Below are positions 1-64,000 of a DNA stretch of 64,000 nucleotides, one piece after another. The position numbers and the translations under genes are program-made. The DNA lies in assembly GCA_017624855.1 (NCBI GenBank), contig JAGAMF010000007.1:124001-188000 (forward strand), written 5' to 3'. A model generated the notes under the pieces. The model was not told where the DNA came from, did no database searches, and worked only from the letters and a program-made list of their open reading frames with translations. The DNA comes from Lachnospiraceae bacterium (GTDB lineage: Bacteria > Bacillota > Clostridia > Lachnospirales > Lachnospiraceae). Within the stretch, counting starts at the first letter, position 1. Every line of letters starts with the position of its first letter.

Positions 1-2
1 TG

Positions 3-554
3 GAAGAAATTGTATTTGAAATGCTTCGGCATACGTACTCAACTGCGGAAAATATATACTATCTTCAAGGAAAATTGTATCAGTTTTTCTCCGTGCTGGC
101 TCGCGGGATCGAAATTCAGCAATATGCGGATGATACGAAGGAAAGTATACATGTACAGGAAGCAATTGTCTATATAAAGAATTACTATTCACAGAAAATC
201 ACAGTAGAAGATATAGCAAATCATCTTGCACTTAATCGAAGTTATTTATATACAATATTTAAGAACAGTCTTGGAATCTCGCCGAAGGATTTTTTGACGG
301 AATTTCGAATTTCCAGAGGAAAGGAGCAGCTCACACTTACAGATCTGTCTGTGGAGGAAATCGCAGTTTCCTGTGGTTATCGCAATTCACTTGCTTTCGG
401 AAAAGTATTTAAACAGAAAATGGGAATGACGCCGACCAAATATCGAAATGATAACAGAAAGGCTGCCCGAGAACGATTGATCCGTGTACAAAATGAACTG
501 AAAGAATACAAGAAACATAAAACAATTTATGCAGGAGACATCGAAAAAGAATAG
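3..554 (+). CDS. AraC-family transcriptional regulator (5' partial)
   Basis: The frame is open to the left edge of the window, so the N-terminus is missing; what remains is about 183 codons. The C-terminal half carries two helix-turn-helix motifs of the AraC/XylS type: VEDIANHLALNRSYLYTIF followed about 50 residues later by VEEIAVSCGYRNSLAFGKVF, ending in the family-typical GMTPTKYR segment. The missing N-terminal part would normally be a cupin-like sugar-sensing domain. The gene is followed on the same strand by a sugar symporter and a GH36 alpha-galactosidase, so by context it is the likely activator of that melibiose/raffinose-type operon (MsmR/RafR-like). The family call is firm; the inducer is inferred. 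A terminator at 571-636 separates it from the transporter, which therefore needs its own promoter. Confidence 0.9.
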   Translation, partial: EEIVFEMLRHTYSTAENIYYLQGKLYQFFSVLARGIEIQQYADDTKESIHVQEAIVYIKNYYSQKITVEDIANHLALNRSYLYTIFKNSLGISPKDFLTEFRISRGKEQLTLTDLSVEEIAVSCGYRNSLAFGKVFKQKMGMTPTKYRNDNRKAARERLIRVQNELKEYKKHKTIYAGDIEKE

Positions 555-570
555 ACGAAATGTTGAAAAA

Positions 571-636
571 GGCATCCGATACCTAACATTTAGGATATAA
601 CTCTTAACAAAAAGGTATAACGGATGTCTTTTTTTC
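571..636 (+). terminator. Intrinsic terminator after the AraC gene
   Basis: GGCATCCGATACC (571-583) pairs with GGTATAACGGATGTC (614-628) with a 2-nt bulge, followed by a run of seven T within 629-636. It lies 16 nt past the AraC stop codon and isolates that gene from the transporter at 732. The loop is long (about 30 nt). Confidence 0.7.
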
Positions 637-731
637 TACGCTATACTTGTATCAACGAACATAAGGAACAAGTGCACAAGTTTCTTCGCTCAGCTAACAA
701 ATAATCAAAGGAGTATTAGAGGAGGAGACTC

Positions 732-2150
732 ATGGGAAATCAAAAAGAAACTCAGAAAAATCCGCAATATAAATATGCTTCTACAAGAGAAAAATTGTGC
801 TTTGGAATTGGGGCGATCGGTAAAGATGCGATTTGTAATTTAGTAGGAGCATTTTTAATGCTTTATTTTACAGATACTTTGTATCTGGCACCGGCATTTG
901 TCGGCGTACTGTTTTTTGTAGCAAGAATATGGGATGCGATTAATGACCCGATGATGGGAATGATCGTTGACAATACACATACACGTTTTGGTAAATTCAG
1001 AATCTGGCTTGTAATCGGAACATTAGTAAACTCAGTTGTATTTGTTTTGTTATTCCACAGCTTTAACCTGTCAGGAACAGCATTGTACGTATATGTATCT
1101 GTTATGTACATCTTATATGGAATGACTTATACGATCATGGATGTCCCTTATTGGTCATGGCTTCCGAACTTGACAAATGACCCGCACGAACGTGAGAAAG
1201 TATCCGTAATTCCAAGATTTTTCGCAAGTCTTGCAGGATTTTCAGTAGCAACATTTGGGCTTTATATTATCAACTACCTGAACAAAGTTGCAGGCGAGAG
1301 CAATCTCTACGCAGAAAAAGGATATACACTTTTCGCAATCATTATCGCAGTTATTTTCATCGTTACAATCGGCATTACTGTATTTAATGTAAAAGAGGAA
1401 TCAACATTAGGTACATCAGCAGAAAAGACAAGTCTGAAACAGGCATTTCAGGTAATTGTAAAAAATGATCAGTTGCTTGCATTTATCGGATTACTTTTGA
1501 CATTTAACCTTTGTACACAGATTGCAAAAAGCTTTGCTGTATATTATTTCAAATGTGTATGCCATGATGAATATCTGTATTCTATTTTTGGACTTGCGAT
1601 TATTGCTGAGATGGCAGGACTTTTATTCTTCCCGAAAATCGCAGAAAAAATTAGCCGTGAAAAAGTATACGCATTTGCATGCGGACTTCCGATTGTTGGA
1701 TTTGTACTGCTCGGTGCAGCAGGATATGTAGCACCACAGAGCAAGGTGTTAGTTATTGTATGTTGTGCATTACTTTTCTTCGGCTCAGGTCTTTCACTTG
1801 GAGTAACAACATGCTGTATGGCAGATGTTATCGACTATGGAGAAGTGAAATTTGGTGTACGAAATGAAAGTGTAACATGCTCTGCACAGACATTCCTTAT
1901 GAAGGCAGCTACGGCAGCAGCAGGTGGATTAACAGGAATTGGTCTTCAGATTGTAGGATACAACGCAAAAGCGGTAACGCAGAGCGCAGCAACAGTAATG
2001 GGTATTCGCGTGTTAATGATTGTAATTCCAATCATTCTTGCATTTGCTAGCTTTGGTATTTACAAAAAATACTACACTTTAAAAGGTGAGAAGATGGAAG
2101 AAATCACAAGAAAAGTAAATGAAATGCATGCGAAAAAGCAGACAGCTTAA
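732..2150 (+). CDS. GPH-family sugar:cation symporter (MelB-like)
   Basis: A 472-residue polytopic membrane protein with about 12 predicted transmembrane segments. The N-terminal region has the MelB/GPH family pattern: FGIGAIGKDAICNLV, then DAINDPMMG (about residues 69-77) followed by the cytoplasmic loop segment TRFGKFRIW. The family imports melibiose, raffinose, lactose or glucuronides with Na+ or H+. The gene is preceded by a GGAGGAG ribosome binding site and followed after 33 nt by a GH36 alpha-galactosidase, so alpha-galactosides are the probable cargo and the pair is one transcription unit. Specificity is inferred from the neighbour, not from the sequence. A TATACT box near 643 lacks a clear -35, which fits a promoter needing the AraC activator. 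Confidence 0.9.
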   Translation: MGNQKETQKNPQYKYASTREKLCFGIGAIGKDAICNLVGAFLMLYFTDTLYLAPAFVGVLFFVARIWDAINDPMMGMIVDNTHTRFGKFRIWLVIGTLVNSVVFVLLFHSFNLSGTALYVYVSVMYILYGMTYTIMDVPYWSWLPNLTNDPHEREKVSVIPRFFASLAGFSVATFGLYIINYLNKVAGESNLYAEKGYTLFAIIIAVIFIVTIGITVFNVKEESTLGTSAEKTSLKQAFQVIVKNDQLLAFIGLLLTFNLCTQIAKSFAVYYFKCVCHDEYLYSIFGLAIIAEMAGLLFFPKIAEKISREKVYAFACGLPIVGFVLLGAAGYVAPQSKVLVIVCCALLFFGSGLSLGVTTCCMADVIDYGEVKFGVRNESVTCSAQTFLMKAATAAAGGLTGIGLQIVGYNAKAVTQSAATVMGIRVLMIVIPIILAFASFGIYKKYYTLKGEKMEEITRKVNEMHAKKQTA

Positions 2151-2183
2151 GAGTCAACAATTCAATTATAAAAGGGGTAGTAT

Positions 2184-4427
2184 ATGAGACAGATTATTTT
2201 TCACGAGGAAACGAAAACTTTCCATTTATACAATGAAAAAATCAGTTATATCTTATGTGTATTAGAAAATGGACATCTGGGACAATTATATTTTGGAAAA
2301 CGACTTCATGATAAAGCAAATTTTTCTTATCTGGTTGAAAAATGTGAACGCCCAATGACATCGTATATATATGAGTGGGATCGTACTTTTTCATTGGAAC
2401 ATATTCGACAGGAATATCCGGTTTACGGTACGACAGATTACAGACATCCGGCAATTGAATTGTTGCAGGAAAATGGCAGCAGAATCAGTGAGTTCCAATT
2501 TGAAAGCTATGAGATTATTGCCGGAAAACCGAAACTCTCCGGATTGCCGGCAACTTACACAGAGTCCGAGGAGGAAGCGCAGACATTGCGCATCTTTCTG
2601 AAAGACGCTTTGACTGGTGCAAAACTGGCGCTTTTATATACGATTTTTGATGAATATAGTGCAATTGCAAGAAGTGCTTATATTGAAAATGCCGGTGAGA
2701 AAAATCTGCATGCATTAAATATGATGAGCTTAAGCCTGGATCTTCCGGATAAGGATTATGAATGGATGCAGTTGTCCGGTGCGTGGTCCAGAGAGCGCTA
2801 TATAAAGAATCGAACATTGGAGCATGGCATAACAGCTATCGACAGCATGCGCGGAAATTCTTCTCACGAACATAATCCGTTCCTTGCTTTAAAACGTCAC
2901 AACACAGATGAAAATGCAGGAGAAGCAATTGGAATAAGCCTTGTATACAGTGGAAATTTCCGTATGCAGGCAGAAGTAGATACACATGATGTGACACGAA
3001 TTACAGCCGGGATCAATCCGGAAGGATTCGATTGGAAATTAGAACCGGGAGAAAGCTTTCAGACACCGGAAGCAGTTCTGGTTTACAGTGAAAATGGATT
3101 AAATGGCATGAGTCAGACGTTCCAGAAGTTGTATGCTAAGAGACTCGCAAGAGGGTACTGGCGTGATAAGGCAAGACCGATTTTAAATAACAACTGGGAA
3201 GCAACTTATTTTGACTTTACAGAAGATCGCCTTGTAGAGATTGCAAGGAAAGCAAAAGAATGTGGAGTAGAACTGTTTGTCTTAGATGACGGATGGTTTG
3301 GTGCAAGAAGAAATGACAGAGCTGGTCTTGGCGATTGGGTGGCAAATGAAGAGCTTCTGCCAAATGGCATCAAAGGCCTGTCAGAAAGAATTGAAGCACT
3401 TGGATTAAAATTCGGTCTTTGGTTTGAGCCGGAGATGGTAAATAAAGACTCTGATCTTTATCGAGCACATCCGGACTGGATCTTACAGACACCGGGAAGA
3501 AATACATCACACGGCAGATACCAGTATGTACTCGATTTTGCAAGAAAAGAAGTAGTAGATCATATTTACGGAATGATGGCAAAGTTATTATCGGAGTCGA
3601 AAATCTCATATATTAAATGGGATATGAACCGAAGCATTACAGAATGCTACAGCAGCAAACTTCCTTCAGACAGACAGGGAGAAGTGTTCCATAGATATAT
3701 TCTAGGTGTATATGATTTGTATGAACGTTTGACAAATGAGTTTCCAGAAGTATTATTCGAATCCTGCGCCAGCGGTGGCGGAAGATTTGACCCGGGAATG
3801 CTGTATTATGCACCACAGGGATGGACAAGTGATGATTCGGATGCAATTGAGCGTCTGAAGATTCAGTATGGAACTTCTATGTGTTATCCGCTCAGCAGTA
3901 TGGGAAGCCATGTGTCTGTTGTCCCGAATCACCAGGTATTTCGCAATACCCCATTACATACAAGAGCGAATGTAGCATACTTTGGAACTTTTGGATATGA
4001 ACTGGATCTCAACAAATTGACAGAAGAAGAAATCAAAGAAGTAAAAGAACAGATCACATTTATGAAAGAATACCGAGAAGTGTTACAGTTTGGAACATTT
4101 TATCGTCTGAAAAGTCCATTCGAAGGAAATGAGACGGTATGGATGGTGACAAATGAAGACCGCACGCTTGCAATCGTAGGCTATTATCGTGTTTTAAATG
4201 GAGTGAATCAGCCGTATAGCCGTGTCAGATTACAGGGCTTGAACCCGGATATGGTTTATGAAAATGTATGGAATCATACAGAAAATTATGGAGATGAATT
4301 GATGAATTATGGATTGATTACATCCGATGTGACAGCTGGTGAAGTGCCAGGAAATGTGACTCCTTGTACTGATTTTGAATCCAGAATATATATGCTGAAA
4401 GGCAAAAAAGTTCAGGAGGGAAGATAG
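2184..4427 (+). CDS. Alpha-galactosidase, glycoside hydrolase family 36
   Basis: The 747-residue length and all GH36 landmarks match the Geobacillus AgaA/RafA type. DDGWFGARR marks the start of the catalytic barrel; KWDMNR contains the predicted nucleophile D480; SCASGGGRFD follows; and WTSDDSDA contains the predicted acid/base D550. These sit two residues later than D478/D548 of the Geobacillus enzyme, as remembered. The enzyme removes terminal alpha-1,6-galactose from melibiose, raffinose and stachyose. There is no signal peptide, so it acts in the cytoplasm on sugars brought in by the symporter 33 nt upstream. The product galactose can be taken up by galK-galE-galT starting at 5204. The ribosome binding site is AAAGGGG. 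The next gene starts 3 nt after the stop codon. Confidence 0.96.
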   Translation: MRQIIFHEETKTFHLYNEKISYILCVLENGHLGQLYFGKRLHDKANFSYLVEKCERPMTSYIYEWDRTFSLEHIRQEYPVYGTTDYRHPAIELLQENGSRISEFQFESYEIIAGKPKLSGLPATYTESEEEAQTLRIFLKDALTGAKLALLYTIFDEYSAIARSAYIENAGEKNLHALNMMSLSLDLPDKDYEWMQLSGAWSRERYIKNRTLEHGITAIDSMRGNSSHEHNPFLALKRHNTDENAGEAIGISLVYSGNFRMQAEVDTHDVTRITAGINPEGFDWKLEPGESFQTPEAVLVYSENGLNGMSQTFQKLYAKRLARGYWRDKARPILNNNWEATYFDFTEDRLVEIARKAKECGVELFVLDDGWFGARRNDRAGLGDWVANEELLPNGIKGLSERIEALGLKFGLWFEPEMVNKDSDLYRAHPDWILQTPGRNTSHGRYQYVLDFARKEVVDHIYGMMAKLLSESKISYIKWDMNRSITECYSSKLPSDRQGEVFHRYILGVYDLYERLTNEFPEVLFESCASGGGRFDPGMLYYAPQGWTSDDSDAIERLKIQYGTSMCYPLSSMGSHVSVVPNHQVFRNTPLHTRANVAYFGTFGYELDLNKLTEEEIKEVKEQITFMKEYREVLQFGTFYRLKSPFEGNETVWMVTNEDRTLAIVGYYRVLNGVNQPYSRVRLQGLNPDMVYENVWNHTENYGDELMNYGLITSDVTAGEVPGNVTPCTDFESRIYMLKGKKVQEGR

Positions 4428-4430
4428 AGC

Positions 4431-5060
4431 ATGACGAAGACAAAAAGAACCGGCGGAATGATACTGGGAATATTATTCATTGGGTTATGTGTATCTTTCT
4501 TACGACTTTCACAATTTGGCGTGGATCCATTCAGCGCAATGAATCTTGGAATCAGCGGATTTATTGGATGGAGCTTTGGAACGTGGCAGATGCTTGTCAA
4601 TGCAATCATTCTTGTAGTTGTATTCTTTCAGGCAAGATCCTGCATTGGTGCGGGGACCATTATCAATATGGTATTTGTCGGATACATTGCAGACTTTATT
4701 TGTTATGTAGCGAATGATGTAGTGCAGATTCAGATGAATCTGCCACTGCGTATCCTTGCACTGCTGCTTGCTCAGCTGATGGCATCTATGGGAGTGGCAT
4801 TATATATGGTCGCAGATATGGGAATCGCTCCATATGACAGTGTCGCAATTATAATCGAGAAACTGACACATCAGAAGATTCCATTCCATAAAGCAAGGAT
4901 TCTTTCAGATGTTGTTGTCGTGATTATCGGAATCATATTTGCCACTGCATCTGGGGAGGGGATCTGGTCGGTAGTAGGGATTGGTACAATTATAAATGCC
5001 TGCTTCAACGGTCCATTAATTCAATTTTTTAAAACAAAACTGGAAATGTTTTACCTGTAA
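4431..5060 (+). CDS. YczE/YyaS/YitT-type integral membrane protein
   Basis: A 209-residue protein with about five hydrophobic segments. It belongs to the YczE-like group of Firmicutes membrane proteins, recognised by the N-terminal block of a glycine-rich helix followed by FGVDPFSAMNLGI and the internal repeat MGIAPYDSVAIIIE, in which G-x-x-P-[FY]-x-S occurs twice. The molecular function of the family is not established. It starts 3 nt after the alpha-galactosidase stop, overlapping its ribosome binding region, so it is translationally coupled to the sugar operon. It ends at a strong terminator (5131-5176). A role in sugar uptake or export is only suggested by the operon. Confidence 0.75.
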   Translation: MTKTKRTGGMILGILFIGLCVSFLRLSQFGVDPFSAMNLGISGFIGWSFGTWQMLVNAIILVVVFFQARSCIGAGTIINMVFVGYIADFICYVANDVVQIQMNLPLRILALLLAQLMASMGVALYMVADMGIAPYDSVAIIIEKLTHQKIPFHKARILSDVVVVIIGIIFATASGEGIWSVVGIGTIINACFNGPLIQFFKTKLEMFYL

Positions 5061-5130
5061 AATCTACGGATTACAATTCTCGCAAGGCAAACAAAGAACT
5101 TCAGAAAGAAGCATAATAATGTCTAAATAA

Positions 5131-5176
5131 AAAGGGCATTGTCTTATAGGGAATCCCTTGAAGACAATGCCTTTTC
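5131..5176 (+). terminator. Intrinsic terminator of the alpha-galactosidase operon
   Basis: GGCATTGTCTT pairs with AAGACAATGCC around a short loop and is followed by TTTT. It ends the symporter/GH36/YczE unit. Since galK starts only 28 nt later, with no room for a full promoter after the hairpin, the stem may act as an attenuator or processing site, or the galK promoter overlaps the terminator. Confidence 0.75.
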
Positions 5177-5203
5177 TGTAAAAGCTGATAGGAGGTCAGA
5201 GCT

Positions 5204-6481
5204 TTGGAAACAAGAAGAATAATTTCAGAAATTGAAAATGGTAATTACGACAATCTGTTTTTAGATATTTATGTTGATGAGGATAAGATTTCCTATCAGA
5301 AACAGAGATATATAAAAGCGATTGAAAGTTATATAGAAGAATTTGGAGAAGATGATGTAGAGATATATAGTGCGCCGGGAAGAAGTGAAGTAGGTGGTAA
5401 TCATACGGATCATCAGCATGGAGAGATTTTGGCAGCGTCTATTAACCTCGATGCAATAGGAATTGTTAAGAAAACAGATGATATGAAGGTTTCTATTCTT
5501 TCAAAGGGTTATACATTAACAACTATATCACTTGAAAATCTTGATATGCAGGAAGAAGAAAAAGAAACAACGATAGCTTTGATAAAAGGTGTGGTTGCAG
5601 GTTTAGCCAATAGAGGATATAAGATTGGTGGATTTAAAGCATATATTACAAGCGATGTATTAATTGGAGCAGGACTTTCGTCATCAGCTGCCTACGAAAC
5701 ATTAATTGGAAACATTGTATCTGGTCTATACAATAATATGAGTGTTTCGGCAGAAGAGATAGCGATTATAGGACAGTTTGCAGAAAACGTGTATTTTGGT
5801 AAGCCTTGTGGACTTATGGATCAGATGGCTTGCTCTGTCGGAAATATGGTTCATGTTGATTTTGCAGACATAAATAATCCGAAGGTTGAAAAAGTAACAT
5901 TTGATCTCAATAAATATGGATACAGTCTTTGCATTACGGATACCAAGGGGTCTCATGCTGATCTTACAGCAGATTATGCGGCAGTGCCAGAAGAAATGAA
6001 GAAAGTGGCTGCGTTTTTTGGTAAGGAAGTGCTTCTTGGTCTTGCTGTAGATGATATTCTTGAAAATATTGTAAAAGTCAGAGAACAGGTTGGAGATAGA
6101 GGCGTTCTTAGAGCAATTCATTTTATCCGTGAAAATGAAAGAGTTCAGAAAGAAGTATCATACCTTTCAGATGAAGATATTGTAGGTTTCCTAAAAACGG
6201 TAGCGGCATCAGGAAACTCGTCATATAAATACCTTCAGAATGTATATTCTAATGCTGATGTACAACATCAGAATGTATCACTTGCCCTTGCAATTAGTGA
6301 GGATTTTCTTGGAGATAACGGAGTGAGCAGAGTTCACGGTGGTGGATTTGCAGGAACTATTCAAGCGTTTGTAAAAAACGATATTGTTACCGAGTATCAG
6401 AAAATTATGGATAAGGTATTTGGGCAGGGCGCGTGTAGCGTATTAAAGATTAGAAAATATGGTGGAATGAAAGTTTTATAG
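5204..6481 (+). CDS. galK: Galactokinase
   Basis: Phosphorylates galactose with ATP to galactose 1-phosphate, first step of the Leloir pathway. The 425-residue protein carries the GHMP kinase blocks: the galactose-binding signature APGRSEVGGNHTDHQHG (about residues 57-73), the ATP-binding GAGLSSSAAYE (about 155-165) and the C-terminal GGGFAG motif (about 380). It is longer than the E. coli enzyme (382) but of a size seen in clostridial and bifidobacterial homologues; the signature is a variant of the usual GRVNLIGEHTDY. Translation begins at a TTG codon placed 7 nt after a strong AGGAGGT site. It is followed by galE after 16 nt and then galT, forming a complete galactose operon. Confidence 0.95.
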   Translation: METRRIISEIENGNYDNLFLDIYVDEDKISYQKQRYIKAIESYIEEFGEDDVEIYSAPGRSEVGGNHTDHQHGEILAASINLDAIGIVKKTDDMKVSILSKGYTLTTISLENLDMQEEEKETTIALIKGVVAGLANRGYKIGGFKAYITSDVLIGAGLSSSAAYETLIGNIVSGLYNNMSVSAEEIAIIGQFAENVYFGKPCGLMDQMACSVGNMVHVDFADINNPKVEKVTFDLNKYGYSLCITDTKGSHADLTADYAAVPEEMKKVAAFFGKEVLLGLAVDDILENIVKVREQVGDRGVLRAIHFIRENERVQKEVSYLSDEDIVGFLKTVAASGNSSYKYLQNVYSNADVQHQNVSLALAISEDFLGDNGVSRVHGGGFAGTIQAFVKNDIVTEYQKIMDKVFGQGACSVLKIRKYGGMKVL

Positions 6482-6497
6482 ATTGGAGGAATAGGTA

Positions 6498-7493
6498 ATG
6501 GGTAGCATATTAGTTTTAGGTGGAGCTGGTTATATCGGTTCTCATACAGTATATGAATTGATTGATGCTGGAGAAAGCGTTGTTATCGTAGATAATTTGT
6601 TGACAGGTTTCAAGGAAGCGATTCATCCAAAGGCTAAATTTTATGAGGGTGATATTAGAGATAGAGCGTTCATGGATTCTGTTTTTGAAAAGGAAGATAT
6701 TGATGGTGTAATTCATTTCGCCGCTAGCTCCCAGGTGGGAGAAAGCATGAAGGACCCATTAAAGTATTACAGCAACAACTTGTGTGGAACGGAAGTTCTT
6801 TTAGAGAGTATGGTTGCACATGGAATTGATAAGATAGTGTTCTCATCAACTGCCGCAACATATGGTGAACCAGAGAGCATTCCTATTTTAGAAACGGATA
6901 GAACTCTTCCAACGAACTGTTATGGAGAAACAAAGCTTTCTATGGAAAAAATGTTCAAATGGACTTCAAAAGCTCATAACCTTCGATTTGTGTCATTGAG
7001 ATATTTTAATGCTTGTGGCGCACATCCAAACGGACAGATTGGAGAGGCACATAATCCGGAAACACATTTAATTCCACTTATTTTACAGGTGCCAAACAAC
7101 CAGAGAGAATACATTTCTGTATTTGGCAACGACTATGATACAAAAGATGGTACATGCGTTAGAGACTACATTCATGTTAATGATTTAGCACAGGCGCACA
7201 TTCTTGCAATGAAGTATTTGAGAAATGGTGGAGAAAGTGACATCTTTAATCTTGGAAACGGAGTTGGATTTACTGTAAAAGAAGTTGTTGATACAGCAAG
7301 AAAAGTTACAGGACATCCAATCCCAGCAAAGGAAGAAGAGAGAAGAGCTGGAGACCCTTCAACACTTATAGCCTCAAGTGAAAAAGCAAAAACAATTCTT
7401 GGATGGAATCCACAGTTTGCAGACCTTGAAACTATTATTGATACAGCATGGAAATGGCATCAGTCACATCCACACGGTTATGAAACTGTATAG
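6498..7493 (+). CDS. galE: UDP-glucose 4-epimerase
   Basis: Interconverts UDP-galactose and UDP-glucose. The 331-residue protein is an extended short-chain dehydrogenase: the NAD-binding GGAGYIGSHT motif lies at residues 8-17, the catalytic Tyr-x-x-x-Lys is YGETK with Tyr142 and Lys146, and the sugar-binding RYFNACGAHP and DGTCVRDYIHV blocks are intact. It sits between galK and galT, and its stop codon overlaps the AGGAGG ribosome binding site of galT, so the three are clearly co-translated. Confidence 0.97.
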   Translation: MGSILVLGGAGYIGSHTVYELIDAGESVVIVDNLLTGFKEAIHPKAKFYEGDIRDRAFMDSVFEKEDIDGVIHFAASSQVGESMKDPLKYYSNNLCGTEVLLESMVAHGIDKIVFSSTAATYGEPESIPILETDRTLPTNCYGETKLSMEKMFKWTSKAHNLRFVSLRYFNACGAHPNGQIGEAHNPETHLIPLILQVPNNQREYISVFGNDYDTKDGTCVRDYIHVNDLAQAHILAMKYLRNGGESDIFNLGNGVGFTVKEVVDTARKVTGHPIPAKEEERRAGDPSTLIASSEKAKTILGWNPQFADLETIIDTAWKWHQSHPHGYETV

Positions 7494-7505
7494 GAGGCGA
7501 TGATT

Positions 7506-8993
7506 ATGATTAATAAGTTAATCAATGAATTGATGGAGTATGGAATAGAAAGCCATCTAGTTGACCCGGCAGACAAGGTTTATGTTACAAATTCTCTTCT
7601 TGAACTATTTGGACTTATGGAGTTTACAGAGGAGACAGTTGAAACAAAAAGAGCACTTTGTGAAATCCTTGAGGATATGATGGCATATGCTTTTGAAAAC
7701 GGTATTATGGCTGAAGATACCATTACAGCAAAAGACCTCTTTGATACAAAGATAATGGGGTTGCTTACTCCGGCACCTTCTATTGTTAGAAAGAATTTCA
7801 TGGCGTTGCAGAAGACAAGTAGTAAGATGGCTACAGATTATTATTATCAGTTTAGCCAGAGAACAAATTACATTCGTACTGATAGAATTGCCAAAGATGA
7901 AAAGTGGGTAACAGAAACGGAGTATGGCCCAATTGATATTACAATAAATCTTTCAAAACCAGAAAAGGATCCAAGAGATATTGCAAAAGCTGGACAGGCC
8001 AAAAAGTCAGGATATCCTAGTTGCTTACTTTGTATGGAAAACGAAGGGTATGCAGGACACTTCTCGCATCCGGCAAGACAGAATCATCGTATTATTCCGA
8101 TTAAACTCGATGGAGAGGATTATTTCCTTCAGTATTCTCCGTACGTATATTATAACGAACACTGTATTATTTTTAATAAGCAGCATACACCAATGAAAAT
8201 AGACAGAGCAGTGTTTAAAAAGATACTAGAGTTCGTTGACCAGTTTAAGCATTATACTGCTGGATCAAATGCTGACCTTCCGATTGTAGGTGGATCAATA
8301 TTAAGTCATGATCATTTTCAAGGTGGTGGATATGTTTTTGCTATGGCAAAAGCACCTTATGATAGAACTTTCACCATAAAGGGTTATGAAGATTTAACTG
8401 CGGGTATTGTAAAGTGGCCGATGTCGGTTGTTCGCTTGCAAGGTAAGAATATCGACAGAATAGTTGAAGCTGCAGATCACATTCTTGGTGATTGGAGAGA
8501 CTATACAGATGAAAGCGCATTTATCTTTAGTGAGACAGATGGAACACCTCATAATACAATCACACCAATTGCAAGAATGCATGAAGATTTATATGAACTT
8601 GATTTAGTTCTTAGAAATAATATTACAACAGATGAGTGCCCTTGGGGTGTATATCATCCTACAGCAGATCTTCATCATATCAAGAAAGAAAATATTGGTT
8701 TGATTGAGGTTATGGGACTTGCAGTTCTTCCGGCGCGACTTAAAAAAGAGATGGCAATTTTGGAAGAGTACATTCTTGAAGGCAAAGATATTCGTAGCAA
8801 TGAAGATATTGAGAAACATGCAGACTGGGTCGAGGAATGGATGGGTAATTATTCTTTCAATAAAGATAATATTCATGACATTATTCAGGATGAAATCAGT
8901 AAGGTGTTTGTAAAAGTATTGGAATGCGCGGGTGTATATAAGAGAACAGATGATGGCATGGAAGCATTCATGCGATTTGTAAATTCATTATAA
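7506..8993 (+). CDS. galT: Galactose-1-phosphate uridylyltransferase, family 2
   Basis: Transfers UMP from UDP-glucose to galactose 1-phosphate. At about 495 residues it is the long Firmicutes-specific family 2 GalT rather than the roughly 350-residue E. coli type. The segment GGSILSHDHFQGGGYVFAM carries the H-x-H-x-Q-like active site in variant form (HDHFQGG). An upstream ATG at 7500 lies only 2 nt from the AGGAGG at 7492-7497, while the ATG at 7506 is 8 nt away and is preferred. It is the last gene of galK-galE-galT and is followed by a terminator at 9013. Confidence 0.95.
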   Translation: MINKLINELMEYGIESHLVDPADKVYVTNSLLELFGLMEFTEETVETKRALCEILEDMMAYAFENGIMAEDTITAKDLFDTKIMGLLTPAPSIVRKNFMALQKTSSKMATDYYYQFSQRTNYIRTDRIAKDEKWVTETEYGPIDITINLSKPEKDPRDIAKAGQAKKSGYPSCLLCMENEGYAGHFSHPARQNHRIIPIKLDGEDYFLQYSPYVYYNEHCIIFNKQHTPMKIDRAVFKKILEFVDQFKHYTAGSNADLPIVGGSILSHDHFQGGGYVFAMAKAPYDRTFTIKGYEDLTAGIVKWPMSVVRLQGKNIDRIVEAADHILGDWRDYTDESAFIFSETDGTPHNTITPIARMHEDLYELDLVLRNNITTDECPWGVYHPTADLHHIKKENIGLIEVMGLAVLPARLKKEMAILEEYILEGKDIRSNEDIEKHADWVEEWMGNYSFNKDNIHDIIQDEISKVFVKVLECAGVYKRTDDGMEAFMRFVNSL

Positions 8994-9012
8994 AGCACTT
9001 TCCAATTTATGA

Positions 9013-9045
9013 GGGCGGTTCACACTCGTGTGTTCCGTCCTTTAA
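9013..9045 (+). terminator. Intrinsic terminator after galT
   Basis: GGGCGG-TT-CACAC (9013-9025) pairs with GTGTG-TT-CCGTCC (9028-9040), leaving one symmetric internal TT/TT loop, and is followed by TTTAATAAT. It ends the Leloir operon 20 nt after galT. It converges with the minus-strand terminator at 9047-9079. Confidence 0.65.
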
Positions 9046-9046
9046 T

Positions 9047-9079
9047 AATAAAAAGGACCATGTCACGATGTGAATGGCC
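9047..9079 (-). terminator. Intrinsic terminator of the minus-strand mini-gene
   Basis: Read on the minus strand, GGCCATTCACATCGTGACATGGTCC forms a stem with one bulged base and is followed by TTTTTATTATT. It lies 50 nt downstream of the small minus-strand reading frame 9129-9206 and gives that unit a defined 3' end. Confidence 0.7.
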
Positions 9080-9116
9080 TGTTTATAATCAATATTCAGT
9101 TTTCACAGGATAGATC

Positions 9117-9177
9117 CTTTTAGATTTGTTATGCACGATAGATATGCATGAAGTATGGCTCGTAGAAATCTAAAAGG
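9117..9177. repeat. 12-bp perfect inverted repeat spanning the mini-gene
   Basis: CCTTTTAGATTT (9117-9128) and AAATCTAAAAGG (9166-9177) are exact reverse complements 37 nt apart. Inside them a second pair, ATGCA (9131) and TGCAT, could stack. The structure overlaps the C-terminal half and stop codon of the small minus-strand frame, so the mRNA there is probably strongly folded. Confidence 0.7.
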
Positions 9178-9206
9178 GTGTTGATATAATTCTTAATCTT
9201 GCTCAT
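9129..9206 (-). CDS. Small protein, 25 residues, unrecognised
   Basis: On the minus strand an ATG is preceded at 9-nt spacing by GGAGG (9216-9220) and opens a 25-codon frame reading MSKIKNYINTLLDFYEPY and then seven more residues ending HIYRA. It is aromatic-rich, has no Cys and no signal peptide or long hydrophobic run. The transcript would end at the terminator 9079-9047. The ribosome binding site itself lies in a hairpin (about 9203-9246), and the 3' half of the frame is in the 9117-9177 inverted repeat. A small protein, a type I toxin-like peptide or a leader peptide are all possible. I do not recognise a family, and coding is inferred from signals only. Confidence 0.45.
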   Translation of the reverse strand: MSKIKNYINTLLDFYEPYFMHIYRA

Positions 9207-9478
9207 TTTGTGTATCCTCCTTTCCTTTCGTTAAGGAACGATACAAAGTGACACCAAGAGAATATAGAAAAGGTCGGACTGAATAGATTACGAACTATGC
9301 GCGGTGGTATCACGACTAAGGATGTTTTGTTTTTTTTTATATGCGGGTACGGCGGGGTAGTAAATCCCGAGTAAATCCCGAAATCCCGCTGCTTATTTTA
9401 ATTGATTTTATTCGTGGTTTGGCATACAATATAAAAGAAGTGTTAATCGTGGTTTTACATATTGTTGAGAGGTCTAAT
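9207..9478. other. Intergenic stretch with a T-box-like motif but no gene seen
   Basis: This stretch lies between the mini-gene and the HTH gene. It contains GCGGTGGTATCACGAC (from 9301) followed shortly by a run of nine T (about 9332-9340), which resembles a T-box antiterminator core. No Stem I or specifier loop and no aminoacyl-tRNA or amino-acid gene follow, so it is not annotated as a riboswitch. AAATCCCG occurs twice in tandem (about 9363-9384). Nothing else recognisable. Confidence 0.4.
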
Positions 9479-9667
9479 ATGGAATATTTATCAATTAAAC
9501 AAACATCTGATAAGTGGGGTATATCCGTCAGAAGGATACAAGTGCTGTGTTCTGAAGACCGAATTCCTGGTGCAACAAAGATAGGATCATATTGGGCTAT
9601 CCCAGCAGATGCAGAAAAGCCGGATGACCAGAGAATCAAGAGTGGAAAGTACATAAAAGAGAAATAA
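9479..9667 (+). CDS. Small helix-turn-helix DNA-binding protein
   Basis: A 62-residue protein of the MerR/excisionase-like winged helix type common in Clostridia, with YLSIKQTSDKWGISVRRIQ then LCSEDRIPGATKIGSYWAIP and a conserved tail KSGKYIK. Such proteins bind DNA and often sit beside accessory genes. The longest open frame extends upstream, but the extra 46 residues are not HTH-like; the ATG at 9479 has GAGAGG 6 nt upstream and begins exactly at the domain. The next gene starts 9 nt after its stop, so the two form a pair. The operator could be the repeat array at 10177-10343, but this is conjecture. Confidence 0.8.
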   Translation: MEYLSIKQTSDKWGISVRRIQVLCSEDRIPGATKIGSYWAIPADAEKPDDQRIKSGKYIKEK

Positions 9668-9676
9668 AAGGAATTG

Positions 9677-10171
9677 ATGGAGATGCAAAGGATAAGCTCA
9701 CATGCAGTGGAGACTCGAAGTTGCGATATTATAAAATCAAAGGTAAATGCTTCATTTGAAAATGGTGACTTGCTGTATAGAGAGATTACAGGAAGAGATT
9801 ATGGAATTGATGGAATCATTGAATTGTTTGATGATGGTAACATCACTGGTAAATTTGCTTTGGCTCAAGTAAAAGGCACATCAGAGAAGATAGTTCCATT
9901 GAAGAAGACACCCAATTATGTTTCGTGTAATATTTCAGCTTCAAATGCTAGATATGCATTTCAGAATAGAATGCCTGTGATTTTATTTTATGTATCAATA
10001 AAAGCACCTGATTGCATTTATTTTATGGATATCAGGCAGGCAATTAGTGATGAGCAGAGAGAAAAAATAAATAATGGACAGAAGAACATAACGATTAGGA
10101 TTCCAGCTGAAAATGTAGAAATTGGGACCATGAACGAAGTATATGAGATTATCCGTAACGGAAATAATTAA
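9677..10171 (+). CDS. DUF4365-type predicted PD-(D/E)XK nuclease-like protein
   Basis: A 164-residue protein resembling the DUF4365 family (PF14280). Visible elements of a PD-(D/E)XK-like core are E12, the GRDYGIDG block with D45, and AQVKGT with Q64 and K66, in the order E...D...QxK. Family members are often found in accessory or defence-associated loci, but no reaction is established. An ATG at 9677 follows AAAAGG by 5 nt; a TTG three bases earlier and an ATG at 9683 are alternatives. It is the second gene of a two-gene unit with the HTH protein and is followed at once by an imperfect 41-nt repeat array. I am fairly sure of the family and unsure of the role. Confidence 0.75.
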   Translation: MEMQRISSHAVETRSCDIIKSKVNASFENGDLLYREITGRDYGIDGIIELFDDGNITGKFALAQVKGTSEKIVPLKKTPNYVSCNISASNARYAFQNRMPVILFYVSIKAPDCIYFMDIRQAISDEQREKINNGQKNITIRIPAENVEIGTMNEVYEIIRNGNN

Positions 10172-10176
10172 TAGTC

Positions 10177-10343
10177 GATATGTTCTCGTGTACGAGCAAA
10201 GGTCAAAAATCGGCTTTGATATGTTTCCACGAACGGACAAAAGGAGAAAAATCGGTATGATAAGTTTCCGACTACGAACAAAATGGCAAAATTGCCGTGG
10301 ATATGTTCCCTGTTACGAGCGAACCCCTAAAATTGGGCGGTAT
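10177..10343. repeat. Imperfect tandem repeat array, 41-nt period
   Basis: Units start at 10177, 10218, 10259 and 10300 with exact 41-nt steps (the last unit is 44 nt); a degenerate fifth starts at 10344. The shared core is GATATGTTTCC, about four bases, TACGAACAAAA, then AAAAATCGG near the end. The period is not a multiple of three and the frames are unconserved, so the array is non-coding. It starts 6 nt after the DUF4365 stop codon. A further related piece (AATAAGTTTCCGATTATA) occurs at about 10400. Confidence 0.8.
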
Positions 10344-10440
10344 GACATTCATAGTGTTTTCGCAACCCATGTGGAAACCGTCGTGCTACTGACCGGGAAA
10401 TAAGTTTCCGATTATATCCGGTCTACTGTTGTGATTAATA
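10344..10440. other. Degenerate repeat tail and a nested stem-loop
   Basis: GACCGG (10391) and CCGGTC (to 10423) enclose GGAAA-TAAG-TTTCC, giving a nested stem-loop. The segment CGGGAAATAAGTTTCCGATT (10394-10413) recurs with small changes at 11683-11701 on the far side of the GGDEF gene. Confidence 0.5.
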
Positions 10441-10445
10441 TAAAG

Positions 10446-10495
10446 ATTAAAATAGCACATATTGCTTTTTATACAGGCAATATGTGCTATAAAAC
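10446..10495. terminator. Bidirectional terminator between repeat array and GGDEF gene
   Basis: ATAGCACATATTGC (10452-10465) is a perfect complement of GCAATATGTGCTAT (10477-10490), with A-rich sequence on the left and A4 then TGTTTT on the right. On the minus strand it is followed by TTTTAATCTTT, so it most likely terminates the GGDEF gene. Confidence 0.8.
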
Positions 10496-10518
10496 TGTTT
10501 TACAAAATATTATAATCT

Positions 10519-11574
10519 CTATAATTCCTCGCCGGAAAGCATAATATAGCCGGCTACCGTTCTTGCCAGGAAATACATCATAGCTTCTTCATCATCCTGC
10601 CAGATACGTCTCGTATGTGGTTCTGCGCACATGAGGTAGCCATAGGTTCTGTCCACTAACCCAACCCTTACTATGAGTATGGATGATACATCTTTGCAAA
10701 GACAAAAATTATATAAGCTGGGAGCCTTATCTATAAATTCGTCAACCTCGTTGGTTGCATATGTGTTATTAACAACAATTTTCTCCAAATCCGATATAAT
10801 TCCAAAGGTATCGTCGCTGCCGATTTTTTTAACTACGGAATCTTTACCCAAATAATACAAATTATCAATACGCAAATTATCGCACATAATACTGAGAACG
10901 CTCTCAAGTTTGCCGTGCAATCCATGGCTGGTATCAAATCTTATAGTTATATCATTAAATATATCATTTAAGCCTCTTCTGGCAAGCTGTTTTATCTGAA
11001 TATTCTTATGTTTCTCTTCGAGATATATGATATAGCAATTTCTTCCTTTGGTCTTTCCTCTGTACAAAGTTTTGTCAATAAGAGCAAACAAAGAATCATA
11101 GTCGGATGCGTCTGTCGGAAATGTTGCACTGCCTATGGTTCCTGTGATAAAAGGTTCGCATGTTTCAAGCACAATATTTTTGCGAAGAACATTATAATTT
11201 GCATACATCTCGGAATAAAAATTTTTCACGGAAGCATAGTCTAAATCTCTAAGATTAACAATCAAAAATTCATCTCCGCCGTATCTACCGGCAACACCAT
11301 AGTTATCTAAATATCTGGTAATATCTGTTGCAAATCCAACCAATACATCATCGCCGATTTTATGCCCCTGTGTATCATTAATGTACTTAAAGTTATCTAA
11401 ATCGAGTAATGCTAAGGTAAACGGAATATTCTGGTCAATCAAATAATGAATATATCCGATTATATAGCTTCTAGAGACCAGACCTGTTAAGGAGTCTACA
11501 ACCGTAGACAAGTCTTTATGCTTAAGAATCTCTCTAAAATAAGGAAATTGTTCCAAAACTTCCTTAGTATACAT
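10519..11574 (-). CDS. GGDEF-domain protein (predicted diguanylate cyclase)
   Basis: A 351-residue cytoplasmic protein. The GGDEF domain occupies roughly residues 25-190: DSLTGL, then LLDLDNFKYINDTQGHKIGD, then the catalytic RYGGDEF at residues 97-103. The C-terminal 150 residues look like a GAF-type sensor fold (SILIVRVGLVDRTYGYLMC). No canonical RxxD inhibitory site five residues before GGDEF is seen; the nearest, RYLD, is eight away. It would make cyclic di-GMP from two GTP. The start at 11574 was chosen because GGGGGA lies 7 nt upstream; a longer frame reaches 11664 without a ribosome site. No membrane segments. It stands alone, convergent to the accessory genes on its left. Confidence 0.88.
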   Translation of the reverse strand: MYTKEVLEQFPYFREILKHKDLSTVVDSLTGLVSRSYIIGYIHYLIDQNIPFTLALLDLDNFKYINDTQGHKIGDDVLVGFATDITRYLDNYGVAGRYGGDEFLIVNLRDLDYASVKNFYSEMYANYNVLRKNIVLETCEPFITGTIGSATFPTDASDYDSLFALIDKTLYRGKTKGRNCYIIYLEEKHKNIQIKQLARRGLNDIFNDITIRFDTSHGLHGKLESVLSIMCDNLRIDNLYYLGKDSVVKKIGSDDTFGIISDLEKIVVNNTYATNEVDEFIDKAPSLYNFCLCKDVSSILIVRVGLVDRTYGYLMCAEPHTRRIWQDDEEAMMYFLARTVAGYIMLSGEEL

Positions 11575-11682
11575 ATAGCTTCCCCCGAAATAAATTATAA
11601 TTTTTAAATACAATGAAAATTTATTATTACCAAATATATTAACAGAATTATTTAAGAATAACAAGATAATACTATGCTCTGT

Positions 11683-11708
11683 CGGGAAATAAATTCCGTT
11701 TAAAACGG
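11683..11708. repeat. Copy of the 10394-10413 motif plus palindrome
   Basis: CGGGAAATAAATTCCGTTT (11683-11701) matches the motif at 10394-10413 with three changes and one gap, in the same orientation. It runs into the palindrome CCGTTTAAAACGG (11696-11708). It lies upstream of the GGDEF gene. Confidence 0.5.
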
Positions 11709-11832
11709 GATGGTCTTTTGTGGAATCATAGAAAAGAATTATGGTGGTGATTAAGTTTCTATGATAAGATTGAAGAAGTGGAAATCGGATTGTATAATAG
11801 TAGATAGGAGAAAATACAAAGGGGTAACTCGC

Positions 11833-12780
11833 ATGAACTTATCAACTCAACAACTCAAATCAATCTATTTCGGCGCGTTGGAATTTGCCGAAACTGAAGA
11901 CGGTTATTTGCAGGCGTTTCAGTACACCGAGCCTCAGATAAAATATTTTGAGCAGGTGTCTGAGTTCTGGTATGACAGATGCATAGCATCCACGGCGAAA
12001 ACTTTGGAGTTTACTACAAGTGCCACCGCTGTTTCTTTTGAGTACAAAATTTTATGGATGGGCTCGGAAGATTCCGTGGAGTTATACATCAACGGCATAT
12101 TCTCAAAACTCGTATATGTAAAAGATTTAAAAACGAAAGGAAAAATATCTTTTGACCTGCCTGAAGGTGAAAAGCAGGTTATGATTTATCTGCCGGTAGA
12201 TGCAACCATGCTCATTCGTAATTTTACCATTGACGGAGATTTTACACCGCCGGTAAAGAAGGAGAAAGTTCTGTGGATGGGGGATTCCATTACGCAGGGA
12301 TACGGACCTTTGCGCTCGTCCATGACCTATGTCAGCATCGCCAATCGTACCCTGAAATATGACATCATTAACCAGGGCATCGGGGGCTATATTTATGATA
12401 AAAATGTGCTGACAGACATGAACGGCTATCGCCCGGATAAAATAATCATTGCCATGGGCACCAACCAATTCGAAACGGAGAGCCTGGTTGAAGTCGAGGA
12501 GTATTACACAGCCTTAAAAGAACTTTACGGTGATACACCGGTGTTATGCATCAGCCCTATATGGCGCGGCGATAAACCCGGGTTGGAGGCTATATTTGAA
12601 CATTATTGTAACGGAATAAAAGAAATTTGCAAGAAGTACGATAACATTACTGTGGTAGACGGTTTTGAGATTGTACCTCATGAATCGGCATTTTTTCTTG
12701 ATGATTTGCACCCTAATGTGGAGGGATGTGAGTTGTATGCGAAGGAACTTGTGAAGGCGATTAGAGAAGCAGGATTTTAG
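11833..12780 (+). CDS. SGNH/GDSL-type hydrolase, carbohydrate-esterase-like
   Basis: A 315-residue protein with an N-terminal beta-sandwich-like region (about 1-135) and a C-terminal SGNH hydrolase domain. Block I is WMGDSITQGYG with nucleophile S152; block III is MGTNQF; block V is DDLHP with the D290/H293 pair (DxxH). This two-domain layout is typical of GDSL esterases that deacetylate carbohydrates, but the substrate is unknown. No signal peptide is visible, so it is probably cytoplasmic. The frame extends 24 codons further upstream, but AAAGGGG sits 8 nt before the ATG at 11833. It heads a run of loosely spaced plus-strand genes. Confidence 0.85.
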   Translation: MNLSTQQLKSIYFGALEFAETEDGYLQAFQYTEPQIKYFEQVSEFWYDRCIASTAKTLEFTTSATAVSFEYKILWMGSEDSVELYINGIFSKLVYVKDLKTKGKISFDLPEGEKQVMIYLPVDATMLIRNFTIDGDFTPPVKKEKVLWMGDSITQGYGPLRSSMTYVSIANRTLKYDIINQGIGGYIYDKNVLTDMNGYRPDKIIIAMGTNQFETESLVEVEEYYTALKELYGDTPVLCISPIWRGDKPGLEAIFEHYCNGIKEICKKYDNITVVDGFEIVPHESAFFLDDLHPNVEGCELYAKELVKAIREAGF

Positions 12781-12837
12781 ATGTTTTATAATATAAAGAT
12801 GTAGCAGAAATATAATAAATAAAGGGGAGGACTACCA

Positions 12838-13392
12838 ATGAGCAGAGTAAACTTCGGCGCAAAGCCTTTTATCTATCCCATGCCGGTACTGATTGTCGCT
12901 ACCTACGACGAGAACGGCGTGCCCAACGCCATGAATGCGGCTTGGGGAACCATTACGGACATGAATGAAATCACCATCAGCATGTCGCCCCATAAAACCA
13001 CGGAAAACCTTATAAAAACAGGAGCTTTTACCGTAAGTATTGCTACGGAAGATACGGTGGTACCTTGCGATTATGTGGGCGTGGAGTCTGCAAATAAAGT
13101 GCCGGACAAGTTTGCCAAAGCCGGTTTTCACGCAACCAAGAGTGAGTTTGTGAACGCACCCTTAATCAATGAGCTGCCCATGGCTTTGGAATGTAAGGTA
13201 AAAAGTTACGAGGATGAAATTCTTGTGGGCGAAATTGTAAATGTATGCGCTGACGAGAGCGTTCTTACTGAGGGTAAAATCGACCCGAAGAAGTTAAAAC
13301 CTATTGCTTATGATCCTGTAAATCATACTTATGTAGGTCTTGGTGATGTAGTAGGTAGAGCATTTCAGGATGGTTTGAGGTTGAAGGGCTAG
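12838..13392 (+). CDS. Flavin reductase-like FMN-binding protein (flavoredoxin type)
   Basis: A 184-residue protein of the flavin reductase-like split-barrel family. N-terminal PMPVLIVATYDENGVPNAM is the family entry motif and the ISMSPHKTTENLI block follows. Such proteins bind FMN and transfer electrons from NAD(P)H or ferredoxin; members in anaerobes are often called flavoredoxin. The ribosome site is GGGGAGGA. It follows the SGNH hydrolase by 57 nt, but no functional link is evident. The physiological partner cannot be read from the sequence. Confidence 0.88.
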   Translation: MSRVNFGAKPFIYPMPVLIVATYDENGVPNAMNAAWGTITDMNEITISMSPHKTTENLIKTGAFTVSIATEDTVVPCDYVGVESANKVPDKFAKAGFHATKSEFVNAPLINELPMALECKVKSYEDEILVGEIVNVCADESVLTEGKIDPKKLKPIAYDPVNHTYVGLGDVVGRAFQDGLRLKG

Positions 13393-13447
13393 AAATGCCA
13401 TACCGAAGCCATAGTGGCAGAAAAATTTTACGGAGGAAAAGAGAGGT

Positions 13448-14611
13448 ATGAAACAGTTGGAACTTGCCGATTCTTTGCTAAAAACGGCCAAGGAATTAAA
13501 AATACATTTTGCTACGGCAACCGCTTTTATGCAGTTGAAGGAATATGAGCAGATTTTCGGTCAACTGTATCAGATTTATTTTTCCTTGGAACTGCCGGAT
13601 ACGATTCTTCCGTATAAAAATGCTTTAAGCGAAATACGGGAATTTACAAATGAGTATAAGAAAGCAGCGCTTCAGGTGTTAAACCACATCATTACGGAGA
13701 CAATACTCTATCGCGGACAATATTGCATCATTCGCCGTACGGACCCGGTTCCCGGATTGGCGTCCCATATTATGACAAATCTGGGGCAAATCGTAGCCGC
13801 GCTGAATGAAGGATATATTCCGGTTATTGATATGCAGTTTGCAGAGAATATGTTTACACCGTTGAGTAGCGGTGGCAGTGTTAATGCATGGGAATTGTTT
13901 TTTAAGCAGCCATTTGAGGGGCATAATTTGGTTTCTGCAACAAGTGCACAAATATGCACATTAAAAGACGGAATCCCGAATTTCATGCCTTACTACAATA
14001 TGGAGCAACTTACCAATCCGTCATATATGCAGTTGTGGAAGGATGCCATAAAAAAATATATGCCTTTTTCCGATACCTTGGCAGAGGAGATTAAGAATGT
14101 GGAGCAGAAGTTTCCCTTTGGTAAAAAACGCATTTTGGGTGTTTTATGCAGGGGGACGGACTATACTTCCTTGCGTCCTCGCAATCATCCGGTGCAACCT
14201 GCCGCGGAGGCTATGATTGCCAAAGCAAAAAAAATAATGGAAGAATATAAATGTGACTATTGCTATTTGGCCACGGAAGATGAAAGCATTCTTTCGGCAT
14301 TTCGTGATGCTTTCGGAGAGCAATTGCTGGTATCTCAGGAAATGTATTTCCATAAAGAACAAAACATCGCATTATCTAAGATTTTGACAGAGGAGCCAAC
14401 ACAATTATATGAGAAGAATGTAGAATATTTAACTTCGCTCTATCTTTTAAGTCGCTGTAATTGCTTCCTTGCCGGTCGTACCGGAGGTGCGGTTGTAGCT
14501 GCTATATTAAATGAAAATCCCTACGAATATGCATATTTTTGGAATGAAGGAAAATATGGTATAGATGATGTGACAGCATTACAAAACTTAACGATAGCGT
14601 CTGTTTTTTGA
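13448..14611 (+). CDS. Putative fucosyltransferase-like (GT-B) protein
   Basis: A 387-residue soluble protein. The N-terminal 100 residues are helical and unrecognised. From about residue 220 the segment RILGVLCRGTDYTSLRP resembles the HxRxGD-type donor-binding loop of alpha-1,6-fucosyltransferase/NodZ/O-FucT enzymes, and the C-terminal NCFLAGRTGGAVVAAIL resembles their final nucleotide-sugar loop. The call is therefore a weak family match by pattern, not a proven glycosyltransferase. RYRG-type motifs earlier (YRGQYCIIRR) may belong to the acceptor region. Starts at ATG after GGAGGAAAAGAGAGGT. Followed by a strong terminator at 14626. No cell-surface gene cluster surrounds it. Confidence 0.5.
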   Translation: MKQLELADSLLKTAKELKIHFATATAFMQLKEYEQIFGQLYQIYFSLELPDTILPYKNALSEIREFTNEYKKAALQVLNHIITETILYRGQYCIIRRTDPVPGLASHIMTNLGQIVAALNEGYIPVIDMQFAENMFTPLSSGGSVNAWELFFKQPFEGHNLVSATSAQICTLKDGIPNFMPYYNMEQLTNPSYMQLWKDAIKKYMPFSDTLAEEIKNVEQKFPFGKKRILGVLCRGTDYTSLRPRNHPVQPAAEAMIAKAKKIMEEYKCDYCYLATEDESILSAFRDAFGEQLLVSQEMYFHKEQNIALSKILTEEPTQLYEKNVEYLTSLYLLSRCNCFLAGRTGGAVVAAILNENPYEYAYFWNEGKYGIDDVTALQNLTIASVF

Positions 14612-14625
14612 TACAGAACATGAGT

Positions 14626-14656
14626 AAAATCACCCAAGGAATTGGGTGATTTTTTA
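14626..14656 (+). terminator. Intrinsic terminator after the fucosyltransferase-like gene
   Basis: AAATCACCCAA and TTGGGTGATTT form a stem with a 2-3 nt loop, followed by T-rich sequence (14650-14656). Confidence 0.85.
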
Positions 14657-14769
14657 TTATAAAAAGTGAACTAAAAGTGTTCAGAATTAAACTATCAGTT
14701 GCTGGCATTCACATACAATATCACATAAAATACATTGTAGATTCATAGCATAAGGAGGAGTATAATAAT

Positions 14770-15069
14770 ATGGCAGAGTATATGATTACAAGAGCATCTT
14801 TGATTAATAAATGTAATTCGGACGGTGGAGAACATTTTGTATTTACCGAAGAAGAAAGGCCTTGTGAAGAGGCATATTTAAAGGCGTTACCGGATTATAG
14901 AGGAAATTTTTGCAGCAGATATTTTATTGAACTGAATTCCATTGAAGAGGTGGATGCCTTAGGAACGAAATATGATGTGGATGTGGTAGTTACAAGAAAC
15001 CTTGATTTTGAAGGCGTGATTGCGTTGGTTTTGTATGACGAAGAAATTAACCGGGAATTGTTTGAATGA
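14770..15069 (+). CDS. Hypothetical protein, 99 residues
   Basis: An acidic 99-residue protein with no recognisable family, no signal peptide and no membrane segment. A strong AAGGAGGAG site lies 9 nt before the ATG. The C-terminal half (IEEVDALGTKYDVDVVVTRNLDFEGVIALVLYDEE) looks like a small alpha/beta domain. Its stop codon lies 16 nt before the next start, so it is co-transcribed with the zinc-ribbon protein at 15086. Function unknown. Confidence 0.7.
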   Translation: MAEYMITRASLINKCNSDGGEHFVFTEEERPCEEAYLKALPDYRGNFCSRYFIELNSIEEVDALGTKYDVDVVVTRNLDFEGVIALVLYDEEINRELFE

Positions 15070-15085
15070 GAAAGGCGGTCATAAA

Positions 15086-15925
15086 ATGCGTGAAGAGATA
15101 GAATACATGATTATGCATGAAGAAACTGCAGAAACAGAGATATATTATCATTCTTTGGGCGAGGATATCAGAGGATATCTTTCGGGGAAAAAGGTAAAAG
15201 ATATTTTGGCGCTTGATCAGGAGATAAAACCCTGTACTTGCGGCGGTCGGGCAGAATTGCATGAGTATGAAGGAATGGGAGACGGCGATTATGATATCAT
15301 CTGTAAAGAATGCGGTCGGACCATGAGTCGCAGTCCCTACGATGTGGATTTGCATACTTGGGATGAAGTGTTACCTGCATGCATTCGAGATTGGAACGCA
15401 GGTAAGTCAGCGGATGATATTAAGGCGATGAATGAGGCTGAGCATGAGAGAGTAACCATTACCACAGATGACCTGACTTGGAAAGAATTACATCCCAACA
15501 ATATGTTGGGCAATTCCCTTGAAGGGTATTACAGTCTTGTTTTTAGGAAAAGAGAAGACGGTATTTATTGTTGCAAATGGACAATATTTTTTCAGAAAGA
15601 GGAAATCGCCCCTATGGGTACTGCGGAAGATTCTCCTATTGAGGCGTACATATTGTTTATGGAACGCATATTTAAGGTGACAGGACCGATGGCATATCCC
15701 GAACTCACAAAGGAGAGTTTGCGGGACTGGGACAGCGAAGATACATTTGTTTCTTGCGGCGTAAACAGTTATGGTGATTTTATCAGAAGTTATAAAACTC
15801 TGGAAGAGGCCAAGATTGGTGCGGCGGCAAGATGTGGCTGGCAGGGCTTGAATCGTGACACCATGTTAAAAGAAGAAGAGTATCGCGGTAAAACGGCTGA
15901 GGAAGTAATGGCTGAGGAACAGTAA
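15086..15925 (+). CDS. Hypothetical zinc-ribbon (Lar-like) protein
   Basis: A 279-residue protein. Residues about 48-100 form a zinc-ribbon-like unit, C50-x-C52 and C73-x-x-C76, then a WDEVLPACIRDWN tail that resembles the W...WN ending of the phage restriction-alleviation Lar family. The spacing of the first pair (CxC) is unusual. The remaining about 180 residues are unrecognised and may be a separate domain (YYSLVFRKREDGIYCCKWTI). The start at 15086 follows AAAGGCGG by 7 nt; a longer frame into the upstream gene has no such signal. Co-transcribed with the 99-residue gene. Function unknown. Confidence 0.65.
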   Translation: MREEIEYMIMHEETAETEIYYHSLGEDIRGYLSGKKVKDILALDQEIKPCTCGGRAELHEYEGMGDGDYDIICKECGRTMSRSPYDVDLHTWDEVLPACIRDWNAGKSADDIKAMNEAEHERVTITTDDLTWKELHPNNMLGNSLEGYYSLVFRKREDGIYCCKWTIFFQKEEIAPMGTAEDSPIEAYILFMERIFKVTGPMAYPELTKESLRDWDSEDTFVSCGVNSYGDFIRSYKTLEEAKIGAAARCGWQGLNRDTMLKEEEYRGKTAEEVMAEEQ

Positions 15926-15979
15926 CAGAATAAAAAGATAGCCGATAAGATTCGGAAAAAAGAAATGGAGGTGAACCCC

Positions 15980-16603
15980 ATGAGTAACAAAATTATTCTT
16001 ACATCCCGTGGGTTGAATTGCGAAGACGGGCGCATAGTCATAAAAAGAGCTTTAAAAAAATGTATCGGTGAGAATTATAAGATATTTCTTGCAGATAAAA
16101 GCCTGATGATTTGCGTTATTGAGGAATATGGCGTGAATGAGTTGTTAATCAATGAGGCGGTTACTTTGGGCTTTACAAGAGAGAATATTGTGCTCTGGGA
16201 TGAGCATGTATCCAAAGAGATAAAAGCATCTGCCAAAACCTTTGATTTCTGCTATGTCAGCGAGGGCAATACTTTTCAGATTGCGCAGATGTTGCGCTTA
16301 ACAGGAGGCGATACGGTAATCAAGAATTCTGTAGTGGCGGGAGGCTTTTATATTGGGGCAAGTGCCGGTGCCATTCTTGCTACAAGTGACTTTGCTTTTG
16401 CTGCTGATTTTGATAAGAATTTCGTAAGATTAACTGATTTTGAAGGATTGAATCTTTTGCCGGAATCTCTGGGCAGAACAACGATTATCCCTCACTATGA
16501 TAAGGAGATGTTTGAGAGATGGAAATCAAACACCCCTGAATACCGGTTGGAGGAATACGATTACATCGATTGTATTTCAGATCGGCAGTATAAGTTGTTT
16601 TAG
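15980..16603 (+). CDS. Peptidase E-like (family S51) protein
   Basis: A 207-residue protein of the S51 dipeptidase/cyanophycinase class I amidotransferase-like fold. The nucleophile elbow is GASAGA with S128; VSEGNTFQI corresponds to the GGN motif region, and the late IIPHYD block carries H172. Family enzymes cleave Asp-X dipeptides. The lysine/aspartate catalytic details cannot be verified by eye. GGAGGTG (15967-15973) is 6 nt before the ATG at 15980, which is preferred over the in-frame ATG at 15965 that overlaps the ribosome site. Single gene followed by a terminator. Confidence 0.82.
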   Translation: MSNKIILTSRGLNCEDGRIVIKRALKKCIGENYKIFLADKSLMICVIEEYGVNELLINEAVTLGFTRENIVLWDEHVSKEIKASAKTFDFCYVSEGNTFQIAQMLRLTGGDTVIKNSVVAGGFYIGASAGAILATSDFAFAADFDKNFVRLTDFEGLNLLPESLGRTTIIPHYDKEMFERWKSNTPEYRLEEYDYIDCISDRQYKLF

Positions 16604-16640
16604 GATTTTTATATAAGAAACTGAATTAAAACAAAAGTAA

Positions 16641-16677
16641 AAACTTCTTCCGGGAAAACCCCGAAAGAAGTTTTTTA
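16641..16677 (+). terminator. Intrinsic terminator after the peptidase E-like gene
   Basis: AAACTTCTTcCGG pairs with CCcCGaaAGAAGTTT, allowing an internal mismatch, and a run of six T follows (16671-16676). Confidence 0.75.
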
Positions 16678-16720
16678 TGGTCATAATATGTTATAAACAG
16701 ATCTTCGATATCAAAGCGGA

Positions 16721-16866
16721 TTATTTCAACAGGCTTTTTAAAATGCCGCCTACCAAATCGCCGATCGCTTCTTTTTTATCTTCTATTTCGGTCTGCTGAC
16801 CCAAAAGACTTAACAGAAGGGGAGCGGCAGCAGAGAGAATTGCTGCGGTGTTGTAACCGACGATTA
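16721..16866 (-). pseudogene. 3' fragment of an unrecognised gene
   Basis: On the minus strand the frame ending at 16721 (TAA) reads from about 16866 with no start codon: YNTAAILSAAAPLLLSLLG, then a charged segment, ending GGILKSLLK. An in-frame stop lies just upstream. About 45 codons of an apparently clean coding C-terminus remain. It abuts, back to back, the 3' fragment of another gene on the plus strand (16864-16989), so both N-termini and the region between them are missing. I do not recognise the family. Confidence 0.55.
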
Positions 16867-16989
16867 GGAATTAAATGACGAGTACATTGATGAAGAAGTG
16901 GAAGAAGAACTTGAAGATGAAGTTCTTGAAGACGAAGAAGTAGAAGAAGAGAATGTCGAGGACGAAGAAGCAGACGCTGAAACAGAGTA
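16864..16989 (+). pseudogene. 3' fragment encoding an acidic C-terminal tail
   Basis: A plus-strand frame reads DEYIDEEVEEELEDEV, more acidic repeats, then ADAETE and stop at 16989. It has no start codon: an in-frame TAG at about 16864 and no ATG/GTG/TTG follow. Almost every third residue pattern is Glu/Asp, typical of the acidic tail of a larger protein. It ends before a terminator (17011-17046). Interpreted as the remnant of a gene whose 5' end was lost together with that of the minus-strand fragment at 16721. Confidence 0.5.
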
Positions 16990-17010
16990 ATCATTAAAAA
17001 CGCATAAAAT

Positions 17011-17046
17011 AAGGTGGTGTAAGTATTATGCTTACGCCACCTTTTA
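17011..17046. terminator. Bidirectional terminator
   Basis: AAGGTGGtGTAAG (17011-17023) pairs with CTTACgCCACCTT (17031-17043) around TATTATG, followed by TTTAT on the plus strand and TTATTTTAT on the minus strand. It serves the gene at 17060 on the minus strand and the plus-strand fragment. Confidence 0.8.
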
Positions 17047-17059
17047 TATTGGTAAAAAT

Positions 17060-18148
17060 TTATAGTTTGCAGATGATTTGGGACAGATAAGTTGGATCTT
17101 TGATTTCTTCTACTTGGTTTCCGCCGGGGTATTCGTTATTGTATTTGTTTTTTACCTCACAACGGGTGCCTGTGCCTGCCAGGAACCACTCATATTCCAA
17201 ATCCAGATGACCGATATCCAATGCCTGATAGCCTGCTTTGTATAAGTCATAGGCCAGAACTCCGGCGGAGGGACCTAAGGCAATTAGGAAAAGAGTGTCG
17301 CTGTTGGCGTGTTGCAAAGCCGCAGCCAGAATTTCATCATACTTATCAAAAGAATTTTCGGCAGGCGCTTCAATTCTTCTGATTTGTTCGGCGTTATCAA
17401 ATAAATCATTTCCTACTCCAAGACCGGTAAGAGAGCCTTCCACCATAATCACATCCCGGCGGTTCCAAATTTGTTTTAGGGCATCAAATCTATGCTTGGG
17501 TGCATTGGTATGATTGTCGGCAAATAAGGCATAGGGTCTACTAAGATATGTATTATGATAAGTTCTGTTCAAGTCAATAAATTCTTTATGCTGTAATCTG
17601 ATTTCAGCAGTCATATATTGTCTTATTCCGGCTCGTCCCGGGGCATTGTATTGCGATAAATCTCCGTAATTATTTGCAATGGCAATTAGGAAACCATCTT
17701 CATTTACCTGTATAACTTCTTTTAAGCGGGCTGTAAGATTAGGGTCTAAACGCTGAAACTTCTGTCGCGCTATGTTAGACATAAGAGCAAATTCACCGTC
17801 TCCGAATCTGGCCAAACTCTTTCGATTATGGATAATGTCTTTTATGGTATCATCAATACTATAAAATTTTGGATAAAACATACTGTCATCTTTTAAAGCA
17901 GGATCGTTTAATTCATATCTTAAATTGTCAAAATGGCTATCGATATGTTTTACCTGTAAATTGAGAGAGTTGCTTATGGATTCGTTGCTTCTTGCCAAAT
18001 CTTTTTGATTGCGAAACAATTCAGTAAGAAGAAGGGAAGTGTTGTTTAAATCACTTCGTAATTTGGTGTTTTCGTCTTTCAATTTGATAATTTCGTCCAA
18101 GCAAACAGATACAATCTGTTGCAACTCGTCTATATTCATGTGTTCCAT
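17060..18148 (-). CDS. GT-D-fold (DUF1792-type) glycosyltransferase-like protein
   Basis: A 362-residue protein with an N-terminal coiled-coil-like helix (about residues 5-70, heptads of Leu) and a C-terminal GT-D domain. Recognisable blocks are SLARFGDGEFALM, EGSLTGLGVGNDLF, ALGPSAGVLAYDL and DIGHLDLEYEWF, as in the DUF1792 glucosyltransferase domain known from streptococcal adhesin glycosylation. It probably transfers a hexose to a protein or glycan; the acceptor is not evident because no adhesin or Sec accessory genes are nearby. Start chosen at 18148, 7 nt after AAAGGAG; the upstream in-frame ATG at 18154 is too close to that site. Single gene, divergent from 18365. Confidence 0.75.
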   Translation of the reverse strand: MEHMNIDELQQIVSVCLDEIIKLKDENTKLRSDLNNTSLLLTELFRNQKDLARSNESISNSLNLQVKHIDSHFDNLRYELNDPALKDDSMFYPKFYSIDDTIKDIIHNRKSLARFGDGEFALMSNIARQKFQRLDPNLTARLKEVIQVNEDGFLIAIANNYGDLSQYNAPGRAGIRQYMTAEIRLQHKEFIDLNRTYHNTYLSRPYALFADNHTNAPKHRFDALKQIWNRRDVIMVEGSLTGLGVGNDLFDNAEQIRRIEAPAENSFDKYDEILAAALQHANSDTLFLIALGPSAGVLAYDLYKAGYQALDIGHLDLEYEWFLAGTGTRCEVKNKYNNEYPGGNQVEEIKDPTYLSQIICKL

Positions 18149-18364
18149 CACCATGCTCCTTTCTTGGGGCGTATTATGGATAAAAATTATATTTACCCCC
18201 TCATTCTATCATTTCTTAGAGTAAGATGCTATTCTTTTATGGAAGTTATTGTAATGTAGGCATTTATTATGTTAGAATATTTGTGATTCTTGCAACCTTT
18301 TATTGTTCTACACGGTGTTAGAGATAAAGGACAAAAAAGAATTGTGTGAAAGGAAGAAATAGAA

Positions 18365-18967
18365 ATGAATGAATTATTAAGAAGCGCAGACTCTTCAATG
18401 TCAATGGAAGATATGATGGCGGCAGGTTTGGGACTGACAACTTTTGGCGTAAGCATGGCATTTATTGTTTTTATGTGGGCTTTTATCTTCGTTATTATTG
18501 TTGGCTTTTATGTAGCTACAACGATTCCCATTTATAAAATGGCGAAGCGCGCAGGACTTCCCAACGCGTGGTTGGCGTGGATTCCTATCGGAGAGATGTA
18601 TATCCGTTTAAAATTGTCCCGTAGAGAATTCAATATTTTTAATTGGATTGTAACAAAAGACAGAGATAAGGCTTTTATTGGGTATTTATGGCTTGTCGGC
18701 GGCTTTGTTTTGGCTATTGTAGTTCTTATGATCATGATGATAATTCCCGGTCTGAATATTATTGCGGTGTTCTTATACTACGGATTAATGATGATTTATC
18801 CCATTATTTTCGGAATTTTCATGTGGAGAGTAAATTACGATATTTTAATTACTTACGGAATGCAGGAACATGCAATGTGGGCATCTGTGCTGAATTACTG
18901 GGTTCCTTATGTTATGATTGTAATGTCTTATATAATCATGAACAGAGATCCTGATTATAAAGCATAA
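18365..18967 (+). CDS. DUF5684-like multi-pass membrane protein
   Basis: A 200-residue protein with about four transmembrane segments (residues about 28-58, 102-125, 128-155, 175-193). The segment IPIYKMAKRAGLPNAWLAWIPIG is the hallmark of a small family of membrane proteins of unknown function widespread in Firmicutes (DUF5684-like). Start at ATG about 9 nt after AAAGGAAG. It is followed by a 127-residue gene after 21 nt, likely in the same transcript. No function can be assigned. Confidence 0.7.
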   Translation: MNELLRSADSSMSMEDMMAAGLGLTTFGVSMAFIVFMWAFIFVIIVGFYVATTIPIYKMAKRAGLPNAWLAWIPIGEMYIRLKLSRREFNIFNWIVTKDRDKAFIGYLWLVGGFVLAIVVLMIMMIIPGLNIIAVFLYYGLMMIYPIIFGIFMWRVNYDILITYGMQEHAMWASVLNYWVPYVMIVMSYIIMNRDPDYKA

Positions 18968-18988
18968 TACAAAAGCGGAGGTGGCGTT

Positions 18989-19372
18989 ATGGCAGCAAAT
19001 CATACCGGCGAATTTTTCTATCCGGTTCCCATGGATTTTTTTGTACAGAAAATTCATATGATTGATAAAACAAAATTAAATATGCGCTTTTTAGGGCAAC
19101 GGCGTTTGCCTAAGGGGCTGGAGCTTAAAGTGGGAAAAGATGTGAATTTATCCTCTTGGGGTGAAGAAATCATTATTGTGTTAACGCCTTTTACCAACGG
19201 AACCCACATTAGAATCACATCGGAATGTACTTATCCGTTGCAGATGATTGACTGGGGTGTAAATGCGAGCAATGTAACGGAGCTCTTCCGTTATTTTGAA
19301 TTTGGAATGCCCGGAAGACCGGGGCCGAAGCAACCGCAAAATCAACCGCAGAACCAGCCGCCGAAACCGTAG
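18989..19372 (+). CDS. Hypothetical protein with proline/glutamine-rich tail
   Basis: A 127-residue soluble protein. The first 105 residues look like a compact beta-rich domain (FFVQKIHMIDKTKLNMRFLG ... IRITSECTYPLQMIDWG), while the last 20 are a low-complexity tail PGPKQPQNQPQNQPPKP. Ribosome site GGAGGTGG 7 nt upstream. Co-transcribed with the membrane protein before it and ended by the terminator at 19414. Family not recognised. Confidence 0.65.
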   Translation: MAANHTGEFFYPVPMDFFVQKIHMIDKTKLNMRFLGQRRLPKGLELKVGKDVNLSSWGEEIIIVLTPFTNGTHIRITSECTYPLQMIDWGVNASNVTELFRYFEFGMPGRPGPKQPQNQPQNQPPKP

Positions 19373-19413
19373 GTTTTTGGTTGTGAAATCGATCAATATA
19401 GGAATATAAAATG

Positions 19414-19440
19414 GACTGTCGCGAAAGCGGCAGTCTTTTT
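19414..19440 (+). terminator. Intrinsic terminator
   Basis: GACTGTCGC-GAAA-GCGGCAGTC, a tetraloop hairpin (19414-19435), followed by TTTTT. Confidence 0.9.
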
Positions 19441-19585
19441 AGGTGAGTAATTATTGTAGATATATTAAAAGTATCTTACATTTTATTATGAATTAGTAAT
19501 ACAAATTATTTGATAGATATGATATCTTATAGTAAGAGAAATGTGCATATAACCAATATAGTCGAGAATGGAGTAATGAATCTGT

Positions 19586-20800
19586 ATGAAACTAATTCCC
19601 ATACCTAAAGACAAATATGATGAATATAAATTAACCCTTATGTTTGACTGCTACAAATGGGATCCTCAGTACTTAGACCATAATACCGTGGCGCCTTATG
19701 CTGTGGTTGTAACCAAGGAGGAACATAAGGAACTGGTGAAGCTGATTGAGGCCATTGATGCGGAAACCACGGCTGCGGAGGAGTATATCAATCAACATCA
19801 GGAATTAATAAAGCCTCTCGCTCTGCCTAAGCGTATCCGCAGGGAATTACATAAAATTACCAACTACGAGAGAGACAAGCATGTTCGCTTGAAACGCTAC
19901 GATTTTCATCCTACGGTGGAAGGGAAGTGGGCGGTAAGCGAAGTAAACAGCGATGTGCCCGGCGGTTACGCGGAAGGCTCTCTTATGCCTAAGCTTGCCT
20001 TGGATACCATTGGTGCCGGCGACAAATATTGGTGCATGAATTTTGGTGAAGTCATGGTAAAAGCCATCTCCGGCAAGGTTCGTCCCGGAGGCAGAATTAT
20101 GTTGGTACACTGTACCTCTTACAGCGACGACCGTCAGGTAATGCAATTCCTGGGTGACCGTTTAAAAGAAGCCGGTTTTGAAGTGCTCTACGGGGCTGCA
20201 GACCATGTAAAATATGAGAATGGCAAAGCATACAGTATTCTTGACGGTAATGAGGGCGAGCTGGACATGGTATACCGCTATACGCCTCTTGAATGGATGA
20301 TTGAGATGCGACGCAAGTATTACAAGGACTATTACGGCTCTACGGTGCCTACCTGCAACCATCCCATCGCCATGTACGCTCAGACCAAGCGATTTCCCTT
20401 GCTTTGGGACGAGTTGGAACGAAACGGTATCAGCATGGCAACTTGGCGTGAGCTTTTACCGGAAACCCTTGAAGTAAAAGATGCAAAAGGTAAGGAAGGC
20501 TATATCTATAAACCTGCCTGCGGAAGAGTAGGTGACGGAATCTCTATCAAGGAAGCCTGTATAGGGAACGAATATAAGGAAATTATGAAGGATGTAAAAT
20601 GGCATCCCAAGAAGTATCTTGCCCAGAAGAGATTCAATCCGCAGCCCCTGGAGGGAGAGAATGGTGAGAAATACAATGTGTGCCTGGGCTGTTATACCAT
20701 TGATGGCAAGCATGCGGCATATTATGCCCGCATCAGTAAGTCCATGCGTATTGATTCCTCGGCAGCAGATACGCCTGTATTGATTGAGAAAGGGGAGTAA
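19586..20800 (+). CDS. Glutathionylspermidine-synthetase-like ATP-grasp ligase
   Basis: A 404-residue protein of the glutathionylspermidine synthase C-terminal family, an ATP-grasp fold that forms amide bonds between a carboxylate and an amine. Clear family blocks are RYDFHPTVEGKWAVSEVNSD then VPGGYAEGS (about residues 108-136) and YKPACGRVGDGISI (about 312-325), the region expected to close over ATP. The amidase half found in the E. coli bifunctional enzyme is absent. It begins a tight operon: next gene starts 3 nt after its stop, and a homospermidine-synthase-like enzyme follows. By context it may attach a polyamine to an acid, but neither substrate is visible in the sequence. Confidence 0.78.
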   Translation: MKLIPIPKDKYDEYKLTLMFDCYKWDPQYLDHNTVAPYAVVVTKEEHKELVKLIEAIDAETTAAEEYINQHQELIKPLALPKRIRRELHKITNYERDKHVRLKRYDFHPTVEGKWAVSEVNSDVPGGYAEGSLMPKLALDTIGAGDKYWCMNFGEVMVKAISGKVRPGGRIMLVHCTSYSDDRQVMQFLGDRLKEAGFEVLYGAADHVKYENGKAYSILDGNEGELDMVYRYTPLEWMIEMRRKYYKDYYGSTVPTCNHPIAMYAQTKRFPLLWDELERNGISMATWRELLPETLEVKDAKGKEGYIYKPACGRVGDGISIKEACIGNEYKEIMKDVKWHPKKYLAQKRFNPQPLEGENGEKYNVCLGCYTIDGKHAAYYARISKSMRIDSSAADTPVLIEKGE

Positions 20801-20803
20801 ATC

Positions 20804-21457
20804 ATGACAGATAAAGAAATATATCGGATTTGGGCCCCTTTGGGTAAAAGGTGGTCAGAGTGGGTGCGCCCGGTGCCTTTTGTGGAGATTCATGAACATT
20901 CCAAGGCGTACAGTTTAACTCTGCATGATGTGCCGGTGCCGGATTTGTCGGAGGATAAGTTTAAGGATGCGGCAATCATCGTGGATTTGCCCGGTGCGGA
21001 AAGCGTGGAAGCAGGGCTTGCTTATGCAAGATTAGGGTATCGCCCCATTCCGCTTTTTAACGGAACCATTGAGCAGTCGGGAGCCAGAACCACGGTGGAT
21101 AACCAGTCGGTGGGTATGGCTTTAGTGGAAGGCGTGAAAGTGGTTCGCGAACTGGATTTAAAAGAGGAGGCGCTTCCTGTTTTTATGTTGGACAGCAACC
21201 GTTTGCATCGCCATCGCATTGATGTGACGGTGTTTGATAACAGTTGGGACATCTATGCACACGATATGCCTTCGGCGGATTATTTTATCAAAAACAATAT
21301 TCATAAAATCGTGGTTGTAGGGGATTTTATCGGAAGAGATTTAAGGAAGATTCTCTATGGCTTCCAGAAGAAAAAGCTGGAGATTTGGTTTGCCAAAGAC
21401 GATAATGAACCGAAAAAGATTAAGGTGCGTAAGCCCTTGTGGGGAGAGGTTGAGTAG
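20804..21457 (+). CDS. Unrecognised protein in the polyamine-type operon
   Basis: A 217-residue soluble protein with no family that I recognise. Distinct stretches include DAAIIVDLPGAESVEAGLAY, RLGYRPIPLFNGT, and FDNSWDIYAHDMPSADYF, suggesting an alpha/beta fold with alternating hydrophobic strands (AAIIVDL, VFMLD, KIVVVGD). It starts 3 nt after the ATP-grasp gene, and the next gene starts at a TTG immediately after its stop, with the Shine-Dalgarno inside its last codons. Such tight packing implies that the three proteins work together, perhaps in one complex. No signal peptide or membrane segment. Function unknown. Confidence 0.72.
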   Translation: MTDKEIYRIWAPLGKRWSEWVRPVPFVEIHEHSKAYSLTLHDVPVPDLSEDKFKDAAIIVDLPGAESVEAGLAYARLGYRPIPLFNGTIEQSGARTTVDNQSVGMALVEGVKVVRELDLKEEALPVFMLDSNRLHRHRIDVTVFDNSWDIYAHDMPSADYFIKNNIHKIVVVGDFIGRDLRKILYGFQKKKLEIWFAKDDNEPKKIKVRKPLWGEVE

Positions 21458-21458
21458 A

Positions 21459-22928
21459 TTGATTAAATTTGACGGACGGATTGTGCAGTTTGGATTCGGC
21501 GCAGTAGGTAAAAGTTTTTATGAGAAACTGCCGAAGGAAATCCGTTTTAACGAAAATAAATACTATGTCATTACCGGGAATCCGGAGGAGTTTGACGACT
21601 TCATGAACATGGGGGGACTGGCGGCCAATTTTATAACGGCGGAAGTGACCAGAGAGAATTACGGTACCGTGTTTGAGCCCTATCTGTCGGAAGGGGATCT
21701 TTTAATCGATTTCGCGGATATGGTGGGTACAAGAGACATCTGTGAATGGTGCGCCAAGCGAAACATCATGTATCTTAATACCGGTGAGGCAGACTGGCCG
21801 GATCATTGGTACAGCATCTTTAACGAGAATGATTTAAAGCACGAGTTGAGAAAGCAGTGTGACGCGAATTCTGAGATAAACAAGTACCCCATCGTGCTTC
21901 ATCACGGAAATAATCCGGGCCTGGTATCTCATTTCGTAAAAGCTGCCATTGAGTATGTGGTAAACACCCAATTTAAGAAAGACAAGCGTTTAAAAGCCCT
22001 GATAAAAGAGGGGAAGTTTAACGAGGCGGCAAGGGCCTTGGGTGTGTGCCAGATTCATGTAAACGATGTGGATTTGCAGGAGATGAAGGCGGAATACAGC
22101 AATGATTTGTTGTACAGTACCTGGTGCATGGAGTCCTTCTGGTATGAAATGCTAAGCGAGGCCACCATCAATATCGGTACCCACGAGAAGATTGATTATG
22201 AAGATGAATGTAACTTCGTAAAATACGATAAAGGCTATCTTGAATTTACCAAGGCGGCAGCAGACAGACGGTGTCGAACCTTTTATCCGGGAGGCGAGTT
22301 TGACGCTTACCTTGTGCCTCACGAGGAGACCGTGTCCATTGCCAAGAATTTGGAAATTTATGAGGACGGCAAGGTGGTGTATCGCCCTACGGTGATGTTT
22401 CTCTATCAGCCCTGTCCTTATGCTACGCAATATTTTAAAAGTGCCAAGGTAAACGAATATCCGGTACCTGACCCTGACAAGCCTCAGGATTACGAGAATG
22501 AGGACGGAACCGGCATTATCCACGGCTATGTGTATCCGAAGCGCTCGCAAGTGGCGTACAGGGAGCATATTGCCACCGGAACGGAGTATGTGGGTATTCT
22601 TCTTTTAGGGGAAAATTTCGACCCGGTATGGGTAGGAAACCGTGTGGAATTGTCTTATTTGGATAAAGATAAAAAGTACGCATATTGGCAGACACCCACT
22701 ATTACGCCGGTATCTATGTCGGCGTTGGCGGCTTTGTGCTGGATGCTAAAAAACAAGGGTAAAGGCGGTATCTATTTCCCCGATGATATACCGGACTATG
22801 CTTATATTATAAAAACCGCAGAAAAGTATATTTCCAAGACGATTTATAAAACTTTTACCAAGGATGAAGTGGCAACGGCGTTGAAGCTGAATTTTAGCGA
22901 TTTACAGGTAAAAGATATATTTGTCTGA
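21459..22928 (+). CDS. Homospermidine-synthase-like NAD-dependent enzyme
   Basis: A 489-residue protein starting at TTG, chosen because GGGGAGAGG ends 9 nt upstream; the longer open frame overlaps the preceding gene by 100 nt without a site. The N-terminus is a Rossmann fold of the saccharopine dehydrogenase/homospermidine synthase type (IVQFGFGAVGKSFYEKL). LLIDFADMVGTRDICEWC, NTGEADWPDHW and HHGNNPGLVSHFVKAAIEY match homospermidine synthase blocks. Such enzymes make homospermidine from putrescine (or related amines) using NAD as a cofactor. Context with an ATP-grasp ligase suggests that the amine product is conjugated. Whether the true substrate is putrescine is inferred. Confidence 0.78.
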   Translation: MIKFDGRIVQFGFGAVGKSFYEKLPKEIRFNENKYYVITGNPEEFDDFMNMGGLAANFITAEVTRENYGTVFEPYLSEGDLLIDFADMVGTRDICEWCAKRNIMYLNTGEADWPDHWYSIFNENDLKHELRKQCDANSEINKYPIVLHHGNNPGLVSHFVKAAIEYVVNTQFKKDKRLKALIKEGKFNEAARALGVCQIHVNDVDLQEMKAEYSNDLLYSTWCMESFWYEMLSEATINIGTHEKIDYEDECNFVKYDKGYLEFTKAAADRRCRTFYPGGEFDAYLVPHEETVSIAKNLEIYEDGKVVYRPTVMFLYQPCPYATQYFKSAKVNEYPVPDPDKPQDYENEDGTGIIHGYVYPKRSQVAYREHIATGTEYVGILLLGENFDPVWVGNRVELSYLDKDKKYAYWQTPTITPVSMSALAALCWMLKNKGKGGIYFPDDIPDYAYIIKTAEKYISKTIYKTFTKDEVATALKLNFSDLQVKDIFV

Positions 22929-23003
22929 TGCAGATGTACGAATATTGCGTAAAAAATAAATAGATGTTATAATCCGATTAATTTACAAAAGGAGAATTTG
23001 CTT

Positions 23004-23681
23004 ATGGAATGGATTATTGGTGGAGTTATTGCTTTTATTTTAGTTCTTGTGATTGCGGTAGCCGTAGTTGTCATTGTTACATATAACGGCCTGGTGCAGT
23101 CAAGAAATAAGGTAAAAAATTCTTTTGCACAGATTGATGCGCAGTTGCAGAGAAGATTTGATTTGTTGCCCAATCTGGTAGAAACCGTAGAGAGCTTTGC
23201 ATCTCATGAAAAGAAGATTTTGCAGAATGTGGCTGCGGCAAGAAGCGGATATTTAAGCGCCAATGTTGCCAAAGACAAGCTTGCCATGAACAAACAGTTG
23301 TCTTCCACATTGAAATCATTGTTTGTGGTTTCCGAGAATTATCCTGATTTAAAAGCAAACGCCAACTTTTTAAATTTACAGGAAGAACTTTCCGAGACAG
23401 AAGATAAAATCACTTTTGCCAGACAGTTTTATAATGATGCGGTTACCATGTACAACAATAAGCTGCAGATGTTCCCCGGAAATATGATTGCCGGTATGTT
23501 TGGTTTTAAGGAAGAGGAATTGTTTAATGTAGAGGATGAAGCAAGAGATATGCCGATTCTCTTTGACGAAAACGATTTGACCGATGAGGAGAAGGAACGC
23601 TATCCACAGAAGTGTCCTCATTGCATGGGCGTGCTTGACGGTACAAGAAATTGCCCTTACTGCGGTGCAAGAGTCGTATAG
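23004..23681 (+). CDS. LemA-family protein with C-terminal zinc ribbon
   Basis: A 225-residue protein. Residues about 5-27 are a single N-terminal membrane anchor; residues 30-180 are the helical LemA domain (YNGLVQSRNKVKNSFAQIDA, RRFDLLPNLVETV, FARQFYNDAVTMYNNKLQ). Residues about 200-225 add CPHCMGVLDGTRNCPYCG, a four-cysteine zinc ribbon not present in typical LemA proteins. The same tail ends the unrelated protein at 38277. The ATG at 23004 lies 9 nt after AAAGGAG; an upstream TTG at 22998 is too close. LemA proteins often pair with DUF2207 or TPM-domain proteins, and a DUF2207 gene converges from the right (23928). Function of the family is not settled; membrane/stress roles are reported. 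Confidence 0.85.
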   Translation: MEWIIGGVIAFILVLVIAVAVVVIVTYNGLVQSRNKVKNSFAQIDAQLQRRFDLLPNLVETVESFASHEKKILQNVAAARSGYLSANVAKDKLAMNKQLSSTLKSLFVVSENYPDLKANANFLNLQEELSETEDKITFARQFYNDAVTMYNNKLQMFPGNMIAGMFGFKEEELFNVEDEARDMPILFDENDLTDEEKERYPQKCPHCMGVLDGTRNCPYCGARVV

Positions 23682-23710
23682 ACCGATTATATAAAAACTA
23701 AAGCAATAAG

Positions 23711-23752
23711 ATACATACTGCGTAGCCCCAAAACTACCGCCCACATGTATCA
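23711..23752. repeat. Hairpin with perfect 7-bp outer stem
   Basis: GATACAT (23711-23717) and ATGTATC (23746-23752) are perfect complements; GCG-TAG and CTAcCGC inside can extend the stem with one bulge. It lies just after the LemA gene and has no U-tract, so it may be a processing structure or part of the neighbouring palindromic element. Confidence 0.5.
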
Positions 23753-23765
23753 AGTGAAGTAAATA

Positions 23766-23910
23766 CAAAGGTGCAGTGATTATTGTTTTGTTCGAAGGGC
23801 CTTTGTGCTCGCCGGTACTTGAATTGCGTATTTTGCAATTCTATGTACCGCTGCGTAGCACAACGGAGCGAGAGCGTCCCTGAAAACAAATAATAATCGC
23901 TGCACCTGTT
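23766..23910. repeat. About 145-bp palindromic (MITE/REP-like) element
   Basis: Near-terminal inverted repeats GGTGCAGTGATTATTGTTT (from 23771) and AAATAATAATCGCTGCACC (to 23907) match at all but two of 19 positions. Inside is a nested stem: GTGCT, GGTAC, GAATTGC on the left pair with GCAATTC, GTACC, AGCAC on the right. It fills the gap between the convergent LemA and DUF2207 genes. No reading frame of substance. It could be a non-autonomous mobile element or a large transcription-end structure. Confidence 0.6.
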
Positions 23911-23927
23911 TTAATTTAATTCACAAT

Positions 23928-26111
23928 TTAGTGACCGCCACCGCCGCTTCCGCCGCCGCGTCCACCGCCGCCGTAGCCAAAACCACCGCCACCGCCGCCA
24001 TAGCCGCCACCACCAAAACCACCGTAGCCGCCGCTTCTTGCGGTGCGGGAACCGGTACGGACTGCCGAACGGATAGAACGGCTGGATGTATGGAAGTGTC
24101 TTGAACGATAGCTGGGATTTACCAGCATTTCGCTCTGCTTCTGAACTGCTTCGGGGCAGTTAATGCTGATGGCTTTACTTACTTTTTCCGAAATACCGAA
24201 AGCAGTTGCGTAAACCAGATATTTTTCCCAAATGGGTAATTCAATGTATGTACGCTCTTTGATTAAGGTATCGCTGTTTAAGAAGTTATATAAGCCACGC
24301 CATTTCTCGTACTCTGTTTCTCCGAATTGTGTAAGGAGAACAAATTTTCTCGAACGTATTCTTAAAAAGATTCCACACGCCAAACATGTTGCCGCAAAGA
24401 TGAAAAATCCGCCAAAAGCGAAATCCAAACGGCTCTGGTAAGTAATCAAGTTTATCAATGCAAAAATGACTGCCATTACAAAGTATGTGGTAGAGTAACC
24501 TTTTACTTTCTTGCCGGGTGCTTTGTAATCCACCTTCTGCAAGTAGCCGTCTTTTACACCAATGTGAGTGATGGATTTTTCCATATCTCTTACAAACTTA
24601 TCCGTGTTACCGTAATCGGCACTGATTCTGCGCTGGAAGGATTTCATGTTAATATCGCTTCCTGCGGCATGGCGTACCAAAAGGTTGAAGTAGTATTCTT
24701 CGCACAGGGTTAAAGGTTCATCATCCAAGTCGTTCACCACAGGTTCTGCGGGAGGTACAACCGGGGTTGCTTCCTGCGTAATGGGATCGATGTTCCAAGT
24801 CATCTGGCCGGGTGTGGGAATCACACTCTTTTTCGGTTTCTTTAAGATAAAAATACGAATATCATCGGGAGTGTTTTCCACGATTTTAATGTATTTTTTA
24901 CGGGCAAGACTTAACAAAATTGCCGAATAAACATTACCGTCATCTTTAGGGGCTTTATGTCTTGCAAAAACAAGAGCAGCCGCAAAGTTGGGATCCAAAT
25001 CGCTTGGAATGTCACGATACACTTCAAGTTCCTGAGTCGGCTCAAAGAAAGTAAACTTTGATTTGATCAGTTTCTTGGTGGTTAACGCAAGAATGACAAC
25101 CAGTCCGGATGCAGCCAACATAATCAGCAATACAACTACTTTGGCAATGTCAAAGCCGGTCAGCATATTGTTATACGCTTCTTTTTCGTCATAAGCTTCC
25201 TGTAAATAAACATCGTAGGTATATATGTTATCGGGAGCATAATCCGTAAAGATATGCTTATCTTCATTGAAGGATAACATGTCGAATTCAATAAATGTAT
25301 TGTAAGGATGGAATTTTAATTCATCCTCATCCAAGTCGATGATAAAGGTATAGTATCCGGGGTTGGCCGTGGCCGATTCTTCCACAGGAAAACTTTCCTT
25401 GTCGGTACCATATGTAGTGACATAGTAGTTGCCCTGAGCAGGCATGTCCTCGTTGGGGAAAAGAATCTCCGCATGGAAACTCTCATAATGCTTTAAAGGA
25501 GAACCATCATGTAAACTCAGATAAAAATCTGAACAGTCTTTGTACTTTAAAGCAATGTTATAGATGTCGTATTCCACCTCAAAGGTCATTTCGTCGCGAT
25601 AGACACCATTCACATAAAACAAGAGACATTCATAATTGCGTTCTCCGTCGTAGGGGCCGTCGCTGTGATACCATTTAAAGGGTCCTAAGGGAGCATCCGT
25701 GTAGTCTTCGTCGTCCCAATACAACACGGGGCTTTCTTCCCATACATACCGACTGCCGTCATCCAGAATCTGAGTTACGGATTGAACATCGTAGTATACT
25801 TTTAGTCCATCCACATAAGTTTCCGGAAGATCAAGCCATAATTCCCAGAAGGGGTGATTTCTAGAAGCGGCATGAATATCAAAAGTAATGGTTTGTGTTA
25901 CATGCAGTTTACTGCCTTCTTCTTCGTCATCCACAACCACTCCCTTGTAGTCCACATCCGTGATGCGGGCATAGTCGTTGGGCAACCATGCGGTTTCCTG
26001 CAGATAAATTGACAGCATTTCCGCTAGCGGCACCCAGCAGGGAGAAGTGAACATTCCTATCATAAAAATAATGATAGTAGTGGTGACAAATTTGGAAAAT
26101 TTTTCGCCCAT
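23928..26111 (-). CDS. DUF2207-type membrane protein with glycine-rich tail
   Basis: A 727-residue protein. Residues about 10-30 are a signal/anchor segment; about 45-310 form the extracytoplasmic DUF2207 domain (ITDVDYKGVVVDDEEEGSKL ... TFDIHA); a transmembrane helix lies at about 322-345; a cytoplasmic region with a further pair of membrane segments follows (about 555-600); and the last 35 residues are Gly/Tyr/Ser repeats (GGFGGGGYGGGGGGFGYGG). These are the standard parts of the DUF2207/YciQ-like family, usually found with LemA. The ATG at 26111 follows AAGAAAGGAACAAAA. It converges with the LemA gene. Biochemical role unknown. Confidence 0.85.
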   Translation of the reverse strand: MGEKFSKFVTTTIIIFMIGMFTSPCWVPLAEMLSIYLQETAWLPNDYARITDVDYKGVVVDDEEEGSKLHVTQTITFDIHAASRNHPFWELWLDLPETYVDGLKVYYDVQSVTQILDDGSRYVWEESPVLYWDDEDYTDAPLGPFKWYHSDGPYDGERNYECLLFYVNGVYRDEMTFEVEYDIYNIALKYKDCSDFYLSLHDGSPLKHYESFHAEILFPNEDMPAQGNYYVTTYGTDKESFPVEESATANPGYYTFIIDLDEDELKFHPYNTFIEFDMLSFNEDKHIFTDYAPDNIYTYDVYLQEAYDEKEAYNNMLTGFDIAKVVVLLIMLAASGLVVILALTTKKLIKSKFTFFEPTQELEVYRDIPSDLDPNFAAALVFARHKAPKDDGNVYSAILLSLARKKYIKIVENTPDDIRIFILKKPKKSVIPTPGQMTWNIDPITQEATPVVPPAEPVVNDLDDEPLTLCEEYYFNLLVRHAAGSDINMKSFQRRISADYGNTDKFVRDMEKSITHIGVKDGYLQKVDYKAPGKKVKGYSTTYFVMAVIFALINLITYQSRLDFAFGGFFIFAATCLACGIFLRIRSRKFVLLTQFGETEYEKWRGLYNFLNSDTLIKERTYIELPIWEKYLVYATAFGISEKVSKAISINCPEAVQKQSEMLVNPSYRSRHFHTSSRSIRSAVRTGSRTARSGGYGGFGGGGYGGGGGGFGYGGGGRGGGSGGGGH

Positions 26112-26254
26112 TTTTGTTCCTTTCTTTTTTATTATATTTTATGTAAAATATGTACATAGTTCTCTCATCAGTATATTAAAAAAATGAAGTAGTGTAAAGA
26201 GAAAGAATTTTGTGATATGATGAAAATAAGCCTATGATAAAGGAGATTATGAAT

Positions 26255-26722
26255 ATGGATAATATGCAGAACAGTACGGTAGAACAAAATATGTACGGAT
26301 ATGAGCAGACCGTGAATTATGGATATAGTACAAACGCCGTTCAAATGCCGAATGCGGTTACCGGCAAAATTGCCAACATGGTTACGGCAAGTGCGGTAAT
26401 CTGGATTTGCATTGCAATTTATCAGATTCTGGTTGGTTTAGTTTTTTTGATTTTCGGTGTGGGAATTACCACTATCGCTTGCGGTTGCTGGAATATCTAT
26501 GCATGCATTAATAATTTTAAGCATGCAAGTTTTGTGAGAAACTGTAACAACCCTTATGACGGACAAGCCATTGTTGCTTCTTATGACAAGGCTTTAACTT
26601 CAAACATTATCTTTTTGTTTATTAATCTGTTCTTGGGCGGAGGTCTTGGTGTAATCGGTGTAATTTTTGACATGATTCTTCGTTCTTATGTATTAAAAAA
26701 TCGTCATTATTTGGGTGCGTAA
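26255..26722 (+). CDS. Small membrane protein, 155 residues
   Basis: A protein with a 45-residue Asn/Gln/Tyr-rich N-terminal region and two or three transmembrane helices (about 47-70, 73-90 and 118-140). GGGLGVIGVIFDMILRSYVL near the C-terminus is conserved-looking but I cannot name the family. The ATG at 26255 is 9 nt after AAAGGAG; two upstream in-frame ATG codons (26234, 26249) are before or too near that site. It diverges from the DUF2207 gene and precedes a glycosyltransferase by 44 nt. Confidence 0.72.
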   Translation: MDNMQNSTVEQNMYGYEQTVNYGYSTNAVQMPNAVTGKIANMVTASAVIWICIAIYQILVGLVFLIFGVGITTIACGCWNIYACINNFKHASFVRNCNNPYDGQAIVASYDKALTSNIIFLFINLFLGGGLGVIGVIFDMILRSYVLKNRHYLGA

Positions 26723-26766
26723 TTTTAGAACAAAGATGTTTTTATAAAAAAGAAAGCGGAAGAAAA

Positions 26767-27939
26767 ATGAAAAAGCTGTTGATTTATCGATGGGGAGCCA
26801 TAAGCGAACCGTTATTGTGTGACATGCTGAACAGAGAGGGCTATTCTTATGTGGAATTAGCCATGAAGATAAAAAATTATCATGCGGATGCGGAATTTGC
26901 CATGGCGTTTATGCAAAAACTCCATGGAAGCAAGGCGGATATGGTGTTCAGTTACAATTATTTCCCGTTAATATCCATGATTTGTCAGATTAATCAGATA
27001 CCGTATATTTCATGGATTTATGACTGTCCCTTGAAAACCTTGTACTCTCAAACCGTGACAAATCCCTGCAATTACATATTCTGCTTTGATAAAGTGCAAT
27101 GTGAGCAGATTCGTAAATTGGGCGCGGTGCATTGCTATCATTATCCTTTGGCGGGAGATTTAAATTGGGCGGAAAAAGCTTTTGGGCAATGTAAGGATGA
27201 AGTGGCTTACAAGAGCGATATTTGCTTTTTGGGTAATTTATATAACGAAGATAAAAACCGTTATCGCAAGGCGGTGTTCACACCGGAAGTCAAGGCGGAG
27301 CTGGAGAGCTTGATTGATGAGCAGATGCATACATACGGAACTTTTATAGTCGATCGGCGTATGTCTGAGAAGGCCGCAGAAGAAGTGGTGGAGAAATGTC
27401 AGTTATATTTAAGCCCCGAATATACGGTGACGCCTACGCAGTTGGCGGTAGAGGCCGTAGGCATGGAAGTATCTGCAAGAGAAAGAGAACTGGTGCTTCG
27501 CACCATAGGCCGGAAGCATAAAATGCGATTACATACAACTTCCAAGCTGCCAGCCGATTTGAACAAGGAGAATTATGAAATAAAAGGCTATGCCGACTAT
27601 ATCGATGAAGTTCCTTTGGTTTTTAAGCACAGTAAAATCAATTTGAATATTTCGTCCAAAACCATTACATCGGGGATTCCACAGCGAGTCTTTGATATTT
27701 TGATCTGCGGCGGTTTCTGCCTGACCAATTATCAGCCGGAAATTGCAGAGTATTTTAAAGAAGATCAAGAGCTGGTAATGTACCGCAGCATGGAAGAACT
27801 GATGGATAAAACAGACTATTATCTTTCCCATGAAGAGGAACGCCGGGCAATTGCCCTGAACGGACAGAATGCATTAAAAGAGCGTTTTCTTTTAAAAGAC
27901 TGCTTTGCCAAAATGCTACAGGTGGTGGAAGAGTCCTAA
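26767..27939 (+). CDS. DUF3880/CgeB-like glycosyltransferase
   Basis: A 390-residue GT-B-type protein. The N-terminal half resembles DUF3880 (FSYNYFPLISMICQINQIPYISWIYDCP) and the C-terminal half the glycosyl transferase 1-2 domain shared with CgeB spore maturation proteins, with HSKINLNISSKTITSGIPQRVFDIL and GGFCLTNYQPEIAEYF (about residues 280-330). It likely transfers a sugar from a nucleotide donor; donor and acceptor cannot be predicted. No membrane segments, so it is cytosolic. It follows a small membrane protein on the same strand but has its own GCGGAAG ribosome site. It stands apart from any polysaccharide locus. Confidence 0.82.
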   Translation: MKKLLIYRWGAISEPLLCDMLNREGYSYVELAMKIKNYHADAEFAMAFMQKLHGSKADMVFSYNYFPLISMICQINQIPYISWIYDCPLKTLYSQTVTNPCNYIFCFDKVQCEQIRKLGAVHCYHYPLAGDLNWAEKAFGQCKDEVAYKSDICFLGNLYNEDKNRYRKAVFTPEVKAELESLIDEQMHTYGTFIVDRRMSEKAAEEVVEKCQLYLSPEYTVTPTQLAVEAVGMEVSARERELVLRTIGRKHKMRLHTTSKLPADLNKENYEIKGYADYIDEVPLVFKHSKINLNISSKTITSGIPQRVFDILICGGFCLTNYQPEIAEYFKEDQELVMYRSMEELMDKTDYYLSHEEERRAIALNGQNALKERFLLKDCFAKMLQVVEES

Positions 27940-27978
27940 ATATCTTTAAAAAGTCATAAAATCTTTTCAATTATATTA

Positions 27979-28008
27979 TTGACGAGAGCCTTAATTATCT
28001 AGTATAAT
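27979..28008 (+). promoter_or_regulatory. Sigma-70 type promoter of pckA
   Basis: TTGACG (27979-27984), an 18-nt spacer and TATAAT (28003-28008) lie 85 nt before the pckA start. One of the best consensus promoters in the window. Confidence 0.75.
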
Positions 28009-28092
28009 TACCACGGATTACTACAATCTGGTCAAGCAGGTCGTTAGTAACCCATAAATAAAAAAATAATAAAGGAAAGAGGTTTTAATCAG

Positions 28093-29697
28093 ATGGCAAA
28101 CATTAATTTGGAAAAGTACGGCATCACCGGAACAACTGAAATCGTGCACAATCCTTCTTTCGAAGTATTATTCGAAGAAGAAACCAGAGCTGATTTAACA
28201 GGCTATGAAGTAGGTCAGGAAAGTGAACTTGGCGCTGTTAACGTTATGACTGGTATTTATACAGGTCGTTCTCCTAAAGATAAGTACATCGTTATGGATG
28301 AAAATTCTAAGGACACTGTATGGTGGACATCAGACGAGTACAAGAACGACAACCATCCTATTTCAGAGGATGTATGGGCAGAACTTAAGGCTCTTGCTCA
28401 GAAGGAACTTTGCAACAAGAAGCTTTTCGTAGTAGACGCATTCTGTGGTGCTAACGCAGACACAAGAATGGCAGTTCGTTTTATCGTAGAAGTAGCTTGG
28501 CAGGCACACTTTGTAAAGAACATGTTCATCCAGCCCACAGCTGAAGAACTTGAAAACTTCGAGCCTGATTTCGTTGTATACAACGCTTCTAAGGCTAAAG
28601 TTGAAAACTTCAAGGAATTAGGCCTTAACTCTGAAACAGCTGTTGCATTCAACATCACAAGCAGAGAACAGGTTATCCTTAATACATGGTACGGCGGTGA
28701 AATGAAGAAAGGTATGTTCTCTATGATGAACTACTACCTCCCTCTTAAGGGTATTGCTTCAATGCACTGCTCTGCAAACACAGATATGAACGGCGAAAAC
28801 ACAGCTATCTTCTTCGGTCTTTCAGGAACAGGTAAGACAACATTGTCTACAGATCCTAAGAGACTCCTCATCGGTGATGATGAGCACGGTTGGGATGACA
28901 ACGGTGTATTCAACTTCGAAGGTGGTTGCTACGCTAAGGTTATCAACCTTGATAAAGATTCTGAGCCCGACATCTACAACGCAATCAAGAGAAATGCTCT
29001 TCTTGAAAATGTTACATTGGATGAAAACGGCAAGATCGATTTCAACGACGGTAGCGTAACAGAAAACACTCGTGTATCTTACCCTATCGATCACATTAAC
29101 AACATTGTACGTCCTATTTCAGCAGCTCCTGCAGCTAAGAATGTAATCTTCTTATCAGCAGACGCATTCGGCGTACTTCCTCCCGTATCTATTTTGACAC
29201 CGGAGCAGACAAAGTACTACTTCTTATCAGGCTTTACAGCAAAGCTTGCAGGTACAGAGCGTGGTATCACAGAACCCACTCCTACTTTCTCAGCTTGCTT
29301 CGGCCAGGCATTCTTAGAGTTACATCCTACAAAGTACGGTGAAGAACTCGTTAAGAAGATGGAAGCTAACGGATCTAAGGCATACTTGGTTAACACAGGA
29401 TGGAATGGTACAGGAAAGCGTATCTCTATTAAGGATACTCGTGGTATCATCGATGCAATCCTTGACGGTTCTATCGAAAAGGCTGCAACAAAGAGTATTC
29501 CTATCTTCAACTTCGAAGTTCCTACAGAGCTTCCCGGTGTAGATACAAACATTCTTGATCCTCGTAATACATACGCAGATGCTTCTCAGTGGGAAGAGAA
29601 AGCAAAAGACCTTGCTTCTCGTTTCAACAAGAACTTTGCTAAGTATGAAGGAAATGAAGCTGGTAAGGCATTAGTAAGTGCCGGCCCTCAGTTATAA
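28093..29697 (+). CDS. pckA: Phosphoenolpyruvate carboxykinase (ATP)
   Basis: A 534-residue ATP-type PEPCK. It interconverts oxaloacetate and PEP with ADP/ATP, and in fermenting anaerobes usually runs toward oxaloacetate to fix CO2 and make ATP. Key blocks are present: substrate-binding [11 protein letters not shown] (about residues 54-64), the kinase-1a P-loop GLSGTGKTT (about 242-250), [10 protein letters not shown] with the metal-binding Asp, and the C-terminal [11 protein letters not shown]. Single gene with a consensus promoter and a strong terminator. Codon use is markedly more biased (for example CTT, GAA, AAG, TCT) than in its neighbours, which fits high expression. Confidence 0.97.
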
Positions 29698-29716
29698 TTC
29701 ATAGTTAACTGAATGA

Positions 29717-29753
29717 TAAACCTCTCTCGGAGTAATCCGAGGGAGGTTTTTTT
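29717..29753 (+). terminator. Intrinsic terminator of pckA
   Basis: AAACCTCTCTCGGA and TCCGAGGGAGGTTT form a stem of about 13 bp with one mismatch and a TTTTTTT tail to 29753. Confidence 0.95.
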
Positions 29754-29831
29754 AACTTTATAGGAATTTCTTATGAAGTAAAAAATTGCATGTATGAAAT
29801 CCATTTATGGAATAAATAATAGAATTATCCA

Positions 29832-29861
29832 TTGTAGTTCATAAAAGTATCGTGATATAAT
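29832..29861 (+). promoter_or_regulatory. Probable promoter of the NCS2 permease gene
   Basis: TTGTAG (29832-29837), an 18-nt spacer, then TATAAT (29856-29861), 38 nt before the permease ATG. The short leader leaves no room for a purine riboswitch. Confidence 0.6.
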
Positions 29862-29899
29862 AGACAATAGTATAAAACAGTTTGTATCGGAGGGATTTT

Positions 29900-31306
29900 A
29901 TGCTGAAAAAATACTTTGAATTTGACAAATACAATACGAACATGAGGACAGAGATTCTTGCCGGTTTAACTACTTTTATAACCTTGGCATATATCTTGAT
30001 TCTCAATCCGCAGATTCTGTCAGATCCGTATGTGATTATGGGGGACGGCGATATGGCATCTAAGGTATACAACGGTGTGTTTATCGGTACCTGTATTGGT
30101 GCGTTTATCGGCACTTTCCTGTGCGCAGTTTATGCGAAAGTTCCGTTTGCGCAGGCACCCGGCATGGGGTTGAACGCTTTCTTTGCGTATACGGTGGTTC
30201 TCGGATTGGGATATAGTTATCAGGAAGCCTTGGTTATTGTATTTATATCCGGTCTCTTGTTTATTTTTATCACAGCGGTTGGTTTGCGCGAAGCAATTAT
30301 TCGAGCAATTCCCCAATGTATAAAAGGAGCTATTACTCCCGGTATCGGACTTTTTATTACCATTATCGGTCTGAAAAATGCCGGTTTGGTGGTAGGAAAC
30401 GATTCTACCCTTGTGGCGATGCTTAATTTTGCCGCATGGCGGGAAGAGGGTGTTACCCCGGAGCAGATCAATGCCATTATGGGTGGTATTGTTGCACTGA
30501 TTGGCTTGGTGGTGATAGCTGTACTTGCATATAAAAAAGTTACGGCGTCTATTTTAATCGGTATTGTGGTGGCAACGATTGTAGGTATTCCTTTGGGGGT
30601 AACGCGGTTGTCTGACTTTACTTTTAATTTGGGCGGACAGTTTAGGGATTTTGCAGAAGTGTCCTTATTCCGATTGGATTTTGCGGGATTGTTTGGCGAT
30701 GGTAATTTGGTGGAAACCATTTTTACCGTGGTTATGTTGGTAATCAGTTTCTCGCTTGTAAATATGTTTGACTCTATCGGAACTTTGTATGGTGCGGCTA
30801 AACAGGCCGGTATGGTAAATGAAAAAGGCGAAGTGCATCGTATGAAAGAAGCATTGCTGTGCGATGCGGTATCCACGGCAGCAGGTGCGTTGGTGGGTAC
30901 ATCTACCGTAACCACCATGGTAGAGTCCAGCGCGGGTGTAGGAGCCGGCGGAAGAACAGGTATGACAAGCCTTACCACATCACTTATGTTTATTGCGGCA
31001 ATTTTGTTGGCTCCTTTTGTGGCAATTGTGCCCTCGGTAGCAACTGCGCCTGCATTGATTTTTGTGGGTATCAGTATGCTTTCCAACTTAAAAGATGTGG
31101 ATTTTGAGGATATGAGCAACGCGCTTCCTGCGTTCTGTACCGTGATTTTTATGCCTTTTACCTATTCCATCGCCAACGGTATCGCAATGGGATTAATTAC
31201 TTTCTGCCTTGTAAAAGCATTATTGGGTAAGTTTAAAGAGATTAAACCCCTGACATTGATTGTAGCGATTGTGTTTATTTTAAGATACGCTTTTATGGCG
31301 ATGTAA
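29900..31306 (+). CDS. NCS2-family purine permease (AzgA/PbuG-like)
   Basis: A 468-residue membrane protein with about 13 hydrophobic segments. The N-terminus MRTEILAGLTTFITLAYILILNP and the motif FAQAPGMGLNAFFAYTVV are diagnostic of the AzgA/PbuG branch (adenine, guanine or hypoxanthine uptake). LVNMFDSIGTLYGAA and the SSAGVGAGGRTGMTSL block confirm it. Probably an H+ symporter in the cytoplasmic membrane. The ATG at 29900 is 4 nt after GGAGGGA; an upstream in-frame TTG at 29882 precedes that site. The ABC exporter starts 18 nt downstream, so the two may be co-transcribed, though no functional link is obvious. Confidence 0.92.
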   Translation: MLKKYFEFDKYNTNMRTEILAGLTTFITLAYILILNPQILSDPYVIMGDGDMASKVYNGVFIGTCIGAFIGTFLCAVYAKVPFAQAPGMGLNAFFAYTVVLGLGYSYQEALVIVFISGLLFIFITAVGLREAIIRAIPQCIKGAITPGIGLFITIIGLKNAGLVVGNDSTLVAMLNFAAWREEGVTPEQINAIMGGIVALIGLVVIAVLAYKKVTASILIGIVVATIVGIPLGVTRLSDFTFNLGGQFRDFAEVSLFRLDFAGLFGDGNLVETIFTVVMLVISFSLVNMFDSIGTLYGAAKQAGMVNEKGEVHRMKEALLCDAVSTAAGALVGTSTVTTMVESSAGVGAGGRTGMTSLTTSLMFIAAILLAPFVAIVPSVATAPALIFVGISMLSNLKDVDFEDMSNALPAFCTVIFMPFTYSIANGIAMGLITFCLVKALLGKFKEIKPLTLIVAIVFILRYAFMAM

Positions 31307-31324
31307 AAGGGAAGGACAAAAGAC

Positions 31325-33145
31325 ATGGCAAATCCCGGAAGAGGAATGAGAAGTTTTCTTACTGAAGAAGAAAAGGCAAATGCCCCCAAAGTGACATTGC
31401 CTTTGTTAAAAAGAATTTTTTCCTATTTGTTGCCCTACTGGAAGCAGATGGCAATTGTGTTAGTGTGTATTTTGATTTCATCCGCACTGACATTGCTTCC
31501 TTCTGTGTTAACCGGACGGATTATTGATGAAGGCTTGATTGGCCGTGATTTAAAAAAGCTTATCACCCTGATTCTGATTTCGCTTGGGGTTACTTTGGGT
31601 GGTAATCTGATTCGTGTGGCGGAAAGCTACCTGAACAATTGGATTGCACAGCACATTACTTATGATATGCGAAATAAAATGTACAGACATTTACAACGCA
31701 TGTCTCAGAACTTTTTTACATCAAATAACCAAGGCGACATCATCACCCGAATGACCGGAGATATTTCAGGGGTGGAGCGAGTTATCACCAGTACCTTCAG
31801 CTCCATTTTATCCAACGGAATCACACTGGGAGTGGCTGTGGTTTTGATGTATCGGGAGAACTGGATTCTTGCTACCATAGGTGTGTTGATTATTCCTTTG
31901 TTTGCCATTCCTACCCGTTTGGCAGGTAAAACCAGATGGACACTGACCCGTGAGGCTCAGGAATGCAATGATGAAATTAACGGAATTTTAAATGAAACCT
32001 TGTCAGTAAGCGGTCAGCTTCTGGTGAAGTTGTTCGGCAAGGAAGAATATGAATATAATCGCTATGAAAGTGCCAATCATCGTATGATTCGCCTAAATAT
32101 CCGCGAGGGTATGGCAGGCCGATGGTTTATGGTGGTGATTAACACATTTTCAAGCGTGGGCCCCATGCTTTTGTACCTTGTGGGCGGTATTTTGATTATG
32201 AAGTACGATTCCACCCTGACAGTAGGTGATATTTCGGTTATGGTGGCTTTGCTGGGTAAAATGTACGGCCCCGTAAATTCCCTTCTGAATATTCAGGTAG
32301 AGTGGATTCGTTCCATGGCGTTGTTTACCCGTATCTTTGAATACTTTGACATGCCTGTGGAGATTCAGAATGACGAAAATGCCATCACTCCGAAACTGGC
32401 GGAAGGAAATGTGGAATTTAAACATGTAGGCTTCGGTTATGAGCCTGAGCGTAAAATTCTTAAAGATATTAATTTTACTCTGGAAAAGGGTAAAAGTATT
32501 GCCATCGTGGGACCTTCCGGTTCCGGTAAAAGTACCATTATTAACCTGATTCCCCGTCTGTACGATGTGCAGGAAGGCGAGGTTACTTTTGATGGCGTGG
32601 ATGTGCGTAAACTGGACTTACACTTCCTGCGTGAGAATGTAGGTATTGTCAGTCAGGAGACTTATTTGTTTAACGGTACTATTCGTGATAACCTTCTCTA
32701 TGCCAAACCGGATGCTACGGAAGAAGAATTGATTGAAGCCTGTAAAAAGGCGAACATCTATGATTTTATATCCAAGCAGGAAAAAGGCTTGGATACCAAG
32801 GTGGGTAATCGCGGTTTGAAATTATCCGGCGGAGAGAAGCAGCGAATATCCATTGCCAGAGTATTGTTAAAAGATCCGGTGCTGTTTATTTTTGATGAGG
32901 CAACCGCTTCGCTGGATTCTATTTCGGAAAGCAAAATCCAGGAAGCTATCGACCCCATCATTAAATCCAAGACAAGTATTCTTATTGCTCATCGTTTGTC
33001 CACGATTCTGGCGGCAGATGAGATCCTTGTGGTAAAAGACGGTGTCATTGCCGAGCGAGGCGTGCACCAGGAACTGGTGGACGATGGCGGCATCTATACC
33101 GAGTTATATGAGACTCAGTTTGGCAAGGCTTTTGATACGGATTAA
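31325..33145 (+). CDS. ABC exporter, fused permease and ATPase
   Basis: A 606-residue half-transporter of the MsbA/BmrA type. Residues about 35-330 hold six transmembrane segments; about 355-600 the nucleotide-binding domain with Walker A GPSGSGKST, Q-loop region IVSQETYLFNGTIRDNL, signature LSGGEKQRIS, Walker B VLFIFDEATASLDS and H-loop AHRLSTI. It would work as a homodimer, exporting a lipid, peptide or drug; substrate unknown. It follows the purine permease by 18 nt with its own GGGAAGGA site. All catalytic motifs are intact. Confidence 0.93.
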   Translation: MANPGRGMRSFLTEEEKANAPKVTLPLLKRIFSYLLPYWKQMAIVLVCILISSALTLLPSVLTGRIIDEGLIGRDLKKLITLILISLGVTLGGNLIRVAESYLNNWIAQHITYDMRNKMYRHLQRMSQNFFTSNNQGDIITRMTGDISGVERVITSTFSSILSNGITLGVAVVLMYRENWILATIGVLIIPLFAIPTRLAGKTRWTLTREAQECNDEINGILNETLSVSGQLLVKLFGKEEYEYNRYESANHRMIRLNIREGMAGRWFMVVINTFSSVGPMLLYLVGGILIMKYDSTLTVGDISVMVALLGKMYGPVNSLLNIQVEWIRSMALFTRIFEYFDMPVEIQNDENAITPKLAEGNVEFKHVGFGYEPERKILKDINFTLEKGKSIAIVGPSGSGKSTIINLIPRLYDVQEGEVTFDGVDVRKLDLHFLRENVGIVSQETYLFNGTIRDNLLYAKPDATEEELIEACKKANIYDFISKQEKGLDTKVGNRGLKLSGGEKQRISIARVLLKDPVLFIFDEATASLDSISESKIQEAIDPIIKSKTSILIAHRLSTILAADEILVVKDGVIAERGVHQELVDDGGIYTELYETQFGKAFDTD

Positions 33146-33234
33146 AGAACTGGTATGTATTTGAGTTGCATTATTACATAAATGGGTAATAGCAGAATAA
33201 TATGTGGAGGTATGCATAAAGAAAGGGGTATAAA

Positions 33235-34260
33235 ATGAAAGCATTATTTATTGGTGGAACAGGTATTATCAGTACGGCGATTGTAAAGCGCCTTGTAAAT
33301 GAACTTCATTGGGAAGTGTGGATGATTAACAGAGGAAATCGTAATCATGTAATTCCGGAAGGCGTGCATCAGATTATTGCGGATATGAACGATGAAGCGG
33401 ATGTGGCAGAGAAAATTAAGGATTTGTCCTTTGATACGGTATGCGAATTCATCGGTTTTCATGTGGAACAGGTAGAGAGAGACCATCGTCTGTTTGCAGG
33501 GAAAACAAGACAGTATATCTACATTAGTTCTGCATCTGCATATCATAAGCCGGCGGCGTCTTATGTGATTACGGAAGGAACAACCCTTGCTAATCCGTAT
33601 TGGCAGTATTCCAGAGATAAAATTGCCTGTGAAGAGTTTCTTATGAAGAAGTATCGTGAGGAAGGTTTTCCGGTAACCATTGTTCGCCCCAGCCATACTT
33701 ATGACGAGCGCAATATTCCTTTGGGCGTGCATGGTAAAAACGGTTTCTGGCAGGTTATAAAAAGAATGCAGGAAGGTAAGCCTGTGATTATTCAGGGAGA
33801 CGGCAGTTCTCTTTGGACGGCTACTTTTAACAAAGATTTTGCCATTGGTTTTACTGGTCTTATGGGTAACAGACATGCCATCGGTGAAGCCTTCCATATT
33901 ACGGGAGACGAGACCTTAAGCTGGAATCAGATTTATGCCACCATTGCGGATGCCCTTGGAGTAGAATTGAAGCCCTATTATGTATCTTCGGAATTCCTTG
34001 CGGCAACCGGAGACAAATACGGTTATGATTTTACCGGAAGTCTCATTGGCGATAAGTCGGTTTCGGTAGTCTTTGATAACAGCAAATTAAAAAGAGCCGT
34101 GCCGGACATGAAAACTACGGTTCGCTTCGATCAAGGCGTTCGTATTGCGTTGGATTACATCATGGCGCATCCGGACGAATGTCAGAAAGAAGATCCGGAG
34201 TTTGACGCATGGTGTGACAAGGTAATTGAAGTGTTGGAAAAAGCAAAAGGTGAAATTTAG
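33235..34260 (+). CDS. NAD-dependent epimerase/dehydratase-family protein
   Basis: A 341-residue extended SDR protein. The N-terminal nucleotide-binding loop is FIGGTGIIS, a variant of the usual GxxGxxG; the possible active-site pair is YSRDK (about residues 124-128), and the block TIVRPSHTYDERNIP follows. The N-terminal half is clearly NAD-binding; the substrate is probably a nucleotide sugar or related carbohydrate, but the family branch (atypical SDR) contains many uncharacterised members. Ribosome site AAAGGGG. It is followed 3 nt later by a DUF4298 gene, so both are co-translated. Confidence 0.82.
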   Translation: MKALFIGGTGIISTAIVKRLVNELHWEVWMINRGNRNHVIPEGVHQIIADMNDEADVAEKIKDLSFDTVCEFIGFHVEQVERDHRLFAGKTRQYIYISSASAYHKPAASYVITEGTTLANPYWQYSRDKIACEEFLMKKYREEGFPVTIVRPSHTYDERNIPLGVHGKNGFWQVIKRMQEGKPVIIQGDGSSLWTATFNKDFAIGFTGLMGNRHAIGEAFHITGDETLSWNQIYATIADALGVELKPYYVSSEFLAATGDKYGYDFTGSLIGDKSVSVVFDNSKLKRAVPDMKTTVRFDQGVRIALDYIMAHPDECQKEDPEFDAWCDKVIEVLEKAKGEI

Positions 34261-34263
34261 GCA

Positions 34264-34557
34264 ATGGAGCAGATAGAGAGAATCCAATACTATGAAGAAA
34301 TATTAAACGAAATAGATACCGCAATTAAAGAAATTGAACGGGCAATTGAGAAATTTCATCATCTTCCCAAACAGGTGGAAGAACTGGAAAGTTATTATAG
34401 CAGTTCGGCTTGGATGAAAGATTACGAAGCGGATGAGCAGGGAAAATTACCGGAGAAGTTAAAGCGGGGTGTGTTATCTGAGGATGCGATATATAATGTG
34501 TTGGAGAAATATCGTTGGTTATCTGAAATGATAAATTGCGATTCGGATAAAGAATAG
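34264..34557 (+). CDS. DUF4298 protein
   Basis: A 97-residue, mostly alpha-helical protein. The pattern IERIQYYEEILNEI at the N-terminus and SYYSSSAWMKDYEADEQGKLPEKLKRGVLSEDAIY in the C-terminal half identify DUF4298, a small Firmicutes family of unknown function. It begins 3 nt after the SDR stop codon; AAAAGGTG lies 12 nt upstream. A strong hairpin (34666) ends the unit. Confidence 0.85.
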   Translation: MEQIERIQYYEEILNEIDTAIKEIERAIEKFHHLPKQVEELESYYSSSAWMKDYEADEQGKLPEKLKRGVLSEDAIYNVLEKYRWLSEMINCDSDKE

Positions 34558-34665
34558 CTTCCTGCAATGGAATGAACTATGGATACATTATAATAGTCGG
34601 CCAAAATAATTGCGTAAGTATAAACTTAACGCCATAATTTATTAAACTAAAACATCGTATTATGT

Positions 34666-34706
34666 AATAACCTTCCGGTCAAAATGGACCGGAAGGTTAT
34701 TTGTGT
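34666..34706 (+). terminator. Perfect 15-bp hairpin terminator
   Basis: AATAACCTTCCGGTC (34666-34680) and GACCGGAAGGTTATT (34687-34701) are exact complements around AAAATG, followed by TGTGT. The weak U-tract is offset by stem strength. It separates the DUF4298 unit from the lipase-like gene. Confidence 0.75.
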
Positions 34707-34764
34707 ATATAAAGCAATTTATCAAAATAAAAATAGAATAAAGTATTTTTATAAAAGAGGCAGC

Positions 34765-35901
34765 ATGAAGGTTATTTCAAATATTAATACTTATTTAATG
34801 CATGCTAAGCAGGCGTTGACAGTGTGTAACTATAACGAAGTGGATGCGTTAATTTTTGCGCAATTATCCTATTTTCCTTTTGAAAATTATACGAAAACAG
34901 AAAAGATTGCCGTTCCGGATTTGGCTGCAAAAATTATGCAGCTGCCAGAGTTTACAAGTGCATATTCTGAAGATAAGCAAACTTTTATAAAAGAGCTGGT
35001 TCGTTGCAAGCGATATAGTCGGAATATGATTTGCAGAATGCAGTCCCTTAGTACGCCGGATACCCGTTGGGCAGCCTTTACCATAGAGATAGGCGGGCCC
35101 GATACGGTAGTTATTGCGATGCGGGGAACCGATAAAACCACCGTGGGTTGGGCGGAAGATTTTCGGCTGGGATATCAGGTGATGGGGACAGGGGCGCAAC
35201 TGGCGTCCTTCCGCTATTTGAAGGAAACCGTGGCACATAAAATTTATCTCACCGGGCATTCCAAGGGAGGAAATAACATCACCTCGGCTTTTGCCATGTC
35301 CAATCCCATGATTCGTGATAAAGTGGTGCGAATTGATAATTTTGACGGCCCGGGAGCAAACCCGGAGTATATCCTGAATTATAAAGACGGCTATGACGAA
35401 CTTGCGCATAAGTTGCATAACTTTTATCCGGGGGGCAGTATGATCGGCATGTTGCTAAGTGATTATCCCGGGGAGACCGTTTTTATAAAAGCGCAGGTAA
35501 GAGATGGGTATCAAAAGTTGGGAATAGGCGGACAACATGACCCTTTTGCATTTCTGGTTAGGGGCAATGCGTTTGTTCGGGATGAACAGACGGATGTTTC
35601 TAAAATACTAAATCGTATAGTTGATGATTTGGTTAAAAATACATCGAATGCCCAGAGATTTTACATGGTTCAATTTTTAGAGCGAATAGGGATACCTGAG
35701 TTGATTGCCGGGGAAAGCGGAAGGATTGCGCATTTTATTGTAAATTTTATTTCCGGTTGTGTAAAAACCACGAAAAAAGAGCGCCACGCAATATATCACG
35801 GAATAAAAACAATTCTGGAAAGTTTGGCTTTACAGGCAAAGGAATGGATTGCGCTACGGCAAACCAAAGGATATAATATAGAGAGTGGCGTAAGCCGATA
35901 A
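34765..35901 (+). CDS. DUF2974 (Mbeg1-like) lipase-fold protein
   Basis: A 378-residue protein of the alpha/beta hydrolase fold group DUF2974. The nucleophile elbow GHSKGGN (about residues 167-173) is the clostridial variant of GxSxG, preceded by TVVIAMRGTD and followed by NFDGPGANPEY. Members resemble the N-terminal region of Mbeg1/lipase class 3 proteins; the substrate is unknown. No signal peptide. The ATG at 34765 is 4 nt after AAAGAGG; the longer frame begins inside the terminator hairpin and is unlikely. Stands as a single gene before the 35945 unit. Confidence 0.8.
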   Translation: MKVISNINTYLMHAKQALTVCNYNEVDALIFAQLSYFPFENYTKTEKIAVPDLAAKIMQLPEFTSAYSEDKQTFIKELVRCKRYSRNMICRMQSLSTPDTRWAAFTIEIGGPDTVVIAMRGTDKTTVGWAEDFRLGYQVMGTGAQLASFRYLKETVAHKIYLTGHSKGGNNITSAFAMSNPMIRDKVVRIDNFDGPGANPEYILNYKDGYDELAHKLHNFYPGGSMIGMLLSDYPGETVFIKAQVRDGYQKLGIGGQHDPFAFLVRGNAFVRDEQTDVSKILNRIVDDLVKNTSNAQRFYMVQFLERIGIPELIAGESGRIAHFIVNFISGCVKTTKKERHAIYHGIKTILESLALQAKEWIALRQTKGYNIESGVSR

Positions 35902-35944
35902 TCTATGAAAGATAAAAATTTAGCAGATAAATAAGGAGTACAAT

Positions 35945-36583
35945 ATGAAAAACGGATCCAATCAGCAAAAGGGCGGTAAAAAGACAGTAGGCAGCGTAAT
36001 TATTACAGCCATAGCAACCATTATTGTGATTGTGGCATCGCTTTTCGGTTTTGGCGGTGAAGAGAATGAACAGCCCAATTCCGTGCCCGCAGACAGTCAG
36101 GTAGTCAGTGAATCGCAGGAAGAAAGCAATGAAGATTTATCGGTGGAAGAATCGGTCATTGAGGAAGAAAGTACCGATGTTACGGAGTCTGTAAGTGAGG
36201 AAGAAAGTGAAAGCATAGAAGAAAATGTCAATGAAGAAGAAAGCGATAGCGCAGATGAAGTCGTGAGCGAGGAAGAAAGTATTTTGGAAACCGTAAGCGA
36301 AGAAGTTACCGTGGCAGAGATTACATTCCGTAATCAGAGACTTCTTGACCAGCATTATGATAAGCATGGTATAGAGATGGGATTTGACTCTGCGGAGGAA
36401 TATGAACTGGCTGCGTATAAAGTGATTATTCATCCGGATACTTTGCACAAAATCGAAGCCGAAGACGGAGATGATGTGTATTATTTGGAAGCTACCAATG
36501 AATTTGTGGTAGTATCTCAGGATGGTTATATCAGAACATATTTTAATCCCAGCGCAGGAATTGATTATTATAACAGACAGTAG
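35945..36583 (+). CDS. Membrane-anchored protein with toxin/RNase-like C-terminal domain
   Basis: A 212-residue protein in three parts. Residues about 17-36 are one membrane-spanning helix with a basic N-terminus, leaving the rest outside. Residues 38-118 are a Ser/Glu-rich linker (SVSEEESESIEENVNEEESD). Residues about 125-212 form a compact domain, LLDQHYDKHGIEMGFDSAEE ... NEFVVVSQDGYIRTYFNPS ending DYYNRQ. This HxxKHG plus IRTYF-P-GxxYxxxQ pattern resembles C-terminal toxin domains of the BECR/EndoU-RelE-like RNase superfamily (CdiA C-terminal type), from memory of such motifs. No immunity gene is obvious next door. Ribosome site AAGGAG. Confidence 0.65.
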   Translation: MKNGSNQQKGGKKTVGSVIITAIATIIVIVASLFGFGGEENEQPNSVPADSQVVSESQEESNEDLSVEESVIEEESTDVTESVSEEESESIEENVNEEESDSADEVVSEEESILETVSEEVTVAEITFRNQRLLDQHYDKHGIEMGFDSAEEYELAAYKVIIHPDTLHKIEAEDGDDVYYLEATNEFVVVSQDGYIRTYFNPSAGIDYYNRQ

Positions 36584-36626
36584 TATTGAAATAAAATAAT
36601 ACTTGTATAAACAAAGGAAAGAAATC

Positions 36627-38135
36627 GTGGAAAGTATATTCAGAAGAATTGAAAAATGTATTAAACAAACAGGGGAATTGCCGAAAAATTTTGTTTTGGA
36701 AGAGGAGAAAGGCGGTAACGGTGAGATTTATTTTGCGCCCGGAGCATTGGAAGGAATTATCGGGCATCATACCGCCATAGCAGATGAAAACGGCGATTTT
36801 ATCGAAGAATTGAACATGTATCTTGGTATGGATTTTGCAGATGCCTTAAATAGCTTTGAAGAAAAACGTGCCAAAGGATTCAAAACAGCCACCATTCGTG
36901 ATGGTTTGTTGTCTTATATCATGTCTCATAAACAAGAGTATGATCCCAATCGATTGGGAAGGCTTGCGGTGTATTTTATGGAGCATGGTCAAAAAATTGA
37001 ATCCGTAAAATTAGGTTTGACCTTGTTGTATCCTTTTGACTTATACAATAATTCGATGATTTGTTATGCTTTTGAATTACTGGGCTATTGCGATGAATTC
37101 ACCGACTATGTCATTTTGAATACCAAAGGGTGGCCTGTGGAACAGCAGCAGGAGCTTTATTTTGAATTGGCGAGAAAGCTTCATGGCTGGGGTAAAATCA
37201 ACGCTGTGGAGATGATGGTTGCCGATACGGAAGAAAAGAAAGAATGGATTCTGTGTCACGGCTGCAAAAATGATGTAATGTATGCATATTTAGGCTACGA
37301 ATGCGCCATGAAATGTGATTTGTTTGAGCGCCTGCAAAAAGGAAATCTCTCAGATGAAGAGTTCGCAGGGGCATCGGATATTATGTCAGGCTTATTGGAT
37401 GAGGGACCTTGTCAGGGTATGTCTGCGTTGGATGAGCCTGTGGCTTTAACTTTATTTTATCTGGAAGAGTGTAAAAAACATAACTGGGATGCTGTTCAGG
37501 TGGCATTGATTACGGATATTGCCGCATATTTTAAAGAAAGTGAAATCGAGGATGCCCGAAAAATAGAACCTAAGGTAAAAGAGGTAATGGGCCGTCTGGA
37601 TATTCATACTTTTATCATTGAGAATGTAGAGAAAAATACGCCTCAGTGTATGCGGATTGCCAAGATGTATGACATCGATATGTCAGAACATCTTTTGCGC
37701 TTAATGAAAATGGATTTTGAGAAATACTATAAGTTCTGTACTTATTTTATGCAGGATGCAAACCGGGTGGATGAGTTCCTGGACTTGTGTGACCGTAAAA
37801 TCAATTATGATAAATACCCCAACGCTATGGGAAATGAACTTGGTTTGGGCGCGGTGCAGGGCGATATTAAGCTTGATATGGTTGTGCAGTATTTGCATTT
37901 GCATTACGGTAAGGGTAAGCAGATGATTATGAGTTGTATACAGTCCCCCATTACCCGGTGGAGAACCATGGCGGCAAAAGCATTGCTGGGCTGGGTAAAA
38001 ACATCGGGAAAGACCTTAGAGGAGATTGATATAAACCTTTATAACGAAGTAAAACGAGTTCATATGCTTGAGAGTGCGAAGCAGTTAATCCCCGAGTGGG
38101 AAAAGCTGTTGGGGTATCGTTCCATGAATGAATAA
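36627..38135 (+). CDS. Hypothetical helical-repeat protein, 502 residues
   Basis: A large soluble protein without a recognised family. Long amphipathic helices throughout and several Cys/Met-rich segments (YAYLGYECAMKCDLFERLQK) suggest an alpha-solenoid (HEAT/Armadillo-like) architecture; the C-terminal 60 residues include ITRWRTMAAKALLGWVK, a HEAT-like helix. A GTG start at 36627 lies 5 nt after AAAGGAAAG; the TTG at 36603 that opens the frame has no ribosome site. It is 43 nt downstream of the toxin-like gene and could be co-transcribed. Function unknown. Confidence 0.68.
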   Translation: MESIFRRIEKCIKQTGELPKNFVLEEEKGGNGEIYFAPGALEGIIGHHTAIADENGDFIEELNMYLGMDFADALNSFEEKRAKGFKTATIRDGLLSYIMSHKQEYDPNRLGRLAVYFMEHGQKIESVKLGLTLLYPFDLYNNSMICYAFELLGYCDEFTDYVILNTKGWPVEQQQELYFELARKLHGWGKINAVEMMVADTEEKKEWILCHGCKNDVMYAYLGYECAMKCDLFERLQKGNLSDEEFAGASDIMSGLLDEGPCQGMSALDEPVALTLFYLEECKKHNWDAVQVALITDIAAYFKESEIEDARKIEPKVKEVMGRLDIHTFIIENVEKNTPQCMRIAKMYDIDMSEHLLRLMKMDFEKYYKFCTYFMQDANRVDEFLDLCDRKINYDKYPNAMGNELGLGAVQGDIKLDMVVQYLHLHYGKGKQMIMSCIQSPITRWRTMAAKALLGWVKTSGKTLEEIDINLYNEVKRVHMLESAKQLIPEWEKLLGYRSMNE

Positions 38136-38276
38136 GGACGAATCTCATTTCGACCGGGCAGTAATAATTTGAAACACTACACATCTGTTGTTTTTTATGA
38201 TAAAATGATGGATGTAAAAACAGAATTTAAAAAAGATAAATCCATAGGTAACCATACCTTGGCAGGAGGATATAGA

Positions 38277-38939
38277 ATGGCTTTTAGAGGTAGTTCCAGA
38301 AAAGTAAACGGTTTCGGAGGAAAGAAAATCGGTAACGGTTTTGGTAAAAAAAGCAAAGGCGGAAGTGCTTTTGGTTCGGCGTTGAATGCCATGGGCAGTT
38401 TTACGGAGGCAAATCGTTATAAACCGGTTCCCCAGCCCAAGATGTCTAACTTTACATCCAGTTTAAGTACAAAACCCAAGCATTTGAGAAATCACTATAA
38501 TTCCAATACCAATACGGCGGCAAATATTGTTGGTAATGTGAGCAGAAGTTTAATTTCCAACAATAGCCATTGTTGTAACCATAACAGTTTTGGAAATGCC
38601 ATGGGAAATGCGTTGGGCGGATATATCGGCTCAGCCATTGTTATGGCGGTAGGAAGCAAAATTCAGGAGAAGCAGCAGGAATATGTAGATAAAAAAGAGG
38701 CTGAGGCTTTGGCAGCGCAGCAGGCGGCTGCGGCGGCAGAGCAGGCGAAACGAGAAGCTGCTTTCCATGCCATGAACAAAAATATGCCGAATTACGATGA
38801 GGAAACCATGAAACACTTGATGGACGGAGCCGGTCTTACGGAAGAAGAAAAGGAGAATTATCCTTTGCAGTGTCCTCACTGTCTCGGCGTTCCCGACGGA
38901 ACCAGATACTGCCCTTATTGCGGCGGCAAACTGGTATAG
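38277..38939 (+). CDS. Hypothetical protein with C-terminal zinc ribbon
   Basis: A 220-residue protein. The N-terminal 60 residues are Gly/Lys/Ser-rich and basic (GFGGKKIGNGFGKKSKGGS), residues about 100-130 carry CCNHNSFGNAMGNALGGYIG, and an Ala/Gln/Glu-rich helix follows (about 140-170). The last 30 residues are LTEEEKENYPLQCPHCLGVP and DGTRYCPYCGGKLV, a zinc ribbon nearly identical in layout to the end of the LemA protein at 23004, including the preceding LT(D/E)EEKE-YP lead-in. The ATG at 38277 lies 6 nt after GGAGGA; the longer frame starts in noncoding sequence. No known family for the N-terminal part. Confidence 0.7.
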   Translation: MAFRGSSRKVNGFGGKKIGNGFGKKSKGGSAFGSALNAMGSFTEANRYKPVPQPKMSNFTSSLSTKPKHLRNHYNSNTNTAANIVGNVSRSLISNNSHCCNHNSFGNAMGNALGGYIGSAIVMAVGSKIQEKQQEYVDKKEAEALAAQQAAAAAEQAKREAAFHAMNKNMPNYDEETMKHLMDGAGLTEEEKENYPLQCPHCLGVPDGTRYCPYCGGKLV

Positions 38940-38998
38940 CAAAACCCGTCGAAAACTTCATAAAAAAGATTGCAAAGTGCTATCTTGCTTCGACAAAA

Positions 38999-39046
38999 AC
39001 CGCAGCCCCGGGTCTGTTATAATACTCCCGGACTGCGGTATTTTTA
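38999..39046 (+). terminator. Intrinsic terminator before the spoIIE-like gene
   Basis: ACCGCAG-CC-CCGGG pairs with CCCGG-A-CTGCGGT around a 14-nt loop, followed by ATTTTTAT. The loop contains TTATAATACT, which may double as a promoter -10. Confidence 0.75.
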
Positions 39047-39111
39047 TGTTTATGAATTGCAGTAAATATAAAAATCGCATTGTAAATCAGGACAAGCATG
39101 GAGGAGCGGAT

Positions 39112-40326
39112 ATGGGAAAACAGGAAGCAAATTTATTACCTGCTTTTGGTAGAAAAAGAATATTGTTGTTGGCGGATGCCTATCGGGAATTGGCATACTC
39201 TTTTCAGGGAATCGATGATTCTCTTTCGGACATTTCGGACCGAAGAGAAGTGATATATCGAAAATCTCTTACGGAAAGCCGTAAAATCATGAGCCTGCGT
39301 TTAAAAGAACTGGCGGAGCGGATGGAAGAAGTAGCCAACGAAAGTCTGACCTATATTGCGCCCAATGCAAGAAAGGTGCGCATTCTCAAAAACGGTCTGG
39401 CAAAGCACGGTATTCTTTTAAAAGAAATATATCTGCTACGAAAAAGAAAAGGAGATGTGCGCTTTGTGGTGACCATGCGGGGACAAAGAAATGCGGATTA
39501 TACCACGGAAGATATTGCCGGTGTGCTTACGGAGATTTTTAGCATGCCCTTGGTATCGGCCAAGGAGAATTTGTTTTTTGTGTCGGATGAGTATGATACT
39601 TATATATTTGAAAGCTGTGGAAGATATATTTTCCAGACCGGATTTGCGGTGGCAACCAAAGAGAATGAAAGAGTTTCGGGAGATAATTGCCTGATTTATG
39701 ATGTGACCGGAACGAAACGTGTATGTCTTCTGTCCGACGGTGCCGGTTCGGGAGAAAATGCATGTCGGGACAGCGAGAAAGTATTGGAATTGATGGAAAA
39801 GTACATGGATACCGGTTTTACACTGGAGGAGGCTTCTGCCATGGTAAACGGTTTGTTTGTAGCAAGAGGAAGGGATAATCTGCCTACCTTGGACGGCTGT
39901 ATTATCGACTTGGTGGAAGGAAGCATATGCTTCAGTAAATATGGCGCCTGTGACAGCTATATACGAAGAGGAACACGGGCGGAACGGGTAGAAAATAAAA
40001 ACTATCCTTTGGGCTTTCGTCTAAAAGAAAAACTGGGAGAAAGCAGTGATAAAAGTACCGTGGATTTAGACGATATTTATCTGCGTGACAATTTGTATGA
40101 ACTGAATGAAGGGGATGCGGTACTTATGATTTCCGACGGCGTTTTGGAATGCTACGGAGACGAGAAATCTCTGCTTCAGACTTTTAGCAAAATGGAAATC
40201 AAGGATGCGGAAGAAGCAGCCAATTTTCTTATGCAGTGTACCATTCGTAGATGCGCCGGTCGCATTCGGGACGATATGACCATTATTGTAGGGCGAATCA
40301 CTTCCGTAAATGCCCGCCATACTTGA
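39112..40326 (+). CDS. SpoIIE-like PP2C-type phosphatase, short form
   Basis: A 404-residue protein resembling the C-terminal half of SpoIIE: a helical middle region (GRKRILLLADAYRELAYSF ...) and a PP2C/SpoIIE phosphatase domain from about residue 190, with VCLLSDGAGSGENACRDSEK carrying the metal-binding Asp (D209) and a later MISDGVLE motif. Bacillus SpoIIE is about twice as long because of an N-terminal ten-helix membrane domain, which is absent here. Position immediately upstream of tilS-hpt-ftsH is the same as spoIIE in Bacillus. The ATG at 39112 follows GGAGGAG. It may dephosphorylate an anti-anti-sigma factor; whether the organism sporulates cannot be told from this window. Confidence 0.82.
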   Translation: MGKQEANLLPAFGRKRILLLADAYRELAYSFQGIDDSLSDISDRREVIYRKSLTESRKIMSLRLKELAERMEEVANESLTYIAPNARKVRILKNGLAKHGILLKEIYLLRKRKGDVRFVVTMRGQRNADYTTEDIAGVLTEIFSMPLVSAKENLFFVSDEYDTYIFESCGRYIFQTGFAVATKENERVSGDNCLIYDVTGTKRVCLLSDGAGSGENACRDSEKVLELMEKYMDTGFTLEEASAMVNGLFVARGRDNLPTLDGCIIDLVEGSICFSKYGACDSYIRRGTRAERVENKNYPLGFRLKEKLGESSDKSTVDLDDIYLRDNLYELNEGDAVLMISDGVLECYGDEKSLLQTFSKMEIKDAEEAANFLMQCTIRRCAGRIRDDMTIIVGRITSVNARHT

Positions 40327-40358
40327 AATTTTCACAAATAATGGCTATATTTATAAAT

Positions 40359-41768
40359 ATGGTAAACAAAGTAAGAAGCTACATGGAAAAACATCATATG
40401 GTGGAAAGAGGAGATACCTTAATCGTAGGTGTTTCCGGTGGGGCAGACTCAGTCTGCCTTCTTTCTGTGCTTATGGAGTTGCGGGATTTAATGGGCTTTC
40501 GTTTGGTATGTGCCCATGTAAATCACATGTTTCGGGAGACTGCCACGCGGGACGAAGAATATGTGCGCAACTTATGCCGTAAGCATCGGATTGCCTGTAA
40601 AACATTACGGGCAGATGTACAGGCAGCGGCGAATGAATATAAAATGTCTTTCGAGGAGGCCGGTCGCCTGGTTCGCTACGGTTTTTTCCATAAAATACAA
40701 AAGGAATACAAATCCTGTAAAATCGCTGTGGCACATAATATTGAGGATTGTGGCGAAACCCTCCTTTTTCATCTTTTTAGAGGAAGCAACTTAAAAGGCT
40801 TGGGTGGCATACAGCCGGTTGCGGGGGATGTAATCCGGCCCCTTATGAATGTAAGCCGTAAGGAAATCGAAGCCTATCTGAAAGAACGGAATATTCCTTG
40901 GATGGAGGATGAAACCAATGCATCCGTGGATTATGCCAGAAACCGCATCCGACATAAAATCATTCCGGAAGCGGAGGCTGTTTGTTGCGGCGCGGGAATC
41001 AGAATGGCGGAAACGGCGGAGGATTTAAGGCTTGCGGAAGATTATCTTGCGGTGCAGACTGCCGCGGCTTATGCAGACTGCTGCAGCCTTCAGGACGGCG
41101 GAATTTTTATAAATGAACAAAAGTATGAAAAACTGCATGCCGTGCTGCAATCAAGGGTTTTATATTCCATGTTGGAGAAGCAGGCGGGAGCGGCCAAGGA
41201 TTTGGGAAGAATCCATGTAAAAGAGCTGGAAAATCTTTTTACCTTACAATCCGGTCGTAAAATCTGTCTTCCCTATCGGTTATGCGCATATAGGACTGCA
41301 GAGGGTATTTTACTCCGTAAGGAGGATTATGCAACCGGTGAAGGTGAATGTACATCACTTGTGGCTCTGCTTGATAGGAAGGATTTGGAAGCGGGAAAAG
41401 AGATTACATTTGAGTTGGATGGTCTGGGTCATGTGAAAGCGAAGCTTTTATTCAACTACGAAATGAAAAATATTCCGCAAAAAACATATACGAAATGGTT
41501 TGATTATGATAAAATAAGCAAGTGTCCGACTTTCAGGAAGCGGATGGAGGGTGATTATCTGGTCATCAACGAGGCAGGTAATCGAAAGAAATTAAAGGAA
41601 TACTTTATTGAAAATAAAATCCCTGCATATAATCGGGACAATATGTGGATTTTGACAGAGGATTCTCATGTGATTTGGATACCGGGATATCGTATGAGTT
41701 CTTTTTATAAAATATCCGAAACAACCCGGAGCGTTTTGGAACTTACCGTAGGAGGAGAGAATGAGTAA
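40359..41768 (+). CDS. tilS: tRNA(Ile)-lysidine synthetase
   Basis: Converts C34 of tRNA-Ile(CAU) to lysidine so that it reads AUA codons. The PP-loop ATP pyrophosphatase motif SGGADSVCLL begins at about residue 26. RNRIRHKIIP and the C-terminal TilS domain (LVINEAGNRKKLKEYFIENK) match the family, about 469 residues. The start is uncertain: homologues begin near MVNKV (40359), but ATG 40341 is also possible, and neither has a clear Shine-Dalgarno, so coupling to the spoIIE-like stop at 40326 is likely. It overlaps hpt by 8 nt. Essential housekeeping gene. Confidence 0.93.
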   Translation: MVNKVRSYMEKHHMVERGDTLIVGVSGGADSVCLLSVLMELRDLMGFRLVCAHVNHMFRETATRDEEYVRNLCRKHRIACKTLRADVQAAANEYKMSFEEAGRLVRYGFFHKIQKEYKSCKIAVAHNIEDCGETLLFHLFRGSNLKGLGGIQPVAGDVIRPLMNVSRKEIEAYLKERNIPWMEDETNASVDYARNRIRHKIIPEAEAVCCGAGIRMAETAEDLRLAEDYLAVQTAAAYADCCSLQDGGIFINEQKYEKLHAVLQSRVLYSMLEKQAGAAKDLGRIHVKELENLFTLQSGRKICLPYRLCAYRTAEGILLRKEDYATGEGECTSLVALLDRKDLEAGKEITFELDGLGHVKAKLLFNYEMKNIPQKTYTKWFDYDKISKCPTFRKRMEGDYLVINEAGNRKKLKEYFIENKIPAYNRDNMWILTEDSHVIWIPGYRMSSFYKISETTRSVLELTVGGENE

Positions 41769-42279
41769 TATACGCGTTTTAATATCGGAAGAAGAAGTAG
41801 ATAAGAAAATTCGTGAAATGGCGGCTGAAATCAGCAAGAAATATGAAGGCGAAGAATTGCATCTGGTTTGCGTATTGCGCGGAGGTGTGTTCTTTATGTG
41901 CGAATTGGCAAAGCGCCTTACCGTACCCGTAACCATTGATTTTATGTCTGTATCCAGCTATGGGGACGGAACAGAGTCCAGTGGCCAGATTAAGATTGTT
42001 AAGGATTTGGACGAATCCATTGAAGGCAAGCATGTGCTCGTGGTGGAAGATATTATTGATTCCGGCAGAACATTAAGCAAGCTTATGGATTTATTGGAGA
42101 GTCGCAGACCGGAGAGTCTTGCGCTTTGTACGCTTCTCGATAAGCCTGAGCGCAGAGTGGTTGAGGTCGATGTGGATTATACAGGATTTCAGATTCCCGA
42201 TCTGTTTGTTGTGGGCTATGGTTTGGACTGTGCGCAGAAACATCGTAACTATCCTTATGTAGGTGTAGTAGAAGAATAG
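41761..42279 (+). CDS. hpt: Hypoxanthine phosphoribosyltransferase
   Basis: Salvages hypoxanthine and guanine to IMP/GMP with PRPP. The 172-residue length is normal. The PRPP-binding motif is VVEDIIDSGRTL (about residues 94-105), and the N-terminal LVCVLRGGVFFM and C-terminal LFVVGYGLD blocks fit HPRT. It overlaps the end of tilS by 8 nt, its GGAGGAG site lies in the tilS coding region, and ftsH follows by 37 nt: the classical tilS-hpt-ftsH operon order of Firmicutes. Confidence 0.96.
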   Translation: MSNIRVLISEEEVDKKIREMAAEISKKYEGEELHLVCVLRGGVFFMCELAKRLTVPVTIDFMSVSSYGDGTESSGQIKIVKDLDESIEGKHVLVVEDIIDSGRTLSKLMDLLESRRPESLALCTLLDKPERRVVEVDVDYTGFQIPDLFVVGYGLDCAQKHRNYPYVGVVEE

Positions 42280-42316
42280 AAATAAGAAAAAGAAAGTATA
42301 GATAGGAGATTACTAA

Positions 42317-44176
42317 GTGAACAACGAAAAAAGACGAGTTGGAGTCGGTCCCATATTCTTTTTGATTATCATACTTATTTTGATAGCTCTTTGGGTTGGG
42401 AATTTAGATTTTAGCAGTTATTCGTTTACCAGAGGCGATTTGGAAGCAGCCGTAGAAGAGGGAGAAGTGGCATCTGTCATTATTGAACAGACGGAAGCTT
42501 CCGACGGCGGTAAGATACAGATTGTTACGGTTAACGGAGTAAAGAGAACCTTAAATGTAACGGACATTAAGGAAATGGAAGCTTACATGCGTGAGCATGG
42601 CTTGGATCCTGTGGTAGGTGAAGTGCCTCAGGACAATTGGTTTATGACTTATATGCTTCCGCCCCTGATTATTCTTTGTATTTGCGCATTCTTCTTCGTG
42701 ATGTTTATGAATGCTCAGAGCGAAGCAGCCGGTGGCGGCAGTAAAATGATGAATTTCGGTAAAAGCCGTGCCCGTGTGGCGAAGGATACCAAGGTAACCT
42801 TAAAAGATGTAGCCGGATTAAAGGAAGAGAAGGAAGATTTGGAAGAAATCATCCAGTTCTTAAAAGATCCCGGTGCATTTACCAAAGTGGGTGCAAGAAT
42901 TCCCAAGGGTGTGCTTTTGGAAGGACCTCCCGGTACCGGTAAAACATTGCTTGCCAAAGCAATTGCAGGTGAAGCCGGTGTTCCTTTTTACAGTATTTCA
43001 GGTTCGGATTTCGTAGAAATGTTCGTAGGTGTGGGTGCTTCCCGTGTAAGAGACTTATTTGAAGAAGCGAAAGCATCTAAGCCTTGTATCGTATTTATTG
43101 ATGAAATTGATGCGGTAGCAAGACGCCGTGGAACAGGTATGGGCGGTGGCCATGATGAGCGTGAGCAGACCTTAAACCAGTTATTGGTAGAAATGGACGG
43201 TTTCGGTGAGAACAGCGGAATTATTGTGCTGGCAGCAACCAACCGTGTGGATATTCTCGATCCCGCCATTCTTCGTCCCGGCCGTTTTGACCGTAAGATT
43301 ATGGTAGGCAGACCTGATGTGGGCGGCCGTGAAGAAATTTTAAATGTACACGCTAAGAATAAGCCTTTGAGCGATGATGTAGATTTAAAGAAAATTGCAC
43401 AGACCACAGCCGGCTTTACCGGTGCGGATTTGGAGAACCTTTTAAACGAAGCGGCAATCGTTGCGGCAAAAGAAAAGCGTCCTTTTATTAAAGAGGAAGA
43501 CATTACCAAGGCCTTCTTAAAAGTAGGTATCGGTACCGAAAAGAAGAGCAAGGTTGTATCCGAAAAGGAAAGAAAGATTACTGCATATCATGAATCCGGT
43601 CATGCGATTCTTTTCCATGTATTGGATGAAATGGACCCGGTATATACAATTTCCATTATTCCTACCGGTGGCAGCGCTGCAGGCTATACCATGCCCCTTC
43701 CCGAGAAGGATGAGATGTTCCATACCAAGGGCAAGATGAAGCAGCACATTATGGTTTCATTGGGTGGCCGTATTGCGGAAGAATTGATTTTCGATGATAT
43801 TACCACCGGAGCATCCAGTGATATCCGTAAGGCAACTCAGGTTGCCAGAGAAATGGTTACCCGTTACGGTATGTCTGAGAATTTAGGCGTAATCAATTAT
43901 GACAGCGACGGTGATGAAGTATTTATCGGTCGTGACTTGGCACAGACCAGAAGCTACAGTGAAAGAATTGCCGGCGAAATCGATATGGAAGTTAAGGCAA
44001 TTATCGATGAATGTTATGCCAAGGCTAAAGAAATCATTACAGAGCATATGGACATTCTTCACGCATCTTCCAAACTGCTTCTTGAAAAAGAGCGTATTAC
44101 AAGAGAAGAATTCGAGGCGCTTTTTGAAAAACGCGGTGAAGATATTGTCATAGAAGATAAGAAATCCGAAGAGTAA
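42317..44176 (+). CDS. ftsH: ATP-dependent zinc metalloprotease FtsH
   Basis: A membrane-anchored AAA+ protease for quality control and regulatory proteolysis. A GTG start follows AGGAG at 42304-42308. Two membrane segments flank an extracytoplasmic domain (about residues 11-29 and 115-135). AAA motifs: Walker A GPPGTGKT at 203-210, Walker B CIVFIDEIDA, and the second region of homology ATNRVDILDPAILRPGRFDR. The zinc site HESGH is at about 425-429, and the third ligand Asp is in a later ITTGASSDI block. At 619 residues all parts are intact. Last gene of the tilS-hpt-ftsH run. Confidence 0.97.
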   Translation: MNNEKRRVGVGPIFFLIIILILIALWVGNLDFSSYSFTRGDLEAAVEEGEVASVIIEQTEASDGGKIQIVTVNGVKRTLNVTDIKEMEAYMREHGLDPVVGEVPQDNWFMTYMLPPLIILCICAFFFVMFMNAQSEAAGGGSKMMNFGKSRARVAKDTKVTLKDVAGLKEEKEDLEEIIQFLKDPGAFTKVGARIPKGVLLEGPPGTGKTLLAKAIAGEAGVPFYSISGSDFVEMFVGVGASRVRDLFEEAKASKPCIVFIDEIDAVARRRGTGMGGGHDEREQTLNQLLVEMDGFGENSGIIVLAATNRVDILDPAILRPGRFDRKIMVGRPDVGGREEILNVHAKNKPLSDDVDLKKIAQTTAGFTGADLENLLNEAAIVAAKEKRPFIKEEDITKAFLKVGIGTEKKSKVVSEKERKITAYHESGHAILFHVLDEMDPVYTISIIPTGGSAAGYTMPLPEKDEMFHTKGKMKQHIMVSLGGRIAEELIFDDITTGASSDIRKATQVAREMVTRYGMSENLGVINYDSDGDEVFIGRDLAQTRSYSERIAGEIDMEVKAIIDECYAKAKEIITEHMDILHASSKLLLEKERITREEFEALFEKRGEDIVIEDKKSEE

Positions 44177-44221
44177 TCGATGGGGTTGTAAAACAAAAAA
44201 TAATAAATAAAACAATTGTGA

Positions 44222-44255
44222 GGTCGTCATATGTGGAATATGACGACTTCTTTTT
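44222..44255 (+). terminator. Intrinsic terminator after ftsH
   Basis: GGTCGTCATAT pairs with AATATGACGAC around GTGG, then TTCTTTTT. Confidence 0.9.
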
Positions 44256-44311
44256 GTGCAATTTTACTAAAAAACGACACGACCTTTTGTAAAGTTTGTG
44301 AATTCCGTGAA

Positions 44312-44340
44312 TTGCATAAAGGGGTACCCTCTGCTATACT
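44312..44340 (+). promoter_or_regulatory. Sigma-70 type promoter in the ftsH-tetR gap
   Basis: TTGCAT (44312-44317), a 17-nt spacer, and TATACT (44335-44340). It points into a 100-nt region that contains no reading frame but ends in an intrinsic terminator. Confidence 0.6.
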
Positions 44341-44346
44341 TCTAGA

Positions 44347-44443
44347 TGTAACCCCCCCAATACATTATAGTTTTTTGCTATACCCCATAAGAGAAATACC
44401 TTCTCTAAAAAGGACAGTTCATTTATGAATTGTCTTTTTTTCT
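44347..44443 (+). ncRNA. Candidate small RNA, about 97 nt
   Basis: Between the promoter above and a terminator hairpin (GACAGTTCAT/ATGAATTGTC at 44413-44434 with nine U-encoding T), the sequence has no coding frame. It contains the run of seven C (ACCCCCCC) and a second CCCC, which in Firmicutes small RNAs can pair with Shine-Dalgarno sites. The stem ATAG-TTTTTTG-CTAT lies between them. Evidence is positional only; no known RNA family is recognised. Confidence 0.45.
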
Positions 44444-44533
44444 TTGTCCGGGTATGTATGTGTACATGTCCGGCATTTTCTTTTATAAAAAATAATATCC
44501 CGGTATTGACACTTTACAAAAAATATATTAAGA

Positions 44534-44559
44534 TAACGATGTTATGTAACGGTGTTATC
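44534..44559. promoter_or_regulatory. Two abutting copies of a TetR operator
   Basis: ATAACGATGTTAT (44534-44546) and GTAACGGTGTTAT (44547-44559) are direct neighbours, 15 nt before the tetR start codon. The same 13-mer recurs at 45213 and, inverted, at 45305. Likely autoregulatory operator. Confidence 0.7.
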
Positions 44560-44573
44560 TAAGGTGGCATATA

Positions 44574-45179
44574 ATGAAAGCAGACAGCGAAACAAGAGAA
44601 AAGTTAATAGAAAGCGCTCGGAAAGAGTTTCTTGAGAAGGGTTATAACAAAGCCTCTCTCCGTAAAATCTGTGCCGATGCCGGTGTTACCACAGGAGCGT
44701 TGTACTTTTTCTTTCAGGATAAGGACGCGTTGTTCGGTGCCATTGCAGATGAGCCTTACAATGAGTTGATTGCAATAATGAAGGAACATTTCGAAGAGGA
44801 TGAGGCACTGATGGAGCAACCCTATGAGGCATCAGAAGGCGATCATGATGAATTCGTGGAGGAATTGGTACACCATCTGTATTTGCATTATGATGTTTTT
44901 CATATGCTTCTTACCAAGGCGCAGGGTTCCAAGTACGAGAATGCTGTGGATGAGCTGGCGGATATTTTGGATGAGACATATGTAGATATGACAGATAAAA
45001 TGGGTTCCCATTTTGGTGGTAAGGTAAACAAAACCATGGTCCATTGGCTGACTCATATGATACTGGATGCTTTTATACATATGATTACCCATGAGAAGGA
45101 TGAGGCGAAGGCATTGGAGCACATAAAACGGGTAATGAATTTTATAACAAAGGGCTGGACGGCAGCCATAGACAAGTAG
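44574..45179 (+). CDS. TetR-family regulator
   Basis: A 201-residue repressor. The N-terminal HTH is complete: TREKLIESARKEFLEKGYNK then ASLRKICADAGVTTGALYFFFQDKDALF (residues about 5-55), a standard TetR pattern. The C-terminal domain is Met/His/Asp-rich and ligand-binding; the ligand is unknown. AAGGTGG precedes the ATG. Four copies of a palindromic 13-mer lie upstream of this gene and upstream of the following ABC operon, so it is the likely self-controlled repressor of both. A terminator (45180-45200) separates it from the ABC genes. Confidence 0.9.
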   Translation: MKADSETREKLIESARKEFLEKGYNKASLRKICADAGVTTGALYFFFQDKDALFGAIADEPYNELIAIMKEHFEEDEALMEQPYEASEGDHDEFVEELVHHLYLHYDVFHMLLTKAQGSKYENAVDELADILDETYVDMTDKMGSHFGGKVNKTMVHWLTHMILDAFIHMITHEKDEAKALEHIKRVMNFITKGWTAAIDK

Positions 45180-45200
45180 ACCGCGGAAAGCGGTTTACTT
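45180..45200 (+). terminator. Short terminator after tetR
   Basis: ACCGC-GGAAA-GCGGT then TTACTTTT; a short stem but directly at the tetR stop. Confidence 0.55.
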
Positions 45201-45232
45201 TTGACACATAACATAACGCTGTTATGTTATGT
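45201..45232 (+). promoter_or_regulatory. Promoter of the ABC operon overlapped by a TetR operator
   Basis: TTGACA (45201-45206) is a perfect -35. The following spacer and -10 region lie in the 27-bp palindrome ACATAACATAACGC then TGTTATGTTATGT (45206-45232), whose core ATAACGCTGTTAT matches the operators at 44534. Repressor binding would cover RNA polymerase. Confidence 0.7.
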
Positions 45233-45268
45233 TGCGCGGCCAATCAGGATATAAACAATGAAAAATAG

Positions 45269-45286
45269 GGAGTCACAAGTGACTCC
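45269..45286. repeat. 7-bp hairpin in the ABC operon leader
   Basis: GGAGTCA-CAAG-TGACTCC forms a tetraloop stem-loop in the leader between the promoter and a further operator at 45305. It has no long U-tract (TTAAAA follows). Confidence 0.6.
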
Positions 45287-45304
45287 TTAAAACATAACAA
45301 CAAC

Positions 45305-45317
45305 ATAACATCGTTAT
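45305..45317. promoter_or_regulatory. Third operator, inverted
   Basis: ATAACATCGTTAT is the exact reverse complement of the site at 44534-44546. It lies 15 nt before the ATPase start, so a bound repressor there could act as a roadblock. Confidence 0.65.
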
Positions 45318-45332
45318 GTAAAGGAGGATAAT

Positions 45333-46034
45333 ATGTATTTAGAAATCAAAGAGGTAAAAAAGAGTTATGGTAAGGATTCCGGCTATGTTCAGGTGCTTAA
45401 AGGAATTACCACCGGTGTGGAAAGAGGGCAGATGTGTGTAATCCAAGGTACCAGCGGAAGCGGCAAATCCACACTTTTAAATTGTATCGGCGGCTTGGAC
45501 GAAATGGATTCCGGCTCCATAAAAGTAGATGGAAAGGAAGTGTTCGGATTAAAAGGTGAAGCGTTGTCAAATTACAGAAGAGATAACCTGGGCTTTATTT
45601 TCCAGTTTTATAATTTGGTTCCCAACCTGACAGTGCGGGAAAATATTCAGGTTTGCGAATATATTGCTAAAAATCCTCTGGATACGGATGAGTTGTTGGA
45701 AGTATTGGGGCTCACGGAGCATCAGAATAAGTTTCCTTCCCAGCTTTCCGGCGGACAGCAGCAAAGATGTGCCATTGCCAGAGCATTGGTTAAGAATCCC
45801 AAGCTTTTATTGTGTGACGAACCTACCGGAGCTTTGGATTCCAAAACATCCCGGGATATTTTGGTATTGTTGGAGGAAATCAACCGTAAATACGGAACCA
45901 CAATGCTGATTGTCACCCACAATAATTCCATTAAAAACATGGTACATAAAGTAATTTTAATCAAAGACGGTTTGATTAAAAATGAATATGAGAATGAAAT
46001 TCGCGTACCGGCTGTCGAATTGGAGGATTTGTAA
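45333..46034 (+). CDS. ABC transporter ATPase, MacB/LolD type
   Basis: A 233-residue ATPase with Walker A GTSGSGKST, Q-loop FIFQFYNLVPNLTVREN, signature LSGGQQQRCAIARAL, Walker B LLLCDEPTGALD and H-loop VTHN. This subfamily drives FtsX-like permeases that export peptides or drugs or sense antimicrobials by mechanotransmission. AAAGGAGG precedes the ATG. The permease start codon overlaps its stop (TAATG), so the two subunits are co-translated. It is controlled by the TetR operators just upstream. Confidence 0.94.
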   Translation: MYLEIKEVKKSYGKDSGYVQVLKGITTGVERGQMCVIQGTSGSGKSTLLNCIGGLDEMDSGSIKVDGKEVFGLKGEALSNYRRDNLGFIFQFYNLVPNLTVRENIQVCEYIAKNPLDTDELLEVLGLTEHQNKFPSQLSGGQQQRCAIARALVKNPKLLLCDEPTGALDSKTSRDILVLLEEINRKYGTTMLIVTHNNSIKNMVHKVILIKDGLIKNEYENEIRVPAVELEDL

Positions 46035-48274
46035 TGAATAAGGTGTTAAATAAAAGAATTAAAAGAGATTTAAAAAGTAATTTTCTGCGATACCTTGCAT
46101 TGTTTCTGCTGATTGCTTTCGGTATGTATATCATTGTGGCAATTGTAGGTGCTGCAGACACGATTATTACCGGAACGAAGCAAATGGCTGAAGAAAATAA
46201 AGTAGAGGATGGGCAATTTGGCACTTTTATTTCTTTGAGTGAGGAGCAGGAGGAAACAATCCGGGATATGGGCATTACATTGGAGCGAATGTTTTCGGTG
46301 GATTTATCACAGGAGGACGGCTCTACTCTCAGAGTGTTTGCAAACCGCGAAGAAATCAACCGGATTCATGTAGACGAAGGTTGTGTGGCCCGAACCGACG
46401 AGGAAGTTGTAATCGAAAAGCGCTATGCTGAGGAGCATAATCTTACGGTAGGCGACACCATTGAAATTGCGGGGAAAACCTATTTTATCACGGGTGTGGG
46501 AAGTGTACCGGAGTATGATATGCCTATTGCAACATTTTCGGATACCGCGGTGGAAAGTTCGCTTTTTGGTCTTGCATTTGTAACGGATGAAGCCTATGAG
46601 GACATAATAAATACGGAATACGCGGGCGTGGAAACATATTGCTACGCTTATCGATTGAATGGAGTTGCCACCCATGAAGAGTTGAAGGATGAGTTCCTGA
46701 CGGTGGAGGTTAATAATCTGACCTCATTTATCAAGGCGGAAAATAACGGAAGAATTCATGCGGCAGCAGGAGATTTGCTTACGAATCGTAATGTGGGACT
46801 GGTGGCAGGCATTATCATTATGATTCTTTTTACCTATGTAATCTCCGTATTTGTCATTCATCAGATTCAGCAGGAAAGCAGTGTAATCGGAACTCTGTAT
46901 GCCTTAGGAGCCAAAAAACGCAATCTGGTCAGTCATTACATTATGCTTCCCACAGTAATCAGTTTGGTGGGAGGACTTGTGGGAACCGCCGCAGGCTTCA
47001 GTGATTGGGGCATAGCATGGCAGATGGCAGATACATATATGTATTTCTCCATACCGGATTTGGAGCCCGGGTATGCCACCTATTTAATCATCTACGGTGT
47101 GGTAATGCCACCGGTTATTTCCGCTATCGTAAATTATATTGTAATCGATAAAAAGCTTTCCCGTACTGCATTATCTTTAATCCGAAATGAGCAGAAGGTT
47201 AGTCATCGCAGCAGAGTGAATCTTGGTAAAATGGGTTTCCTTCGTCGTTTTCAGATTCGTCAGATGCTTCGTGAGGCAAGAACCGGCTTAACGGTAGTAT
47301 TCGGTATGTTCATAACCATGTTGATTTTTATGATGGGGCTCAATTGTTATGTTTTATGTGAAAATGTGCGAATAGACAGCTCTCGGGATGCAACTTTTGA
47401 ATATATGTACACCTTAAAATATCCGGAAGAAACGCCGCCGAAAGAGGCGGAGGCCTGCTATTTGAAAAGCTTGTCCATAACCGATAAAGGCTATACGCTG
47501 GATGTAAGCATAATCGGAATTGATGAAGACAATAAGTATTACAAAGCAGAGCCGATAAAAGGTAAGAGCAATGTTATTGTAAGCTCGGCCGCGGCTCAGA
47601 AATATAATTTATCGGTAGGAGATAAAATCATCTTAACGGACAGCGCCGATGATATGGACTATGCATTTACCGTAAAAGGGATAGCAGAATACGGAGTAAG
47701 CCTTGCATTTTTTATGGATATTAAAAGCATGCGAGAATTGTTTGATGAAGAAGAGGACTACTACAATATGCTTTTGTCGGATGAAGAGTTGGAAATTGAA
47801 GCCGATAGAATCTATTCTGTGACCCAAAGGGAAGATATCGAACGGGCTTCATCAGTTTTTACGAAGCTTATGAAACCCATGTTTGTCATGATGATTTCGG
47901 TATCCATTGTGATTTTTATCGTGGTCATGTATTTGATGTTGAATGTTATGATCGACAGAGCTTCTTTCGGTATTTCGTTGGTTAAAATATTCGGCTTTCG
48001 AACCGGTGAAATCCGTAAGCTGTATTTGAATGGAAATACGGCAATAGTGGCCGTGGGAGCGGTGATTTCCATTCCTCTTGCCAAATACATCATGGATCGC
48101 ATATATCCGTTCTTTATTGCCAATACGGCATGTGGTATAAATTGTACCTTTCCTATTTGGTATTATGCGCTTATTTTTGCCGGAGTAATGGCGGTGTATT
48201 TTGCGGTGAGCGGAGCGCTGGTTTTTAAAATTAAAAAAATATTGCCGGCAGAAGTATTGAAGAACAGGGAATAA
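46034..48274 (+). CDS. FtsX-like ABC permease
   Basis: A 746-residue permease with two FtsX-type units: an N-terminal helix (about residues 16-40), an extracytoplasmic domain of about 200 residues, three helices (about 255-375), then another helix, a second extracytoplasmic domain and three C-terminal helices. This eight-segment layout is shared with large MacB-like/BceB-like permeases. Partner of the ATPase at 45333, overlapping by 1 nt. The substrate is unknown; induction by a TetR ligand suggests export of a toxic compound. It is followed by a 71-residue membrane protein. Confidence 0.92.
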   Translation: MNKVLNKRIKRDLKSNFLRYLALFLLIAFGMYIIVAIVGAADTIITGTKQMAEENKVEDGQFGTFISLSEEQEETIRDMGITLERMFSVDLSQEDGSTLRVFANREEINRIHVDEGCVARTDEEVVIEKRYAEEHNLTVGDTIEIAGKTYFITGVGSVPEYDMPIATFSDTAVESSLFGLAFVTDEAYEDIINTEYAGVETYCYAYRLNGVATHEELKDEFLTVEVNNLTSFIKAENNGRIHAAAGDLLTNRNVGLVAGIIIMILFTYVISVFVIHQIQQESSVIGTLYALGAKKRNLVSHYIMLPTVISLVGGLVGTAAGFSDWGIAWQMADTYMYFSIPDLEPGYATYLIIYGVVMPPVISAIVNYIVIDKKLSRTALSLIRNEQKVSHRSRVNLGKMGFLRRFQIRQMLREARTGLTVVFGMFITMLIFMMGLNCYVLCENVRIDSSRDATFEYMYTLKYPEETPPKEAEACYLKSLSITDKGYTLDVSIIGIDEDNKYYKAEPIKGKSNVIVSSAAAQKYNLSVGDKIILTDSADDMDYAFTVKGIAEYGVSLAFFMDIKSMRELFDEEEDYYNMLLSDEELEIEADRIYSVTQREDIERASSVFTKLMKPMFVMMISVSIVIFIVVMYLMLNVMIDRASFGISLVKIFGFRTGEIRKLYLNGNTAIVAVGAVISIPLAKYIMDRIYPFFIANTACGINCTFPIWYYALIFAGVMAVYFAVSGALVFKIKKILPAEVLKNRE

Positions 48275-48358
48275 AAGTATAATAATTGACATTTGTTATG
48301 CAGAAAAGTAGAATGAAGGTGTAGGTATGGTAAATTCTGTTTTTAAGAGGAGGATACA

Positions 48359-48574
48359 ATGGGATTATACGATATTGCCAAAATTATGATAGGTGTGGTT
48401 ATTTTTCTGGTGGGAGTTTTTATGTGCGCTTTGCCGAAGCTTTGCTTAAAGAAAAGCGAGCGTGAAATTGAATACGCCGTAAAAGATGTCAGAAAAAGAG
48501 GAGTACTGTTAATCGTAGTAGGCGTTTTGGTTTCTATTGCAATGCTGGTAATTCCTTTTATTACTGCTACATAA
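48359..48574 (+). CDS. Small two-helix membrane protein
   Basis: A 71-residue protein with a hydrophobic segment at residues 7-28, a basic/acidic linker (KKSEREIEYAVKDVRKRG) and a second at 48-70. Strong AGAGGAGGA site 6 nt upstream. It lies 84 nt after the permease gene and before a bidirectional terminator, so it may be the last gene of the ABC unit. No family recognised. Confidence 0.7.
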   Translation: MGLYDIAKIMIGVVIFLVGVFMCALPKLCLKKSEREIEYAVKDVRKRGVLLIVVGVLVSIAMLVIPFITAT

Positions 48575-48595
48575 AATAATTTTGATTTGTGCATA

Positions 48596-48634
48596 TAAAA
48601 AACGCTTAAGCCATATGTAGCTTAAGCGTTTTTG
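48596..48634. terminator. Bidirectional terminator
   Basis: AAAAACGCTTAAGC (48597-48610) and GCTTAAGCGTTTTT (48620-48633) are exact complements around CATATGTA, U-rich on both strands. Serves the small membrane protein and the convergent gene at 48643. Confidence 0.92.
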
Positions 48635-48642
48635 TATTGTTT

Positions 48643-50346
48643 TTATTCCTTAAAATAATATCTCCAATAATTACCGTCTATCACATGGTCGGGTTGATAC
48701 TCATTTTCAATCCAGTCCATCAGCCATACATTTACAGAAAGATCCCATGAAAGTTCACCAAATCCGGAGGATAAAATGATTACATTCGGATATTTGTCGG
48801 GATTGACTTCCCAATAATATTCCAGACTTTCGTTATAGGTAGGCGTGGACATAACTGACGGTGCTCCAACATTGACATCTTCATATAAATAGCCAAGAGT
48901 ATCTACAGGCACGCCTAAAATCCAAATGGTATCTCCCGGTTTGATATATTGTTTCCATTCTGCCATACTGTCACGCTGCGCCGCTGCACCTTCTTCATTA
49001 GTAATGATGCCTATTGCCGGCCCACTTCGTATAAGCGCCATATCCGATGCAATGGAATAAATTTGTCCTCGGCCGGAAATGGGAACATGGAAATAAATAC
49101 TTCTAAAAATAATCAATAATAGAAAAATATGAATGCAACAAACGAATGCCTTCTTAAATTTTAAATTGTCTTTATTGAGTAGAAACCAGCGATAAAGCGG
49201 TAATACTGAAACACAAATTGCAATGAGAGTATAGGGAATTGCTTGTATCAATGCATGATCTGACAGTAAAAGTGTTGCCAGGAAATTTGCAATGCTTGCC
49301 CACAGACCGCAATAGTATATTTTCTTTTCGTTATCGGATAAAAGCTTGCGTTTCCAAAATCCCAGGCTGATAATAATCAAAAAGGGAAAGGATGAAAAAC
49401 CATGGTGTTTGGAATGTATTATATTTATCAGCCAGTAAGACATCACAATAAACCATGAAGTAAAAATGCAAGCTGTAAGTGAAATCATAAATTTTTTGTG
49501 TTTAACAACAGAAACAATTCCGGTATAAATACAATGTATCAATAAACTTAAGGTGAAAACCAAAAGAATTACACCTAGTATTTTAACAAGGTTAAGTAAG
49601 TGGGTACCTATTTTAGACGATGCACTTACTGTATGTGAAGGTTCAATAGAAAGCGCTCGCGGTAGGCATTCTATAATTGTATTCCAACTGACTTGATTCA
49701 AAAGATAGACAATAAACAACGCAGCTACACATAAACATACTAAAGTATAAAGCGGAATATCTCTTTTTTTGTTTTTTGAATAAATAATTAAAAGTGCGAT
49801 GATTGCAAAGTATGCAATAATAAATGAAGGATAAGAAAAAATGCCCAAACAAAAACTGAGTGCGGATAATATTAATAAATACACTTTTTCGGTTTGGAAA
49901 TAATGTACCAAAAATAAAAACATCAATGTGCTGAACCAAATTTGCATGTTGCTGAATTCGGGAACTAAAAGGTCTTTTGGAGAAATTAATAAATAAAAAA
50001 TGCATATAAGCATACCCGGAATTTTCTCAGAACCGATTATTTTATAAAAATAGATTCCTATGCCGAAGCGAATTAGTAATCCGACCGCATGGGTAAACAG
50101 TACAATTCCAGTGGTTGTACCTGTTACACCGATATACAGTTTCATAATAATGGCACACAAAAATGCACTGGTCTGATGGGGCTCCCACATTTGCGAAATC
50201 ATAAGGTCGCCTTTTACAAAACGATAAGCCATTGCTAATTGATATTCAGCATCATAGCTTAAGTTTGTAACAAGAAGAGATCCCAGAGCCAGAATCATTA
50301 ATATAAAGTAAAAAACATAAGTTTTATTTGTATAATATTTTCTCAT
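48643..50346 (-). CDS. Polytopic membrane protein, GT-C glycosyltransferase-like
   Basis: A 567-residue protein with about 11-12 transmembrane segments over residues 10-430 and a soluble C-terminal domain of about 130 residues. The first extracytoplasmic loop contains LSYDAEYQLAMAYRFVKGD, an acidic loop like the catalytic DE/DD loop of GT-C enzymes that use lipid-linked sugars. It diverges from an aminosugar/GtrA-GtrB cluster, so it may transfer that sugar from undecaprenyl phosphate outside the cell. The subfamily is not certain, and the start lacks a good Shine-Dalgarno, so the true start could be internal. Confidence 0.65.
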   Translation of the reverse strand: MRKYYTNKTYVFYFILMILALGSLLVTNLSYDAEYQLAMAYRFVKGDLMISQMWEPHQTSAFLCAIIMKLYIGVTGTTTGIVLFTHAVGLLIRFGIGIYFYKIIGSEKIPGMLICIFYLLISPKDLLVPEFSNMQIWFSTLMFLFLVHYFQTEKVYLLILSALSFCLGIFSYPSFIIAYFAIIALLIIYSKNKKRDIPLYTLVCLCVAALFIVYLLNQVSWNTIIECLPRALSIEPSHTVSASSKIGTHLLNLVKILGVILLVFTLSLLIHCIYTGIVSVVKHKKFMISLTACIFTSWFIVMSYWLINIIHSKHHGFSSFPFLIIISLGFWKRKLLSDNEKKIYYCGLWASIANFLATLLLSDHALIQAIPYTLIAICVSVLPLYRWFLLNKDNLKFKKAFVCCIHIFLLLIIFRSIYFHVPISGRGQIYSIASDMALIRSGPAIGIITNEEGAAAQRDSMAEWKQYIKPGDTIWILGVPVDTLGYLYEDVNVGAPSVMSTPTYNESLEYYWEVNPDKYPNVIILSSGFGELSWDLSVNVWLMDWIENEYQPDHVIDGNYWRYYFKE

Positions 50347-50552
50347 AAAAAAGAATGACTTTAAATTAAGACATATATCCTTTCTGACAAAAATGCCAAC
50401 ATAAAACTATTGTAACACAAATTGTTTATGTATTCCATACATATGTTTTTATCCGGATATTGACTTCTCGTGGTGTTCTCAGCTGTTTTAACTTGAAATC
50501 TAATATTAGATAGAGTAAAATATCAATATTATAGTTGCCGGGGGAATAAGTT
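50347..50552. other. Divergent intergenic region
   Basis: This 206-bp AT-rich gap separates the minus-strand membrane gene from the aminotransferase. AGAAAGGAT on the minus strand is followed by an ATG-stop pair, not by the annotated start. No operator or riboswitch is evident. Confidence 0.5.
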
Positions 50553-51650
50553 TTGGGTGAGAAAGTATTGTCAAATCGATTAGACAGAGGTTTTTTCAAA
50601 TATCAGGAAGAAATTGAAGCAGCAGCGTTGAAAGTTTTGCGTTCGGGTTATTATGTTTTAGGACCGGAGGTGCTTTCTTTTGAGAAAGAATTTGCAGAAT
50701 ATGTTGGAACAGATTATTGTGTAGGTGTTGCCAACGGTTTGGATGCTTTAACTTTGGCGTTTAGAGCTTTGGAAATCGGTGTGGGTGATGAAGTAATTGT
50801 TCCGGCAAATACATACATTGCAAGTATTATGGGCGTTACTATTAACGGAGCAACTCCCATCTTTGTGGAGCCGGATGAATTTTATAATATAGATGCAGAT
50901 AAAATAGAAGAAAAAATAAACGACAAGACCAAAGCAATTTTGGTAGTTCATTTGTATGGACAAGCGGCCAATATGGAGCCTGTTTTGAGGTTGTGTAAAA
51001 AACATAATTTATACTTGGTGGAGGATTGTGCACAATCTCACGGAGCTTGTTCAAATGGCCGGATGACAGGAAGCTTTGGGGATGTGGGTTGTTTTTCTTT
51101 TTATCCGTCTAAAAATTTGGGTGCATTTGGAGATGCAGGGGCTATTGTTACCAACAATGAGGCAATTGCACAAAAAGTAAGAATGTATCGAAATTATGGA
51201 AGTGAGAAAAGATACTATAATAAAGTTGTGGGAGTGAATTCTCGTTTGGATGAAATGCAGGCTGCCATGCTTCGGGTAAAGCTTAAATATATTGAAGAAT
51301 TTACACAAGAACGATTCCAAATTGCACAGCAGTATAGTAAGAAAATAACCAACAAAAAAATCATTTTGCCACAAGTTAGGAATCATGTTACACATGTATG
51401 GCATCAGTATGTGGTACGAACTGAAAACAGAAGCGATTTTATTGAATATTTGGATAAGCAGGGGATAGGAACTATTATTCATTATCCTATTCCGCCCCAT
51501 TTATCGGAGGCATATGCTTATTTGGGAATTAAAAGAGGTGCATTGCCTATAACAGAGAAATACTCAGATACCATCGTATCTCTTCCGATATACAATGGTA
51601 TGACACAAGATGAACAAACCAAAGTCATCGATTGTATAAATGATTTTTAG
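50553..51650 (+). CDS. DegT/DnrJ-family sugar aminotransferase (FdtB/QdtB-like)
   Basis: A 365-residue PLP enzyme. The Schiff-base Lys is K187 in SFYPSKNLGAFGDAGA, and VEDCAQSHGA carries the PLP-ring-binding Asp. Family members that pair with a WxcM/FdtA ketoisomerase add an amino group to C3 of dTDP-3-keto-6-deoxyhexose, giving Fuc3N or Qui3N. The partner ketoisomerase starts 11 nt downstream. TTG start 7 nt after GGGGGAA. It leads a four-gene operon with a lipid-carrier glycosyltransferase and a GtrA protein. Confidence 0.9.
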   Translation: MGEKVLSNRLDRGFFKYQEEIEAAALKVLRSGYYVLGPEVLSFEKEFAEYVGTDYCVGVANGLDALTLAFRALEIGVGDEVIVPANTYIASIMGVTINGATPIFVEPDEFYNIDADKIEEKINDKTKAILVVHLYGQAANMEPVLRLCKKHNLYLVEDCAQSHGACSNGRMTGSFGDVGCFSFYPSKNLGAFGDAGAIVTNNEAIAQKVRMYRNYGSEKRYYNKVVGVNSRLDEMQAAMLRVKLKYIEEFTQERFQIAQQYSKKITNKKIILPQVRNHVTHVWHQYVVRTENRSDFIEYLDKQGIGTIIHYPIPPHLSEAYAYLGIKRGALPITEKYSDTIVSLPIYNGMTQDEQTKVIDCINDF

Positions 51651-51661
51651 GAGATAAAACA

Positions 51662-52090
51662 ATGCTGAAAGACCATTACAAATTAATAGAGTTCGTGGAT
51701 TTGGGCGATGAGAGAGGAAATCTTGTTGTTATTGAGGGTGAAGGCAGAGATATTCCGTTTGATATAAAAAGAGTATTTTATATATATGGATCAGACAGCA
51801 CGGTTGTACGCGGACAACATGCCAATAAAGAAACAGAATTTCTGTTGGTAAATGTAAGTGGAACCAGCAAGGTCAGGATTGATGACGGAAAGGATTCTCT
51901 TATTATTGAATTGAACAAGCCTCGTATGGGATTATACATTTCATCCATGCTTTGGAAGGATATGTATGATTTTTCTGAGGATTCGGTTTTGCTTGTATTG
52001 GCCAGCAAACATTATGACAGCACCGAATATATACGTGATTATGATACTTATATTAAAATGCTTGAGAAAAGGGATATAGCAGATGAGTAA
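51662..52090 (+). CDS. dTDP-4-keto-6-deoxyglucose 3,4-ketoisomerase (FdtA/QdtA-like)
   Basis: A 142-residue cupin of the WxcM/FdtA type. DERGNLVVIEG and VVRGQHANKETEFLL with the conserved His/Lys near the active site, and SMLWKDMYDFSEDSVLLVLAS, match the family. It moves the keto group from C4 to C3 so that the aminotransferase at 50553 can act. The particular epimer (3-amino-3,6-dideoxygalactose versus glucose) cannot be told by eye. It overlaps the next gene by 8 nt. The dTDP-glucose precursor genes (rmlA, rmlB) are not in the window. Confidence 0.88.
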   Translation: MLKDHYKLIEFVDLGDERGNLVVIEGEGRDIPFDIKRVFYIYGSDSTVVRGQHANKETEFLLVNVSGTSKVRIDDGKDSLIIELNKPRMGLYISSMLWKDMYDFSEDSVLLVLASKHYDSTEYIRDYDTYIKMLEKRDIADE

Positions 52091-53012
52091 AATTTCAATA
52101 GTTGTTCCAGTGTATTATAACGAAGATACATTGATGGATTTATATAAAGATATGCAGGAAAAAATACTGGACCAATTGGGCGATTATGAGTTGGTTTTTG
52201 TTGATGACGGTTCCGGAGATGATTCTTGGAAAATCTTGAATGATATAAAAGATATGGACAGTAATGTTAAGCTCGTAAAATTGTCCCGAAATTTTGGTGA
52301 GCATGCTGCTTTATTGGCAGGTTTGTCTGTTTGTTCAGGGGATTGCGCCGTAACAAAGCAAGCTGATTTGCAGGAAGATTCTGAACTGATTCTTGAAATG
52401 TATGAAAAGTGGAAATTAGGAAACAAAGTTGTTTTGGCTATCCGCCGAAGCCGGGATGAGAATGCCTTAAAAGTATTTTTTGCAAATATGTATTATGCCA
52501 TTGTTCGTAAATTTGTAAATAAAAACATGCCTGCAGGGGGATGTGATTGTTACTTGATCGATCGACAGGTAATTAAAGTATTGGAAGCTCTTGATGAAAA
52601 AAATTCCAGCCTAACCTTACAGGTACTGTGGGCAGGCTTTAAAACGGAGTTGGTATATTTTGACAGAAGAGATCGAGAAAAGGGTGTTTCTCGTTGGACC
52701 TTTGCAAAAAAAATCAAGTTGGTATTGGACTCAGTAATGAGTTTTTCGTATGCCCCCATACGTATGATGACATTTGTTGGTATTCTGTTTGATATATTAG
52801 CGCTTGTTTTATTTATCTGCGTGTTTGTGGAATATTTTACGGTTGGAACACCGATTCAAGGCTGGTCATCTTTGATGTGTGTTACATTATGCTCGTCCGG
52901 ATTGGTGCTTACTATGATGGGAGTTTTAGGTGAATATTTATGGCGAACACTGGATGCAACAAGGAATCGTCCGCCCTTTATTATTGATGAAATAAAAGAA
53001 CAGGATAAATAA
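52083..53012 (+). CDS. GtrB/DPM1-like polyprenyl-phosphate glycosyltransferase
   Basis: A 309-residue GT2 enzyme: N-terminal SIVVPVYYNEDTLMDLY, the DXD-like FVDDGSGDDSW, KLSRNFGEHAALLAGL and QADLQEDSELI, followed by two C-terminal membrane helices (about residues 230-255 and 265-290). This is the layout of GtrB/ArnC-like enzymes that load a sugar onto undecaprenyl phosphate on the cytoplasmic face. The sugar is likely the aminosugar made upstream. It overlaps the ketoisomerase and abuts the gtrA-like gene with no gap. Confidence 0.92.
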   Translation: MSKISIVVPVYYNEDTLMDLYKDMQEKILDQLGDYELVFVDDGSGDDSWKILNDIKDMDSNVKLVKLSRNFGEHAALLAGLSVCSGDCAVTKQADLQEDSELILEMYEKWKLGNKVVLAIRRSRDENALKVFFANMYYAIVRKFVNKNMPAGGCDCYLIDRQVIKVLEALDEKNSSLTLQVLWAGFKTELVYFDRRDREKGVSRWTFAKKIKLVLDSVMSFSYAPIRMMTFVGILFDILALVLFICVFVEYFTVGTPIQGWSSLMCVTLCSSGLVLTMMGVLGEYLWRTLDATRNRPPFIIDEIKEQDK

Positions 53013-53486
53013 ATGAAAAATTTGTGGCAGTTTATCAAGTTCGGATTGGTAGGTATATCAAATACATTAATTAGCGAAGGTTTGTATTGTTTGTTCGTAT
53101 TTTTTGGAATGCATTACTTACCTGCATATTTTTTGGGATTTACAATCAGCGTATTTAATGCGTATTATTGGAATAACAGATATGTCTTTAAAAATGAAAG
53201 CGAACAAAAACGTGTTTGGTGGAAAGTTCTGTTGAAGACCTATGTTTCGTACTTGGCAGGTTTTATTATAAGTTCCGTGTTATTGGTATTTTGGATTGAT
53301 ATTGTTCAATTATCAAAATATCTAAGCGGAATAGCTGAGATTTGTGCAGGGTGGGGCTTTGAATCATTGGATGCTTATTTTTGGAGTGAGATTATTGCGG
53401 CAGGTCTTAATTTGTTAATAGTTGTTCCGTTGAATTTTTTGGTAAATAAATTTTGGGCATTTAAAGATCACAAAAAAGAAATATAA
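53013..53486 (+). CDS. GtrA-family membrane protein
   Basis: A 157-residue protein with four transmembrane segments, beginning LWQFIKFGLVGISNTLISEG, the hallmark of GtrA proteins, and ending VPLNFLVNKFWAFKD. GtrA proteins are thought to flip polyprenyl-phosphate-linked sugars across the membrane. It starts immediately at the GtrB-like stop codon, so the two act in sequence. A terminator follows at 53486. Confidence 0.93.
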   Translation: MKNLWQFIKFGLVGISNTLISEGLYCLFVFFGMHYLPAYFLGFTISVFNAYYWNNRYVFKNESEQKRVWWKVLLKTYVSYLAGFIISSVLLVFWIDIVQLSKYLSGIAEICAGWGFESLDAYFWSEIIAAGLNLLIVVPLNFLVNKFWAFKDHKKEI

Positions 53487-53516
53487 AAAAGCTACGAAAT
53501 ATCGTAGCTTTTTTAT
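53486..53516 (+). terminator. Intrinsic terminator of the aminosugar operon
   Basis: AAAAAAGCTACGA and TCGTAGCTTTTTT are perfect complements around AATA. On the minus strand it also follows the XRE gene. Confidence 0.92.
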
Positions 53517-53539
53517 GTTCACGGCTAGGAGGTTAATAA

Positions 53540-53833
53540 TTATGAGACTTTACGAAGTACCTGGAAAAAACTGCGAAAGTATTCTTCATTGGAAGAATCA
53601 TAAAAGGCACACAACTCCAGAGGAGTTACCTCGTAGAGGCAACACAAGGAGAAGAAGTTATCAACGCGAGGAAGGCAATCGCCGCGTTCCCACTTGTAGA
53701 CAGACTGCGGTGCCTGGAGGCCAAGTGCTTTGGTAACATCCTTAACGGAATAGCCCTTTTTCTTACGATACTCTTTCATCTTCTGACCTGTTTTAACGGG
53801 ATCGATGTTGATTTTTGAATCTGCTGCTAACAT
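53540..53833 (-). CDS. XRE-family HTH regulator
   Basis: A 97-residue DNA-binding protein. Helix-turn-helix residues about 15-70: GQKMKEYRKKKGYSVKDVTKAL then APQSVYKWERGDCLPRVDN, the canonical XRE fold. The remaining 25 residues are a short tail. AAAGGAG lies 6 nt before the ATG on the minus strand. Its targets are unknown; the divergent 370-bp gap up to the amylase gene is a candidate. A small plus-strand frame with a good ribosome site is fully antisense to it (see findings). Confidence 0.9.
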   Translation of the reverse strand: MLAADSKINIDPVKTGQKMKEYRKKKGYSVKDVTKALGLQAPQSVYKWERGDCLPRVDNFFSLCCLYEVTPLELCAFYDSSNEEYFRSFFQVLRKVS

Positions 53834-54207
53834 ATTTTTTCTCCTTTCGTCTGTGGCTTGTTTACTACTGTAAACACAGAATAGCTCATTTTGTGTCCAA
53901 CAATTTGTACTTTTAACAAAAAATATAAAATTTTATGGTAAAAAGTGAAGCCGATTTTAAAAATTTGGAGAAAGTGCCACCGAATGGGGGAACCTTATCC
54001 ACAATAAATAGTAGCACAAATTTAACTTTTCCGATATCAACCGGCAGTTGAAGCATATTGCTGATATAAATGACAGTATTGTGCCACAAGCCTCTTGATT
54101 CTAATCTAAAAATATGCCTTCGTCTCAGAATATTTTCCTACAACAATAAACACTTGCGAACCCCCTTGAAATATAATAAAATATAGGGTAAAGTGAGGTA
54201 TTTTGTA
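53834..54207. other. Gap between XRE gene and GH13 gene
   Basis: The 374-bp stretch holds no reading frame with a ribosome site. It contains TTGCGA, a 17-nt spacer and TAAAAT (about 54155-54183), a plausible promoter for the amylase, and a poorly matched TTGTGTCC/ACAATTTG area near the XRE start. Nothing else recognised. Confidence 0.5.
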
Positions 54208-56517
54208 ATGAATATAAATCATTATTTTGAATTGGAGAAATCCAGCCAATATATTTCATCCATGCGTCCTTTGTTAAATAAAAGAGCGCTTTTTTCTGAT
54301 ACTACGGCAGACTATATTTCTCCCATAGAACCTAAAACAGGGGAAGAAGTAGCCATCCGTTTCCGTACGGCCCGCAACAATGTGGATACGGTGAACCTTG
54401 TAATCGGTGAAGAAAGCATTAGTATGGATAAGGTTTCTCAGGACGAACAATTCGATTTCTACGAGTGTCGATTTGTCGTGGGAGAAGAAGAAATCCAATA
54501 CTATTTTGAGATAAAAGTGGGTAAGCTGCTCTGTTTTTATAACATGAGAGGCGTAGCCCGTGACATTCAGGACTACTATAATTTCAGAATTATTCCCAAC
54601 TTCTCAACTCCGGAATGGGCAAAGGGTGCGGTAATGTACCAAATCTATGTGGACCGTTTCTACAACGGCGATCCTACCAATGATGTTGAGACCCGGGAAT
54701 ATATGTATTTGGGCGATTACTCTCAGAAGGTGGAGGATTGGAACAAATATCCTGCGCAGATGGGTGTTCGCGAATTTTACGGCGGAGATTTACAGGGTGT
54801 TCTGGATAAAATGGATTATCTGGAAGGCCTGGGTATTGATGTTATTTATTTTAATCCGATTTTTGTATCTCCCTCAAACCATAAATATGACATTCAGGAC
54901 TATGATTATATAGATCCCCATATTGGTAAAATCGTTTGTGACGAAGGTGAACTTCTGAATGAAGGGCAGACCGAGAACCGTTTTGCAACCAAATATATTA
55001 ACCGCGTAGCCAATAAAAAGAACCTGGAAGCAAGTAACGAATTATTCGTAAAAGTGGTGGAAGAGGCTCATAAGCGCGGCATGAAGGTTATTCTTGACGG
55101 TGTATTCAATCACTGCGGTTCTTTTAACAAGTGGCTGGATAAAGAGCGTATTTATGAGAATCAGGAAGGCTATGAAAAGGGTGCCTATGTGGATAAGGAA
55201 AGTGCTTACCACAATTACTTCCGCTTCCACAATGAACAGGGACCTTGGCCTTACAACAATTCTTATGACGGCTGGTGGGGACATGATACCTTGCCGAAGT
55301 TGAATTATGAAGGCTCTCAGGAATTGTATGATTATATTTTGCATATAGGTCGTAAGTGGGTTTCCGCACCCTACAATGTAGACGGTTGGAGACTTGATGT
55401 GGCTGCGGATTTGGCACATTCGCCGGAATTTAACCATAAGTTCTGGGCTGATTTCCGTGCCGAAGTACGCAAGGCCAATCCCAATGCCATTGTACTTGCC
55501 GAGCATTATGGCTCTCCCAGAGCATGGCTGAACGGTAAGGAATGGGATACTGTAATGAATTATGATGCTTTTATGGAGCCTTTAACATGGTTCCTGACCG
55601 GTATGCAGAAGCATAGCGATGATTACAGAGAAGATTTATTGGGTAATGCCGACAGTTTCTGGGGCGCGATGGGGCACCATGGCACGAATTTTACAACACC
55701 TTCATTGCAGATTGCCATGAATGAGTTAAGTAATCATGACCATTCCCGTTTCCTGACCAGAACCAATCGTAAGGTGGGCCGTATGCATACCTTGGGTTGC
55801 CAGGCCGCAAATGAAGGCGTGAATAAAGCCGTGCTTCGTGAAGCGGTTGCAGTGCAGATGACATGGCCGGGTGCGCCTACCATTTACTATGGTGATGAGG
55901 CCGGTGTCTGTGGTTTTACGGATCCCGATAACCGAAGAACTTATCCTTGGGGCAATGAGGATCATGATTTGATTGCTTACCACAAGGAAGCAATTCGAAT
56001 TCACAAAGAAAACAAGGAATTGCTTACCGGTTCATTGATGAATCTGGGAGCGGATTACAATTATATTGCTTACGCCAGAATGCTTAAAGGCGAGCAGGTG
56101 GTTGTACTGGTAAATAATAACTACAACGAGATTACCAAGGATGTAAGCGTGTGGGAAGCAGGTGTTCCCCGAGAATACACCATGCAACGATTATTGTTTA
56201 CTCATGCGGACGGCTACACTACGGAAGCTTTTGAGTATGAGGTAAATGATGGTATTGTCCGTGTAACATTACCGCCCACATCAGCCATCATTTTAAAAGC
56301 GGCAAAGAAGGAAGAACCTGTGGCTGAGCCGGAAGTAAAGGAAGAAAACCTTGAAGAAAACGCAACCGGAGAAAGCACGGATGCAGCCGTGGAAGATGTG
56401 GCAACGGAAGATGTGCAAACAGAGCCTGCGGCAGAAGAAATGTCCGCATGGGATGTAGCTTCCAATGTGTATAAAAAAGCCGAAGAAAACAAGAAGAAAA
56501 AGTTCCCGTTCTTTTAA
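54208..56517 (+). CDS. GH13 alpha-amylase-family enzyme, neopullulanase-like
   Basis: A 769-residue enzyme, cytoplasmic (no signal peptide). Residues 1-140 look like the N-terminal beta-sandwich of cyclomaltodextrinase/neopullulanase-type enzymes, with the barrel starting at GAVMYQIYVDRFYNGDP. Catalytic residues fall in the four conserved regions: DGVFNHCG, GWRLDVA with nucleophile D397, LAEHYG with acid E432, and LSNHDHSR with D511. It hydrolyses alpha-1,4 and probably alpha-1,6 links in maltodextrins. After the C-terminal domain an odd 70-residue extension is Glu/Ala/Val-rich and ends KKAEENKKKKFPFF. Start at ATG 54208, 8 nt after AGGT; GTG at 54193 overlaps that site. Confidence 0.9.
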   Translation: MNINHYFELEKSSQYISSMRPLLNKRALFSDTTADYISPIEPKTGEEVAIRFRTARNNVDTVNLVIGEESISMDKVSQDEQFDFYECRFVVGEEEIQYYFEIKVGKLLCFYNMRGVARDIQDYYNFRIIPNFSTPEWAKGAVMYQIYVDRFYNGDPTNDVETREYMYLGDYSQKVEDWNKYPAQMGVREFYGGDLQGVLDKMDYLEGLGIDVIYFNPIFVSPSNHKYDIQDYDYIDPHIGKIVCDEGELLNEGQTENRFATKYINRVANKKNLEASNELFVKVVEEAHKRGMKVILDGVFNHCGSFNKWLDKERIYENQEGYEKGAYVDKESAYHNYFRFHNEQGPWPYNNSYDGWWGHDTLPKLNYEGSQELYDYILHIGRKWVSAPYNVDGWRLDVAADLAHSPEFNHKFWADFRAEVRKANPNAIVLAEHYGSPRAWLNGKEWDTVMNYDAFMEPLTWFLTGMQKHSDDYREDLLGNADSFWGAMGHHGTNFTTPSLQIAMNELSNHDHSRFLTRTNRKVGRMHTLGCQAANEGVNKAVLREAVAVQMTWPGAPTIYYGDEAGVCGFTDPDNRRTYPWGNEDHDLIAYHKEAIRIHKENKELLTGSLMNLGADYNYIAYARMLKGEQVVVLVNNNYNEITKDVSVWEAGVPREYTMQRLLFTHADGYTTEAFEYEVNDGIVRVTLPPTSAIILKAAKKEEPVAEPEVKEENLEENATGESTDAAVEDVATEDVQTEPAAEEMSAWDVASNVYKKAEENKKKKFPFF

Positions 56518-56560
56518 GGATGTAAAAGCCTAAAAAACGGTAGAAAACGGGGGTTTTACA

Positions 56561-57652
56561 ATGATTACAAAACAGGTCATTCAGACATGTATTGACGAGT
56601 TAAAAGAATTAACCAAGGTTGATTTTTGTGTAATAGATGTGCAGGGCGTTATGATGGCCAGTACTTTTAACAAAGACAGTCTTGATATTTCACATATGAA
56701 AAGCTTTTTTGAATCACCGGCAGACAGTCAGATTATCGGCGGAAATTATCTTTTTAAGGTAAAAGAAGACAATGAAGTGGTGTATGTTCTTATTTCAAGA
56801 GGCAGCCAGTCCGACGGATATATTTTCGGTAAAATTGCGGTGAATGAGTTAAAGCATCTCTTGGTAGCTTACAGAGAGCAATATGACCATACGAATTTTA
56901 TTCAGAATCTTATTTTGGATAATTTGCTGAGAGTGGATATTTATAACCGTGCCAAGAAGCTGGGAATTCCGGTTCAGGCAAGAAGACTCGTCTTTCTGGC
57001 GGAAGTGCCGGAGGAGAAAATCCGCGAAGCGCAGGAGGTCATTCAGTCTGCATTTGCGGAAAAGATGGACGATTATGTAACAGCGGTGGATGAGAAGAAT
57101 GTAATTCTTGTGCATACGCTGGAAGCGGACGAAGAATATACGGATATGGAGCAGATTGCAAAGCTGCTTTTGGATGTTATGAACACAGAAGTTTTGGTAA
57201 ACGCCAGAGTATCCTACGGAACCATTGTAAAAGAGTTGCGTGAAATATCCAAGTCTTATAAAGAAGCGAAAATGGGGCTGGATGTGGGTAAAATCTTTTA
57301 TGAGCATAGAGATGTCATTGCCTATGATTCCCTGGGAATCGGTCGTTTGATTTACCAGCTTCCCGTGAATTTGTGTCATATGTTTATTCAGGAGATTTTT
57401 GGGGACGATATTCCTAAGGAACTGGATGAAGAAATGCTTATGACCATCAATAAGTTCTTTAACAATAACCTGAATGTGTCGGAAACGGCCCGTCAGATGT
57501 ATGTGCATCGTAATACATTGGTATATCGTATCGAGCGTTTGTGTGAAGCTACCGGTTTGGATATCCGTGTTTTTGATGATGCATTGACCCTTAAAATTGC
57601 ATTAATGGTAGTAAATTATACCAAGTATCTGGATGAACAGATGGGCGAATAA
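56561..57652 (+). CDS. CdaR/PucR-type transcriptional regulator
   Basis: A 363-residue regulator. The N-terminal 120 residues look like a sugar-diacid-binding CdaR-type domain (VDFCVIDVQGVMMASTF), the middle is a GGDEF-like degenerate region as in CdaR proteins, and the C-terminus is the PucR-type HTH: NNLNVSETARQMYVHRNTLVYRIERL (about 300-325). Such regulators control carbohydrate-acid or purine genes. The neighbours do not reveal the target. Its ribosome site is GGGGG 8 nt before the ATG. It lies between the GH13 gene and an exported redox operon. Confidence 0.85.
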   Translation: MITKQVIQTCIDELKELTKVDFCVIDVQGVMMASTFNKDSLDISHMKSFFESPADSQIIGGNYLFKVKEDNEVVYVLISRGSQSDGYIFGKIAVNELKHLLVAYREQYDHTNFIQNLILDNLLRVDIYNRAKKLGIPVQARRLVFLAEVPEEKIREAQEVIQSAFAEKMDDYVTAVDEKNVILVHTLEADEEYTDMEQIAKLLLDVMNTEVLVNARVSYGTIVKELREISKSYKEAKMGLDVGKIFYEHRDVIAYDSLGIGRLIYQLPVNLCHMFIQEIFGDDIPKELDEEMLMTINKFFNNNLNVSETARQMYVHRNTLVYRIERLCEATGLDIRVFDDALTLKIALMVVNYTKYLDEQMGE

Positions 57653-57669
57653 ATTTAGGAGACAATTCA

Positions 57670-58395
57670 ATGAAAAATAAGAAATCGACAATTGGCTTGA
57701 TAATAAGTATTTTACTTTTAACAATGATTCTGAGCGGTTGTGGCGGAATGGAAGAACCCGAGATTGTGCTTGGGGATACACCGACTTCGGAAACCGTATC
57801 GGAAGAGGAATCTGTGCCGGAAACGCCTTCGGAAGAGCAGTCGGTATCGGAGAGCGTTGAAGAATCCGAACCCGTGGAAGAACCCGCAGTGTCTGAGGAG
57901 CCTGTAGTGTCTGAGGAGCCTGTGGAATCGGAAGAACTTCCTGTAAGTGAGTCCGACGGTGGGGCGCAGGGTTATTTTACCACCACGGATTTGATAAACG
58001 GAAATGAAGTTACACAGCAGATTTTTACCAATGCAGACATTACCGTTGTGAATGCATGGGGAACTTTCTGTGGTCCTTGTATTAAGGAAATGCCCTATTT
58101 GGGAGAATTGGCAGCGGAATATGATTCTTCTCAGGTGCAGTTTATAGGAATTCCCATGGACGCATCAGACCCGGCAAATAAAGATTATGCCATTACTTTA
58201 ATCAATGATACCGGAGCAAATTATACTCATTTGTACTTGAACGGTGAACTTTTCGATTGGGGATTTACGGATATTCAGTATGTTCCCACCACAGTTTTTG
58301 TAAACCGTGAGGGTGAAATCATTGATACGGTAATCGGAGCGAGAAGTAAAGAGGAATGGAAACAATTAATTGACAGTAAATTGGCGTCACAGTGA
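57670..58395 (+). CDS. TlpA-like exported thioredoxin-fold lipoprotein
   Basis: A 241-residue lipoprotein: signal peptide 1-23 and lipobox ILSGC with the lipidated C24. Residues 30-100 are a Ser/Glu/Pro/Val linker (EESEPVEEPAVSEEP). Residues 105-241 are a thioredoxin fold with the active site WGTFCGPC (C134, C137), TlpA/ResA style. It would reduce or oxidise thiols of exported proteins. No cytochrome c biogenesis genes are nearby. It overlaps the start of a downstream frame by 4 nt, and a CXXC membrane peptide and a polyferredoxin follow, suggesting that it receives electrons across the membrane. Confidence 0.9.
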   Translation: MKNKKSTIGLIISILLLTMILSGCGGMEEPEIVLGDTPTSETVSEEESVPETPSEEQSVSESVEESEPVEEPAVSEEPVVSEEPVESEELPVSESDGGAQGYFTTTDLINGNEVTQQIFTNADITVVNAWGTFCGPCIKEMPYLGELAAEYDSSQVQFIGIPMDASDPANKDYAITLINDTGANYTHLYLNGELFDWGFTDIQYVPTTVFVNREGEIIDTVIGARSKEEWKQLIDSKLASQ

Positions 58396-58469
58396 CGCCA
58401 ATTTTGTTTATAAAAACCGGTTTTCGCAGGATATTAAAAATCTGCGACACAATAGCAGGAGGTTTTGAT

Positions 58470-58616
58470 TTGAAAAAAAGAAAAATACATCCCGCATTTT
58501 GGATTAGCATATCCGTTGGCCTTCTTTTTATGGCGCTGGGTATCTGGCGGGAGGAAGTAATGGTGGTATATCAAAAGGCAATCTATATTTGTATGGAGTG
58601 TATCGGTCTTGGGTAA
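58470..58616 (+). CDS. CD1871A-type CXXC membrane peptide
   Basis: A 48-residue protein. A basic N-terminus, one membrane helix (about residues 8-28) and the C-terminal CMECIGLG motif, typical of the CD1871A family of CXXC-motif proteins in Clostridia. TTG start 7 nt after AGGAGG; the longer frame that begins at 58392 lacks a site. It sits between the exported TlpA-like protein and a polyferredoxin, overlapping the latter by 8 nt. Probably a transmembrane thiol relay; this is inference from order. Confidence 0.78.
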   Translation: MKKRKIHPAFWISISVGLLFMALGIWREEVMVVYQKAIYICMECIGLG

Positions 58617-59496
58617 GTTTTTTAAGAAATCAATTTCTAAAATACGGTTGGCAGTGCAGCTTATTTTTACGGCACTGACCAATGGTTATATTGTGGGTTT
58701 TCTGCAAGGCAAAATCTATCAGGGTCCGGGTAAAAAAATCTGCCTTCCCGGACTGAACTGCTATTCCTGCCCGGGAGCGCTGGGAGCATGTCCCATCGGC
58801 TCTTTGCAGGCGGTAATCGGCAGCCCGAAGCACAACTTGTCCTTTTATGTGGTAGGTTTCTTTCTGTTTACGGGTGCGCTGTTTGGCCGAGTGGTTTGCG
58901 GCTTTTTATGTCCTTTCGGCCTTGTGCAGGATTTGCTGTACAAAATCCCTTTTATCAAAAAGCGTAAAAACATGCCGGGGCATAAGGTGCTGGTTTGGAT
59001 CAAATATGTAATCCTGGCCCTGTTTGTTATTATACTGCCTATGTTTGCAGTTAATGCCTTTGGAATTTCGGAGCCCTGGTTTTGTAAATACATCTGCCCT
59101 TCGGGAACGCTTTTGGGCGGAATTCCTCTGATTGCAACCAATGAAGGCTTGCAACAGGCCTTAGGCGGTTTGTTTATTTGGAAGGTGAGTGTACTGGCGA
59201 TAATCCTTTTATGGTCCTTGTGGGTGTACAGACCTTTCTGTAAATATTTATGCCCTTTGGGCGCAGTTTATGGCTGGTTTAATCCCATCGCCTTATCTCG
59301 GTTTCGGGTAGAGAAAGAAGATTGCATTGATTGTAAAAAGTGCAAATCCGCCTGTCCCATGGATATTCCGGTGTATGACAAGCCCAATTCCGCAGAATGT
59401 ATCCGGTGCGGTAAATGCGTGCAGGCCTGCCCTACGGAATGCATTCATGTGGCGATTATGGCCAAAAACAATTTAAAAGAGAAAAAAGAATCATAA
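58609..59496 (+). CDS. NapH/YccM-like polyferredoxin membrane protein
   Basis: A 295-residue membrane protein with four to five helices and several cysteine clusters: NCYSCPGALGACPIG (about residues 46-60), VCGFLCPFGL, CKYICPSGT, CKYLCPLGA, and a C-terminal pair of 4Fe-4S sites CIDCKKCKSACP and CIRCGKCVQACP. This is the NapH/RnfB-like architecture that passes electrons from cytoplasmic ferredoxin to the outside. It begins at a TTG overlapping the CXXC peptide gene. With TlpA-like and CD1871A-like proteins it forms a redox operon. Confidence 0.9.
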   Translation: MGKFFKKSISKIRLAVQLIFTALTNGYIVGFLQGKIYQGPGKKICLPGLNCYSCPGALGACPIGSLQAVIGSPKHNLSFYVVGFFLFTGALFGRVVCGFLCPFGLVQDLLYKIPFIKKRKNMPGHKVLVWIKYVILALFVIILPMFAVNAFGISEPWFCKYICPSGTLLGGIPLIATNEGLQQALGGLFIWKVSVLAIILLWSLWVYRPFCKYLCPLGAVYGWFNPIALSRFRVEKEDCIDCKKCKSACPMDIPVYDKPNSAECIRCGKCVQACPTECIHVAIMAKNNLKEKKES

Positions 59497-59550
59497 ACAT
59501 GTCCTTTCTTTCATACATTTAACAAAAAGTATGGAGGAGAGGACATGTTT
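59495..59550 (+). repeat. Hairpin covering the ribosome site and start of 59545
   Basis: AAACATGTCCT (59495-59505) pairs with AGGACATGTTT (59540-59550) and CATAC (59512-59516) with GTATG (59529-59533). The second arm contains the end of the Shine-Dalgarno region GGAGGAGAGG and the ATG. Confidence 0.6.
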
Positions 59551-60450
59551 GTTTATGAAAGAAAAGTAAGTTTTATCGATTATTACATAAATGGAATACG
59601 AAGCGGCAACATTGGTGTTGTGCGCCAGAAAGTGACGGAGGATATTCTTTGGTTGAAGGTGGAATGGCTGAGTGGTGCCGACGCTGGGAATCTCCCGTGG
59701 CGTATGGTAATTACAACTGCCGACGGGAAGGAACAATGCCATGAAATAAAACAGAATACGACCGGTAACCGGTGGATTTATCAAATTCCGTTGGAAGAAT
59801 TAAATTCCGATAAAAGTAAAAAAATCATATTTTATTTTAATGATGGCAATTACGGAATTGCAGACTTGTGTTGTCTGCCGGAGAGGCAGGCTGTGTATGA
59901 CAGGAATTTGGCGGACGAAAAGCCGGAGTGTGGGCAGAAGGAAGAGGAGGGAAAAAATGAAAAAATTGAGACTGACACAGGAAGCCAAAGAAATGAAAAG
60001 AACATAGTAAGTGAAATCATAGAAGAGAAGAATATAGAAGATGCAGTAAATCAAAAGGAACTTCCTGCATCAGACTGCGAGGTACCTAATGAAGCTCTGG
60101 CGGAATGCTTGGAGGCACAGCCCGACAAATGGGAGACTATAAAAAAGAAGTACCCCATACTCTATCCTTTTAAGGGGCAAGGGCCTTATGTGTCCATAAA
60201 ACCCGTGGATTTGCAGCTGTTAAGCCCGAAGTATCACGGCTTAGCCGACAACTCCTATCTCATGCACTGTTTTTATCGGTATCGTCATATGATTCTGGGG
60301 GAATATTCCATGGAGAAAGGCACCTTCTTTTATGTGGGTGTTCCGGGCGAATTCGTAAAAAAAGAACAGACCTCCGCGGCAATGTTCGGCTTTGAAGGCT
60401 ATGAACATTCGGGAGATCTGGGATATTATCTGTATCGGGTGGAATTATAA
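59545..60450 (+). CDS. DUF6128-like protein
   Basis: A 301-residue soluble protein. Residues 1-110 are a beta-rich N-terminal region; 115-200 are charged and low-complexity (NEKIETDTGSQRNEKN); the C-terminal 100 residues, with GPYVSIKPVDLQLLSPKY, NSYLMHCFYRYRHMILG and FFYVGVPGEFVKKEQTSAAM, match my memory of DUF6128, a Lachnospiraceae-specific family. Function unknown. Ribosome site GGAGGAGAGG is held in a hairpin (59495-59550). It converges with the radical SAM gene, overlapping it by 6 nt at the 3' ends. Confidence 0.72.
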   Translation: MFVYERKVSFIDYYINGIRSGNIGVVRQKVTEDILWLKVEWLSGADAGNLPWRMVITTADGKEQCHEIKQNTTGNRWIYQIPLEELNSDKSKKIIFYFNDGNYGIADLCCLPERQAVYDRNLADEKPECGQKEEEGKNEKIETDTGSQRNEKNIVSEIIEEKNIEDAVNQKELPASDCEVPNEALAECLEAQPDKWETIKKKYPILYPFKGQGPYVSIKPVDLQLLSPKYHGLADNSYLMHCFYRYRHMILGEYSMEKGTFFYVGVPGEFVKKEQTSAAMFGFEGYEHSGDLGYYLYRVEL

Positions 60451-61179
60451 AGAAATTCCTCTTAAACCGGCGGGGATGCCAAGTTCCTGTAAAAGTCGAG
60501 TCAGGGATTTCAATTCTTCCGAAGAATAAGAACTTAAGGAAGTAAGGCCTGCCACTTGCTTGTTAGAAGGAAGTGCATAATGAAGCACTGCCTCCGACTC
60601 GGTATAAGGCTGGAGATAATATGCCCGACAGCCTTTGATCCATTCCGCAATGGCGAGGAAGTCTTCCCTGCTGTGAAGTTCTTTTACAACGGTGGTGCGA
60701 AACTCATAGGGGATGTTGCCCTTCATAAGAAGGCTAACAGAGGTTTCCACTGCCGCCAAATCCGGGTTGGTTATGCCGATGGCACGGGCGTAGCCTTCCT
60801 TGGATGATTTGATATCCATTGCAACATAATCAATTAAGTTTTCCTCCATAAGATTATGAAGTATTTCAGGGCGGTAGCCGTTGGTATCCAACTTCACCAG
60901 AAGTCCCTGCTCTTTGATTCGGCGGATAAAATCCGTCAGGTCATTTTGCAGGGTGGGTTCGCCGCCTGTAATGCACACACCCTCCAAGGTGTTTCTGCGC
61001 TTCTGCAAGAAGGCGAAGAATTCATCTTCGGGAATACAGGGCTGAGAAGAAGGATTTAATACCAGGTCTGCGTTGTGACAGAAGGGGCAACGAAAGTTAC
61101 AATGCCCGCAAAAAACCGTACATGCCACATGGCCGGGATAGTCTAAAAGTGTGGTTTTGTTCAGACCGTGGATGTTCAT
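60445..61179 (-). CDS. Radical SAM activase (anaerobic NTP reductase activating-like)
   Basis: A 244-residue radical SAM protein with the cluster motif C27-NFR-C31-PF-C34, preceded by C20 and C24, the SAM-binding GGEPTL and a C-terminal domain containing EFRTTVVKELHS. It matches the NrdG-2/pyruvate-formate-lyase-activase-like group annotated as anaerobic ribonucleoside-triphosphate reductase activating protein. The reductase NrdD is not in the window. On the minus strand GGAGG precedes the ATG. It meets the DUF6128-like gene tail-to-tail. Confidence 0.85.
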   Translation of the reverse strand: MNIHGLNKTTLLDYPGHVACTVFCGHCNFRCPFCHNADLVLNPSSQPCIPEDEFFAFLQKRRNTLEGVCITGGEPTLQNDLTDFIRRIKEQGLLVKLDTNGYRPEILHNLMEENLIDYVAMDIKSSKEGYARAIGITNPDLAAVETSVSLLMKGNIPYEFRTTVVKELHSREDFLAIAEWIKGCRAYYLQPYTESEAVLHYALPSNKQVAGLTSLSSYSSEELKSLTRLLQELGIPAGLRGISL

Positions 61180-61359
61180 AATCAGCCTCCGTTTTCCTTG
61201 ATTTCTTATCTCTATTATGGTTTTTTATAAAAAGAAATGCAAGAATTTCTTTTTATGCCTAAAAAATACTGCCCGTTTTTGTGCAAAATGCCTATTTTAT
61301 TGGAAAAGTTTGCTTTTTTTGCCCATAATGCGGAACTTTTATGATATACTGTCAATGGA

Positions 61360-61377
61360 TTTCGTATCATTACGAAA
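61360..61377. repeat. Palindrome at the predicted start of transcription of 61406
   Basis: TTTCGT-ATCATT-ACGAAA is a perfect 6-bp inverted repeat lying 10 nt after a TATACT -10 box (61345-61350). Could be an operator or a 5' mRNA hairpin. Confidence 0.4.
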
Positions 61378-61405
61378 AATATAATATGTTGAAGAGGGGA
61401 AAGAC

Positions 61406-61990
61406 ATGGCAGATTTAAAGAAAGTAATGTTGGAAGAGATTCGTAAAAGTTCATTTATCCAGACATCTTCCATTAGCGAAACAGAGGAGTATATCGATAC
61501 AGGCTTAGCAAAGACTGAAGAAAATGTTCAGATGGCTGCATTGAATTACTTGGATGAAAAAGGCTATCGTCGTCGTGCAGACAATGTTGAGTATGCAAAG
61601 AGAATGATTTTGGAATGCTCTGAAGGTTATGATACATTAATCATTAAGAGAAAGAGCATTGTTGAACAGGACCTTTTTGAGAAGGCAGGGGTTAATGAAT
61701 TAAGAGATGCTATTAATGTGTGTATGTTGAACACCATGTCAGCAATGAATGCTAAGTTAGAGCGTATGGCAAACATCTCTTATGAATATCGTGTAGAAGT
61801 GGTTGAGCGCTTATATACAGATGCTGAAAGACCTAAGGGACATCTTTCAGGTGACTTCGAAACTCTTGAAGAGCTTTTGAACAGATACAGCCATGCAGGA
61901 TGGCAGCTTGACAGAATTCAGGTTGATCCTAAGAACGGTAACAACCCTGCAAGAACTCTTGTTATTTTCAAGAAAGAGAAAATGGTTTAA
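61406..61990 (+). CDS. Hypothetical protein with DUF4177-like C-terminus
   Basis: A 194-residue soluble protein. Its last 60 residues, YEYRVEVVERLYTDAE ... LEELLNRYSHAGWQLDRI ... TLVIFKKE, resemble the small DUF4177 fold. The first 130 are helical and unrecognised. AGAGGGG precedes the ATG. Codon usage is biased toward highly expressed codons, like pckA, which suggests strong expression. A terminator at 62020 follows. Function unknown. Confidence 0.7.
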   Translation: MADLKKVMLEEIRKSSFIQTSSISETEEYIDTGLAKTEENVQMAALNYLDEKGYRRRADNVEYAKRMILECSEGYDTLIIKRKSIVEQDLFEKAGVNELRDAINVCMLNTMSAMNAKLERMANISYEYRVEVVERLYTDAERPKGHLSGDFETLEELLNRYSHAGWQLDRIQVDPKNGNNPARTLVIFKKEKMV

Positions 61991-62019
61991 TTGCACGAAT
62001 TGTAATTATGTTATATGAT

Positions 62020-62052
62020 ATAGCCGTAGGTATTGCACCTGCGGCTATTTTA
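62020..62052 (+). terminator. Intrinsic terminator
   Basis: ATAGCCGTAGGT pairs with ACCTGCGGCTAT around ATTGC with one mismatch, then TTTAAT. Confidence 0.75.
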
Positions 62053-62098
62053 ATGTAACCGCAACTTTTACGGGAGAACGGTTAAAAGGATAGCTGTG

Positions 62099-62629
62099 AT
62101 GAAAAAAGCAATATATGGAGCAGGTATGGCAGCAGAAAAGAGAACAATTTTAAAAGAAAATAATATACATGAATTTTATATGAGGGAAGCTATGGCGGAG
62201 GCGCGAAAGGCTTATGAGCTGGGAGAAGTGCCCATCGGTTGTGTCATTGTTTACCAGGATAAAATAATCGGCAGAGGATACAATCGTCGTAAAACGGACC
62301 AAAACACCTTGTCTCATGCTGAGCTGAATGCCATTACCATGGCAAGCAAAGAGATGGGAGATTGGCGTTTGGAGGAATGTACTCTGTATGTTACCTTAGA
62401 GCCTTGCCAGATGTGCGCCGGAGCCATTGTACAGGCCAGAATTCCTAAAATCGTGCAGGCTTGTCGTAATGCCAAGGCAGGGTGTGCCGGAACCATTATT
62501 AACTTACTTCAAATGCCGGCCTTTAATCATCAGGTTGAGATTGAAGAAGGGATTCTGGAAGAAGAGTGCAGTTTGATGCTGAAGGAATTTTTTAGGGCAT
62601 TGAGGCAGAAACTGAAGACCGAGAAGTAG
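62099..62629 (+). CDS. tadA: tRNA-specific adenosine deaminase
   Basis: Deaminates A34 of tRNA-Arg to inosine. HAELNA (catalytic zinc His and Glu) and PCQMCAGAIVQARI (two zinc Cys) are the cytidine/deoxycytidylate deaminase motifs; MREAMAEARKAYELGEVPIGCVIV is the family N-terminus. The reading frame has about 27 extra residues before that conserved start, so an internal start at the MREAMAE methionine is possible; AAAAGGA lies 8 nt before ATG 62099. About 176 residues, against 150-160 usual. Single gene. Confidence 0.93.
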   Translation: MKKAIYGAGMAAEKRTILKENNIHEFYMREAMAEARKAYELGEVPIGCVIVYQDKIIGRGYNRRKTDQNTLSHAELNAITMASKEMGDWRLEECTLYVTLEPCQMCAGAIVQARIPKIVQACRNAKAGCAGTIINLLQMPAFNHQVEIEEGILEEECSLMLKEFFRALRQKLKTEK

Positions 62630-62907
62630 AAAATATTAAAAATTTTATTTTAATATACTAATAAATGATATATAATCAGAAATACAAAAAATATAAAAAA
62701 GGGTTGTATATATGTATATAAATAATATAATTCTTAAAGAAAGAAAGAAAGAAAGAAAGATCATGAAGTAGGCCTTTTTATAGGCTTTGTTTATGTGCGC
62801 AATCATTTTATATATTTTAAAAGAAGTAATGGGAGAACTTTGCCTTTATAAGGGCAAAGTTTTTTTGATGTCTAAAAATTAGGTAGAGAGAACGAAGAGG
62901 AGGAAAA
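62630..62907. other. Gap with microsatellite, short frame and terminator
   Basis: This stretch contains a TATAAT box near 62671, a short frame starting ATGTATATAAAT (about 62711) preceded at 9 nt by AGGG, and six tandem AAAG units (62736-62760) within that frame. AACTTTGCC/GGGCAAAGTT (62836-62861) with TTTTTT is a strong terminator. The whole may encode a short transcript of about 190 nt ending at 62867. Confidence 0.45.
62836..62867 (+). terminator. Intrinsic terminator
   Basis: AACTTTGCC and GGGCAAAGTT around a short AT loop, followed by six T. It lies after the short 62682-62830 unit and 41 nt before the next gene start. Confidence 0.85.
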
Positions 62908-64000
62908 ATGAAGAAGAGATTATACTTAGCATTATTAGTAACTTTAACAACTGCATTTGTATTGACCGGATGCAGTGCAGAAACGGGGGAAGAAACCACA
63001 GAAAATATCACTTCCGAAGAAGTAATGGAAGAAACGGAAACTTCCGAAGTAGAAGAAACCACGGAAGATGTGGCAGAACCTACCACCGAAGAAACCACCG
63101 AAACGGAAACTTCCGAAGAAGTAGTGGAAGAAACGGAAACTTCCGAAGTAGAAGAAACCACGGAAGATGTGGCAGAACCTACCACAGAAGAAACCACTGA
63201 AACTGATACTTCCGAAGAAATAGCAGAAACTCCCGCATATACCGTAACCGATATGGAAAAGACAATGTATGCACAGAGAAGTGTCAATGTAAGAACCGGA
63301 CCTACTACCGATTACGAAAAACTTGGTGCATTAAACACCAATGATGAAATAAAGGTAACAGGACAGTCAGATAACGGCTGGTACAGAATTGAGTACAATG
63401 GAAATACAGGTTTCGTATCCAACAATTATCTTGGCGATGCAAAGGTAGTAGTAAACAATACTCCTGCTACTCCCACGACACCCACAACACCCTCTGTTGA
63501 TACCTCAAATGCACCTACCAGAACAGTAAACGGTGATACAAGATATGCATTTAGAACTACTGCAAACGGAACACCTATCTATGATGGTATCGACTGGCAG
63601 TGGCCTCAATATATCGTAGATGTAATCAACGAATGTTGCACTCCTGGTATGAGTGATATGGAAAAAGCGACTGCTCTCTATAATTGGATGATAACAAATG
63701 TCGGATACGATACCAGTTACAAAAGTACAACAACGAACTCCACACTCAATTCAAGAGTAGCAACCTGCCAGGGTTATGCAAATGCATACCAGTCACTCTG
63801 TTGTGCAAGCGGTATCAGTACAAGTGTGATTAGTGGATACACATTAGTAGAGACAGGAGCAAACCCTAATCACGCATGGGATTATGTATATATTGATAGT
63901 GTTAGATATTTTGTTGATACAACAAATAGAATTTCCCCGACAAGCGCGTTAGTATTCTACACCGATGAAAACGGCAGAAATATAATAGAGATTACATTTA
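62908..64000 (+). CDS. Lipoprotein with SH3 and transglutaminase-like domains (3' partial)
   Basis: The frame is open at the right edge of the window, giving at least 364 codons. Signal peptide with lipobox VLTGC and C22 as lipid attachment. Residues 35-105 are two 33-residue tandem copies of a Glu/Thr/Ser repeat (TSEEVMEETETSEVEE ...) plus a third partial. Residues about 120-175 are a bacterial SH3 domain (RSVNVRTGPTTDYEKLG, WYRIEYNGNTGFVS). From about residue 240 a transglutaminase-like domain follows, with C287 (ATCQGYANAY), H322 (NHAWDYV) and D337 (FVDTTN) as the catalytic triad. It is an exported, cell-wall-associated protein, perhaps a protease-like or crosslinking enzyme. AGAGGAGG precedes the ATG. 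Confidence 0.88.
   Translation, partial: MKKRLYLALLVTLTTAFVLTGCSAETGEETTENITSEEVMEETETSEVEETTEDVAEPTTEETTETETSEEVVEETETSEVEETTEDVAEPTTEETTETDTSEEIAETPAYTVTDMEKTMYAQRSVNVRTGPTTDYEKLGALNTNDEIKVTGQSDNGWYRIEYNGNTGFVSNNYLGDAKVVVNNTPATPTTPTTPSVDTSNAPTRTVNGDTRYAFRTTANGTPIYDGIDWQWPQYIVDVINECCTPGMSDMEKATALYNWMITNVGYDTSYKSTTTNSTLNSRVATCQGYANAYQSLCCASGISTSVISGYTLVETGANPNHAWDYVYIDSVRYFVDTTNRISPTSALVFYTDENGRNIIEITF
63010..63207 (+). repeat. Two 99-nt tandem coding repeats
   Basis: 63010-63108 and 63109-63207 differ at only a few positions and encode the 33-residue Glu/Thr/Ser unit; a third copy begins at 63208 and breaks off after about eight codons. The period is a multiple of three, so copy-number change keeps the reading frame. 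Confidence 0.85.

Follow-up and report, generated by a model that had tools for sequence, protein, structure and literature searches.

What do three closely packed genes in a Lachnospiraceae genome make, and to which partner would their product be attached? The genes lie in a window of 64,000 nt, the whole stretch of DNA analysed here. The initial annotation had described them as a three-gene operon that makes a polyamine and couples it to a peptide, cell-wall or small-acid partner. The layout was borne out on re-inspection: gene 1 (positions 19586..20800, forward strand) encodes an ATP-grasp ligase of 404 aa, gene 2 (20804..21457, forward strand) an alpha/beta protein of 217 aa without an assigned family, and gene 3 (21459..22928, forward strand) a homospermidine synthase (HSS)-like enzyme of 489 aa with the start codon TTG, with gaps of 3 and 1 nt between them. 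They are followed by a gene for a LemA-family protein with CxxC pairs at its C-terminus (23004..23681, forward strand; PF04011, 189 bits against a cut-off of 26.2) and by a convergent gene for a DUF2207 membrane protein of 727 aa (23928..26111, reverse strand), the proposed acceptor. The LemA start, ATG at 23004, was taken from the sequence; the listed ORF begins at TTG 22998. A terminator-like hairpin upstream of gene 1 (19413..19436, forward strand) was found by consensus match only, and three such hairpins occurred in the stretch against 4.1 expected in shuffles.

The gene set was common to many Clostridia and Bacilli. Linkage was counted in the best 80 of 206 confirmed loci, so the figures describe closer relatives; near-identical loci were kept among the 80 (e.g. 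L024/L026, L028/L032 and L059/L061), and L021 and L029 share one contig. With adjacency of genes 1 and 3 defined as within 400 nt, the ATP-grasp gene was located 5′ of gene 2 in 79/80 loci from other genomes and the HSS-like gene 3′ of gene 2 in 69/80, which confirmed the co-occurrence of the three families that the initial annotation had proposed to check. In the same 80 loci a convergent DUF2207 gene lay downstream in 64, and in 61 of the 63 where 1500 nt or more were available, and a LemA gene lay directly 3′ of the set in 12. One of the loci, L018 from the cultured carrier Lachnoclostridium sp. An131, contains genes 1 to 3 and DUF2207. Among the neighbour clusters, those of genes 1 to 3, DUF2207 and LemA were annotated. 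The three genes do recur together, but the unit is wider than three genes and includes the convergent DUF2207 gene, which is more constant than gene 3: nine of the 80 loci comprised gene 1, gene 2 and DUF2207 without gene 3. That these are adjacent genes without joint function is a practically negligible alternative, as the set recurs across families and nothing was found in favour of it.

Judged by sequence, gene 1 is a member of the GSP_synth-type ligases (PF03738; YgiC/YjfC/GspS), with 73.7 bits against a cut-off of 29.3. Of Pfam, the synthetase profile alone passed its cut-off, and no amidase domain was found in the 404 aa. The aligned residues R316, D318, E330, N332, K533, R538 and R598 of GspS were kept in gene 1 as R104, D106, E119, N121, K309, R314 and R382, and these seven were invariant in an alignment of 29 rows of those on hand and in a 9-row alignment including YgiC and YjfC. 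In GspS, all of them except R538 are metal- and nucleotide-binding residues. GspS E391, K498 and Q582 were not paired with the same residue in the alignment to gene 1, which is gapped.

Gene 3 resembled solved HSS structures in sequence and fold over its whole length, with 24-25% identity to the Blastochloris viridis and Pseudomonas aeruginosa enzymes in structural alignment. The initial annotation had made its reading depend on conserved active-site residues, and most of these were kept. E230, H288 and E290 correspond to the HSS triad Glu237-His296-Glu298, and W222 and N152 to Trp229 and Asn162; all five were invariant in 34 rows of those on hand and common to five HSS-like reference rows. 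Two substrate-anchoring positions, both Glu in all five reference rows, differed. The Glu117 position is A111 in gene 3, with a Glu one residue earlier at 110, and the Glu210 position is D203, so that negative charge is retained; D203 was invariant and E110 nearly invariant in the 34 rows. The absence of Glu117 and the Asp in place of Glu210 count against the capping of a protein tail that we propose below.

The DUF2207 protein matched PF20990 with 117.9 bits (cut-off 33) and PF09972 with 34.6 bits (cut-off 24.4). Pfam labels the family as a predicted membrane protein, and topology was assessed by eye from hydrophobic stretches. The codons at 23931..23990 (reverse strand) encode its Gly-rich C-terminal tail (GGGFGYGGGGRGGGSGGGGH), which ends in GGGGH. 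Among the 393 ORFs of at least 40 aa in the window, no other had 6 or more Gly among its last 12 residues, and none ended in GG. The 64 DUF2207 genes beside the set in the best 80 of 206 loci comprised 46 with GGH, five with GGS, one with GGF and 12 that were frame-broken in the tract. In each of these 12, three or more Gly codons were still present in another frame, together with a His codon and a stop. A Gly-rich tail that closes with His was encoded by 58/64. In the conservation count, 41 proteins were chosen for a GGH end and a length above 600, and therefore the last three columns are fixed by selection. The final His (Ser or Phe in 6/64 loci) in place of the Gly of other ligase partners counts against capping. 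Tails were readable in 28 of 29 control loci, and all 28 were Gly-rich and none ended in GGH. The Gly-rich tail is thus a family trait of DUF2207 and not proof of ligation. One control protein (L125) ended in GG, and gene 1 was not found in its genome (G458); the control genomes G475 and G476 had a weak gene 1 match.

Partners of related ligases were compared at their C-termini. RefSeq names E. coli YgiC and YjfC as peptide--spermidine ligases, and GG forms the C-terminus of both partners, YgiB and YjfM. The YgiB end was known beforehand, and the blind tests were YjfM, the plasmid loci and the phage locus. Eleven plasmid loci were hand-chosen among 40 listed of 158 records. An ORF beside the ligase ended in GG in seven of them, including an Arthrobacter and a Bacillus; the one in the unannotated record L146 is read in a different frame from the ligase gene and overlaps it. 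Four plasmid loci lacked a GG-ending neighbour, which counts against capping: L149 has CCG at this end, L151 and L152 have other ends, and L147 yielded no such ORF. Phage Motura has a lipoprotein-like ORF between hss and gss, and its last two residues are GG. A GG end was found in 0/65 other ORFs listed for the plasmid loci and in 0/580 other neighbour ORFs of the Bacillota loci, the latter being mechanical calls of at least 70 aa, some cut by contig ends, and drawn from the Bacillota loci rather than the plasmid hosts.

Gene 2 gave no clear match to a known family in Pfam, NCBIfam, PHROGs, PADLOC, PDB sequences or two fold libraries, and no relatives were found in phages. Its structure model was confident and had no clear fold match; a known enzyme was not adopted as its identity, the fold matches being weak and not counted as evidence (nicotinamidase-like hydrolases, SRP GTPases, E1/ThiF-like proteins and SLOG, with Foldseek TM of at most 0.39 among the matches listed). 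The gene 2 alignment comprised 56 rows of those on hand. In more distant genomes, gene 2 was fused to a membrane region (topology assessed by eye) bearing its own GG-ending tail. All seven intact forms among the eight long ones ended in GG, and the eighth was broken ahead of the tail. DUF2207 over the cut-off was missing in six of these eight genomes. Gene 3 was not found in the genomes with long gene 2, so the ligase can exist without it; this, too, counts against capping.

Linkage, catalytic residues and tails were all conserved, and genes 1 and 3 fall into identified families. For substrate, product, acceptor, topology and the role of gene 2, we infer a C-terminal polyamine-capping system, a reading that we hold to be evenly balanced between right and wrong. 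The NAD-dependent HSS relative encoded by gene 3 would use putrescine-type diamines to build a triamine that is probably homospermidine or closely analogous to it. The gene 1 product, a ligase of the GspS/YgiC/YjfC kind, would use ATP to activate a peptide C-terminal carboxylate and then couple it to the polyamine as an amide. As acceptor we propose the DUF2207 membrane protein, whose Gly-rich C-terminal tail is presumably cytoplasmic; capping would turn the negatively charged end polycationic. Gene 2 may be an enzyme-like or ligand-binding domain acting at the tail, as adaptor, sensor or tag remover, which is proposed because in other genomes a membrane segment with its own Gly-rich GG-ending tail is fused to it. 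The initial annotation thus stood insofar as a polyamine-forming family and a polyamine amide-ligase family occur in one conserved unit; a protein C-terminus is the most likely acceptor rather than its cell-wall or small-acid partner.

The pairing of polyamine-making and amide-forming enzymes with a Gly-rich-tailed membrane protein suggests that the many Clostridia and Bacilli with this set cap protein tails with polyamines. More tentatively, and with our judgement leaning slightly against it, GspS-like ligases may form a general unrecognised class that caps Gly-rich tails of co-encoded membrane proteins with polyamine in several bacterial phyla and phages. The Bacillota set, with its own triamine synthase, the gene 2 domain, for which no relatives are known, and a DUF2207 acceptor, would be one such system, and published hss-gss pairs would be of the same kind and not a glutathione pathway.

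GspS makes glutathionylspermidine. Gene 1 might likewise use a free thiol tripeptide, amino acid or peptide as the partner for homospermidine, giving a glutathionylhomospermidine-like redox or storage compound, with DUF2207 and LemA as transport or stress partners. According to an excerpt of PMC9992855, hss is clustered with a glutathionylspermidine synthetase homologue in phage Motura and beta-Proteobacteria, and its authors take this clustering as a sign of potential glutathionylhomospermidine formation. However, GG-ending neighbours recur beside GspS-like ligases, in Motura exactly between hss and gss, and we consider small-molecule conjugation unlikely, though deserving serious weight. It is rather improbable that the ligase targets another protein or gene 2, and that DUF2207 is only an envelope protein under shared regulation, its Gly-rich tail serving a different purpose as in other members of the family. 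The Gly-rich tails with or without the system and the final His in the window are in line with this, whereas the lack of any other GG-ending or comparably Gly-rich ORF in the window, the retention of DUF2207 in the nine loci without gene 3 and the GG tail of long gene 2 argue against it.

A further alternative concerns gene 3, which may not be an HSS but an NAD-dependent relative that couples amines and acts on a different substrate (e.g. a longer amine). This would be compatible with capping, and we regard it as quite possible, if a little less probable than its opposite. The Glu117 and Glu210 positions differ across the clade. In the sections of PMC8489232 consulted, Glu117 is assigned to the ionic slide and Glu210 to the inner amino site, the E117Q variant of the Blastochloris enzyme retains 1.5% activity whereas E117K has none, and a negatively charged residue at position 210 is termed indispensable.

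The system in the window is a variant of a known ligase kind and not fully new. The YgiB-YgiC and YjfM-YjfC pairs (DUF1190 protein and ligase) likewise have a GSP_synth ligase without amidase and share the residues at catalytic positions; however, YgiC and YjfC have 16% identity to gene 1, and neither has a homospermidine synthase, gene 2 or DUF2207 as a neighbour. YgiB and YjfM end in GG, whereas the proposed partner in the window ends in GGGGH; a GG-ending neighbour was not found here. Pederick et al. in 2023 reportedly dealt with YgiC/YjfC, and Iyer and colleagues are said to have surveyed amidoligases in 2009. GspSA shares the synthetase domain family and the seven aligned residues with gene 1 but differs in having an amidase domain, and the sequence match was weak (E 0.0051 to 2io7). 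Bacterial HSS enzymes share fold, NAD-binding domain and triad with gene 3 and differ at the two Glu positions. The Motura cluster also has an HSS, with 22.9% identity to gene 3, near a GspS-like ligase; the GG-ending ORF between them is Motura's. PspA-CesT/Tir operons, according to PMC11237479, carry a GspS-like ligase and polyamine genes together with membrane proteins, and a link between polyamines and membrane stress was proposed for them; in the present set, the constant members are genes 1 to 3 and DUF2207 and, at lower frequency, LemA. The initial annotation knew of no described pathway with this exact set. The set was indeed not found in the open-licence literature, but hss-gss clusters have been published (PMC9992855).

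If capping is true, bacterial protein C-termini would be post-translationally modified by polyamines, ligases of the YgiC/YjfC type would gain a natural acceptor and DUF2207 a concrete function, many Clostridia and Bacilli would have a membrane protein linked to polyamine supply, and the published hss-gss clusters would be read differently. The prediction is that the last residue of a named protein bears a named mass shift, which is lost on removal of gene 1. Within the genus, DUF2207 over the cut-off was present in exactly the 4/31 genomes that have gene 2. A homologue of the OKR_DC decarboxylase, which may supply diamine, was found in 4/4 carrier genomes and in 0/2 non-carriers tested.

Relatives of gene 2 (20804..21457, plus strand) were scanned in one genome per species, and 206 of 231 stretches were confirmed. 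Record titles assign the best 80 of these 206 loci to Lachnospiraceae, to other Clostridia, to Bacilli and, for a few, elsewhere; many were from animal gut samples. In these 80 loci, gene 1, the GSP_synth ligase gene (19586..20800, plus strand), lay within 400 nt upstream of gene 2 in 79, and gene 3, the homospermidine synthase (HSS)-like gene (21459..22928, plus strand), within 400 nt downstream in 69. The co-occurrence of the three families, for which the initial annotation proposed a search, was thus found elsewhere. Among 295 genomes sampled from the order, the carriers of gene 1 and of gene 2 were the identical nine genomes, and the two genes adjoined in all but one, where they were on separate contigs; gene 3 was seen only in the window's own genome. 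On these counts genes 1 and 2 form the core, to which gene 3 is often added within the closer clade. One contig of a single genome (L100 and L101) carried the set split in two. One part consisted of gene 2, gene 3, LemA and DUF2207 with a radical-SAM (UPF0004) gene at the place of gene 1, and about 19 kb off lay a gene 1-gene 2 pair with a MatE transporter gene ahead and another DUF2207 close by.

Clustering of all neighbours around the gene 2 loci brought out one more constant gene, encoded on the opposite strand and corresponding to the DUF2207 membrane protein gene of the window (23928-26111, minus strand, profile match). It was downstream and convergent in 64 of the best 80 of 206 loci, and convergent in 61 of the 63 where 1500 nt or more were available. 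The other two were L029, a second copy whose contig carries another set, and L081, where 1567 nt were available. Nine of the best 80 loci had gene 1, gene 2 and DUF2207 without gene 3. Within the genus, DUF2207 was over the cut-off in 4 of 31 genomes, exactly those carrying gene 2. A LemA gene (about 23004-23681 in the window, plus strand, profile match) directly followed the set at its 3' side in 12 of the best 80 loci. The annotated three-gene unit therefore recurs, but its extent was drawn too narrowly, as DUF2207 is also constant and LemA is present in some loci. Upstream of the region, the window encodes a GT-D fold glycosyltransferase (17060-18154, minus strand; PF08759, 268.7 bits) and a 387 aa protein with no Pfam match over the cut-off (13448-14611, plus strand).

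Alignment of gene 1 with glutathionylspermidine synthetase (GspS) showed equal residues at R316, D318, E330, N332, K533, R538 and R598, most of which we take to be metal or nucleotide ligands, and no same-residue match for E391, K498 and Q582. The kept residues were invariant in 29 gene 1 relatives and in nine more diverse rows including E. coli YgiC and YjfC, whose identity to gene 1 is 16%. Gene 3 kept the HSS Glu-His-Glu triad, the cation-pi tryptophan and the asparagine, invariant in 34 rows. However, Ala occupies the position of HSS Glu117, with Glu one residue earlier, and Asp that of Glu210, retaining the charge; all five HSS-like reference rows have Glu at both. The expected HSS active site was therefore borne out in its triad, tryptophan and asparagine and not at these two glutamates, so the product may be homospermidine or a related amine. 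All four carrier genomes tested had an OKR_DC decarboxylase homologue, a possible diamine source, and the two non-carriers tested had none.

YgiC and YjfC are named peptide--spermidine ligases in RefSeq, reportedly in line with a 2023 paper, going by its title. Their partners YgiB and YjfM both end in GG. As the YgiB end was known beforehand, the remaining partner ends served as a blind test. Eleven plasmid loci were picked across alpha- and gammaproteobacteria, Arthrobacter, a cyanobacterium and a Bacillus, and in seven (L143, L144, L145, L146, L148, L150 and L153) an ORF beside the ligase ended in GG. The corresponding ORF of L149 ended in CCG, and no GG-ending ORF was found beside the ligase in L147, L151 and L152. 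No GG end occurred among 580 other neighbour ORFs in the Bacillota loci, nor among the other 65 ORFs listed for the plasmid loci. Most GG-ending partners (L143-L150, L102, L103 and L159) have an RGGFG-like motif some 5-25 residues ahead of the final GG, so the ligase signal may be two-part. The Bacillus partner (L153) has no such motif. At L153:379-4725 the ligase is flanked on one side by this small Ser/Gly-rich protein, ending GFGG, and on the other by a gene of the poly-gamma-glutamate hydrolase family, with NADAR and macro-domain genes nearby.

In the other eight carrier genomes of the order, gene 2 was longer than in the window: its domain was followed by a hydrophobic region, suggestive of some four membrane passes, and then by a Gly-rich tail. 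All seven intact copies (405-452 aa) had a GG end, either GYGG or GFGG, and the remaining copy (370 aa) was broken off ahead of the tail. DUF2207 over the cut-off was absent from six of these eight genomes. A Gly-tailed membrane protein thus accompanies gene 1 in two ways, in cis by fusion to gene 2 or in trans as DUF2207. This recurrence argues more strongly than any other observation for the tail as the target of the system.

The window's DUF2207 ends in GRGGGSGGGGH and is the sole Gly-rich end among 393 window ORFs; none of the window's ORFs of at least 40 aa ends in GG. The 64 DUF2207 ends beside the set were GGH in 46, GGS in 5 and GGF in 1, with a frame break in the glycine-codon tract in 12 (L024, L025, L026, L027, L028, L031, L032, L034, L040, L062, L079 and L083). 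All 12 broken tracts kept at least three glycine codons, a His codon and a stop in another frame; the breaks may stem from assembly error in GC-rich repeats, from slippage or from phase variation. In 41 relatives, picked by length above 600 aa and a GGH end, which fixes the last three columns, the commonest residue reached 98-100% per column over the last 12 against a mean of 61% outside the last 15. The 28 readable control tails, taken from DUF2207 proteins elsewhere in the phylum, were all Gly-rich, and none ended in GGH; the last residue was Arg in 13, Trp in 5, Asp in 4, and Phe, Ser and Gly in 2 each. Therefore the Gly-rich tail is a trait of the DUF2207 family as such; what typifies the set-associated clade is the GGH end. 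One Gly-ending control (L125, genome G458) ended in GG, and no gene 1 relative was found in G458 in the phylum sample search. Apart from the window's own genome, that search gave six matches, all weak (E 4.9e-8 to 3.2e-5); two of these came from the tail-control genomes G475 and G476.

In the most likely mechanism, gene 3 would supply a triamine, gene 1 would use ATP to attach it to the carboxylate at the C-terminus of the DUF2207 tail, and gene 2 would guide or reverse the joining. We give this full chain an even chance; that the set is a functional unit, and that gene 1 encodes a carboxylate-polyamine ligase, are both more probable. The main weak points of the tail reading are the C-terminal His where Gly is expected and the generally Gly-rich DUF2207 tails. 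GspS-like ligases and polyamine genes adjoining membrane proteins are already known from PspA operons (PMC11237479). The bolder reading, that GspS-like ligases as a general class cap protein C-termini with polyamines, is tentative and somewhat less probable than the chain itself.

In phage Motura, the clustering of hss and gss and a potential for glutathionylhomospermidine were noted in PMC9992855. Between these two genes lies a 127 aa lipoprotein-like ORF whose end is RGGFGSTGSSFSAGG (hss, ORF and gss in that order, L159:4268-7093). Motura thus offers an independent example in which HSS and ligase occur with a tailed protein, and the position of the GG-ending ORF suggests that the acceptor in the published cluster is a protein instead of glutathione. 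In Alteromonas mediterranea, an HSS-like gene (L156:292-1716) sits between genes for a cyclic-peptide exporter and for a non-ribosomal peptide synthetase, and on account of these flanking genes it may contribute to a peptide product that contains a polyamine.
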